The notes beneath the pieces are model-generated. The model made no database searches and was not told where the DNA came from. It saw only the letters and a list, made by a program, of their open reading frames with translations. From Bacillota bacterium (GTDB taxonomy: Bacteria; Bacillota; Limnochordia; Limnochordales; DUMU01), in NCBI GenBank assembly GCA_012839805.1, contig DUMU01000049.1:1-38502 (forward strand): 38,502 bases of DNA, written 5' to 3'. Position numbers and translations under genes: made by a program. Position 1 is the first letter of the stretch. Each line of letters opens with the position of its first letter. Positions 1 through 38,502 of the stretch are shown piece by piece.

Positions 1-33
1 CCTGTCAACTTGCGAGGCAGACTCACCGGTCCC

Positions 34-1392
34 TCAACGATGCGTAAAGAAGTGCCAGGTCCCAATCTGCGGGGGATCACCGGGATCGTCCTTCAACAGG
101 CTCCGGTAGTGAGTAGCCACCTTGCGGAAGGCCGCCGCATACTCTTCTATCAACGCGGGGCGGAAACGCTTGAACCAGGGTACACTGAAGACCCGGCGCC
201 CTATCCCTTCACTGATCGGGAGGCTGCCTGCTGGCTGGCGCACGTCGCGGGTGCTCCGCGCTATCCGCGTCGGTTTACCTTCATTGTATACGTCTGCAGT
301 GTTGAAGACCGGATGGGTGTGCAGAGGAAGATTGCAACCAGGTACACATTGACACCCTTCCGCTCTCACCGCTTCGGCAAACCGGGTGATAGATAGCCCC
401 CCGAGCTCCTCCGGCACGTAATGTCCGTGCGGAGCATACCATCCGGCCATGTTACTCCCCGAATCCTTTGCGACCCGGTGCGCCCGAATCCCCGGGACAC
501 CTTCGAGCAGATCCCAGAAGTAATTCATGGCTTGCCGGATCTCTTCGCACCTCTGGTCATAGTACTTCAACTGTACCCGTCCGACTGCAGCGCTCAATTG
601 GTGCATTCGGTACTTGTAACCACCAAGCGGCAATCCTTGGAACTGGCGCAGGTATTCAGTAGTAATATGGTCGTCGAAACGTTCGTAGTGGCCAAAAGCT
701 ATGGCCCGCTCGTAGATCTCGGTATCATTGGTCACCAGCATTCCGGCTTCTCCGGCGACCAGACTCTTACCGCTCATAAGAGACATGGCGGCGACATCGC
801 CAAATGTACCCAGCTTCCTGCCCTTGTACAATCCACCCTGCGCGTGCGACACATCTTCGATTACCTTCAGCCCGTAGCGCCTGGCGATGGCCAATATGCG
901 GTCCATGTCGGCAGGATGGCCAAGGTAGTGCACCACCATGATCGCCTTCGTTCTATCGGTAATTCGGTGCTCGATGTCATTGGGATCAATGCACAACGTG
1001 ACCGGATCGATGTCCGCGAAAACCACGGTCGCTCCAAGCGAAAAGACTGGTAGTGCGGATGCCCAGTAAGTGATACTCGGACAGATTACCTCGTCCCCCG
1101 TGCCGACGCCACACCCAAACAGAGCTCCGTGAAGAGCTGCCGTACCGTTATTGAATCCCAAAGCATACTTCGTCCCCTGCCAGGCGGCGAATTCTTTCTC
1201 AAATTGCATTGTCACGTCGATACCCGACATGCCCCCACGCCTCAATACCTCCAGTACAGCTTCTTCCTCTTCCTTGGTGATTATCGGCCATGTGAATAGA
1301 TCGCCTGGTGGGGATTGCACGGCTTTAGGACCACCCAAAAGCGCCAACTGCTCTACGGAGCTGCCCTTTTTCGCCGCTACACTGGTAGACAT
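34..1392 (-). CDS. DegT/DnrJ/EryC1/StrS-family PLP aminotransferase (first of two)
   Basis: Fold-type I PLP enzyme of the sugar/cyclitol aminotransferase family, which converts keto-sugars or keto-cyclitols to amino forms, or the reverse. Seen: the N-terminal LALLGGPKAV signature; the phosphate-binding segment NNGTAAL (about residue 82); VIEDVSHAQG with the PLP-nitrogen Asp (about 180); and the Schiff-base Lys in SLMSGKSLVAGEAG (about 209). The length (452 aa) is slightly above the usual 370-440 because of an extended C-terminus. The start is uncertain: GAAGGGGAC is followed by GTG, GTG, AAA, ATG, and the ATG is used here although a GTG at 1398 or 1401 is better spaced. The stop lies 33 bases from the window edge. 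It is the last visible gene of a minus-strand run, 23 bases after the dehydrogenase gene. The substrate is unknown; the resemblance to scyllo-inosose-type aminotransferases is an inference from the N-terminal motif and the neighbours. Confidence 0.9.
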   Translation of the reverse strand: MSTSVAAKKGSSVEQLALLGGPKAVQSPPGDLFTWPIITKEEEEAVLEVLRRGGMSGIDVTMQFEKEFAAWQGTKYALGFNNGTAALHGALFGCGVGTGDEVICPSITYWASALPVFSLGATVVFADIDPVTLCIDPNDIEHRITDRTKAIMVVHYLGHPADMDRILAIARRYGLKVIEDVSHAQGGLYKGRKLGTFGDVAAMSLMSGKSLVAGEAGMLVTNDTEIYERAIAFGHYERFDDHITTEYLRQFQGLPLGGYKYRMHQLSAAVGRVQLKYYDQRCEEIRQAMNYFWDLLEGVPGIRAHRVAKDSGSNMAGWYAPHGHYVPEELGGLSITRFAEAVRAEGCQCVPGCNLPLHTHPVFNTADVYNEGKPTRIARSTRDVRQPAGSLPISEGIGRRVFSVPWFKRFRPALIEEYAAAFRKVATHYRSLLKDDPGDPPQIGTWHFFTHR

Positions 1393-1415
1393 TTTCACCA
1401 CGTCCCCTTCCTAAT

Positions 1416-2486
1416 CTAGTTGGTAAGTGGCAGAACCACCGGATGTCCGCCCGCCTCGGCTGAACGATAAGCAGCTACAACTAACTCCAACGCTTTTCTA
1501 CCCTCCATGCCGTCCACAGCAGGAGGGCGTCCTTGCCTGACCGCCTCTACAAAATCTTCCAGTTGAGCCCGATGGAGCGAAATATCGGTAAGTGTCGGGT
1601 CGGCAACCCCTTCCCGGCTCAGCGCGCGCTTTTCCAGGGACGCGCGGATCTCGTAGTCTTCCTGACGCATCTCCTCCATGGTCCATTCCGTAATCTCGTC
1701 TCCCACCACCACAATGCTCCCCTTGGGTCCGTGCAGCTCCAGCCTGCGGGGCATGCCGGGATACGCGGCCGTGGTCGCTTCGATCGTACCCAAAGCGCCG
1801 TTGCCAAACCGCAGGATCACCACCGCCGTATCTTCCACCTCGATTTGGCGGGCTAGGGTCGCCGTAAAGGCCGAAACCCTTTCGACTTCTCCCATCACCC
1901 AACGCAGCAGGTCAACCGAGTGAATGGCCTGATTGATCAGCGCACCGCCGCCTCCTATCTGCTTCGTCCCCCTCCATTCTCCGGCACCGGCATAATAGTC
2001 TTGTGAGCGATACCATTTGACAGCAGCACTGGCCATCACCGGCCGGCCCAACCGGCCCCGTTGAACTGCGTCCCTCACCAGCCGGTACGTCCGGTTGAAC
2101 CTGGCCTGGAAGATGCACCCGAGCAAGACACCGGCTCGCCGGCAGGCCTCTATCACTCGATCGGCCCGTGCCAATGTAACATCGATGGGCTTCTCCACAA
2201 TCACGTGTTTGCCGGCGGCCGCGACGATCTCCACAATCTCCGCCCGCGTGCCGCTGGGCGTACAAATGTCAACAACATCAATGTCCGCTCGGCCGGCCAA
2301 CGACTGGACATCGGCTTCGAATTCACATTGCCATTCTTGCGCCCGGGCCGGTGCCTCGGGTCCTCCCGTCACCGCTACCAGGCGCGCCCCGGGAAGGCTG
2401 CGAATGGCGGCCGCGTGGACTCGCCCGATAGCACCACAGCCGACTATTCCGAATCCGATTGTTTTCTCGGGTGACATCGGCCCCAT
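1416..2486 (-). CDS. Gfo/Idh/MocA-family NAD(P)-dependent oxidoreductase
   Basis: Cytoplasmic sugar or inositol dehydrogenase-type oxidoreductase. The N-terminal Rossmann domain (residues 9-125) has GIVGCGAIG for the dinucleotide. VDICTPSGT and the family motif VIVEKPID (about 95-102) follow, the latter with the catalytic Lys. The C-terminal alpha/beta dimerisation and substrate domain includes GGGALINQAIHSVDLLRWVMG, with the usual His-Asp pair. At 356 aa it has normal family length. The ATG at 2486 follows GAGAGGTAGGTGAAGCGGT, a reasonable ribosome site; a second ATG at 2477 is possible. Members oxidise or reduce a ring carbon of sugars and cyclitols, and they often supply the keto substrate for a DegT aminotransferase. 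The 23-base spacing to the DegT gene supports such a coupled pair. The exact substrate cannot be read from the sequence. Confidence 0.92.
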   Translation of the reverse strand: MGPMSPEKTIGFGIVGCGAIGRVHAAAIRSLPGARLVAVTGGPEAPARAQEWQCEFEADVQSLAGRADIDVVDICTPSGTRAEIVEIVAAAGKHVIVEKPIDVTLARADRVIEACRRAGVLLGCIFQARFNRTYRLVRDAVQRGRLGRPVMASAAVKWYRSQDYYAGAGEWRGTKQIGGGGALINQAIHSVDLLRWVMGEVERVSAFTATLARQIEVEDTAVVILRFGNGALGTIEATTAAYPGMPRRLELHGPKGSIVVVGDEITEWTMEEMRQEDYEIRASLEKRALSREGVADPTLTDISLHRAQLEDFVEAVRQGRPPAVDGMEGRKALELVVAAYRSAEAGGHPVVLPLTN

Positions 2487-2540
2487 ACCGCTTCACCTAC
2501 CTCTCACAGGACACCCGCAACCGTGGATCTGGGGGTGGAT

Positions 2541-2568
2541 GGGTGGCTGCACGGTCGTGCAGCCACCC
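2541..2568 (-). other. Perfect 12-bp hairpin between binding-protein gene and oxidoreductase gene
   Basis: GGGTGGCTGCAC and its exact reverse complement GTGCAGCCACCC flank a GGTC loop. The hairpin lies 16 bases downstream of the stop of the sugar-binding protein gene, and no U-run follows on the minus strand. Such hairpins after binding-protein genes often protect the upstream mRNA from 3' decay and lower expression of distal genes. That role is inferred here. Confidence 0.6.
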
Positions 2569-2583
2569 GTTCGGCGTTCTCGA

Positions 2584-3933
2584 TCAGTTCTTCTTGGCTG
2601 CTGCTTGCTCGGCAGCATACTTCTGGAAAGCTGCTTCGGCAGTCTCGTGTGCAGTCTGCAGGGCCTCCGCCGCACTTCTCTTCCCGAGCACAACGTCGGT
2701 CAAGATGGCGTTGCGGTCGGGCATACCGGGCACGGGGTTGATGTCCGGCGGACTCGTATATTGGGAAGCACCTACGGCCAGCATTATCCGCCAACTCTTG
2801 GCAACAACAGGAACGGTAGTACCGTACTCAGTCTGAGCAGACTTGAGCGCAGGGAAGCGGCCGGTCTGCTTCATCCACCGGAGAACCGACTCCTTACGCA
2901 TCGTTAGGAACTTCACCCACTGCCAAGCTTCGTTCGGATACTTGGTCTGGGCTGCAATCTGGAAACCCGTAACGCCGACCTTTGTCCTCGGGCCGCCGGG
3001 ACCCTTCACAGGCTGCGTCACATCCCAACGGAAGGGTACAGTGGCCATGTTGGGCCAACCCGGGCCATCCGTAATGTTGATGGCGGTCTTACCCGTCCAG
3101 AAAAAGAACTGCTGTTGCGTGGACCAGGGAAGGGAAAGATGCTGCGTAACCTTGTACTTGTTGAACAAATCCACGCAGAAGTCCAATGCCTGGCGCACCT
3201 CTGAAGAATTGAAGCGGCTCTTAGTCGGGAACTGCAGCCTGTCGTACCACCAGCCACCGGCCTGCAGCACCGCGAGACCGTAGTTCCAATAGTTGGCCAC
3301 ACGGTCTATGCCATACTGCTCAGGTTGACCGTCACCATTCTTGTCGACAGTCAGCTTCTGAGCCGCGCGTACCATATTGTCCCAATCCCATTTCTCCCCC
3401 AACTGGTTGGGATTCATCACCCCTGCCGCATCGAAAAGGTCTTCATTGTACCAGTTGAGCCAAAGGTACAGGTCGAGCGGCACTCCCCAAAGGACATTAC
3501 CCAACGTAAATGCAGAGATAGCTGCTGATGGCCAAAGGTTGAGGTCGAAGTCCTTGTCTTTGCCAATGAACTGGTGTAAATCGAGGAAGTATCCCTGTTG
3601 GGCCAGCCCGACGGCGCTGGCACTTTGGGCGGTCCACTCCGTTACGTCGACCTGAGCGCCACCGGCAACCATGCTGAGAAACTTTGGTACATATTCGCTA
3701 GTATCAGCTGACACCAAGATCTCTATCTTGATGTCTGGATACAACTTCATGAACTCCTTAGCTGCCTCGTCAATGAAGTCTCGCCAACCTTGACCATGGC
3801 CGCTATAACCCCAATGCACAAGAGTTACCCGCGGATTTGCGGCTGAGCAAGAAGGGATTACCGCTCCCAGTACCAGTGCGATGCCGACCACCACTGCCGT
3901 CACCAGAGTCAGCTCCCTCGTCCCGCGCGCCAT
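2584..3933 (-). CDS. ABC transporter extracellular sugar-binding protein (family 1 type)
   Basis: Periplasmic-type (cell-surface) solute-binding protein of a carbohydrate ABC importer. Residues 1-31 form a signal peptide: MARGTRELT, then a hydrophobic run ending VIPSCSAA. Cys29 could be a lipid anchor, although Pro at -2 makes the lipobox imperfect. The mature part begins RVTLVHWGYSGHGQGW, followed by FMKLYPDIKIEI and SEYVPKFLSMVAGGAQVDVTEW, a typical family 1 sugar-binding opening. The C-terminal part has YPNEAWQWVKFLT, the usual hinge-region motif. 449 aa is normal. The start was chosen because AAAGGAGG sits 8 bases before the ATG at 3933; an upstream ATG at 3939 lies too close. No permease or ATPase gene is in the window, so the rest of the importer must be elsewhere, possibly left of position 1. 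Confidence 0.92.
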   Translation of the reverse strand: MARGTRELTLVTAVVVGIALVLGAVIPSCSAANPRVTLVHWGYSGHGQGWRDFIDEAAKEFMKLYPDIKIEILVSADTSEYVPKFLSMVAGGAQVDVTEWTAQSASAVGLAQQGYFLDLHQFIGKDKDFDLNLWPSAAISAFTLGNVLWGVPLDLYLWLNWYNEDLFDAAGVMNPNQLGEKWDWDNMVRAAQKLTVDKNGDGQPEQYGIDRVANYWNYGLAVLQAGGWWYDRLQFPTKSRFNSSEVRQALDFCVDLFNKYKVTQHLSLPWSTQQQFFFWTGKTAINITDGPGWPNMATVPFRWDVTQPVKGPGGPRTKVGVTGFQIAAQTKYPNEAWQWVKFLTMRKESVLRWMKQTGRFPALKSAQTEYGTTVPVVAKSWRIMLAVGASQYTSPPDINPVPGMPDRNAILTDVVLGKRSAAEALQTAHETAEAAFQKYAAEQAAAKKN

Positions 3934-4093
3934 AAACATTGCCTCCTTTCCCTTGTGGAAACAGCGCATGCTTAACACATCGGTCTGACCGCACCCAGAG
4001 GAAAGCAAGACTCACGATCGGTCGATTAACTGCACTCGTCGGTACCGGTTTCGTGCCGCCCCTATGCACCAGTCCCGAAGACTATCACCCCCC

Positions 4094-5605
4094 TCACTGT
4101 CCCGAAATGGGTGAAGCTGCCGACAAACTGGCCCGGTAAGAGCTGAACGCCCCCGCGACCATCTCGGCAACTTTCGCCTCGCGCTGGGGATCGACCCATG
4201 CGATCTCTGCTATACCGAAGGCTCGTTCGTCCGTCAGTTCCCATCCGACAGCATCTTCGAAGTCGGGGTTAACCAAGGTAAAACCTTGTGCCACCAGGCA
4301 GTCAAAGCCCACGATCTGCCAGTAGTTGGATACACCTTTCTTCTCGTAGAGCCGGAAGGTCAGACGAGCTCGGGACTTGCCGGCCAAATATGGCGTCAGA
4401 TTGACAGTTACCAGTTGCCAGTCAGTTGACGCCGTTGCGGCAACGTCGCTTTCCCAGACAACCGTGTCGTCCACGAGCAACTGCTTTACATGGTAGCCGC
4501 CGGTATTTGGGCCGACATCACGGGTGTAGAACATCAGGGTGTAGTTTCCCGGCCAGTTCTCGTTCGGGCAAATCGTTTGCGAAGCCGACAGTACATCTCC
4601 TTGTCTGGTGACCGTATTGGGAGGAATGAAGAAGCTCAGGTAACCCCGACCTGTGATAGCAGGCGACGGCTCCGATATCTGCTCGAGAGGCAGTTGGTAC
4701 ATCACGATACCATCTATCTTGCCCATACGCATGTTGTCGAGAGCCAACGAGACCGCTTTTTCGACGTACTTCACCGACGGTGGAGCCGGCGTCCTCGACA
4801 ACTGCGATGCATAAATCATCCAGTACAATGGTAGTCCGTATTGGTTAAGCAACGCCGATATTCTGTCGATCTGACCTTGCATGGATGAAAGGCGTTGGGT
4901 ATTCCGATAAGGGTCATCGCGATATGCTACAATTACCCCGTCGATGAAAGCGCCACGTGTGCTGAGAAACTGTTGTGTAACCGCAGTGGCATATAACAGA
5001 GGGAGAAATCCCAAACGGGGATTGATATTCCGGGCCGTCTCTGCCATGGTAGCCATATACTCAGGGGTAAAGTACGATAAATTACCATCGAAATCATCAA
5101 TGGCCCAGGCGATCAGATTGGGGTAACGCAGCGAAAGCTCGGCAATGGCTTTGGCCCAAGCAATGTAGTCAGTTGTATAGGGATACGATTTGAGTTCACC
5201 CGTGGATTCTGAGGGAGGTACTAAGTAGACCACGACATTGATCCCCGCCTCCCTGGCTGCGGGCAAGAACTCGTCTTTGAGATCGTCCCAGTCCACAGGC
5301 GATCGCCATACAAGGTAGAAGTACGTGTCGATCCCGAGTTCCTTCAGGCGAGATATCAAGCGCGGGGTATCCAGGTGCAGGTAACCATCGCCTCGCGGCG
5401 CCGGCTCTCTCATCTCACCAGCTCGAAGTGCGTACGCCGCCAATACCTTGGGCGCGCTCCCTGCCCATTCCGTTGCCATACTCATACCCCCTGACTCCTC
5501 GCCCTCTGCCCGCCCAGTCACCGTGGCAATAAACACGAGCGAAGTCAACACCAATACGGCCATCCAACCCACGCCCCGGCTCGCCCATCTCTCCAGCGAA
5601 CTCAT
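4094..5605 (-). CDS. Secreted TIM-barrel (glycoside-hydrolase-like) protein with C-terminal beta domain
   Basis: I do not recognise a named family. Residues 1-33 form a signal peptide (WMAVLVLTSLVFIATVTGRA), so it is probably exported. Residues 50-330 read like a (beta/alpha)8 barrel. Successive strands can be picked out: ELGIDTYFYLVWR, GINVVVYLVPP, LIAWAIDDFDGNL (paired acidic residues typical of glycosidase strand ends), FIDGVIVAYRD, LPLYWMIYAS and IDGIVMYQLP. Residues 340-470 look like a beta-sandwich, with WPGNYTLMFYTRDVG and LVTVNLTPYLAGKSRARLTFRLYEK resembling a carbohydrate-binding module. The ATG at 5605 has AGGAGGGGGG nine bases upstream. It is encoded 160 bases before the sugar-binding protein gene in the same direction, which suggests extracellular processing of the imported substrate. 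Hydrolase activity is inferred, and the catalytic acids are not proven. Confidence 0.72.
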   Translation of the reverse strand: MSSLERWASRGVGWMAVLVLTSLVFIATVTGRAEGEESGGMSMATEWAGSAPKVLAAYALRAGEMREPAPRGDGYLHLDTPRLISRLKELGIDTYFYLVWRSPVDWDDLKDEFLPAAREAGINVVVYLVPPSESTGELKSYPYTTDYIAWAKAIAELSLRYPNLIAWAIDDFDGNLSYFTPEYMATMAETARNINPRLGFLPLLYATAVTQQFLSTRGAFIDGVIVAYRDDPYRNTQRLSSMQGQIDRISALLNQYGLPLYWMIYASQLSRTPAPPSVKYVEKAVSLALDNMRMGKIDGIVMYQLPLEQISEPSPAITGRGYLSFFIPPNTVTRQGDVLSASQTICPNENWPGNYTLMFYTRDVGPNTGGYHVKQLLVDDTVVWESDVAATASTDWQLVTVNLTPYLAGKSRARLTFRLYEKKGVSNYWQIVGFDCLVAQGFTLVNPDFEDAVGWELTDERAFGIAEIAWVDPQREAKVAEMVAGAFSSYRASLSAASPISGQ

Positions 5606-5763
5606 GACAACCCCCCTCCTACCATAAGTACCGCCCCTACCACGGCGGGCGATTCGTTAGTCAGTTGTATTTATATATGCTAGCAACGCATGATTCCTTC
5701 CGGCTCCGCGCCCATTTAATGCCAGTATTTTTTAACACAAATGGCAGATGGTGGCGTGGCCAC

Positions 5764-5805
5764 GGTGGCAACGATCGACGCCGCTCTTTCGCAGCCGTTG
5801 CCACC
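5764..5805. repeat. 10-bp inverted repeat in the 5606-5879 intergenic gap
   Basis: GGTGGCAACG (5764-5773) and CGTTGCCACC (5796-5805) are exact reverse complements 22 bases apart. They lie between the second DegT gene and the secreted protein gene. There is no U-run on either side, so it is not an obvious terminator. It may be an operator or an mRNA hairpin. The right part of this gap, at 5665-5740, is AT-rich compared with the surroundings and may hold the promoter of the secreted-protein gene, but no convincing -35/-10 pair was found. Confidence 0.45.
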
Positions 5806-5879
5806 AAAACAAGCAGGGCGGGTAAGGGCCCGGATACACTTTGGGAACTCTCACCCTCACGCTAGGGTCCTCCCCTTTT

Positions 5880-7142
5880 TTACGCCCCTCGCTCCTTAAC
5901 CGCAGCTGCCCGCCGGGAGGCAAAGTAGGAGGCGACCTTACGAATCGCAGCGACCATTTCGTCCACATCCCGATCGGTAAAGAACTCACTGACCGGCAGC
6001 CGTACCGCCGTTGCCAGCACCTCTTCGGCCACGGGACACAATCCCTCCCCATATGCCGGTACCGCCGCATGAAACCCTGCCGAAATAGGAAAGCCGGCGC
6101 CGTGCAATACCTGAGCTTTGGTCAGGACATCGTAACAGTAAACCGGCCGGGGGATATATCCTTCGCTGCAGGGAATCCCCTCCGCCCGCAGTGCCTCGCA
6201 GAAATGATGCCGGCGCGTTCCGAGTTCTTGCTCATTCACGCGCAGCATGTAGAACCAATAGGTCGCCCGGCTATCGGCAGTAATCCGGTGCGGCTGGATG
6301 CCCGGTAGCCCGCTTATGCCCTGCGTAATCCGATCGCCCAACTCATGGCGCCGCTGGCAGATGCCGGGAAGCTTCTTGACCTGCGCAATCCCGACCGCTC
6401 CCTGCAGTTCCGTCATGCGATAGTTGGGCGCGAGCCACTCGGGATCGCGCCCCGAACCGCTTCGATGATAGTACTTGTCTGCGTAAAGCGCGGCCAAGCG
6501 GGCTAACTCAGAATCGCGAGTGATGACCAAACCGCCATCGCCGGTCGAGATGTGTTTGAAGTCATTCAGGCTGAAGCAGCCGAAATCGCCAAACGTACCG
6601 ACTTTGCGCCCTTTATACTCCGCCAAGTAGCTTTGGGCGCAGTCTTCGATTACCCGAATTCCTTTGCCTTTGGCAATTTCCATAATCGCGTCCATGTCAC
6701 AGGGATTACCAGCCAGATGAACGGCAATTATTATCTTGGTTCTGGAGGTAATCTTCGCTACGACCGAGCTAGGGTCAAGATTGTACGTGTTGGGGTCGAC
6801 GTCTGCAAAAACTGGCACTGCTCCTTGATACAAGATGCCAATTATCGTGCCCCAATCCGTGATTGGTGACGTTATCACCTCATCGCCCACGCCTACACCC
6901 AAAGAGGCAAGAGCTACATGAATCGCAGCAGTACCCGAGCTGACCGCGACGCAATACGGCACTTCATGCAACGCCGCAAATTCGGCGCATAGTTGCTTTA
7001 CCTTCCTACCCGACCAATAGAATAGCGTATTCTGATCCAGTGCTTCTCTGAGCTGAGCCAGCTCTTCTTCACCAAAACGCTTTCCTTCTCCAAAAGGCGT
7101 CGACTTGGCCTTTGGGCCGCCATACAAAGCCAACTCCGTCAT
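5880..7142 (-). CDS. DegT/DnrJ/EryC1/StrS-family PLP aminotransferase (second of two)
   Basis: A 420-residue sugar/cyclitol aminotransferase paralogous to the one at the left end. Both share the LALxGGPKA start and the segment YKGRKxGTFGD. Seen: SSGTAAIH phosphate-binding loop (about residue 69); VIEDCAQSY with the PLP-pyridine Asp167; and FSLNDFKHISTGDGG with the Schiff-base Lys196. The start at 7142 was preferred because GGGAGAG lies 8 bases upstream and the LALYGG signature begins there; an in-frame extension to 7283 is probably not translated. It follows the 589-residue deacetylase-like gene by 147 bases. Two different DegT enzymes in one cluster suggest either two amino groups on the substrate or one anabolic and one catabolic step; neither can be decided from the sequence. 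Confidence 0.92.
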   Translation of the reverse strand: MTELALYGGPKAKSTPFGEGKRFGEEELAQLREALDQNTLFYWSGRKVKQLCAEFAALHEVPYCVAVSSGTAAIHVALASLGVGVGDEVITSPITDWGTIIGILYQGAVPVFADVDPNTYNLDPSSVVAKITSRTKIIIAVHLAGNPCDMDAIMEIAKGKGIRVIEDCAQSYLAEYKGRKVGTFGDFGCFSLNDFKHISTGDGGLVITRDSELARLAALYADKYYHRSGSGRDPEWLAPNYRMTELQGAVGIAQVKKLPGICQRRHELGDRITQGISGLPGIQPHRITADSRATYWFYMLRVNEQELGTRRHHFCEALRAEGIPCSEGYIPRPVYCYDVLTKAQVLHGAGFPISAGFHAAVPAYGEGLCPVAEEVLATAVRLPVSEFFTDRDVDEMVAAIRKVASYFASRRAAAVKERGA

Positions 7143-7289
7143 GCCAAGCTCTCCCTTCCCGTCTTCTCGTCCGGCTTCAGTCCCTTCGGACAGTACGCTC
7201 TTACGGTCCGAGCAGGCCTGGATAGCTCGCCCCTCCCTTGTCAGGCCAAACAAGACTATCCTACTTGGTCTCACGCGGCACAAAGCACA

Positions 7290-9059
7290 CTAAACGAGGA
7301 CAAACGGCAAGTCTGGAGCGACTTCTCCACTACGTACCACCGCCGGAAAGCCGTAAACAGACACGCGTTCTGCAACCGACCCGCTCTTACGCTGGAGAGT
7401 TTCTGCCTCACCCCAAGGAAGAGTAGGATCAAAAAGCACAAAAGTAGCTTCTGGCACGTGCCAAGAAGTCTTTGCCACCCACCCCACGGCCGAATCATGC
7501 CGGGTAAACTGGAGTTGAGTCTGCCTGCGGGTTCTCTCCCAGGACTGAATGGCGCTACTGGTCCACCATTCTATCCCTTGTTCCCGTCCGTACGTGACTA
7601 CGTCGGCCATAGCCTGAGGTATTCCTGGTTTCTCAACGTGCGCGGGATGGAAGAGGAAATGGGCCACCCCGTAGTGTTTAATCGCCTGATCGACACAGGC
7701 CCTGCCGATTTCGGCCGGGCAGGTGAGGACCAGATCCTGAGTCATGAGGTTGATCTCAAGTACGTCGATGCGCTCAGCGGTGTGCTCATCCATGGGAAAC
7801 CAGGGATGCGCCCCACCGAAGGGAAAACCTGTGTTGCCTTTCTTTGAGGGACCCTTAGTCTGATCGCATCGAATACCCGCCCGTTCTAGCCAATGGAAGA
7901 ACTCAGTTAATCCTTCCCAGCGAAGGTAGTGGTTCTTGTTTGACACTATCGGTTGCTGTTCATCTATCATGTCGCGCAACCAGCAAAGTTGCAAGCGCAA
8001 ATGGTGTTCATCCCAGAATCGCTGTCCAAGTTGCGTCCGGGCATCGTAATGCAGGGCTATTTCATATCCGTCACGATCCAGCTGGCGGTAGAAGCCCGGA
8101 CTGTAGCCACCCGGGTAGACCACGCACCAAGTGGAAGGAATTCCTAGCTTCTTGAGGTTCTCCAACAGCAGATCGGCTTTGTCCGGTTCGTTCAGGTCGG
8201 TATCATGAGATAGCAGTCCTACCGCAGCCAGCGGTCTCGGCCAATACCATAGCATCGGCAGATACGAGTTAGTAGCCCTCGCAGCCCATAGCAGGAACCG
8301 GATCAGCAGCTCACGCCACTCGTCCGCCACCGGACACCCGAAGAAATATGTATCGGCGATAGGCTGACGATCCCGTTCGTAATCGAGCACAATCCCATCG
8401 TCGGTCTTTAGAATACCGTCATCCACCGGTGCACTGCCATCAGCCGGGGGGATACCATCTACGTACACCGGCCGCCCCTGCTGAATGCGGACCACGGCAG
8501 CTGCCACATCTGCGCCGATCAGCACCGCCCATCCCCGTCCAACCCGTCGCAGCGTAACTGCCGGCCCCACCTCGGCCTTTTGCCACCCTTCCGCCTGACA
8601 CCACCGATCACCATCCAACCAGCTGGCCAACACCTCTACCGAGAAGTCGACGGGTTCTAACCAACGCCCGCCGAAAGCGTGCAGCGGGCCCGACATCCCG
8701 GCGAGCATCGGTAAGACGGAGGTATCCCACGATCCAACCCAGGCCTCCCGGAGAGGTCCGCGATCACGGCAGCCAAACACAGCTTCCAGTCCCGAAGGGC
8801 CTCCCAAGCCTATCAATACTTTTCCGCCGGCAACGAAGCGGCTCAACGCCTCTTTGACATCATCTGGAAGATGGAGGTTTGCGGGTATCACGATGGCAAA
8901 GCAGAGGTCAACCTGAGTCGCAAGTCTCTCCGGTTCCGGCCCGATTCGCCGGTAGGGCAGCCCGGCATGTTGAAGGATCTCCTCAACGTATCCTGCGTAT
9001 CGCCCCCAAGGATCTACCGCTCTGGCCTGATTCGCGAGCCACAAGAGACCGATCTCCAT
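7290..9059 (-). CDS. Polysaccharide-deacetylase-like protein with N-terminal amidotransferase/trimerisation-like domain
   Basis: A 589-residue cytoplasmic protein (no signal peptide). Residues 1-260 resemble the class I amidotransferase-like (ThuA/beta-galactosidase trimerisation-like) fold: MEIGLLWLAN, VDLCFAIVIPANLHLPDDV, FVAGGKVLIGLGGPSGLEAV and GRGWAVLIGADVAAAVV. Residues 278-470 look like a NodB/CE4-type deacetylase barrel: AAVGLLSHDTDLNEPDKADLL with the metal-type His-Asp motif (about 284-288), LKKLGIPSTWCVVY, YEIALHYDA (His337) and HYGVAHFLFHPAHVEKP (a late His pair). The C-terminus is a short beta-rich region. The start at 9059 was chosen because AAAGGAGATCAGG is placed ideally; upstream in-frame codons lack a ribosome site. 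It is the first gene of the minus-strand island and is divergent from the hydrolase gene at 9386. A role in removing an acyl group from a sugar is an inference; it could instead be a non-catalytic relative. Confidence 0.72.
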   Translation of the reverse strand: MEIGLLWLANQARAVDPWGRYAGYVEEILQHAGLPYRRIGPEPERLATQVDLCFAIVIPANLHLPDDVKEALSRFVAGGKVLIGLGGPSGLEAVFGCRDRGPLREAWVGSWDTSVLPMLAGMSGPLHAFGGRWLEPVDFSVEVLASWLDGDRWCQAEGWQKAEVGPAVTLRRVGRGWAVLIGADVAAAVVRIQQGRPVYVDGIPPADGSAPVDDGILKTDDGIVLDYERDRQPIADTYFFGCPVADEWRELLIRFLLWAARATNSYLPMLWYWPRPLAAVGLLSHDTDLNEPDKADLLLENLKKLGIPSTWCVVYPGGYSPGFYRQLDRDGYEIALHYDARTQLGQRFWDEHHLRLQLCWLRDMIDEQQPIVSNKNHYLRWEGLTEFFHWLERAGIRCDQTKGPSKKGNTGFPFGGAHPWFPMDEHTAERIDVLEINLMTQDLVLTCPAEIGRACVDQAIKHYGVAHFLFHPAHVEKPGIPQAMADVVTYGREQGIEWWTSSAIQSWERTRRQTQLQFTRHDSAVGWVAKTSWHVPEATFVLFDPTLPWGEAETLQRKSGSVAERVSVYGFPAVVRSGEVAPDLPFVLV

Positions 9060-9385
9060 CCTGATCTCCTTTCCAGTCAACCCGCCGCGGAGGTCTACCG
9101 GTCTGGCCATTCCGCCGGCGGAACGCACATTGATCAATCATTTGTATTTAATTATACGTCACCCATCGCCTTCCTTGCCGTGCTATTCGGGTTCACGAAG
9201 GCGTATTTTTCCATGCGGCAGGACGACGAGAGGATTTTCCTGGCGTCTGGAAGGTCGCACCGCCCACGGCCTACCTTCATTCCGGGAAGCCGTGCAGATC
9301 GAACAGCCCTGCAGGAGTCAGCACGGTAACGCAGAACACCCACGCGCGGGAAACGACCGCACACGAACCGAGGGGGACGTCTGTT
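9060..9385. other. Divergent intergenic region of the carbohydrate island
   Basis: This 326-base gap separates two divergently transcribed genes. It contains an AT-rich patch (9128-9166) that stands out from the GC-rich surroundings, with the perfect palindrome ATTGATCAAT at 9129-9138. On the minus strand, GTATAAT near 9160 resembles a -10 box, but its -35 is poor. No tRNA, small ORF or terminator was found. It probably holds both promoters and an operator. Confidence 0.45.
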
Positions 9386-11464
9386 ATGACTGCGTCCCGG
9401 GGTACCCCGGCGCTCGCCTGGTGGCAAAAACCCATGCGTATAGCCGCACTGCAGTGCGAAACTTCGACCGATCCCTTCCGCATCCTGGATGGCTGGGATA
9501 AGCTGGGTTTCAACGTCGAGCAGCTCTTACACATCAGTGCACACGGGTGGTTGGGCGTCTACGATCCGGCTAAGGCCGATCTCGTCCGCGACTACATCGC
9601 CGCCGCCCACCGCCGGGGTATGCGCATCATCTTCTACTTCGGCGGACATTGGCTGAGCGATGATCTGCAGAAGCAGCACCCTGACTGGCGGGCCAGGCGG
9701 CGTGACGGCACCTACATCGATCACGCCTGCCTGGGCAACGAGGGGTACGTGGCCTGGGTACAGGATATCAGCCGGGAGGTCGTGGCCCTGGGGGCCGACG
9801 GCGTTTTCCTGGACGGTGCCTACATCGCCCCCGACGGCTGCTTTTGCGACCGCTGCGCGAGTGAGTTCCGGGAGTCCTTCGGCGTCGAGCTGGCCCAAGC
9901 AGAGGGCGATCCCGACCTCCGGCACAAGGTCACCGAGCTGAAGATGCGCGTGGTGGACCGCTATTTGGCGGCAGTCCGGAAGGCCGTCCACGCCGCTAAT
10001 CCTCAGGCCGTATTGTACGTGAACATGCCCGGACTGCACCCGCTGCGCACTCGCGGGGTCGACATCCGCCGGCATCTGGCCTTCCAGGACCTCGCAGGTG
10101 CGGAAGGCGGGTTCATGTACTATTCTCCGGCGTCCCAGATACCCGTGTGGAAAGTAGGTGCCGTCGCCAAGCTGCTTGCCACAGTTGCCAACGGCAAGCC
10201 AACAGTGAGTTTCTGTGCTGCGGACCACAAGCCGTGGAATCTCTCCATGATCTCCGCCGCTGAAGCCACCATCACCTACTGCCAGGCTATCGCCCACGGT
10301 TCCAGCGTGTGGTTTGGATTGCACACCCCCCGCTTCGAAGAAGCCATCGCCTCCCCGACACTCCAGGCGGTAGGCCGCATGAACCAGTTCATTGCCCGGC
10401 ATGAGGAGTACTATACGGCCACCCGTTCCAGCGCACGCGTGGCCGTGCTCTTCTCGTACGACACCGCAGAGGAGTACCGCTACAGCGCCTCCGACTCCGA
10501 CTTCCTCGCCACCCAGAAGGACGGGAACCAGGGCGTGACCGGCGATTTCTCCAAGAGCTGGATGGGTTGCTATGAAGCGCTCACGCGGTCGCACATCCCG
10601 TTCGACATGATCGACGACACCGCGGCGAGCGACCCGGCATTCCTGCAGGCCCGGTACGACCTGGTGATCCTGCCCACGGTGGCCTGCATGTCAGATGCCG
10701 TAGCCCGGGCGCTTGAGCAGTTCGTAACCGCCGGTGGGAATCTGCTGGCCGCTCATGAATGCGGGGCATATGACGAACGGGGGCGCCGCCGGGCTGAGCC
10801 GGCACTTAGCAAGGTACTGGGCGTTTCCTGGACAGGCAAGACTGTGGCCATGAAGCGGTTCAGCTACCTGTCTCCCACAGAGGCGGGTAAGGAAATACTA
10901 TGGACCGCTGTGAACGAAGAGCTGCAGCCAGCCCCGCCGTGGGCTCTAGAGGTAGAGCTTGCAGGCGCCAAGGCTCTGGCCAGGTTTCACGAGCCGGTCG
11001 ATCGGCAGTACCGCCCGTTGACGCCGACCACCTCCCCGGCTATAACCCTGCACCACTACGGCCAGGGGCAGGCTGCCTACATTGCGGGTACGTGGTTCGA
11101 GACTTACATGATAGAGGGTTTCCCATCCTACCGGGCGCTTACGCAGCAGTTGGTGCGCCGCCTAAGCCGTCCGGTAGTTGAGGTGGAGGGCTTGCCTGGC
11201 TCGGTCGAAGTGGTAGTGCGGGTCCAACCCCACACTCAGCGTATGATCATCCACCTGATCAACATGACCGGCGATATGACCCGGCCGATGGAGAAGATAA
11301 TGCCCATTCCGGGACCCGCCTTCCTCACCGTCTACACCGATGCTCCCATGCGATCGGCTAGGGCGCTGATGAGTAGCCGGCCGTTGCCGCTCGATGCCGC
11401 GGACGGCAAGGTTCGCATCGAAGTTCCGGGTCTGAACGACTACGAGGTGATCGTGCTCGACTGA
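9386..11464 (+). CDS. Putative glycosyl hydrolase (GHL6/GH42-like barrel plus trimerisation-type domain)
   Basis: A 692-residue protein without a signal peptide. Residues 20-330 read as a glycosidase-like TIM barrel: DKLGFNVEQLLHISAHGW, AAHRRGMRIIFYFGG, then LGADGVFLDGAYIAPDGCFCDRCASEF. In the last segment a barrel-end Asp is followed by a compact CxCxxC motif (Cys152, 154, 157), typical of the hypothetical glycosyl hydrolase 6 group and of Cys-rich zinc sites in GH42 relatives. Residues 345-480 resemble the beta-galactosidase trimerisation/amidotransferase fold (ARVAVLFSYD, ARYDLVILPTVACMSDAVA, FVTAGGNLLAAHECG). The C-terminal 200 residues are beta-rich. The ATG follows GAGGGGG by 9 bases. 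It is divergent from the minus-strand island and probably acts intracellularly on the imported saccharide. The family assignment is by motif; the substrate is unknown. Confidence 0.8.
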   Translation: MTASRGTPALAWWQKPMRIAALQCETSTDPFRILDGWDKLGFNVEQLLHISAHGWLGVYDPAKADLVRDYIAAAHRRGMRIIFYFGGHWLSDDLQKQHPDWRARRRDGTYIDHACLGNEGYVAWVQDISREVVALGADGVFLDGAYIAPDGCFCDRCASEFRESFGVELAQAEGDPDLRHKVTELKMRVVDRYLAAVRKAVHAANPQAVLYVNMPGLHPLRTRGVDIRRHLAFQDLAGAEGGFMYYSPASQIPVWKVGAVAKLLATVANGKPTVSFCAADHKPWNLSMISAAEATITYCQAIAHGSSVWFGLHTPRFEEAIASPTLQAVGRMNQFIARHEEYYTATRSSARVAVLFSYDTAEEYRYSASDSDFLATQKDGNQGVTGDFSKSWMGCYEALTRSHIPFDMIDDTAASDPAFLQARYDLVILPTVACMSDAVARALEQFVTAGGNLLAAHECGAYDERGRRRAEPALSKVLGVSWTGKTVAMKRFSYLSPTEAGKEILWTAVNEELQPAPPWALEVELAGAKALARFHEPVDRQYRPLTPTTSPAITLHHYGQGQAAYIAGTWFETYMIEGFPSYRALTQQLVRRLSRPVVEVEGLPGSVEVVVRVQPHTQRMIIHLINMTGDMTRPMEKIMPIPGPAFLTVYTDAPMRSARALMSSRPLPLDAADGKVRIEVPGLNDYEVIVLD

Positions 11465-11784
11465 CGCGCTGGTTACAAGCCTTCGTTAACCCGCCGCTCT
11501 CGACCGGCTGCGGCGCCTCCTACCCCGGTTGGTTACCGCGGGCCGAAGGCGCCACCCTTTGCCGCCTGCCCCTTGCAGCGCTGGTTGTTGTCCGACGAAT
11601 AGTGCTCTCTTCACCGCCTCTCACCCCCCCCCTGCTACAACGGGAGGATTAAGCCGGCATGGTCTTGACGGCTGGCGACCCGACCGTCAAGGCAGTTGCC
11701 CCCATCCTGGCGTTCCCCGGCTGGCTCACCCTGTCGCTCGCCATTCCGCGTGACATGGCCGTGCGTTCGTGCTAACGTGATGCA
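11465..11784 (+). other. 320-base gap with a possible 38-codon small ORF and inverted repeat
   Basis: No confident gene. An ATG at 11659, 11 bases after GGGAGG, opens a 38-codon ORF that stops with TAA at 11773, in the same frame as the cysteine-cluster ORF that follows. Within it, CTTGACGG (11664-11671) and CCGTCAAG (11684-11691) form an 8-bp inverted repeat. This could be a leader peptide, a broken start of the next gene, or chance. No clear terminator follows the hydrolase gene. Confidence 0.3.
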
Positions 11785-12264
11785 TTGGGCCTTGCTGCTA
11801 ATGAGGGCCCGTGCTATCCGGTGATCAAAGCCTATCCTGACGCATGGTATTGCTCACAAGTTTGTGGCAGCCGGTGCTGCAGGGTGGCTGACGTCTGGAC
11901 GCTTCCGGGCGAAGAGCTGAGCTATGACTTTTGGCGGGCCAATTATCCAAGACCCGGCAAAGACACCTGTGGCTGCCTTGATGAGAGGGGACTTTGCAGA
12001 ATCCACGATGGCCGGCGACCCCTGATCTGCAGCCTTTTCCCCTACTTCAAATTCGAAGACGCGGTCCTGGCCAGTCTAAGCTGCAAGTATGTCCGGGAAG
12101 TGGTCTTGCCCGCCATCAGCTCTCACACGGTTCGGGATCGCCTTTTCCAGGGCATCCTGGAGTGCATCGACTGCCAGTGCTCCGCTGAAGAGACGCGGGA
12201 GATCGAACAAAGGCTGAGGGAGTGCAAGGGAGCGTTCCTGCTGATACGGGGGAATCGCGGCTGA
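11785..12264 (+). CDS. YkgJ-type cysteine-cluster protein
   Basis: A 159-residue protein with the spaced cysteines of the YkgJ/zinc- or iron-chelating CxxxCxxCC family. Near the N-terminus there is CSQVCGSRCCRV (about residues 24-35). In the middle there is CGCLDERGLCRIHDGRRPLICSLFPY, matching the family pattern of Cys, Cys-x-Ile-His/Tyr, and Arg-Pro-x-x-Cys-x-x-Phe-Pro. Later cysteines (CIDCQC) may form a further metal site. Members probably bind an iron-sulfur cluster or metal; the function is not established. The start is uncertain: the frame opens after TAA at 11773, the first start-like codon is TTG at 11785 without a ribosome site, and GTG at 11821 is an alternative. It is isolated from neighbours on both sides and probably monocistronic. 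Confidence 0.72.
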   Translation: MGLAANEGPCYPVIKAYPDAWYCSQVCGSRCCRVADVWTLPGEELSYDFWRANYPRPGKDTCGCLDERGLCRIHDGRRPLICSLFPYFKFEDAVLASLSCKYVREVVLPAISSHTVRDRLFQGILECIDCQCSAEETREIEQRLRECKGAFLLIRGNRG

Positions 12265-12461
12265 AAACGGACGGCGGGAGATAGGGGTAAATAGCGGTAT
12301 GGTCGATGGTAGCCGGACTGCCGCTCAGGTTCACGTCATGCCCGCCCTGCAGAAGCAGGCTGCGGACCTATAAGCGCAGGCGTTGCTCGGTCGCGGGGAT
12401 GGGAAATAGCAGGCCTTCTAGCTGGCCTTTAATCCGCGGATTAGCGCGAGATTAGCTAAAC

Positions 12462-12497
12462 GACAAAACAAGCGGGTCTCCGATCCCGGAAACCCGC
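12462..12497 (-). terminator. Rho-independent terminator of the tRNA-Met/tRNA-Lys unit
   Basis: On the minus strand an 11-bp stem starting GCGGGTTTCCG and closing CGGAGACCCGC, with a GGAT loop, is followed by TTGTTTTG. It begins 9 bases after the encoded CCA of tRNA-Lys. Confidence 0.85.
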
Positions 12498-12505
12498 ATA
12501 AAACC

Positions 12506-12581
<76 letters not shown>

Positions 12582-12613
12582 ACGCAAACCGTAAACTTGC
12601 AACCAAATCTTGT

Positions 12614-12690
12614 TGGTAGCGGAGGAGGGATTCGAACCCCCGACACTGCGGGTATGAACCGCATGCTCTAACCAACTGAGCTACTCCGCC
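12614..12690 (-). tRNA. tRNA-Met, elongator (anticodon CAT)
   Basis: Minus-strand cloverleaf with acceptor GGCGGAG opposite CTCCGCT (G1-U72), A73 and an encoded CCA. The anticodon loop is TTCATAC on a TGCGG/CCGCA stem. The stem lacks the three consecutive G-C pairs of initiator tRNA, and the sequence resembles the Bacillus elongator tRNA-Met. This makes initiator and lysidine-type tRNA-Ile2 less likely. Confidence 0.94.
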
Positions 12691-12706
12691 AACGCAGGCA
12701 ACACTT

Positions 12707-12735
12707 ATTCTACCTACCGGCCGGGCCGGCGTCAA
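12707..12735 (-). promoter_or_regulatory. Sigma-A promoter of tRNA-Met/tRNA-Lys
   Basis: Minus strand: TTGACG (12735-12730), a 17-base spacer and TAGAAT (12712-12707). The -10 box ends 16 bases before the mature 5' end of tRNA-Met. Confidence 0.8.
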
Positions 12736-12781
12736 CCCCACCCGCGCCTTCGCCTCCTCCAGGCCAATACCAGCCCCGGCT

Positions 12782-13297
12782 TCAGCCCCTGACACCCGCT
12801 TGAGTCCCTGACCCCGCTTGCGTTCCCGCCCCGGCTTCCGTCCTGCCGGTCACTGTCCGGCCCGAGCCGCCTTCCCGCTCGTCGCTGGCCGCCACCGGAG
12901 CCGCCTCCGGCATCATGACCCACGGCCTGGCCTCTCGCCCCGTTCCCGCCATCCCTCTCCCGGCTCGCAAGGCCTCCCGGAGCTTGGCCCGTTCTCGCTT
13001 GAGGTTACCTCGCGCACAACTCAGCTCGGCGTGTTGAACCGCAAGCAGCTTCGAAAGCAAAACCAGCCCCGCCCAAAGACCAATGAAGCCCGTGGCAGCT
13101 CTACTCAAATGCCAGTCGTAGCGGTCATGGTACAGATACACCCCAACACCTATCAACGCCATTTCGGCCAGCCACCACAGGAATCCCAGCCAGACCCGGC
13201 CCGCGTAAACCTGCCCCGCCCCGGTCACAAAGAAGGAGAAAACGGCTGCCAGTCCAGGATCTCTCGAGCGATCGTCCACGCCCACCAGCCCCCTCAT
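12782..13297 (-). CDS. Small membrane protein with two TM segments and low-complexity tail
   Basis: A roughly 171-residue protein with no named family recognised. Residues 14-45 (LAAVFSFFVTGAGQVYAG, then WLGFLWWLAEMALIGVGVYLY) resemble the TM2-domain type in which a GxGQxYxG motif precedes a membrane span. A second span, TGFIGLWAGLVLLSKLLAV, follows, then a basic and polar region. The C-terminus is low complexity, with a repeated AGxGTQAG motif near the end, so that part is poorly constrained. The start is uncertain: ATG at 13297 has only a weak ribosome site, while GTG at 13279 has AGGGGG nine bases upstream. It is placed between the tRNA-Leu terminator and the tRNA-Met promoter in the same direction. 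Confidence 0.6.
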   Translation of the reverse strand: MRGLVGVDDRSRDPGLAAVFSFFVTGAGQVYAGRVWLGFLWWLAEMALIGVGVYLYHDRYDWHLSRAATGFIGLWAGLVLLSKLLAVQHAELSCARGNLKRERAKLREALRAGRGMAGTGREARPWVMMPEAAPVAASDEREGGSGRTVTGRTEAGAGTQAGSGTQAGVRG

Positions 13298-13312
13298 CCC
13301 CGAATCTGACCG

Positions 13313-13343
13313 GCCAAACAAAAGCCCCGCCGGTCGGCGGGGC
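13313..13343 (-). terminator. Rho-independent terminator of tRNA-Leu
   Basis: On the minus strand GCCCCGCC, loop GACC, GGCGGGGC, then TTTTGTTT. The stem starts 17 bases after the encoded CCA of tRNA-Leu. Confidence 0.88.
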
Positions 13344-13360
13344 AACAAGCTCAAACCCAA

Positions 13361-13448
13361 TGGTGCCGGAGGCGGGAGTCGAACCCGCAAGGTGCCATGC
13401 ACCGGTGGATTTTAAGTCCACAGCGTTTACCAGTTTCGCCACTCCGGC
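13361..13448 (-). tRNA. tRNA-Leu (anticodon TAA)
   Basis: Long-variable-arm (class II) cloverleaf on the minus strand. Acceptor GCCGGAG pairs with CTCCGGC, followed by A73 and an encoded CCA. The anticodon loop is CTTAAAA on a GTGGA/TCCAC stem. The variable arm GGTGCATGGCACC can form its own hairpin, and the T loop is TTCGACT. TAA decodes TTA and TTG. Confidence 0.96.
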
Positions 13449-13483
13449 ACGACTCGCGCTCCGGTAGCTGATGAACCAACTAT

Positions 13484-13512
13484 ATTCTACTTGGCGATCG
13501 GCCTTCATTCAA
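13484..13512 (-). promoter_or_regulatory. Sigma-A promoter of tRNA-Leu
   Basis: Minus strand: TTGAAT (13512-13507), a 17-base spacer and TAGAAT (13489-13484). It lies 35 bases before the tRNA 5' end and shares its -10 hexamer with the tRNA-Met promoter. Confidence 0.78.
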
Positions 13513-13563
13513 CTGGGGCCAACTCCACCGGGTTCGCCAGGCCCTTGGTTCCCTTTGATTGAT

Positions 13564-14247
13564 TCACCAGCCCGCCCCGTCAGCCTGCCCTGCTCCGCCC
13601 AGCCCAATCCCGCCAAGCCTGTAGCACTTTTCGGCGCGGCAAACAGAGTCTCCTGCCAAATCCACGCCGCGCCGGATCAAGTAATCGGCTACCAGACGCC
13701 CCACCGGATTCGCCGCCCGGGCCAAATAGTGGGCCAGGTGTGCGTGGAGACATTTGAGGGTCACGAACTCCCTCGCACCGCCGACCCCCGAATGCAGGAC
13801 CACCCGGGCCTCCCGCGGGTGCTGCTCCAGGTAGGCTTGGGCGTCACGGGGCAACCGGTTCAGGAGCTCCCGCCGGAAAGCGGCGTACTCCTGATGCGCC
13901 CGATCCAGTTCGGCGGCCAGTTCTTCATCCTGCCGGAACTCTTCACTGAGCCGCTCCACCCACCCCTCGGCTTCCAGCTGCCCTACCGCCGCCACCAGGT
14001 AGGGGCAGGTCAGCCAGAAGACCGTCGGGAAAGGCGACCAGTCCCCGCCTCGGGAGGCCAATGCGCCGGGCTGAACCGGGAAGCCAAGCCTTCGGGGTAT
14101 CAGAGGAGCGTTCACGATCACCATGGGCAGCCCGAACCGGCAGCGGCGAGCCACCCCTACCACCCCGACCGGCGGCCGCCCTAGCTGGCGACTGATTGCC
14201 TCGTAATCGCCGGGCCGAAGCGGTTCACAAGGTATGCCAGCGACCAT
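13564..14247 (-). CDS. DUF501-family protein
   Basis: A protein of about 227 residues matching the DUF501 family by its conserved core: VGVARRCRFGLPMVIVNAPL near the N-terminus, FPTVFWLTCPYLVAAVGQLEAEGWV in the middle, and a C-terminal His-containing helix KCLHAHLAHYLA. These resemble the usual family architecture of an N-terminal beta region followed by an alpha-helical half. The function of the family is unknown; members often sit near cell-envelope or Ppx/GppA genes. The start ATG at 14247 is the first one following a purine-rich GGAGGAGAAG, although that element lies 16 bases away, so the true start may differ. The frame stays open upstream to 14340. It follows yabR in the same direction behind a large terminator-like hairpin. 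Confidence 0.75.
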   Translation of the reverse strand: MVAGIPCEPLRPGDYEAISRQLGRPPVGVVGVARRCRFGLPMVIVNAPLIPRRLGFPVQPGALASRGGDWSPFPTVFWLTCPYLVAAVGQLEAEGWVERLSEEFRQDEELAAELDRAHQEYAAFRRELLNRLPRDAQAYLEQHPREARVVLHSGVGGAREFVTLKCLHAHLAHYLARAANPVGRLVADYLIRRGVDLAGDSVCRAEKCYRLGGIGLGGAGQADGAGW

Positions 14248-14297
14248 GGGCGACCGGCTGCTTCTCCTCCTCTGGGCCAACTTCTTTCCCTTTTGAG

Positions 14298-14365
14298 CAA
14301 ACCAAAGGCACCCTGGCGCGGGGAGGCGAGCTCTTCGCACCTCCTCCTGCCATTACCAGGGTGCC
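14298..14365 (-). terminator. Large terminator-like hairpin after yabR
   Basis: GGCACCCTGG (14307-14316) is the exact reverse complement of CCAGGGTGCC (14356-14365). Nested inside are GGGAGG/CCTCCT and a small inner GCGA-type stem. On the minus strand it is followed by TTTGGTTT. It starts 47 bases after the yabR stop and ends about 50 bases before the DUF501 start, so it acts either as a terminator or as an attenuator for DUF501. Confidence 0.6.
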
Positions 14366-14412
14366 CCATTTCCCGGATTCAGACCAGATTCTCAGCAGAT
14401 TTACGCCCGAGG

Positions 14413-14793
14413 TTAGGGCCTGGCCCAACCGCCTCCCCTGCCCCCCCGCCGGGCGTCCATCTTTTTCCGGAGGTCGGCCTGTTTCTCTTCACTTTCCCGC
14501 AGGAAGCGTGCCAGGCGGTCCTCGAAGTGACGGCTCGGCGGTCGGCGACGCTCAGGTGGCGAACCGTTGGCCTGCCGGATCGACAACCCGATTTTCCCAT
14601 CCTGGACGTTGATTACTTTGACGCGGATAATGTCGTTTTCCTTTACGTAATCCCTGATATCCCTGACGTAAGCATCCGCTACCTCGGAAATGTGGACGAG
14701 GCCGGTCCTCCCGTCCTCTAGCTGGACAAAGGCACCAAAGTTCGTAATCCCGGTTACCTTGCCCTGAACAATGCTGCCGACCTCCAAAACCAT
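14413..14793 (-). CDS. yabR: S1 RNA-binding domain protein YabR
   Basis: A 126-residue protein with one S1/OB-fold domain at residues 3-72: EVGSIVQGKVTGITNFGAFVQL, GLVHISEVADAYV, VKENDIIRVKVINV and GKIGLSIRQ. This is the classic S1 pattern with the central FGAFV and LVHISE motifs. The remaining 50 residues are charged and end in a Gly/Arg-rich tail (RRGGRGGGW), probably adding non-specific RNA affinity. Size and motif match YabR, the general stress/RNA-binding protein that normally lies directly behind divIC. Here it is separated from divIC by the met unit and has acquired its own promoter. The ribosome site GGGGGAGG lies about 13 bases before the ATG, with an 18-base hairpin (CGGCAGGT, TT, ACCTGCCG paired arms at 14814-14831) directly upstream of it. 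Confidence 0.9.
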   Translation of the reverse strand: MVLEVGSIVQGKVTGITNFGAFVQLEDGRTGLVHISEVADAYVRDIRDYVKENDIIRVKVINVQDGKIGLSIRQANGSPPERRRPPSRHFEDRLARFLRESEEKQADLRKKMDARRGGRGGGWARP

Positions 14794-14846
14794 GCGGAAA
14801 CCTATTCCTCCCCCGGCAGGTTTACCTGCCGCTCGTATGCCAGTGT

Positions 14847-14875
14847 AGTATACAAGACGGCCACTTTTCTGTCAA
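14847..14875 (-). promoter_or_regulatory. Sigma-A promoter of yabR
   Basis: Minus strand: consensus TTGACA (14875-14870), a 17-base spacer and TATACT (14852-14847). It lies about 55 bases before the yabR ATG and is back-to-back with the met promoter 22 bases away. Confidence 0.88.
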
Positions 14876-14897
14876 CCAGCCGCAAGCCCTCCGGCCC

Positions 14898-14926
14898 TTG
14901 ACATCTCCCGGCGCCGCCCCTACAAT
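14898..14926 (+). promoter_or_regulatory. Sigma-A promoter of the met riboswitch/metYX unit
   Basis: Consensus TTGACA (14898-14903), a 17-base spacer and TACAAT (14921-14926), just upstream of the SAM-I aptamer. It is divergent from the yabR promoter. Confidence 0.9.
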
Positions 14927-14966
14927 ACGACCAACAACTGAATACGCGTATCGGTGGCGATTACGA

Positions 14967-15135
14967 CCTCGCATCGAGAGTGGCGGAGGGACTGGCCCGA
15001 TGAAGCCCGGCAACCGGCGGCCTGAAAGACCGCAGTGGTGCCAATTCCTGCAGGCGGCTCGCCTCCCGGTTCCCGCCTCGTCGAGCCGGATCGAGGGTGG
15101 GCACCGGGGGTAGAGTCGACCTGAGAGATGGGAGG
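14967..15135 (+). promoter_or_regulatory. SAM-I (S-box) riboswitch
   Basis: S-box core seen directly: GAGAGTGGCGGAGGGACTGG, then CCCGATGAAGCCCGGCAACC, the signature of P2/P3 and the S-adenosylmethionine pocket. A P1 helix can be drawn between CCTCGCATC (14967-14975) and GATGGGAGG (15127-15135), with one mismatch. A longer P3-P4 region lies between. S-adenosylmethionine binding is expected to favour the downstream terminator and so switch off metY-metX. The downstream genes, which are sulfhydrylase and homoserine acetyltransferase, are typical S-box targets. Confidence 0.95.
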
Positions 15136-15156
15136 GGAAGAAGCCCAGCAAGCTTT

Positions 15157-15185
15157 CGACCCCCTCATCGAGGGGGTTGTTTTTT
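15157..15185 (+). terminator. Riboswitch-controlled intrinsic terminator
   Basis: A stem ACCCCCTC / GAGGGGGT with a tiny ATC loop is followed by TTGTTTTTT. It lies 21 bases after the aptamer P1 and 150 bases before the metY start, the expected place for S-box attenuation. Confidence 0.92.
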
Positions 15186-15250
15186 ACCCTTCGACCCCGC
15201 TCGTACTCCCGCTCCCGATCTCCCGCCGGCCTTCGCCCGGCCTCCCGTGA

Positions 15251-16678
<1,428 letters not shown>

Positions 16679-16681
16679 GGG

Positions 16682-18172
16682 ATGCCGGGTCGAACTGTAA
16701 GTGCGCCGGGTGAACGTGAACAGGGTGCGCCGCGCCCGCCGGGTGGTCAACCGGGTGGACCGGATAAAATCACGTGGGAGGATACCCTCCCGCGAGAGTA
16801 TGAAACGGTGAAACTGACCGGAGAGGGGCCGTTCATCCTGGCTTCGGGGGAGACCCTGCCCGAAGTGGAACTGGCCTACGAAACCTGGGGGCGCCTCAAC
16901 GCAGAACGCGACAACGTAATCCTGGTCTGTCACGCCCTTACCGGGGACTCCCACGTGGCCTCCCACCCCGACCGCCGCGACTCTGTGCCTGGCTGGTGGG
17001 AGGAGATGGTCGGCCCCGGAAAGCCCCTCGACACCGGCAAGTACTTCGTGCTTTGCAGCAACGTGCTGGGCGGCTGTCGTGGGAGTACCGGTCCCCGCTC
17101 CCCGCACCCCCAGGACGGAAAACCCTACGGGCGCCGTTTTCCCGTGATCACGGTGCGTGACATGGTACGCGCCCAATACCGCCTCCTGCGCCACCTGGGT
17201 CTTCGCAGGATTCACCTGGTCATCGGGGGATCCCTCGGCGGCATGCAGGTGCTGGAATGGGCCGCCACCTACCCGCACCTGGTCGACGGCGCGCTGGTCA
17301 TCGCGGCTCCGGAACGAACCGGCGCCCAGGCCCTCGCCTACCACGCCACCCAGCGCCAGGCCATCCTCCTCGCCGGACCCCGCGAGGGTCTCGCCCTCGC
17401 CCGCATGCTGGGTATGATCACCTACCAGAGTTGGGAATCGATGGAACGCAAGTTCGGCCGGGAAGCCGGCGTCCCGGCGGAAAGCCCGGACCGCGAGGCC
17501 GGCGAGACCTACGGGCCCGTCTTCGCTCGTCCCTGGGAGCCGTTTTTCCAGGTCGAACACTACCTTCACTACCAGGGGCAAAAGCTGGTGGCCCGCTTCG
17601 CCGCGGACACGTACCTCTACCTATCGCGAGCCATGGACCTCCACGACATAGGATGGCGCCGGGGCGGGCTGCCCGCGGTGCTGCCTACCCTGACCATGCC
17701 GCTGCTCGTAGTGGGCATCTCCAGCGACATTTGTTTTCCAGCCCGCGAAGTGCGCCGGCTTCCCGAAGCGCTGGCCCGGCTCGGGCAGCCCGCCCGCTAC
17801 GTGGAAATCGACTCGCCTTGGGGGCACGATGCCTTCCTGGTTGAACCGGAAACGGTGGGCGCCATCGTTCGTGAGTTCTTGAATGAACTCGAGGCGGCCG
17901 GCCGTGCAACTACCGGCGTTTGGACCGGGTCCCAGGAGGCGGAAGCCGCTCGCGATAGGAAGGCTGATGGGAAGGCTAGTCGAGCGGCCGTTCCGGCGAC
18001 GGACGCTTTTCTACGTGGAAGGGATCTCCAGGCGGAACCGGTTTCGCCGGCACGAACCGCATTTCCCCGGGAAGCACCAAACCCAGCTCCCTCCGGGCTT
18101 CCTCTGCGATCACCGCGGGGTCGTTCCAGCGTTCCAGTTCACTCTCCAGCTGGTGTTGACGCAGGCGAGTGA
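16682..18172 (+). CDS. metX: Homoserine O-acetyltransferase with long C-terminal tail
   Basis: Alpha/beta-hydrolase-fold enzyme that transfers acetyl from acetyl-CoA to homoserine, providing the substrate for MetY. Seen: VCHALTGDSH; WWEEMVGPGKPLDT; SNVLGGCRGSTGP; the nucleophile elbow GGSLGGMQ (Ser184); GISSDICFP (Asp349); and PWGHDAFL (His382), giving the Ser-Asp-His triad. The first 30 residues are a Pro/Gly-rich extension. The conserved enzyme ends near residue 404; family members are usually 360-400 aa. The frame then stays open for about 92 more low-complexity residues, reading antisense across the 3' end of divIC by 197 bases. GGGGGG, 8 bases before the ATG, serves as ribosome site inside the metY end, implying translational coupling. 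Acetyl versus succinyl preference is inferred from the MetX-type sequence and from pairing with MetY. Confidence 0.94.
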   Translation: MPGRTVSAPGEREQGAPRPPGGQPGGPDKITWEDTLPREYETVKLTGEGPFILASGETLPEVELAYETWGRLNAERDNVILVCHALTGDSHVASHPDRRDSVPGWWEEMVGPGKPLDTGKYFVLCSNVLGGCRGSTGPRSPHPQDGKPYGRRFPVITVRDMVRAQYRLLRHLGLRRIHLVIGGSLGGMQVLEWAATYPHLVDGALVIAAPERTGAQALAYHATQRQAILLAGPREGLALARMLGMITYQSWESMERKFGREAGVPAESPDREAGETYGPVFARPWEPFFQVEHYLHYQGQKLVARFAADTYLYLSRAMDLHDIGWRRGGLPAVLPTLTMPLLVVGISSDICFPAREVRRLPEALARLGQPARYVEIDSPWGHDAFLVEPETVGAIVREFLNELEAAGRATTGVWTGSQEAEAARDRKADGKASRAAVPATDAFLRGRDLQAEPVSPARTAFPREAPNPAPSGLPLRSPRGRSSVPVHSPAGVDAGE

Positions 18173-18476
18173 CCTCTATCTCACGCTGGGTGGCCTCAAT
18201 GGCCCGGCCCAGTTGCCAGATCCGCCAGGTGGTGCGCGCAAAGGCAAAAACGACCGCCAAAAGTACGGCGGCGGCAAGGGTCTTAGCCAGACCCCAACGA
18301 CGGCGAGCGGCGGTACCCTGGCCGGACGCCGCGACGCCCGGCCTCTCGCGAGCGACCAGGCCCTGCTCCCGATGCCGCCGGGCCCGTGCCTTGGCCGATG
18401 CCGGCAGCGGTGGCCGGCGGCGATGCAAGCCGCCCCGTTGTGCCGGCCTCACCCGAGTTTCCCCCCTGACCACCAC
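17976..18476 (-). CDS. divIC: Septum formation initiator DivIC/FtsB family
   Basis: A 166-residue bitopic cell-division protein. A basic cytoplasmic N-terminus of about 63 residues precedes one membrane segment (LAKTLAAAVLLAVVFAFA, about 64-81). A coiled coil follows (IWQLGRAIEATQREIEVTRLR..LESELERW), then the family closing motif NDPAVIAEEARRELGLVLPGEMRFV. That order is the DivIC/FtsB fold, which partners FtsL and DivIB at the septum. Start codons are GTG GTG at 18476, with AGGG a few bases upstream; the N-terminal tail is longer and more basic than usual. Position after yabP-yabQ matches the Bacillus gene order. Its last 65 codons lie opposite the metX tail, a tail-to-tail overlap. Confidence 0.88.
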   Translation of the reverse strand: MVVRGETRVRPAQRGGLHRRRPPLPASAKARARRHREQGLVARERPGVAASGQGTAARRRWGLAKTLAAAVLLAVVFAFARTTWRIWQLGRAIEATQREIEVTRLRQHQLESELERWNDPAVIAEEARRELGLVLPGEMRFVPAKPVPPGDPFHVEKRPSPERPLD

Positions 18477-18512
18477 GCAACCCTGGACGGTTCCGCCCGG
18501 CGAAATACGGAA

Positions 18513-18986
18513 TCACCGATCTGCTTCTTCGGTTCGCCGGATCCGGCCCGATTCCTCCCCATCTTCGCCGGCCAGCCCCTGACCGCCCAACCAGCCTTGC
18601 TCCCGCCAGGGCGCAAGCCGCTCTAGCCCCGTCCCCACCGCCCGGGCCGCCGCTATTCCCGGGCCGCGGGTGGCACGCCCTACCCCTCGCCCGACCGCGA
18701 TGGCAGCCGCCAGGAAGGGCCGGGAGAGCCAGCGGAAATAGAGGAACGCCCCGAGGGCAATTCCTACTCCCACGTAAGCCCGGAGTTCGCCGCCGTTGAT
18801 CAGGAGCAAGCCGGTCAGGACCAGGGGCGTGAGGACCAGCCAGAACGCCAGGTCGCCGAGGAGAGTGCCCAGCCGCCCCGGGTGCAGCACCCGGCGGACC
18901 AGCCGGTAGAGGTCGACCGCGAGGCCGACTACTCCTCCCACCGCCATCGTTTCCGCTACGATGACGAACTCCTGGCTAACGTCCAC
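18513..18986 (-). CDS. yabQ: Spore cortex biosynthesis protein YabQ
   Basis: A 157-residue polytopic membrane protein. Three or four hydrophobic stretches are visible: FVIVAETMAVGGVVGLAVDLY (residues 7-27), LGDLAFWLVLTPLVLTGLLLIN (43-64) and LRAYVGVGIALGAFLYFRWLS (68-88), then a weaker fourth, followed by an amphipathic charged tail. The opening acidic/hydrophobic pattern with GxxxGLAVDLYR is characteristic of YabQ, which is required for cortex formation and is made in the mother cell under sigma-E in Bacillus. It lies 14 bases after yabP and 36 bases before divIC, the conserved order, so it is probably in the same transcript as yabP. Confidence 0.88.
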   Translation of the reverse strand: MDVSQEFVIVAETMAVGGVVGLAVDLYRLVRRVLHPGRLGTLLGDLAFWLVLTPLVLTGLLLINGGELRAYVGVGIALGAFLYFRWLSRPFLAAAIAVGRGVGRATRGPGIAAARAVGTGLERLAPWREQGWLGGQGLAGEDGEESGRIRRTEEADR

Positions 18987-19000
18987 GGGGCGCCTCCACG

Positions 19001-19333
19001 TTATCGGAACAAGCGGGCGAGAAACCCGCGAGCCTTCGGTTCACCACCCTGAGTTACATACTCAAGGCTCCTAATCAGGCCATTCACACTGAGAGTCGCC
19101 TTTTCTATGTTGAACTCCCGGATGTGCAACCCCTCCCCCCGCACCACGAGGATGCCTTCGGTGGTTTCCAGTGCTACCTCTTCGTCGTCGAAGCTTTCCA
19201 CATTGGTGACGCCTTCGATGGAAAGACTCTCCCGATTCCTCAGGGCCAATTGATGGCGAACCGCCCCAGGGGCAGAGGTGCCCGGACCGGGCGTCAACGT
19301 CATCCCCGGGTGCAGGTCCCGCAGGCCGGCCAT
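19001..19333 (-). CDS. yabP: Sporulation protein YabP
   Basis: A 110-residue beta-rich sporulation protein of the YabP/YqfC family. The family core is clear: LALRNRESLSIEGVTNVESFDDEEVALETTEGILVVRGEGLHI, followed by LSVNGLIRSLEYV. YabP is the mother-cell protein co-expressed with YabQ and localised to the spore surface. The start was set at ATG 19333 because AAGGAGG lies 9 bases upstream; a second ATG at 19339 overlaps that site, and the frame stays open to 19396. A 217-base gap, shared with the divergent HU gene, precedes it. In Bacillus the gene before yabP is the S4-domain yabO; here no S4 protein is present. Confidence 0.9.
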   Translation of the reverse strand: MAGLRDLHPGMTLTPGPGTSAPGAVRHQLALRNRESLSIEGVTNVESFDDEEVALETTEGILVVRGEGLHIREFNIEKATLSVNGLIRSLEYVTQGGEPKARGFLARLFR

Positions 19334-19488
19334 GCTCATCCTCCTCCTTCGTGCTCCCTTCCATCCTTCCATATATGAGTGAACGGGCACGTCCATACCG
19401 GCCCCCCTGCGGGCTTAGGGGGAAGGGCTGGCTAAAGGGAGAGGAAAGCGAGCAAAATAGGGAAACGCCGGGCGAAGCAGGAGGATGT

Positions 19489-19522
19489 AGGGAACGGCAA
19501 GCGAATAAATGGGGCGTTCCCT
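19489..19522. repeat. 8-bp inverted repeat upstream of HU gene
   Basis: AGGGAACG (19489-19496) and CGTTCCCT (19515-19522) are exact reverse complements 18 bases apart. They lie 28 bases before the HU ATG in the shared HU/yabP gap. It could be a 5'-leader hairpin or an operator. The AT-rich loop GCGAATAAAT may be part of a -10 box, but no matching -35 was found. Confidence 0.4.
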
Positions 19523-19549
19523 GTCAACCGGGAAGGGAGGTCTGTCTGC

Positions 19550-19828
19550 ATGAACAAGAGCGATCTGGTGGCCAAAGTCGCGGAGAAAACCAACATCACC
19601 AAGAAGCAGGCGGCAGACGTGGTCGACGCCGTCTTCGACTCGATCTCCGAGGCGCTCTCCAGCGGCGACAAGGTGACGCTGGTCGGCTTCGGCACCTTTG
19701 AGGTGCGCGAACGCAAGGCCCGGGCCGGTGTCAACCCGGCGACCCGCAAGCCGATCACGATACCTGCGAGCCGCGTCCCGGCCTTCAAGGCGGGCAAGGA
19801 GTTGAAGCAGACCGTCACGGGTTCGTGA
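19550..19828 (+). CDS. hup: DNA-binding protein HU
   Basis: A 92-residue histone-like HU/IHF-family protein that bends and compacts DNA as a dimer. It begins [20 protein letters not shown], then the helical dimer core ([13 protein letters not shown]), [19 protein letters not shown], and the beta-arm tip [19 protein letters not shown] with the DNA-intercalating Pro. It ends in the [11 protein letters not shown] helix. Length and motifs match HU rather than IHF. GGGAGG lies 9 bases before the ATG. It is the only plus-strand gene inside the minus-strand yab block, located between mazG and yabP where Bacillus carries the S4-domain gene yabO. Confidence 0.97.
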
Positions 19829-19904
19829 GAGGTCTACCTATTGGCTTCTTTCTCCCCCGGCAGGCCTCGTCGAATCGCCGGCGGAGACGCAAGCGGTGCG
19901 AGTG

Positions 19905-20708
19905 TCAGTTTTCCGTGCTCGGCATAGAGGAGGGGGAAGTCCTGGCTTCCGCTGCCGCTTCCCCCGCTTCCCCCACCGCACCCGCCGGACGGTTCCGGGC
20001 CAGATCTGCCAGGAACCGCTTGACAGCGCGGTCGAGAGCCTCCTCGGCGTCGACCCCCAGGCGGCGAGCCAGGTCCACCGCGGCCAGGAGCAGGTCACCC
20101 ACCATGGCGCGGGCAGTCTGGCTGCCGACCGGCCGGCCCTCCCGCACCGCACCGGTCACCGCCTCGACCGCCTGCCTGAGACTTGACGCCGGCAGGAGCC
20201 GGTCGTCTATTCCGAAAGCAGCCGCCCGGCGGAGCATCTTCTGGGCGCGCATCAAGGCCGGCATGGCGCGGGGAAGGTCATCCTTCTTTTCCTCTGTTGT
20301 CTGTTCCTCTGTTTTCAACCGCTCCCAGTTGCGGACCACCGTCGCCGCATCACGCGCGATCAGTTCACCAAAGACGTGAGGGTGGCGCCGTATCAGCTTC
20401 TCCCGTAGCCCGATGGCTACGTCACCCAAGTCGAAGCGCCCCTCTTCCGCAGCTATCTGGGCGTGGAAGACGACTTGCAGCAAGAGATCCCCCAGCTCTT
20501 CCCGGAGGGCCCGGCTATCCCCCCGGTCGATAGCCTCCGCCACCTCGTAGGCTTCTTCCAGTAGGTAGGGCCGCAGGCTCGCATGGGTCTGTTCCCGGTC
20601 CCACGGACAGCCGCCCTCCCCCCGAAGCCTGGCCATGGTCTCCACCAACTGCTCGACGGCATCTCCAATTCTCACCAACTCTTCTCTCTCCTCCCCGATG
20701 CCGGTCAT
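19905..20708 (-). CDS. mazG: Nucleoside triphosphate pyrophosphohydrolase MazG
   Basis: A 267-residue all-alpha NTP pyrophosphohydrolase that hydrolyses (d)NTPs to monophosphate and pyrophosphate. The N-terminal MazG domain is intact: GCPWDREQTHASL, LLEEAYEVAEAI (Glu51, 52, 55) and EELGDLLLQVVFHA (Glu70, Glu71, Asp74) supply the metal-binding ExxE-ExxD set, followed by RRHPHVFG. The second domain is degenerate: its GDLLLAAVDLARRLGVD segment is recognisable, but the acidic residues normally just before GDLL are replaced by ARAMV. Activity therefore probably resides in the first domain. Bacillus YabN carries an additional N-terminal tetrapyrrole methylase-like domain that is absent here. It is placed 45 bases after yabM in the same direction. 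Confidence 0.92.
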   Translation of the reverse strand: MTGIGEEREELVRIGDAVEQLVETMARLRGEGGCPWDREQTHASLRPYLLEEAYEVAEAIDRGDSRALREELGDLLLQVVFHAQIAAEEGRFDLGDVAIGLREKLIRRHPHVFGELIARDAATVVRNWERLKTEEQTTEEKKDDLPRAMPALMRAQKMLRRAAAFGIDDRLLPASSLRQAVEAVTGAVREGRPVGSQTARAMVGDLLLAAVDLARRLGVDAEEALDRAVKRFLADLARNRPAGAVGEAGEAAAEARTSPSSMPSTEN

Positions 20709-20753
20709 GCCGGCGTGAGGACGCCGGGAACTCCCCCCAGCCGGGCGGCGAAG

Positions 20754-22484
20754 TCAAGCCGGCCGGCCCCGCAGCGCTTGCAGCCATCGCCGCTCATCAC
20801 TGCCCATGCCTCCCAGCAGGATCAGGGCAAGGAAATAGCTCACGACCCCCCCGGCCACCGCCGCGACACCGACCACGCCCGGCCACAGGGATTGCTGCCA
20901 AACCGCGGCCGCCACCACCCCGGCAAGCGGTGCGGGCACAGCCTCTCCGGCCGGAAGGGCGAGCAAGTATGGATGCAGCACGGACACGAAGACCGCCATG
21001 ATCCCGCTCGCGAGCAGCGGGCGTACCACCATCTCGGCAACCGAGACCGTCATACCCGTACGGCGAACCACCCACAGCAGGTTCAGCAGGGCGGCCACCA
21101 TCCAGGATACCGCCGCCGCTCCGCCGGCACCAACCAGCGCCCGCTCGCGGCCGGCTCTCGCTCCCACCCACCACCATACCAGGGCCATCTGCAGGATCCC
21201 GGCCAGCCCCAGGTGAACGGCGGGCCGGTATACCAGGCCGAGGCCCTGCAGGATACCGGTGGTGGCCTGAAAGAGTAAGGTGCCGGCGACACCGGGAGCC
21301 GCACTTCGCAGCGGGACCGCCACCCCAGGCAGGCCAAAGAGAAGGGAAGCCAGGGGTTCGGCCAGCACTGCCATCCCGGTCGCCGCCGGTACTCCCAGCA
21401 AAAACAGCAGCCTTACCGCCTGCTCGCTCCGGCGGGCAATGAAGCGGGCATGCCCGCCCGCCCGGTCCCGGGCCACCGCGGGCAGCAGAGCACTCCCCAG
21501 TGCATGAGAGATGAAGCCGGGCACCCCCACCATCCGCACGGCGAGACCGTACTGGCCGTAAAGCTCACGCACGGTCTCCACCGGGACACCGGCCCGCCGC
21601 AGCCGGTAAGGTATGGCGGTAGCTGCCGCGGCCTGAACTCCAGCGTTCACCAGGGCCAAGGCCACGCCGGCCGGGGCGTCGCGCCAGAGCTCGACCAGGG
21701 TGTGGCCGAGCCTGCGGTGGGGCCGCTGCGCTCCACCCCTCCGGCGCTGCGCCGTATCCCGTGACTGCCCGCCCCGGTCTACCGGCATCCCGGTGGTCCG
21801 GCCACGCCACAAAAGCGCGGTCCCGAGCAAGGCAAGGGCGGCCGCGCCGCCCGCGCTCGCCCCCAGAGCCGCCCCCCGTGCCCCCGGCCCGGGCCCGGCC
21901 GGAGCCCAGGCCGCCCCCAAGAGGAGCATCGTCCCGACTCGGAAAACTTGCTCGATTACCTCCGAGGCGGCGGTCACCCCGAGCGCCTGCCGTCCCTGGA
22001 AATACCCCCGCAAGACGGAGGCCATGGTAAGAAGAAAGACCGAAGGGGCGAAGGCCTTAATCACCTGTATGACGCCTTCGTCCCCCTGAAGCCTTCCCGC
22101 CACCGCCGGCCCGAGCCAGGCGAGGGCGAGCGCCCCCAAAAGGCCGGTGATCGATGCCATACCCATCGCTACCTGTAACAGCCGCTCTTCGCGTTCCCAT
22201 TCCCGCCGGCCGCGAGCCTCGGCCACCAGGCGGGCCAGGGCCACCTGCAGCCCGCCGCTGGCCAAAACCAGAAGCAGCCCCTGCCAGGCCGCGGCCATCT
22301 GCCAGAGACCCATTCCTGCCTCGCCGATCAGGCGGGGTAGGGGGATAAGGTAAAAGACGCCGAGAAAGCGGCTGAACCCCCCGGCTAAAGCCAGCAGAAG
22401 TGCCCCTCTGGCGAAACGGCTGGAGCCCGCGTCGAGACGGCCGGATTCCACGTCGTGCCTCACCCTTTCGACCCGACGTTTCAT
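20754..22484 (-). CDS. yabM: MOP-superfamily flippase, SpoVB/YabM type
   Basis: A 576-residue multi-spanning membrane protein of the polysaccharide/lipid-flippase (MATE-like, MurJ/SpoVB) superfamily. About 14 hydrophobic segments can be counted. The family N-terminal pattern is present: FARGALLLALAGGFSRFLGVFYLIPLPRLIG, followed by GLWQMAAAWQGLLLVLASGG and the motif FAPSVFLLTMASVLRGYFQGRQ. A second half begins GVPGFISHALGSALLPAVAR. Relatives carry lipid-linked wall precursors across the membrane, with SpoVB acting in spore cortex synthesis. The position between spoVT and mazG is that of yabM in Bacillus, which is why that symbol is given. A roughly 35-residue Gly/Arg-rich cytoplasmic loop (GQSRDTAQRRRGGAQRPHRR region) is unusual. 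An intrinsic terminator lies just upstream of its start, so it needs its own promoter. Confidence 0.87.
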   Translation of the reverse strand: MKRRVERVRHDVESGRLDAGSSRFARGALLLALAGGFSRFLGVFYLIPLPRLIGEAGMGLWQMAAAWQGLLLVLASGGLQVALARLVAEARGRREWEREERLLQVAMGMASITGLLGALALAWLGPAVAGRLQGDEGVIQVIKAFAPSVFLLTMASVLRGYFQGRQALGVTAASEVIEQVFRVGTMLLLGAAWAPAGPGPGARGAALGASAGGAAALALLGTALLWRGRTTGMPVDRGGQSRDTAQRRRGGAQRPHRRLGHTLVELWRDAPAGVALALVNAGVQAAAATAIPYRLRRAGVPVETVRELYGQYGLAVRMVGVPGFISHALGSALLPAVARDRAGGHARFIARRSEQAVRLLFLLGVPAATGMAVLAEPLASLLFGLPGVAVPLRSAAPGVAGTLLFQATTGILQGLGLVYRPAVHLGLAGILQMALVWWWVGARAGRERALVGAGGAAAVSWMVAALLNLLWVVRRTGMTVSVAEMVVRPLLASGIMAVFVSVLHPYLLALPAGEAVPAPLAGVVAAAVWQQSLWPGVVGVAAVAGGVVSYFLALILLGGMGSDERRWLQALRGRPA

Positions 22485-22506
22485 CCTACGCCGTTCGCGC
22501 CCCCAT

Positions 22507-22546
22507 AAGACGAAAGGGCGACCGGCTTGGCGCGTTCCGATCGCCC
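22507..22546 (-). terminator. Intrinsic terminator between spoVT and yabM
   Basis: On the minus strand GGGCGATCGG pairs with CCGGTCGCCC (one T-G pair) across an 11-base loop, followed by TTTCGTCTT. It lies about 90 bases after the spoVT stop and just before the yabM start. Confidence 0.7.
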
Positions 22547-22632
22547 TGCTCGCGCGCCCTGGCCTACTGCCTGGGCTTCCCGGTCGCCTCTACTTACGGA
22601 CCCGCCCGTTCCCTGAGGGGGCACCCCTTTGC

Positions 22633-23193
22633 CTACTGCTCCATCTGCTTGGCAAGGAAACCGGCGGCAGTCTCGACCAGCTTCAGCTCCACTTCGCCCA
22701 TACGACGCTCGGGGTCGTTCGTCCCCAGAATCACCGCTCCGATGGGGTCACCTTCGGCAACGATGGGAGCGATGACCTGGGAGGCAAAATCCCAGCGGCC
22801 TTCTTCCTCCTCGTCACCGGCCGCCGTCTCTCTGACCTCCCGGGATTCGGGAAGAATCAACGACTTGCGTTCCTCCATGCACCGTTCCACCACGGCCGGA
22901 ACCGCCTTGTCGACCCACTGCTTCTTTTCCGCCCCGGCTACCGAGACTACCACATCCCGGTCGCAAATGATGGCGACGTGCCCGGTAGTCTCATGGAGCG
23001 AGTCGGCATACTCCTGGGCGAAGTCGCCCAGTTCTCCGATAGGCGAGTATTTCTTCAGAATCACCTCGCCCTCCCGATCCACGAAGATCTCTAACGGATC
23101 TCCCTCCCGGATTCTCAGGGTTCGCCGGATCTCCTTTGGGATCACCACCCGGCCGAGATCATCGATGCGCCGCACGATACCAGTAGCCTTCAT
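22633..23193 (-). CDS. spoVT: Stage V sporulation transcription factor SpoVT
   Basis: A 186-residue regulator of late forespore genes. Residues 1-50 form an AbrB swapped-hairpin DNA-binding domain: MKATGIVRRIDDLGRVVIPK, then RTLRIREGDPLEIFVDREGEVILKKYSP. Residues 56-180 form a GAF-like sensor domain, with a charged EEEEEG loop in the middle and the closing segment GDPIGAVILGTNDPERRMGEVELKLVETAA. Length and domain order match SpoVT (178-185 aa) rather than short AbrB (about 95 aa). Ribosome site: AGGAAAGG near the ATG. In Bacillus it is expressed in the forespore under sigma-G, and a matching promoter is visible upstream. It ends in a terminator before yabM. Confidence 0.95.
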   Translation of the reverse strand: MKATGIVRRIDDLGRVVIPKEIRRTLRIREGDPLEIFVDREGEVILKKYSPIGELGDFAQEYADSLHETTGHVAIICDRDVVVSVAGAEKKQWVDKAVPAVVERCMEERKSLILPESREVRETAAGDEEEEGRWDFASQVIAPIVAEGDPIGAVILGTNDPERRMGEVELKLVETAAGFLAKQMEQ

Positions 23194-23249
23194 CCTTTCC
23201 TGCCCCCCTTTGGCCCGCTACTCCGTGCTCTTTGCATCCCTGGCAGGGT

Positions 23250-23280
23250 TAGTATTGAGACTCCTCCAGGGCATTATTCA
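23250..23280 (-). promoter_or_regulatory. Sigma-G-like promoter of spoVT
   Basis: Minus strand: TGAATA (23280-23275), an 18-base spacer and AATACTA (23256-23250). The known forespore sigma-G pattern is roughly TGAATA, 17-18 bases, CATACTA, so only one base differs. The TGA of the -35 is the mfd stop codon itself. spoVT is an established sigma-G gene in Bacillus, which supports the call. Confidence 0.75.
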
Positions 23281-26200
23281 CATCCTATTTCCAATTCTAC
23301 CACAATTATGAGCAGGCTGCTTTCCTGGAAATCCGGTAACTGGCCTGCCATTTTGTGCCTGCACCGCCCCCGGTTCCGCTCCCCTTGCCCGGTCGCGGCA
23401 CCGGTTCACCGTCCGCATTACCTCCACCAGTTGGGCCAGCATCGCTTCGGCACTCTCCTCCGTTCGGGCCAGCGTGATCTGCACCTGCCGGGCCGTGCGC
23501 CAAACCGCCACCCGCCCGGGAAAGCGCCGGATGAGCTCCGCTTCGACCTCTCGTTCCAGCAACACGCCGGGGTGGAAACGAATGGCCACCCTCCGCCCGG
23601 TCTCCAATATCGAATGAACGCCCGCCTGTCTTGCCAATACCTTGAGCCTTGCCACCAGTAGCAGGTTCTTCGCCGCCACCGGCAGTGAACCGAACCGGTC
23701 CTCCAGTTCTTCCTGGACCTCGGTAACCGACTCCTCATCGACCAACCCGACGATCCGCCGGTACATCTCCACCTTCTGGCGGCTGTCCGGGATAAACTCA
23801 TCGCTGAAGTAAGCGTCCACCGAAAGGTCTATCACCGGCTCGGGCAGCTCCCGCTTCTCCTCTCCTTTCCGTTCCCGAATGGCCTCCTCCAGGAGACGGT
23901 TATACATCTCAAAGCCTACTGCAGCAATGAAGCCGTGCTGCTCCGCCCCCAGGAGACTGCCCGCCCCTCTTATTTCCAGGTCTTGAAGAGCGATTTTGAA
24001 TCCGGACCCTAGATCGGTAAACTCGCGGATGGCCTGAAGCCTTTTCTCCGCCTCTTCGGTCAAAACCTGTTCGGGACGGTAGGTGAAGTAAGCATAAGCT
24101 ACCCGGTTGCTGCGGCCGACCCGGCCCCGCAACTGGTAGAGCTGTGCGAGGCCCAGCTTGTCGGCTTCCAGCACGATCAGGGTGTTGACATTGGGCATGT
24201 CCATACCGGTCTCGATGATGGTGGTACAGAGCAGAACGTTGTACTCTCCTTCCAGGAAATCGAGCATCACCCGTTCCAGTCGCCGCTCTTCCATCTGCCC
24301 GTGGGCGACCGCAATGCGGGCCTCGGGAACCAGCCGTTCCAGCTCCGCCTTGTAGTGGTCGATAGCCTGGATCCGGTTGACCACTACGAACACCTGCCCG
24401 CCCCGGGCCAGCTCCCGGCTGATGGCCTCCTGGACCAGTTCCTCGCTGTACTCGGTAACGTAGGTACGGACCGGATAGCGATCCTCAGGCGGCGTCTCGA
24501 TCACGCTCATGTCCCGCACCCCGCTCAACGCCATATGCAAAGTACGCGGGATGGGAGTGGCGGTCATGGTCAAAACGTCGACCGACGTGCGCAGTTCCTT
24601 CAGCCGCTCTTTCTGCAATACTCCAAAGCGCTGCTCCTCGTCGATGATCACCAGCCCCAGGTCCCGGAAGACCACGTCTTTCGAGAGCAGCCGGTGGGTA
24701 CCGATAATGATGTCCACTCGTCCTTCTTTCAGACTCCGGAGGATCTTTTCTTGTTCAGAAGGAGACTGGAAACGCGTCAAAGCTTCGACTATTACTGGAT
24801 ATCCTTCGAAGCGGTTCCGGAAAGTGCGCAGGTGTTGTTGCGCCAGGATGGTGGTCGGCACCAGAACCGCCACCTGCTTACCGTCGGCCACCGCCTTGAA
24901 GCTCGCCCGGATAGCCGCCTCCGTCTTCCCGTATCCCACGTCGCCACAAAGTAGCCGGTCCATGGGCCGCGGTCTTTCCATGTCCCGCTTCACGTCTTCC
25001 ACCGCCCGCAGCTGATCTGGCGTCTCCTCGAACTCGAAGGCATCCTCGAACTCCCGCTGCCAGACGGTGTCGGGGGAAAAGGCGTAGCCGGGTGCGACCT
25101 GCCGCTCGGCGTACAGGCGCACCAGCTGTTCCGCTATCTCTTGAACTGACTCCTTCACCCGCTTTTTCAGCCGCGCCCACTCACTGCCCCCCAGGCGGGA
25201 AAGGCGGGGCGGGTGATCGTCCGTGCCGATGTATTTCTGGATCTGGTTGACTTGCTCGACCGGAACGAAGAGACGGTCTTCCCCAGCATACTTGATAACG
25301 ATGTAATCACGATGTACACCGGCGATCTCTTTGGTCTGCAAGCCGAGGAACTGGCCGATCCCGTGGTTGACGTGGACTACGTAATCACCCTTGGCAAGAT
25401 CGAGAAGGTTGGTGAGGCCACCTCCACGGATTCGCCGGCCGGAGGGACGCCGCCGTGATGCTTTACCGATCAGTTCGAGGTCGGTTAGAACAACGAGCCG
25501 GGCGGCGGGCAACTCGAAACCGGCCCCCAGCCCCAACTCTATGCCGAACGCCTGGCCAGCCGGGAGGTCCGCCGGGACATCTGCGGCCGTTGGGAGCGTC
25601 ACGTTCTCCTCCCGCAATGCCGCCGCCATTCGTTCCAGGCGGGAGGGGTGGGACAGCGCCAGCAAAACCCGGTAACCTTCTTTCTTCCACTCCCGCAGGG
25701 CAGCCGCGAGCGGTCCCGTCTGCCCGTGGAACGGGTCGGGCGGACGGCTGGTCACCGTCCGGGAGGTGCTGGGTTGCAGTCCGGGAGCATGCCGGCCCAG
25801 GGATGAAAGAGTAATGAGCGGGTGGTGTCTCCAGGCGGCCACCAACTGCTCCCATCCGGCGTACCCATCGAGCGCCGAAGGTAAGGCTTTCCCTTTCTCA
25901 AGGGCGGCGGCGTGAGCAGAGGCAAGTTCACCGGTAGCAGTCTTGATCGCCTCCGCCAGGCGGGCCGGCTCCTCCAGAATGATCGCCCCGGGCGGAAGAT
26001 AGGAAACGAGGACGTCAAGCCGGGGGAAAAAGTAGGGCCGGAATTGCTCGTCTCCGGGGAAGTGAACCCCTTGCGAGAGCATCTCCCGCTGCCGGGCAAA
26101 ACGGCTGGCCAGCGCGGCCGCCACCCCCTCCCGGCCCACGGCGCGTAAACGCCGCACCTGCTCGGTAAGATCTTGCTCGGCACGGGCGAGGGCCTCCGCG

Positions 26201-26985
26201 CGACGGTCGGACGGGAAGAGGGTCTCCCGAGCCGGCCAGAGTACGACTTCGTCCTGGCTTTCCACGGAGCGCTGCGTCTCGGGATCGAAAAGGCGGATGC
26301 TATCGACCTCCGACCCGAACAGCTCAATACGGTAGGGAAGGTCGGCCTGGGGCGGGTAGATGTCCAGGATGTCCCCTCGGATGGCGAACTGGCCGGGCGT
26401 GGTAACCTGGTTGACCCGCTCGTAGCCTTGATCCACCAAACGGCCTGCGAGTATCGGGAGCTCGGGGAGTTCCAACCCGCGCCGGACGGCGGTGACCTGG
26501 GTCCGGTAATACTGGGCGGGCAGGAGCGGTTCAATCAAGGCCGTCACGGGCGCAACCAAGAGGAACGGGTCGTCTTGAAGGAGCCGGGCCAGCGTACGGA
26601 GTCGCCGGTCGACGACCGAGCGGGGCGGGCGCGTTTCTTCCCAGGGCAGGATCTCGAGGGGCGGGAAGAGTTCTACTTCGCGTTCGCCGAGGAGAGCCGC
26701 CAGGTCTTCGGCCAGCCGCTCGGCCCGGGCCGGCCCCGGGGCGACCAAAAGGACCGGGCGCCGGCCGTCCCGCTCGGCCGCCAGGGTCCGGTAGACAGCC
26801 GCTATCAAGGCGGGAACCGCACCCGGGGTGAGCCCGACCAGCTCGAGTCCCCCGAGACCGCTGCGCAAGCCCCGTACCAGCCAACTGTGCTCAGGCGTCT
26901 GGCTCATCAGCTGCAGTAGACCAACTTTTGCCAACTTCCCACCACCCGAAAGCACCGGTCTCTCGTCGCCCAACCCCCGCGCCAC
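23278..26985 (-). CDS. mfd: Transcription-repair coupling factor Mfd
   Basis: A roughly 1235-residue ATP-dependent translocase that removes RNA polymerase stalled at lesions and recruits UvrA. Domains in order: a UvrB-like N-terminal module (ILPWEETRPPRSVVDRR, then GQFAIRGDILDIYPP); a linker; a CarD-like RNA-polymerase-interacting domain at about 525-595 (GDYVVHVNHGIGQFLGL, VPVEQVNQIQKYIG); RecG-type helicase motor lobes with Walker A GDVGYGKTE (about 685) and the DEEQ box (about 780); the TRG motif region (QLYQLRGRVGRSNRVAYAYF); and a C-terminal TRCF domain (YFSDEFIPDSRQKVEMYRRI). The length is slightly over the usual 1150-1180. GTG 26985 is the outer start but has a poor ribosome site. TTG 26934, after GGTGGTGGG and giving MAKVGLLQLMSQTPEH, fits homologues better. 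It follows pth; the fin (yabK) gene that separates them in Bacillus is absent. Confidence 0.95.
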   Translation of the reverse strand: MARGLGDERPVLSGGGKLAKVGLLQLMSQTPEHSWLVRGLRSGLGGLELVGLTPGAVPALIAAVYRTLAAERDGRRPVLLVAPGPARAERLAEDLAALLGEREVELFPPLEILPWEETRPPRSVVDRRLRTLARLLQDDPFLLVAPVTALIEPLLPAQYYRTQVTAVRRGLELPELPILAGRLVDQGYERVNQVTTPGQFAIRGDILDIYPPQADLPYRIELFGSEVDSIRLFDPETQRSVESQDEVVLWPARETLFPSDRRAEALARAEQDLTEQVRRLRAVGREGVAAALASRFARQREMLSQGVHFPGDEQFRPYFFPRLDVLVSYLPPGAIILEEPARLAEAIKTATGELASAHAAALEKGKALPSALDGYAGWEQLVAAWRHHPLITLSSLGRHAPGLQPSTSRTVTSRPPDPFHGQTGPLAAALREWKKEGYRVLLALSHPSRLERMAAALREENVTLPTAADVPADLPAGQAFGIELGLGAGFELPAARLVVLTDLELIGKASRRRPSGRRIRGGGLTNLLDLAKGDYVVHVNHGIGQFLGLQTKEIAGVHRDYIVIKYAGEDRLFVPVEQVNQIQKYIGTDDHPPRLSRLGGSEWARLKKRVKESVQEIAEQLVRLYAERQVAPGYAFSPDTVWQREFEDAFEFEETPDQLRAVEDVKRDMERPRPMDRLLCGDVGYGKTEAAIRASFKAVADGKQVAVLVPTTILAQQHLRTFRNRFEGYPVIVEALTRFQSPSEQEKILRSLKEGRVDIIIGTHRLLSKDVVFRDLGLVIIDEEQRFGVLQKERLKELRTSVDVLTMTATPIPRTLHMALSGVRDMSVIETPPEDRYPVRTYVTEYSEELVQEAISRELARGGQVFVVVNRIQAIDHYKAELERLVPEARIAVAHGQMEERRLERVMLDFLEGEYNVLLCTTIIETGMDMPNVNTLIVLEADKLGLAQLYQLRGRVGRSNRVAYAYFTYRPEQVLTEEAEKRLQAIREFTDLGSGFKIALQDLEIRGAGSLLGAEQHGFIAAVGFEMYNRLLEEAIRERKGEEKRELPEPVIDLSVDAYFSDEFIPDSRQKVEMYRRIVGLVDEESVTEVQEELEDRFGSLPVAAKNLLLVARLKVLARQAGVHSILETGRRVAIRFHPGVLLEREVEAELIRRFPGRVAVWRTARQVQITLARTEESAEAMLAQLVEVMRTVNRCRDRARGAEPGAVQAQNGRPVTGFPGKQPAHNCGRIGNRM

Positions 26986-27025
26986 CGCCCCAACGCCAAA
27001 AGCCCGCCCGGGCAGCCGGCGACCC

Positions 27026-27043
27026 CGAGATCTCGAGATCTCG
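27026..27043. repeat. 18-bp perfect palindrome upstream of mfd
   Basis: CGAGATCTCGAGATCTCG is its own reverse complement and consists of two abutting GAGATCTC units. It lies 41 bases upstream of the outer mfd start in the 213-base pth-mfd gap. It could be a dimeric repressor operator; no terminator U-run is present. Confidence 0.5.
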
Positions 27044-27198
27044 AGTCACCGGATACCACTGCCCGGCCAGGCAGACCAAAAGCTCCTGACACCTGCTGAC
27101 GCCTACGCTATAGGCTCCCCTAGCACTGCTCAACCCCCGTACCGGCCTCGCATTCCCCCGCCCCTACGCTGTCCCCGGGGCGGTCGCCAGTGCTGTCG

Positions 27199-27912
27199 CT
27201 ACTGCGCTTTCGTGACATCCCCTGTACTACAGTCAGGCGGAGCCGTCTCCCGCCCCCTGCTCCGCCTGGTGTTGAAGCGACTCATGGCAGCCGCGATCCC
27301 TTCCTCGAGCCAGACCAGGACCGCTTCCGCCGCCTGATCCACGGCGGCAGCCAGGCATTCCCACTCTTTTTCATCAGGCTCCCCGAGTACGTAGTCGATC
27401 ACATCGACCCCCTCCGGCGGCCGGTCGATACCCACCCTCAACCGGGGGAAACCTTCCCCTACGGCGGCAATGACCGAGGCCAAACCCCGGTGGCCGCCGG
27501 CACTTCCCCGCGGCCGCAACCTCAATTGGCCGCAAGGTAAGTCCAGATCGTCGCATACGACGAGGAGGTTCGCCAACTCGATTCCCAGCGCGTTTACCAG
27601 GGGGCCCACGGCCTCTCCGCTCGCGTTCATGAAAGTCAGGGGTTTTACCAGAAGCAGGTCGGTACTTTCCCCGGACGCCGGGAGCTCCACCCGCCCGGAG
27701 CAAAGGAGAGCCTGCCCTTCTTTACGCCAACCCGAACGGGAATGCGAAAGCAAACCCGAGCACAAGCGCGTTCGCAGCGGCGACTGCCCCGGGGATCGTG
27801 AAGGAGCCCCGAAGACGCGCGCCGCCACCTGGTCGACCACCATGAACCCGAGGTTATGGCGGGTGAGTTCATACCGGGTCCCCGGGTTGCCTAGGCCAAC
27901 CACCACCCGCAT
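27199..27912 (-). CDS. pth: Peptidyl-tRNA hydrolase
   Basis: Cleaves peptidyl-tRNA released by stalled ribosomes and recycles the tRNA. Seen: VVVGLGNPGTRYELTRHNLGF with the catalytic His; LLVKPLTFMNASG with the substrate-binding Asn; LLVVCDDLDLPCGQLRLR with the catalytic-pair Asp; and GSAGGHRGLASV, all in standard order. At 237 aa it is longer than the usual 185-210, because of a roughly 25-30-residue Ser/Arg-rich insertion between the first helix and LLLVKP (near residues 35-70) and a longer C-terminus. The ATG at 27912 is preferred because the GLGNPG motif starts five codons later; a TTG at 27966 overlapping the rplY stop would add 18 residues that do not look conserved. It is transcribed after rplY/ctc in the classical order. 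Confidence 0.94.
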   Translation of the reverse strand: MRVVVGLGNPGTRYELTRHNLGFMVVDQVAARVFGAPSRSPGQSPLRTRLCSGLLSHSRSGWRKEGQALLCSGRVELPASGESTDLLLVKPLTFMNASGEAVGPLVNALGIELANLLVVCDDLDLPCGQLRLRPRGSAGGHRGLASVIAAVGEGFPRLRVGIDRPPEGVDVIDYVLGEPDEKEWECLAAAVDQAAEAVLVWLEEGIAAAMSRFNTRRSRGRETAPPDCSTGDVTKAQ

Positions 27913-27962
27913 TCTCGTGCCCGTGCCCCCTGCCGATCGACCCGGGGAGCGGGAAAGAGCAA

Positions 27963-28646
27963 TCAAGCCTCCTCCGGCTCTTCTTCGGCCTTCTTCTTAC
28001 CCACGAGCTCCGGTTCCGGGGTTTCCTCTTGCGCTGGCGTCTCCTCGGCCTCTGCTACCGCCCGCGGCAACACCACCGAGACCACCGCTTCCGCGGGCGA
28101 TGCGAGGAAACGCACCCCGGGCGGGGGCGTCAGGTCGGCTACGGTCAGGACATCCCCCGCACGCAGACCCTTGACGTCCACCACGATCTTTTCCGGCAGC
28201 GCATCCGGGCGGCACTCAATAGTGATCTCCCGCAGATCGTGCTGGATCACGCCACCATCGTCCTCCCGTTCTTCCTCTCCCACCAGGACGATGGGAATCG
28301 TGAACTCTACCGGCCGGTCCATCGGTACCTGGTAGAAATCGACGTGCAGGATCTGGCGGCTGATGGGATCGGTCTGCACTTCCTTGATTACCACATTGGG
28401 AATCGTCTCTTCCGCCTGCCCCTGCCCGTCCTGCGGGGGCGTTACGACCTTGAGGCTAAATAGGTGGGTATGTCCCACCTTGTCCAGTGCCGCTTCGAAA
28501 CTCCGTCGCTCGACGCTGAGCGATACCGGTTCCCGCCCCGGCCCGTAGAGAATCGCCGGGATTCGCCCCTGGCGGCGGAGTTCCCGGGCCGGCCCCTTGC
28601 CGGCCGTCGTCCGCTTCGTCGCGGACACCACCACGTCCAACGCCAC
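27963..28646 (-). CDS. rplY: 50S ribosomal protein L25/general stress protein Ctc
   Basis: A 227-residue 5S-rRNA-binding protein of the long L25 (TL5/Ctc) type. The N-terminal L25 domain (residues 1-95) has LDVVVSATKR, GPARELRRQGRIPAILYGPG and ISRQILHVDFYQV. The C-terminal beta domain (96-190) has FTIPIVLVGEEERED, GGVIQHDLREITIECRPDALPEKI and the closing GVRFLASPAEAVVSV. A Glu-rich acidic tail follows (EETPAQEETPEPE ... EEEPEEA), common in Ctc homologues. The GTG start at 28646 is chosen because GGGAGGGG lies 5 bases upstream; an upstream GTG at 28661 overlaps this ribosome site. It is between prs and pth as in Bacillus. TATAAT at 28686-28681 upstream suggests an additional promoter. Confidence 0.94.
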   Translation of the reverse strand: MALDVVVSATKRTTAGKGPARELRRQGRIPAILYGPGREPVSLSVERRSFEAALDKVGHTHLFSLKVVTPPQDGQGQAEETIPNVVIKEVQTDPISRQILHVDFYQVPMDRPVEFTIPIVLVGEEEREDDGGVIQHDLREITIECRPDALPEKIVVDVKGLRAGDVLTVADLTPPPGVRFLASPAEAVVSVVLPRAVAEAEETPAQEETPEPELVGKKKAEEEPEEA

Positions 28647-28680
28647 GCCTACCCCTCCCAAACTGTCACAATCGCCCGAT

Positions 28681-28686
28681 ATTATA
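28681..28686 (-). promoter_or_regulatory. Possible -10 box for rplY/ctc
   Basis: On the minus strand a perfect TATAAT lies in the 60-base prs-rplY gap, 35 bases before the rplY start. The hexamer 17 bases upstream (TGAACC) matches a sigma-A -35 at only three positions, so it is weak or needs an activator or another sigma factor. In Bacillus, ctc is a sigma-B gene, but no sigma-B pattern is evident here. Confidence 0.35.
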
Positions 28687-28706
28687 CCATCCCGGCCGGG
28701 GCCGGT

Positions 28707-29654
28707 TCAGTCGAAAAGAACGCTTACCGATTCGTCGTGGAAAATGCGGCGGATCGCCTCTCCGAACACCGGCGCGACGGAGATCACCTGGACCTTGGCA
28801 GGCAGCTCCCCTCGGCTTGGAATCGTGTTGGTGACCACCACCTCTTTGATGGGGGCCTGGGAAAGACGTTCCAAACACGGCGGGGAGAAGACCGGGTGAG
28901 TTCCACAGGCGTAGACTTCTTTCGCCCCCTGGTTGACCAGCGCCTGTGCCGCTTCGGAAAGCGTACCGCCCGTATCGATGATGTCGTCCACCAGGATGGC
29001 CGTTTTCCCTTGCACCTCACCGATGATGTGCATCACCTCGGAAACATTCGCCATGGGCCGACGCTTGTCCACAATGGCGAGCGGTGCATGCAAGCGCTGG
29101 GAAAGCTCTCGGGCCCGGGTCACTCCCCCGGCGTCGGGTGAGACCACCACCACGTCCTCCAACCGTTTCTCCTTGAAATACTGGGCAAGGAGCGTCATCG
29201 CGGTAAGATTGTCCACCGGAATATCGAAAAAACCTTGAATCTGGGGCGCGTGGAGATCCATGGTTAGTATGCGGTCGGCTCCCGCGGCCACCAGGAGGTT
29301 CGCCACCAGCTTGGCGGTGATCGGGTCGCGGGGCGCGGTCTTGCGGTCCTGCCGGGCGTAGCCATAATAGGGAATCACCGCGGCGACGGAACGGGCCGAC
29401 GCCCGCTTGCAGGCGTCGATCATGATGAGGAGCTCCATCAGGTTGTCGTTATGGGGCGAACAGGTCGGTTGAACCACGAACACTTCCGCCCCCCGTACCG
29501 ACTGGCCGATCCGCACTCCGATCTCACCGTCTCGGAAGCGGGTGATGACCGCATCCCCCAGCGGCAGGTTGAGATAACTGGCGATTTCCTCCGCCAGGGC
29601 GCGGTTTGCCGTTCCTGTAAGAATCAACAACTGCTTTCCCAACGAGATGGCCAA
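28707..29654 (-). CDS. prs: Ribose-phosphate pyrophosphokinase
   Basis: A 315-residue enzyme making PRPP from ribose 5-phosphate and ATP, for nucleotide, His and Trp synthesis. Class I features are seen: ILTGTANRALAEEIASYL; RDGEIGVRIGQSVRGAEVFV; the flexible catalytic region RSVAAVIPYYGYARQDRK; the metal-binding MDLHAPQIQGFF; VSPDAGGVTRARELS; and the PRPP-loop AILVDDIIDTGGTL. 315 aa is the standard length. Its gene starts 13 bases after the glmU-like gene stop, suggesting coupling in one operon, as in Bacillus gcaD-prs-ctc. No clear terminator follows it; a GC-rich inverted region and a TATAAT lie between it and rplY. Confidence 0.97.
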   Translation of the reverse strand: MAISLGKQLLILTGTANRALAEEIASYLNLPLGDAVITRFRDGEIGVRIGQSVRGAEVFVVQPTCSPHNDNLMELLIMIDACKRASARSVAAVIPYYGYARQDRKTAPRDPITAKLVANLLVAAGADRILTMDLHAPQIQGFFDIPVDNLTAMTLLAQYFKEKRLEDVVVVSPDAGGVTRARELSQRLHAPLAIVDKRRPMANVSEVMHIIGEVQGKTAILVDDIIDTGGTLSEAAQALVNQGAKEVYACGTHPVFSPPCLERLSQAPIKEVVVTNTIPSRGELPAKVQVISVAPVFGEAIRRIFHDESVSVLFD

Positions 29655-29667
29655 CGCGAAAGCCCCC

Positions 29668-30672
29668 TCACCGAACCTTTTCTATTAAGGCTTCTGCCGG
29701 CCCCTCCCCCAGGCAACGGCAGAAAGCGAGCCGGCTACCGTCCGCGATCCGTGCGTCTTCCAGGTATACCCAGGGTCCCAGATGACACCCCGCCCCCACG
29801 TGGGTCTTACCTACCAGCCATGAACCTGGTTCAATGATGGTATCAGGACCTATTTCTACCTCGGGATCAATATAGATCGCAGCCGGGTCGACCAAGGTCA
29901 CACCCGCCGCCATCCAGCGCCGGCGGATCCGGTCGCGTAACACTCGCTCCGCCAGGGCGAGTTGCACACGATCATTGAAGCCCAGCGCTTCCTCCGGGTC
30001 GGCCAGTGGCAAGACCTCAACGCGACGGCCGCGGGCGCTGAGCCAGCCAAGCGTATCCGTGAGGTAATACTCGCCTTGGGCATTGCCGGGACTGATCTCC
30101 GCCAACGCGGCTACCAGGTCCGGAACGTGGAAGCAGTAAGTACCGGTGTTGATCTCGCGGATGGCCTTTTCGGCCGGCAGAGCGTCTCTTTCTTCCACGA
30201 TTTTCCGAAAAGCGCCGTTTTCGTCCCTTACGATCCGGCCATAGCCGGTAGGATCGACCAACTCCGCCGAAAGCAACGTGGCCGAAGCCCCGGTTTGGAG
30301 ATGGAAGGCGACCAACTGCCGGAAAGTCTCGGCCCGGTAGAGGACCGTATCGCCGTAAGTGACCAGCACCGTGCCTTCGGGCGGCAAAACCGGCACGGCC
30401 CGCCTGACGGCATCCCCTGTTCCCAGCAGCTCCTCCTGAACTACATACTCCGCCCTGCTTCCCACCACTCGCTCGACTTCTTCCCGCTGGTGGCCAACTA
30501 CCAGGATGACGCGACGAAAACCCGCCTCTTGGAGGCTGGCCAGGAGGTGGAGCACCGCCGGCTTTCCGCAGAGGGGATGGAGGACTTTGATGGTTCGCGA
30601 TTTCATCCGTTTGCTGAGCCCGGCCGCCAGGACCACCGCGGCCAGGGAGTCCGTCTGTTCGCCTTCGGACAC
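29668..30672 (-). CDS. glmU: GlmU-like N-acetylglucosamine-1-phosphate uridyltransferase lacking the acetyltransferase half
   Basis: A 334-residue protein. Residues 8-235 are a nucleotidyltransferase domain of GlmU type: VVLAAGLSKRMKSRTIKVLH (GlmU normally has PKVLH), QEELLGTGDAVRRA, VLVTYGDTVLY, GYGRIVRD, EINTGTYCF and YYLTDTLGWL. A linker helix follows (LGFNDRVQLALAERVLRDRI). Only three or four left-handed hexapeptide turns remain (GVTLVDPAAIYIDPEVEIGP to GAGCHLGPWVYLEDARI) before the stop. Normal bifunctional GlmU has about 455 residues and ends in a full beta-helix with the GlcN-1-P acetyltransferase site, which is missing here. The GTG start at 30672 has GGAGG 10 bases upstream; GTG 30714 has no ribosome site. 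Being followed 13 bases later by prs, it is a natural short form rather than a visible frameshift. Acetylation must come from elsewhere. Confidence 0.88.
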   Translation of the reverse strand: MSEGEQTDSLAAVVLAAGLSKRMKSRTIKVLHPLCGKPAVLHLLASLQEAGFRRVILVVGHQREEVERVVGSRAEYVVQEELLGTGDAVRRAVPVLPPEGTVLVTYGDTVLYRAETFRQLVAFHLQTGASATLLSAELVDPTGYGRIVRDENGAFRKIVEERDALPAEKAIREINTGTYCFHVPDLVAALAEISPGNAQGEYYLTDTLGWLSARGRRVEVLPLADPEEALGFNDRVQLALAERVLRDRIRRRWMAAGVTLVDPAAIYIDPEVEIGPDTIIEPGSWLVGKTHVGAGCHLGPWVYLEDARIADGSRLAFCRCLGEGPAEALIEKVR

Positions 30673-30764
30673 CCCTTCGCTCCCTCCTAGACCGTTGCCT
30701 AGCTTTACTTCCACGCGGGCCCGGGCGATTCCTGCCCCATTTACTCCCGCGCACGCGCGCTAAG

Positions 30765-30794
30765 GCAGCAGGCCTGCCCGGGCTGGCCTGCTGC
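30765..30794 (-). other. Strong hairpin between SASP and glmU-like genes
   Basis: GCAGCAGGCC (30765-30774) and GGCCTGCTGC (30785-30794) form a perfect 10-bp stem; the 10-base loop itself contains CCCGGG. It lies 46 bases after the SASP stop. No U-run follows, so it may stabilise the SASP mRNA or act as a weak terminator. Confidence 0.5.
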
Positions 30795-30839
30795 AGGAGA
30801 CATCCGTGTCCTCGCTAGCGAATCCTTCTAGCTACCAGG

Positions 30840-31178
30840 TTAGTACGCCGGATTAGCCGTGGTCGGCTGCCCTACCCCGGCGGTGGCCGCCGGCTGGTTG
30901 AACCGGAACGGGGTTCCCTGCAGCGCCTGAGCGAACCCGCTCCGGACCCCCGCGGCCGCCTGGTCGATGAGGGCCTGCTCAGCCGCGGCGATCATCCGCC
31001 GTACCATATGTCCTCCTACCGCCCCGCAGTCCCGGGACGGCAGATCGCCCCAGTACCCGCTCTGGATCTTCGAGGTGTCGATGCCGAGCTCATTAGCAAC
31101 TTCGTACTTGAACTGGTCCAGCACGCCCGCTGCCTGGACCAGGAGCGCGCGATTGCTGCGGTCGGACCCTTGGGCCAT
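30840..31178 (-). CDS. Alpha/beta-type small acid-soluble spore protein (SASP)
   Basis: A 112-residue forespore DNA-coating protein that protects spore DNA and is degraded on germination. The family core is clear: LDQFKYEVANELGI with the germination-protease site around KYEVA (residues 24-28), then SGYWGDLPSRDCGAVGGHMVRRMIAAAEQAL, the DNA-binding helices. The C-terminal 40 residues (GFAQALQGTPFRFNQPAATAGVGQPTTANPAY) form an extension beyond the usual 60-75 aa protein. GGGAGGTGA lies just before the ATG. It is 119 bases downstream of tRNA-Gln. A sigma-G-like element upstream (TGATTG, 18 bases, CAGACTA) would fit its expected forespore expression. Confidence 0.93.
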   Translation of the reverse strand: MAQGSDRSNRALLVQAAGVLDQFKYEVANELGIDTSKIQSGYWGDLPSRDCGAVGGHMVRRMIAAAEQALIDQAAAGVRSGFAQALQGTPFRFNQPAATAGVGQPTTANPAY

Positions 31179-31226
31179 TGCTTGTCACCTCCCGTCTCCG
31201 CCCCAGCGTGAGGCGGCTTCTGCCCC

Positions 31227-31257
31227 TAGTCTGGCCGGGGAACGGGAGGTTCAATCA
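31227..31257 (-). promoter_or_regulatory. Weak sigma-G-like promoter candidate for the SASP gene
   Basis: Minus strand: TGATTG (31257-31252), an 18-base spacer and CAGACTA (31233-31227). The -10 differs from CATACTA by one base, while the -35 matches TGAATA at four of six. SASP genes are generally sigma-G dependent, so position and role agree, but the -35 is weak. Confidence 0.4.
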
Positions 31258-31297
31258 GATCATACCTGTCGAAAAGTTTGGGTGAGGTAAAGGAAGT

Positions 31298-31372
31298 TGG
31301 CTGGGGAGGCAGGATTCGAACCTGCGTATGCCGGATCCAAAGTCCGGTGCCTTACCGCTTGGCGACTCCCCA
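31298..31372 (-). tRNA. tRNA-Gln (anticodon TTG)
   Basis: Minus-strand cloverleaf: acceptor TGGGGAG with CTCCCCA, G73 and an encoded CCA. The anticodon loop is CTTTGGA on a CCGGA/TCCGG stem, and the T loop is in GGTTCGAATCC. TTG decodes CAA and CAG. No clear own promoter was found; it starts 78 bases after the purR stop and may be processed from that transcript. Confidence 0.96.
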
Positions 31373-31450
31373 ACCGCAACGGCCACCGCCGGCATATACC
31401 GAGGCTGCCGGCGCCCCCTTGCAGGTGCGGCCACCAGGCACTCCTATATT

Positions 31451-32380
31451 TTAGCCGCTTCCCGCCGGTTCGACAAGCTGCTCCCTACCCGTGCCGGTTG
31501 ATTCCTCCAGAGGGGTGCCGCCCGGGCCATCCGGGCATGCTTCCGAAGCCACCTGCACGTCTCTGAGCCAGGGGGCGGGTTCGACCTCCACCAACCGGGC
31601 GGCCTCGTCGACCCGGTGAAGCCGGGCCAGGCTCAGATAGCCGGAAATGGGTTTTTCTGCCGGTTCGGCGGTTTCCACCAGGACTGCCACCCCGAGCACC
31701 CGGGCTCCGAATTCTTCCATTAACTCCAGCATGCCCCGAATCGTACCGCCTGCCTTCATGAAATCGTCGACCAGGACCACCCGGGCGGACTCGGCCAAAG
31801 CCCGGCGGGGCAGCGACATGGTTTCTACCCGCCGTGAACCGCTCAGATAGTTGACGGTGACCACCGGCCCCTCGGTAAGGAGAGCCTGGCGGCGGATGAT
31901 GACCAGGGGAGTGCCGAGGGCCCGTGCCGTCATCAAGGCCACGGGAATACCTCGGGTCTCCACGGTGACCACGGCGTCGGGCGCAAAGCCTTCCGGATGT
32001 AGCGCCCGAAAGCGGGTGGCAAATAGTTCACCCACGTCCGATAGCAAAAGGGGATCCGATACCAGGTCGGTCAGGTAAAGAAAGCCGCCGGGGAGGATTC
32101 GCCGCGGGTCCGCCAGCCGCCGGCAGAATTCGTGTGCCACTACCGCCATCCGGGCCGCCGGCAATATCGGGCGAAACACTACGCCCCCGGTGACACCGGG
32201 TACGGACCCGACCTCGCCCACCCCGCTTTCGGCGAAAACCTGGCGGACCAGGGCCAAATCCTCACTCAAACTGGATTTGGCCGCCCCCAGCCGGTCCGCG
32301 AACGAACCGAGAGGCACCAGGCGCCCCGGGTGGGTCAGCAGTTCGTGCATAATGATGGCGAGACGGTGGCTACGGCGCAT
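31451..32380 (-). CDS. purR: Pur operon repressor PurR
   Basis: A 309-residue PRPP-responsive regulator of the Gram-positive PurR family. Residues 1-75 form a winged helix (RSHRLAIIMHELLTHPGRL, then AAKSSLSEDLALVRQVF). Residues 80-270 are a phosphoribosyltransferase-like domain with DAVVTVETRGIPVALMTA, VNYLSGSRRVETMSLPRRAL and the PRPP-binding loop VVLVDDFMKAGGTIRGML. A low-complexity C-terminal tail of about 35 residues exceeds the usual 275-285 aa. Family members repress purine genes and are induced by PRPP, the product of prs nearby. The ATG at 32380 lies 7 bases after the upstream gene stop; its AGGGG ribosome site is inside the end of that gene, implying translational coupling. Confidence 0.94.
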   Translation of the reverse strand: MRRSHRLAIIMHELLTHPGRLVPLGSFADRLGAAKSSLSEDLALVRQVFAESGVGEVGSVPGVTGGVVFRPILPAARMAVVAHEFCRRLADPRRILPGGFLYLTDLVSDPLLLSDVGELFATRFRALHPEGFAPDAVVTVETRGIPVALMTARALGTPLVIIRRQALLTEGPVVTVNYLSGSRRVETMSLPRRALAESARVVLVDDFMKAGGTIRGMLELMEEFGARVLGVAVLVETAEPAEKPISGYLSLARLHRVDEAARLVEVEPAPWLRDVQVASEACPDGPGGTPLEESTGTGREQLVEPAGSG

Positions 32381-32387
32381 CCCGGCC

Positions 32388-33314
32388 CTACCCCTTCTTC
32401 GTTTCGCCGCCGTTCGCCAGCCGCCGCCGGGCCAGCTCGAGGTCGGCGGGCTTGTCGACGTCGAACCCGATCTCGGCGAGGGGAAGTATCACGGCTCGAC
32501 CCAGGATGCCCAGCCGCCGGGCGATTACCTTTTCGATGGCCGCGATTCGCAGCCGGCCGAAGGCCATAGCCACCAGGAAGCTCACTCCCAGGACTCTGGC
32601 CATGCGCCACGGCTTCTTGCGCCAGGCTACCATTTCCCCCAGGAGGCTTCCGGCCCGTTCCACCACCGAGGGTCGCAAAAGAAATAGGTTTCCCCCTGTG
32701 AACTCCCCGTCCTTAAGGCGAACATATGTGCGGCGGGTGCCGGGGAGTAGCCGCTCCATCGCCTCCCGGGGAACTATCGGGTAAAATACCTCGTACTGAT
32801 GGCCCTCCTGGGAGACAAGCCCGGCACAGCGGTCGAGGAATTGCTTGAGGACTTCCGCCGTCACCAGTACCGCGTCCCCCGCGATCACCAGGACGGCTCC
32901 TTCATCTCTGCCCTCGTCCCTGACTGCCTCCCTGCCTGCTCCATTGCCAGTGCTGGCCACCGGCCCGGCGGCCAGGGCTTCCAGCCCCCGGCGCAGGTTG
33001 GTGACCAGGTCCTCCGACGGCTCGATCCGGCGCACGGGAAACCGGTACGAGGCAAGCAGGGGATCGAGCGGCCCCGGTCCCACCACTACTACGGCTTCCA
33101 GTCCTGGAAGCCCGGCTAGAGCGTCGAAAACGTACCTGACCATGGGGCGAGCGCCAACCGGTATCAATGCTTCCCAGGCCTCCGAAGCAACACCGGCCAG
33201 TTTCCCCCGGTTGGCAGCTCCCGCCAGCACCAAAACTCGCAAACCGCCTTCGGGTGGGATACCCGGCCGTTCTCCAGACTCCTTCGCGTTGCTCGCCTCA
33301 GTGCTCCTCAGCAT
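32388..33314 (-). CDS. MobA-like nucleotidyltransferase-family protein
   Basis: A 308-residue protein with a GT-A nucleotidyltransferase fold: LRVLVLAGAANRGKLA (a variant of the LAGGxSxRMG loop), ALIPVGARPMVRYVFDAL, EAVVVVGPG, VLVIAGDAVLVTAEVLKQFL (Asp of the metal site), FTGGNLFLLRPSVVE (Gly-Gly-Asn sugar-phosphate motif) and GFDVDKPADLELA at the end. This type sits between ispE and purR in many Clostridia; the substrate is unknown, and molybdopterin-, sugar- or alditol-phosphate activation are all possible. The hydrophobic ARVLGVSFLVAMAFGRL is an unusual insertion. The first 25 residues are not conserved in appearance. Its ATG overlaps the ispE stop (ATGCTGA), implying coupled translation. 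Confidence 0.85.
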   Translation of the reverse strand: MLRSTEASNAKESGERPGIPPEGGLRVLVLAGAANRGKLAGVASEAWEALIPVGARPMVRYVFDALAGLPGLEAVVVVGPGPLDPLLASYRFPVRRIEPSEDLVTNLRRGLEALAAGPVASTGNGAGREAVRDEGRDEGAVLVIAGDAVLVTAEVLKQFLDRCAGLVSQEGHQYEVFYPIVPREAMERLLPGTRRTYVRLKDGEFTGGNLFLLRPSVVERAGSLLGEMVAWRKKPWRMARVLGVSFLVAMAFGRLRIAAIEKVIARRLGILGRAVILPLAEIGFDVDKPADLELARRRLANGGETKKG

Positions 33315-34729
33315 CGAGGATCGTTGCCCCTTCCGAGCCGGTTCATGCCCACTATAGAACCGCCCGGCAGGGCGGTCAACCCTATCGCCGGCCAGCCCGG
33401 GGTGAGCCGGCTGGCCAGGATGAGCGCGGGGCCGGGCGCGCCGTGCTCCCGCGCCAGTTCATCCCAAAGGCGCGCCAGGCCCGGTTCGCCGTCGGCCAGG
33501 GCAAAAAGGGCAGATCCCGAACCGGTCATCCCGTAAAGCAGGGCTGACGAGGCGGCCAATCGCTCCCGCCAGGCCGAAAGTTCGGGGAAGCGAGCATATA
33601 CTACGGGGGCAAGATCGTTTGGCAGTTCCCGGCCCCAGGTGGTGATGTGCCTGGCCAACTGTTCCCGTCGCCGGTCTTCCCCGGTGGTCGCCAATACCTG
33701 AGCCAAAGAGAGGATCGCGTCCCGTTTTTCCGCTGCTTCCCGCTGCGCAACTCGCCCATTCTCGCCCCCCCGGTCCTGGTCGTACCAGCGGAAAACTTCG
33801 GCGGTAGCCAGTCCGAAGCTTGGTTTCACCACCACCACCGGCCAATCCAGGGCCGGCAGGCAGGCGAACCGCTCCCCCGTCCCCATAGCCAGCGCCGCCC
33901 CCCCGGCCACGGCAAAAGGCACATCCGCTCCCAGACTCGCCGCCGCTTCCTTCACCGGGGCCGCTCCCGCCACCGTCTCCCATGCCGGCGACCGGTAGGC
34001 CGGCCGCCCGTCCTCCGCCGTTTCGTACCCGCTCTCCATCGTTCCCCCGGCCCGGGCTGCCGTGAGCAGCGCCGCTCCCCGCAAGGCAGCAGCGGCGTCG
34101 GCGCTGCCCCCGCCGAGACCCGCACCGGCCGGGATCGTCTTGACCAGCGCCCTGACCGCCAGGTTCATACCGGCCGAATCACCGGAGGAGCCGGCCGAGC
34201 CGCCGGGTAAGCCGGGAACGCCTGCTCGCGCCCCGGGCCTGGCAAGTTCGGTAAACCGGCTCACCGCCCGGCAGGCGAGGTTGTCCCGCCCCGTCGGCAC
34301 CAAGTCCATCCCCAAGCAAAGGCGCATGAGCTCTGCGCGCGTACCCGCACCCGTACCCATACCCGTACGCTCATTGCCCGGGCAGCCGGTCCCGGCGCCA
34401 CTGCTATGGCCAACCCCGACCAGCTGACAGGCCGAGATCCCATGGCGCCCGGGCCGCACATCCCAGGATACGTCGATCGTGGCGCCGGCAGACCCGTAAC
34501 CCGGCACTTCCCAGGAGGCGTCACCAGGAAAGGAGGACCGGCAATCGCAGGAAAAGGGCTCGGCTTCCACCAGGACCCAGTCTCTTAATTCAAGGGTATG
34601 GTACAGGGTAAGAAGCAGATGGTAACCATCGGCCCGCCGGCCGGTCACCACCAGCCCCAGGTTGACCTTGGCCGGAGCCGGTTGCCAGACGGCTCTAGGC
34701 GGGCCGCGACGCGCAGAGCCGGAAGGCAC
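33308..34729 (-). CDS. ispE: 4-diphosphocytidyl-2-C-methyl-D-erythritol kinase, enlarged
   Basis: GHMP kinase that phosphorylates CDP-methylerythritol in the MEP isoprenoid pathway. Seen: PAPAKVNLGLVVTGRRADGYH at the N-terminus (catalytic Lys, and the substrate-binding GRRxDGYH motif); the GHMP ATP loop IPAGAGLGGGSADAAAALR; SLGADVPFAVAGGAALAMGTGE (LGaDVPF motif with the catalytic Asp); and MTGSGSALFALA near the C-terminus. All catalytic motifs are intact. At 473 aa it is far above the usual 280-300. The surplus lies in Gly/Ala/Ser-rich stretches around residues 60-125 (including a Gly-x repeat), 165-185 and 220-255. GTG 34729 follows GGGAAGGGAAG. It is 24 bases after the carboxypeptidase gene and overlaps the next gene by 7 bases. 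Confidence 0.92.
   Translation of the reverse strand: MPSGSARRGPPRAVWQPAPAKVNLGLVVTGRRADGYHLLLTLYHTLELRDWVLVEAEPFSCDCRSSFPGDASWEVPGYGSAGATIDVSWDVRPGRHGISACQLVGVGHSSGAGTGCPGNERTGMGTGAGTRAELMRLCLGMDLVPTGRDNLACRAVSRFTELARPGARAGVPGLPGGSAGSSGDSAGMNLAVRALVKTIPAGAGLGGGSADAAAALRGAALLTAARAGGTMESGYETAEDGRPAYRSPAWETVAGAAPVKEAAASLGADVPFAVAGGAALAMGTGERFACLPALDWPVVVVKPSFGLATAEVFRWYDQDRGGENGRVAQREAAEKRDAILSLAQVLATTGEDRRREQLARHITTWGRELPNDLAPVVYARFPELSAWRERLAASSALLYGMTGSGSALFALADGEPGLARLWDELAREHGAPGPALILASRLTPGWPAIGLTALPGGSIVGMNRLGRGNDPRC
34341..34368. repeat. Imperfect hexamer tandem repeat inside ispE
   Basis: Four successive units of ACCCGT (ACCCGC, ACCCGT, ACCCAT, ACCCGT) lie in frame within the first ispE insertion and encode a Gly-x run (TGMGTGAGT) on the minus strand. 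Replication slippage is a plausible origin of this part of the insertion. Confidence 0.7.
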
Positions 34730-34753
34730 CTTCCCTTCCCGCCTCCCACACTT

Positions 34754-35995
34754 TCATCCCCGGAAGAGTCCGGCGATCAGGTCCCGGAGCCATTGCCACA
34801 ACCGGGCAAGCAACCCCGCTCTTTTGACGTCCGTCGCGGCCACCACCGGGTGACGGCCGATTTCGCTGCCGTCGTAAAAGAGCACCAGTTCGCCGACGCG
34901 ATCACCTTTCTTCAACGGAGCTCGCAGATCCTGCCGCGGGAGGAGCTTCTCCTCAACCCCCCGGGTGCTGGCAATGCGGGGAAGGAGAACCCGGATATCT
35001 GCCGGTGCCGCCGCCTCTACTTGTGCAGGTGAACCCCCTGCTACCCGGACCCTCCCTACCGTCTTGCCGGCCGGAACGGCGAGCACCTGCCGGAAGCCGT
35101 TGAACCCGTAATCCAGCAGGCTCGTGGTGGCCTGCAGCCGTTCTTGATCGCTACCGGCCCGGAGCACCACGGCCAAAAGCCGCCGGTCGTCCCGCCGCGC
35201 GGTGGCTACCACCGAATAGCCCGCCTTCTCCGTGTGCCCGGTCTTCAGGCCATCGGCACCGGGGTAGCGACGGATCAACCGGTTGGTATTGACCGCCACC
35301 GGCAAGTCCGGCCGGAACTGTTTCGTCCAGATCGACGTCCACTCCAAGACTTTCGGGAAGCGCCGCACCAGTTCGAGGGACATGCGCGCGATGTCCCGGG
35401 CAGTGCTTACATTTTCCTCCCCGTTGGCAAGGGGGAGGCCCGACGCGTCGCGGAAAACCGTATCTTTCATTCCCAGTTCCTTCGCCCTTCGATTCATGGC
35501 CGCGACGAAAACTGCCTCACTGCCGGCAAGGTACTCGGTAATGGCTACAGTGGCGTCGTTGGCCGAGGCGATGGCCAGCATCTCGAGGAGCTCCTGCAGT
35601 GTATACGAGCTTCCTGCCGCCAGATAGAGCTGAGACCCCCCCATGGACGCCGCCCGTTCACTGATTTGTACCTGATCGTCCAGATGCGCCCGGCCTTCTT
35701 CGATGGCCTCCATCGCCAGCAAGAGGACCATCACCTTGCTGATACTGGCCGGCGAGACTTTTTCATCCGCACTTTTCTCGTAAAGGACCTGGCCGGTCCC
35801 GGTGTCGACCAGGAAGGCCGCGGGTACACCTGGATCGAAACCGGGAACCGGGGACGGACTCTCCGGTGCCGTTTCCGCCCGGGCGAAGGGCACTATAACT
35901 ACTAGAAGCAGGGCCCAAAGCAGTACCGACAGAAAAAGCACCCGTTCCCCCTTTTTGAACGGGTGCCCGCCTCCTGCGACGGCCGGCGCCCTCAT
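34754..35995 (-). CDS. D-alanyl-D-alanine carboxypeptidase (penicillin-binding protein, S11 family)
   Basis: A 413-residue secreted, membrane-tethered peptidase that trims the terminal D-Ala of peptidoglycan pentapeptides. A signal peptide spans residues 1-40 (LFLSVLLWALLLVVIVPFARA, cut before ETAP). The catalytic domain has SPASISKVMV with the SxxK nucleophile (Ser84, Lys87), SAN (143-145) and KTGHTEKAGYS (250-252). A C-terminal beta domain (about 300-395) precedes an amphipathic membrane anchor (LARLWQWLRDLIAGLFRG). This is the DacA/DacF type; which paralogue cannot be decided from context, so no symbol is given. The ATG at 35995 has GGGGG 7 bases upstream. It follows rex by 110 bases in the same direction and precedes ispE by 24. 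Confidence 0.95.
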   Translation of the reverse strand: MRAPAVAGGGHPFKKGERVLFLSVLLWALLLVVIVPFARAETAPESPSPVPGFDPGVPAAFLVDTGTGQVLYEKSADEKVSPASISKVMVLLLAMEAIEEGRAHLDDQVQISERAASMGGSQLYLAAGSSYTLQELLEMLAIASANDATVAITEYLAGSEAVFVAAMNRRAKELGMKDTVFRDASGLPLANGEENVSTARDIARMSLELVRRFPKVLEWTSIWTKQFRPDLPVAVNTNRLIRRYPGADGLKTGHTEKAGYSVVATARRDDRRLLAVVLRAGSDQERLQATTSLLDYGFNGFRQVLAVPAGKTVGRVRVAGGSPAQVEAAAPADIRVLLPRIASTRGVEEKLLPRQDLRAPLKKGDRVGELVLFYDGSEIGRHPVVAATDVKRAGLLARLWQWLRDLIAGLFRG

Positions 35996-36105
35996 CTAGG
36001 AACCCCCTTTGGGAGAGACCCCTGGTGAGCATGCCTCTACCAAAGGTGGTTTATGCGACCGGTCCGCCCGGAATACCAGGCGGGTGTACCACGACGGCTA
36101 GCCCG

Positions 36106-36792
36106 TCATGGGCCTACGGTGGCCACCGCTTCCGGCTCCTTGGCCTCGGCCCGCTTCGCTTCCATCACGTACGCCAAATACTGCATCTCCAGGCTGAGAT
36201 CGGCGGTCTGCAACGCCACCGAAGGAGGTACGTGGATGGGGATAGGTGCGAAGTTCAGAATGCCCCGTATCCCGGCCTTGACCAGTTCGTCGGCGACCGC
36301 CTGGGCGGCAAAAGCAGGAACCGTGATGATCCCCATGGTGGCCCCCAACTCGCGGACTTTCTCCGCCAGCTGGCGCAAGGGATAGACCTCGATCCCGTCG
36401 ATCATCAGGCCTATCTTGCCGGGATCGGTATCGAACAGGGCGACGATACGCACGCTGATGCTGCGATCTTCGCTTATCCTGCGCACATTGTACCGGGTAA
36501 GGGCTACCCCCAGGCTCCCCGCACCGACCAGGACCGCCCGGACCTCCCGGGAGAGCCCGAGGATTTTGTGCAGTTGCTCCTGGAGGTAGCCCACGTCATA
36601 GCCCACACCCCTCGTCCCGAATTCCCCGAACCACGCCAGGTCTTTACGGACCAGGGCGGGGCTGACTCCGGTCTTGGCGGCGAGGCGGTAGGAGGAAATG
36701 GTCCGCTCACCCCGCTTGGCCTCCTGGTCGAGAACCCGTAAGTAAACGACGAGCCGGCGGACGACCGCATCGGCGATTTTCGGCCACGGCAT
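36106..36792 (-). CDS. rex: Redox-sensing transcriptional repressor Rex
   Basis: A 228-residue repressor that senses NADH/NAD+ and controls fermentation and respiration genes. The N-terminal winged helix (residues 8-75) has VVRRLVVYLRVLDQ, ISSYRLAAKTGVSPALVRKD and the diagnostic FGEFGTRGVGYDV. The Rossmann domain has AVLVGAGSLGVALTRY (GAGSLG at 90-95), VALFDTDPGKIG, IITVPAFAAQAVADELV, and AGIRGILNFAPIPIHVPPSV near the end. Length and motifs are standard (about 210-230 aa). ATG 36792 has GGGAAAGGGAAG in front. A sigma-A promoter and a Rex-site-like inverted repeat directly upstream suggest autoregulation. It is divergent from dcd. Confidence 0.96.
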   Translation of the reverse strand: MPWPKIADAVVRRLVVYLRVLDQEAKRGERTISSYRLAAKTGVSPALVRKDLAWFGEFGTRGVGYDVGYLQEQLHKILGLSREVRAVLVGAGSLGVALTRYNVRRISEDRSISVRIVALFDTDPGKIGLMIDGIEVYPLRQLAEKVRELGATMGIITVPAFAAQAVADELVKAGIRGILNFAPIPIHVPPSVALQTADLSLEMQYLAYVMEAKRAEAKEPEAVATVGP

Positions 36793-36832
36793 GGCGCCAC
36801 TTCCCTTTCCCCATCGGTCTTGAGGTGAGCGC

Positions 36833-36851
36833 TTGTGAGCACTTTTGACAA
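36833..36851. promoter_or_regulatory. Rex-operator-like inverted repeat
   Basis: TTGTGAGCACTTTTGACAA has half-sites TTGTGA and TGACAA. Canonical Rex sites read TTGTGA, six bases, TCACAA; here the gap is seven bases and one half has a mismatch. It overlaps the predicted rex start of transcription and the -35 of the dcd-side promoter, the expected place for autorepression. Confidence 0.5.
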
Positions 36852-36874
36852 TTCATCTTATCCTTGATGATAGT
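36845..36874 (+). promoter_or_regulatory. Candidate sigma-A promoter towards dcd
   Basis: Consensus TTGACA (36845-36850), an 18-base spacer and GATAGT (36869-36874, four of six matches). It overlaps the rex promoter on the other strand and the Rex-like repeat. The leader to the dcd GTG would be about 150 bases. Confidence 0.5.
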
Positions 36875-36883
36875 ACCTGTCAA
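36855..36883 (-). promoter_or_regulatory. Sigma-A promoter of rex
   Basis: Minus strand: consensus TTGACA (36883-36878), a 17-base spacer and TAAGAT (36860-36855). It lies about 63 bases upstream of the rex ATG. Confidence 0.72.
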
Positions 36884-37029
36884 TACTAGCCAGTCCCGCT
36901 GCCCGGCCCTCGCCCTGCCGGCGACTCGGGAGGCTCGGGAGGAAAGACGACCGCCGGCAGCGAACGGATTCTTTGGTCCGCCGCATGGACACGCCCGGCG
37001 GTGGTGTGGAAAGAAAGGGGCATCTGCTG

Positions 37030-37584
37030 GTGGGACTCAAGTCAGATCGCTGGATACGGGAAAAAGCGGAGCAGGGAATGATCACTCCTTTCGTGGATCG
37101 ACAAGTGAAGGAGGGGGTCATTTCCTACGGTCTGTCTTCCTACGGTTACGACATGCGCGTGGCCGACGAGTACCGGATCTTCACCAACCTGAACTCGGTC
37201 GTCGTAGACCCAAAGGCGATCCGCGCGGAGTCCATGGTGGAATACCGGGGTGATACTTGCATCATCCCGCCTAATTCCTTCTGCCTGGCCCGGTCGGTGG
37301 AGTACTTCCGGATTCCCGAGAACGTGACCGGCCTGTGCGTGGGCAAAAGCACCTACGCCCGTTGCGGGATCGTGGTAAATATCACCCCCCTCGAGGCCGG
37401 CTGGGAAGGGCACCTCACCATCGAGATCTCCAATACCACGCCTCTGCCCGCCAAGATCTACTCTTTCGAAGGCATCGCGCAAATCCTCTTCTTCGAAGGA
37501 GACGAGGCCTGTCTCATCAGCTACGCCGCCCGTCACGGGAAGTATCAGGGGCAGACCGGCATCACTCTGCCCAGAATCGGGTGA
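37030..37584 (+). CDS. dcd: dCTP deaminase
   Basis: A 184-residue trimeric enzyme converting dCTP to dUTP (or further, in bifunctional forms) for thymidylate synthesis. Seen: [20 protein letters not shown] at the start; [60 protein letters not shown] with the nucleotide-binding Ser/Arg, followed by [12 protein letters not shown] with the catalytic Glu; and the C-terminal lid [13 protein letters not shown]. The GTG start at 37030 was chosen because AAAGGGG lies 9 bases upstream and homologues begin with M-x-LKSDRWIR; the open frame to 36973 is not needed. Mono- versus bifunctional activity cannot be assigned securely. It is transcribed away from rex, with no clear terminator before the kinase gene. 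Confidence 0.95.
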
Positions 37585-37680
37585 GAATCCTCTCAGGGCG
37601 ACGGGAATAGCCCGGGCAGGGACCTGGCCTGAGGCGGCTATAACCGGAGCCCGGCCATCAACCGGGGTACAGCATATAGC

Positions 37681-37689
37681 TGCTATAAT
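37681..37689 (+). promoter_or_regulatory. Extended -10 promoter of the sensor kinase gene
   Basis: TGCTATAAT provides a perfect TATAAT (37684-37689) with the TGn extension at the proper place. No good -35 is present at 17 bases, as expected for extended -10 promoters. The kinase GTG lies 22 bases downstream, with AAAGGGGG between. Confidence 0.65.
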
Positions 37690-37711
37690 AAGGGCAGAAA
37701 GGGGGATTGGC

Positions 37712-38502
37712 GTGCCCGTTCCCTCACTTTCTGCCCCTTCTTCCGCCCCTTCGCCATCTTTTCGCCGGCTGCCGGCAGGGGCAGGGCCAGGAGAAGAGAT
37801 TTCGATCTCTTCACCCCGGGTCTCACGCCTCCTGACCAAGATCTACTTTTCCTACCTCCTCGTTGCACTCCTCGGAGAACTCGTTGCGCTCGCGGGTTGG
37901 TTGTACCTGGCCGGCGGTACACCGCCCCGTTTTACGTTTTCCTTTGCTTGCGTACTCCTTTTAGCGGTCTTCTTGCTGGCAGCTTTGGTTTCCTTCTTCC
38001 CTCGCCGGGATGTGCTGCGCCCGATCCAGACCCTGACCGCCCATGCCCGGGCGATCGCCGCCGGCGATTTTCGAACTCCGCCTCTGCCTGCCCACGACGA
38101 TGAGATCCGGGAACTCGCCGCCGCCATCGCCGAGATGGCCCGCCAGCTGGAAAACACCTTTAGCGAAATCACCCGCAAGAGCGTGCAATTGGAGGGAATC
38201 CTTCGTTCACTGCTGGATGGAGTGATTGCCATCGACGGCCAGCACCGGATCCTCCTCTTCAACCCCGTGGCCGAACGGTACTTCGGGGTCAGCGCCGCCG
38301 AGGCCAGCGGTCGCGGGCTGCTGGAGGCGATCCGTCATTACGAACTGGCCACGCTTTGTGAGGAGGTACAGGTGTCGGGAATACCCAAGAGCCGGGAGTT
38401 GACGGTGCTCCTCGGATCAGAAGAACGAATCCTGCGGACCGAAGCTGCCCCGCTGGCGAACCCGGCCCCGTCCCCTCCCACCGCCGGGCCGGGGGCGCCG
38501 GC
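37712..38502 (+). CDS. Sensor histidine kinase, N-terminal part (HAMP-PAS), cut by the window end
   Basis: The 263 codons seen run off the right edge without a stop. After a Ser/Pro-rich N-terminus come two membrane segments (IYFSYLLVALLGELVALAGW and FSFACVLLLAVFLLAALVSFF) with only a few residues between, so there is almost no extracellular sensor. A HAMP domain (RDVLRPIQTLTAHARAIAAG to ELAAAIAEMARQLENTF) and a PAS domain (LLDGVIAIDGQHRILLFNPV, then AERYFGVSAAEASGRGLLEA) follow. HAMP-PAS order is that of PhoR/WalK-type kinases, but the His and ATPase domains lie outside the window. GTG 37712 is preceded by AAAGGGGG at 6 bases and an extended -10 promoter. The kinase identity is inferred from this architecture. 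Confidence 0.8.
   Translation, partial: MPVPSLSAPSSAPSPSFRRLPAGAGPGEEISISSPRVSRLLTKIYFSYLLVALLGELVALAGWLYLAGGTPPRFTFSFACVLLLAVFLLAALVSFFPRRDVLRPIQTLTAHARAIAAGDFRTPPLPAHDDEIRELAAAIAEMARQLENTFSEITRKSVQLEGILRSLLDGVIAIDGQHRILLFNPVAERYFGVSAAEASGRGLLEAIRHYELATLCEEVQVSGIPKSRELTVLLGSEERILRTEAAPLANPAPSPPTAGPGAP

Follow-up and report, generated by a model that had tools for sequence, protein, structure and literature searches.

A conserved gene module of DegT aminotransferases and a predicted NodB-like protein in a Bacillota carbohydrate island, with a putative role in amino-sugar catabolism

Two DegT aminotransferases and DEAC, a protein with a predicted NodB-like fold, constitute a conserved core that recurs in distantly related bacteria. 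This DegT-DEAC module is the firm finding of the analysis, and it is both narrower and firmer than the original prediction of a dedicated system handling an aminosugar or aminocyclitol glycoside. The core probably removes the nitrogen of amino sugars taken up by the cell, its activity and substrate being putative. We estimate at about 0.5 the probability that the DEAC-DegT2 pair together with DegT1 serves as a catabolic module for imported N-acylated amino sugars or aminocyclitols. The window, i.e., the whole stretch of DNA analysed (38,502 nucleotides), is contig C42 of a 2.78 Mb draft genome, the class of which, presumably Limnochordia, is represented by 73 genomes in the collection. Reading of the ORFs combined with Pfam searches shows that seven island genes are open at the coordinates given here, and every member of the gene list originally proposed (two DegT genes, a dehydrogenase, a sugar-binding protein, and TIM-barrel, deacetylase-like, and GHL6-like proteins) is in its place:

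1–127, no strand: exact overlap with contig C40, identical to C40 1–127 reversed.
34–1401, minus strand: DegT1, PLP aminotransferase (PF01041, E 1.5e-82; PLP lysine K212; probable start ATG at ~1392).
1416–2486, minus strand: Gfo/Idh/MocA dehydrogenase (PF01408/PF22725; EKP and NQAIH motifs).
2584–3933, minus strand: ABC sugar-binding protein (PF01547, SBP_bac_1, E 3.9e-27; end at ~3933 by Pfam; signal-like N-terminus, start inferred).
4094–5605, minus strand: secreted, glycosidase-like protein that probably combines a TIM barrel with a beta-sandwich (from the structural model, without Pfam or NCBIfam family).
5606–5879, no strand: intergenic gap of 274 bp between the DegT2 and TIM-barrel genes, with a perfect 10-nt inverted repeat (5764–5773/5796–5805).
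5880–7283, minus strand: DegT2, PLP aminotransferase (PF01041, E 6.5e-89; PLP lysine K243; probable start ATG at ~7142).
7290–9137, minus strand: DEAC, in which a GATase/GH42M-like domain is joined to a divergent NodB-like deacetylase domain (predicted fold; leader peptide absent; probable start ATG at ~9059).
9386–11,464, plus strand, divergent: GHL6 plus GH42M protein, putative glycosidase (PF08532, Glyco_hydro_42M, E 2.1e-16; PF14871, GHL6, E 1.8e-9).

A scan of the genome collection yielded seven relatives of DEAC, and dozens more were found in Paenibacillaceae, several per genome. The loci compared comprise 40 Paenibacillaceae neighbourhoods, mostly the best-scoring places, and four contigs of genome G459; long antisense frames overlay some genes in L022, L115, L124, and L134, which were recovered by a second gene-picking pass. 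A DegT gene lies within 2 kb of DEAC in 27 of 54 copies overall. For Paenibacillaceae alone the count is 23 of 47 copies, which form 27 DegT-DEAC pairs, each with both genes on one and the same strand, as compared to a chance of ~0.8% per copy estimated from DegT numbers per genome (P 3e-36; the linked genomes share ancestry, and the P values overstate independence). DegT2 orthologs with 57–64% identity occur in 28 of the 103 Paenibacillaceae genomes; DEAC is present in 27 of these 28 vs. 4 of the 75 genomes without the ortholog. DEAC is no more than 2 kb away from 18 of the 37 DegT2 copies and no more than 10 kb away from 23 of them. Linked copies are dispersed across the DEAC tree, on which at least nine changes are forced, and this suggests that the linkage arose or was kept repeatedly. 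About half of the DEAC copies among the fetched loci have no adjacent DegT. The notion of a dedicated system holds in so far as the DegT/DEAC module recurs far above chance; it does not hold for the seven genes as a set, since only the DegT plus DEAC core recurs when the co-occurrence of all seven families is checked.

The two DegTs of the window are strongly different from each other, with ~35% identity. Both match PF01041 (278 and 299 bits vs. a cut-off of 19.8), and no NCBIfam equivalog model scores above its cut-off for either. The PLP lysine is invariant in the 36 DegTs aligned; lysine rather than histidine at this position indicates an aminotransferase and not a dehydratase of the His type. 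In a tree built solely from the DegTs of the fetched loci, both proteins fall inside DEAC-linked clades with support of 100/99. Orthologs of DegT1 with 68–73% identity were found in L115, G033, and G030.

The main rival reading is that of two separate operons, 5880–9137 and 34–5605, which would be unrelated neighbours with no common substrate. DEAC and DegT2 would form one unit, and the TIM-barrel protein, the binding protein, the Gfo/Idh dehydrogenase, DegT1, a ROK repressor, and a glutamate dehydrogenase would form the other. Such a division is in line with the 274-bp gap, whose inverted repeat possibly marks the boundary of two transcription units, with the location of DegT1 and DegT2-DEAC on different contigs in G033, and with the DegT1 gene of G030, which is near ROK, SBP, and Gfo genes and apart from DEAC. 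The generic character of the binding protein and dehydrogenase, described below, points the same way. However, 31 bp separate the close relative of DegT1 in L115 from a DEAC gene, with a GH20 gene nearby; G000, G030, and G033 each contain both DegT1 and DEAC; and a single DEAC flanked by a pair of DegTs is a recurrent arrangement in Paenibacillaceae (L125, L131, L133, and L137). In view of these data we consider the division into two unrelated units rather unlikely.

The Gfo/Idh/MocA dehydrogenase gene is 15 bp from DegT1, and its product has a paralog with 42% identity in its own genome. No NCBIfam equivalog passes for this protein, the best being IolG with 167 of the 355 bits needed. A PDB sequence search identified 3q2k (E 2.9e-56) and 3q2i, which we take to be WlbA, as its best solved relatives. 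Judged by sequence, the dehydrogenase and the binding protein are generic. The analogy to scyllo-inosamine catabolism drawn in the original prediction can be used as a lead only: the nearest solved relatives of the dehydrogenase appear to be WlbA-type, not inosamine enzymes. The 4094–5605 protein has no match in Pfam, in NCBIfam, or in a PDB sequence search, and its one clear homolog among the 73 genomes of the class (42%) belongs to a DEAC-free genome. The initial TIM-barrel call for it agrees with the best PDB fold matches of its model, which are TIM-barrel glycosidases, while the confidence of the model is low (pLDDT 59). Because the model is weak and a PDB sequence match is lacking, the fold ranking was not used for a family name. 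The protein stands outside the conserved core. The best class homologs of the GHL6 protein (32–33%) come from the two further DEAC carriers of the class, G033 and G030, where they are on contigs other than those with DEAC. With two generic members, a TIM-barrel homolog in a DEAC-free genome, and GHL6 relatives on other contigs, one dedicated seven-gene system was rejected.

The segment shared with C40 encodes the last DegT1 codons, and the identity of the two contigs has the pattern of an assembly-graph overlap. On C40, the next genes in the minus-strand series encode a ROK repressor (PF00480), a glutamate dehydrogenase (PF00208), and the truncated N-terminal part of a GH4 protein (PF02056), after which the C40 sequence is repeated elsewhere in the genome; the assignment of these three genes to the island depends on the assembly overlap. 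Of the components that the original prediction suggested looking for to the left of position 1, a regulator is present on C40 in the form of ROK, and neither the island nor C40 contains an ABC permease or a kinase. The same-genus genome G001 has the right flank (11,750 onward) with its tRNA genes, on two contigs, and lacks the genes of 34–11,464. This absence marks the island as accessory.

No Pfam or NCBIfam family scores above cut-off for DEAC. Its AlphaFold2 model (pLDDT 78, pTM 0.85) was compared with solved structures by Foldseek, and the best matches were PelA (9cgy, E 2.5e-10) and human NDST1 (9f6z, E 6.5e-10). Further fold matches include GH42 proteins, via the N-terminal domain, and polysaccharide deacetylases; for 3rxz, TMt is ~0.6. 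The predicted fold of DEAC is a NodB-like barrel, and the overall rmsd of 9.5–12.7 Å vs. PelA and NDST1 places the resemblance at the level of the fold. In NDST1, D319 is the base, D320, H389, and H393 bind the metal, and H529 is the acid (PMC10864358). Six residues, D312, D314, H363, H403, H493, and H497, are invariant in the 51 aligned DEAC homologs. The Asp-His-His metal triad is incomplete: the Asp and the first His (H363) are invariant, and there is no His four positions after it. Since this second metal His is missing, DEAC is called NodB-like here rather than a proven member of a deacetylase family. H403, H493, or H497 could possibly be the replacement ligand.

The missing His and the presence of DxD instead of DD make a different DEAC reaction possible. 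DEAC might be another hydrolase or a binding protein built on the NodB fold, in which case DegT and DEAC would process a different nitrogen-bearing carbohydrate. Besides the lost metal ligand, this proposal can draw on the PDB search with the 51-sequence profile, in which no significant deacetylase was found (best E 0.13); a search with a three-sequence profile gave no meaningful match either. Yet the invariant Asp and His residues are located at the expected motif strands of the model, weak PF01522 (Polysacc_deac_1) matches, with E values from 9.6e-5 to at most 1 and scores below the curated cut-off, are seen for 32 of the 51 members, and there are several deacetylases among the fold matches. 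We regard a non-deacetylase function as very improbable. The predicted fold and the weak Polysacc_deac_1 matches bear out the deacetylase-like call made originally for this gene. In a crude test, 53 of the 54 DEAC copies have no hydrophobic leader, and one (L020) has a clear one; the L023 copy probably has a leader too, masked by an early start codon. The lack of a leader suggests that most DEAC copies should act in the cytoplasm.

Among 92 proteins encoded around the linked loci, the commonest are ABC permeases (17), SBP matches (14), and GntR regulators (9). Heparinase II/III-like lyases, ceramidase-like proteins, an amidohydrolase, and creatininase-like and esterase-like genes are repeatedly near DEAC, and GH20 is beside some copies. 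L021 has a glutamate dehydrogenase gene no more than 10 kb away from its DegT-DEAC pair, which may be due to chance. The neighbour content favours degradation, in agreement with the earlier preference for catabolism over building: neighbourhoods rich in importers and regulators are more consistent with taking up and breaking down an amino sugar or aminocyclitol. In the opposite direction, the genes would build or remodel an amino-sugar glycan or an aminoglycoside-like metabolite: a WlbA-like dehydrogenase would generate a keto sugar, the DegTs would aminate it, and DEAC would trim the N-acetyl group. The nearest solved relatives of the dehydrogenase, presumably WlbA-type, and the named DegT structures, which are biosynthetic, speak for this direction. 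So does the WlbA-type Wbp pathway, which is biosynthetic, a 3-dehydrogenase and a 3-aminotransferase building a diacetamido uronic acid (PMC10622841). However, importers dominate the neighbourhoods, no glycosyltransferase, NDP-sugar, or flippase family is among the 25 commonest families of the 92 neighbours, and none of the biosynthetic equivalog cut-offs is reached, so that biosynthesis seems improbable.

According to the catabolic reading, which we prefer, the binding protein of an ABC importer would deliver a small glycan or amino sugar to the cytoplasm, where DEAC would take off the N-acyl group. The DegT aminotransferases would pass the amine so released on to a keto acid, e.g., 2-oxoglutarate, yielding a keto sugar that the Gfo/Idh enzyme would reduce or otherwise process. 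Glutamate dehydrogenase would regenerate 2-oxoglutarate, and the gene set would be under the control of the ROK repressor. A pair of DegTs would be in line with two amines or with two related substrates. We infer every reaction, direction, and substrate of this module; support comes from gene content, DegT-DEAC linkage, intact PLP lysines, candidate catalytic residues of DEAC, leaderless DEAC copies, and importer-rich neighbourhoods. Counting against it are the missing metal His and the DxD motif of DEAC, the lack of permeases in the island, the reliance on genes joined by the assembly overlap, the biosynthetic precedent for DegTs, the unlinked half of DEAC copies, and the non-independence of the genomes.

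A broader proposal can be made tentatively: a cytoplasmic PelA/NDST-like N-deacetylase with a rebuilt metal site and dedicated DegTs may carry out a widespread, NagA/NagB-independent removal of amino-sugar nitrogen in Bacillota, Chloroflexota, and relatives. Searches of the openly licensed literature gave no description of DegT plus deacetylase, aminocyclitol-catabolism, heparinase, or Paenibacillus clusters of this kind. If true, the proposal would give a role to the large unnamed DEAC family, of which some Paenibacillaceae genomes have at least five copies, and would show how some soil and compost bacteria regain the nitrogen and carbon of unusual amino sugars. DegTs, mostly known from the synthesis of antibiotics and surface glycans, would then also be used degradatively. 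Given the tight DegT-DEAC linkage, the search for a substrate can be put to a direct test.

Several known systems can be compared with the module. The window DegTs resemble the DegT/DnrJ/EryC1/StrS enzymes (ArnB, perosamine synthase, 2-deoxy-scyllo-inosose aminotransferase) in the whole-family match and the invariant PLP lysine, and differ in belonging to DEAC-linked clades and scoring below every equivalog cut-off. DegT enzymes are reversible, and the majority of those characterised are biosynthetic. The DEAC model shares with the Agd3-like sugar N-deacetylases PelA and NDST1 an accessory domain at the N-terminus and, after it, a NodB-like deacetylase barrel, whereas DEAC is shorter, mostly leaderless, has SHDxD at the place of DD, and retains the first metal His alone. 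A Gfo/Idh/MocA dehydrogenase gene beside a DegT gene is likewise seen in WlbA/WbpB with WbpE and in NtdC with NtdA. Those pairs are biosynthetic, whereas the island pair is accompanied by a binding protein, a ROK repressor, and a glutamate dehydrogenase. In general, the proposed deacetylation followed by amine loss is reminiscent in its logic of the NagA/NagB route for N-acetylglucosamine, the protein families for both steps apparently being different from DEAC and DegT.

The right edge of the island is marked by a cysteine-rich protein that is kept in the same-genus genome and for which no Pfam match was found, and three tRNA genes lie near it:

Window 11785-12264: cysteine-rich protein, 159 aa
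Window 12506-13448: three tRNA genes (Lys, Met, Leu)

On the basis of the translations read, we take positions 14000-38502 of the window to be ordinary backbone (methionine synthesis, mfd, pth, prs, glmU, ispE, rex, dcd, and others). Contig C40 of the same genome, placed to the left of the island by an assembly overlap, carries a shortened gene:

L004:2719-3960 (C40): GH4 gene, ending at 180 aa

The sequence following it on C40 recurs on contigs C51 and C5 at 94% identity, and the GH4 gene is probably a decayed one adjoining a repeat.

In G033, a genome of the same class, the DegT2 ortholog (L015:10974-12214) lies in two frames, split at about 11430; either the assembly is wrong there or the gene is decaying. 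In G030, another such genome, the neighbourhood of the DegT1 ortholog, L157:8617-19901, holds Gfo/Idh, ROK, M14 peptidase-like and sugar-binding-protein genes and lacks the deacetylase-like protein.

Paralogs of the deacetylase-like protein number at least five per genome in G459 and G465, pointing to substrate diversification. Many loci of this protein have a nearby GntR DNA-binding domain apparently fused to a sugar-binding-protein domain (e.g., L131:5479-6891 and L120:13198-14643), with GntR matches in 9 of the 92 neighbouring proteins. Such an apparent fusion suggests that these proteins are regulators sensing sugar inside the cell.
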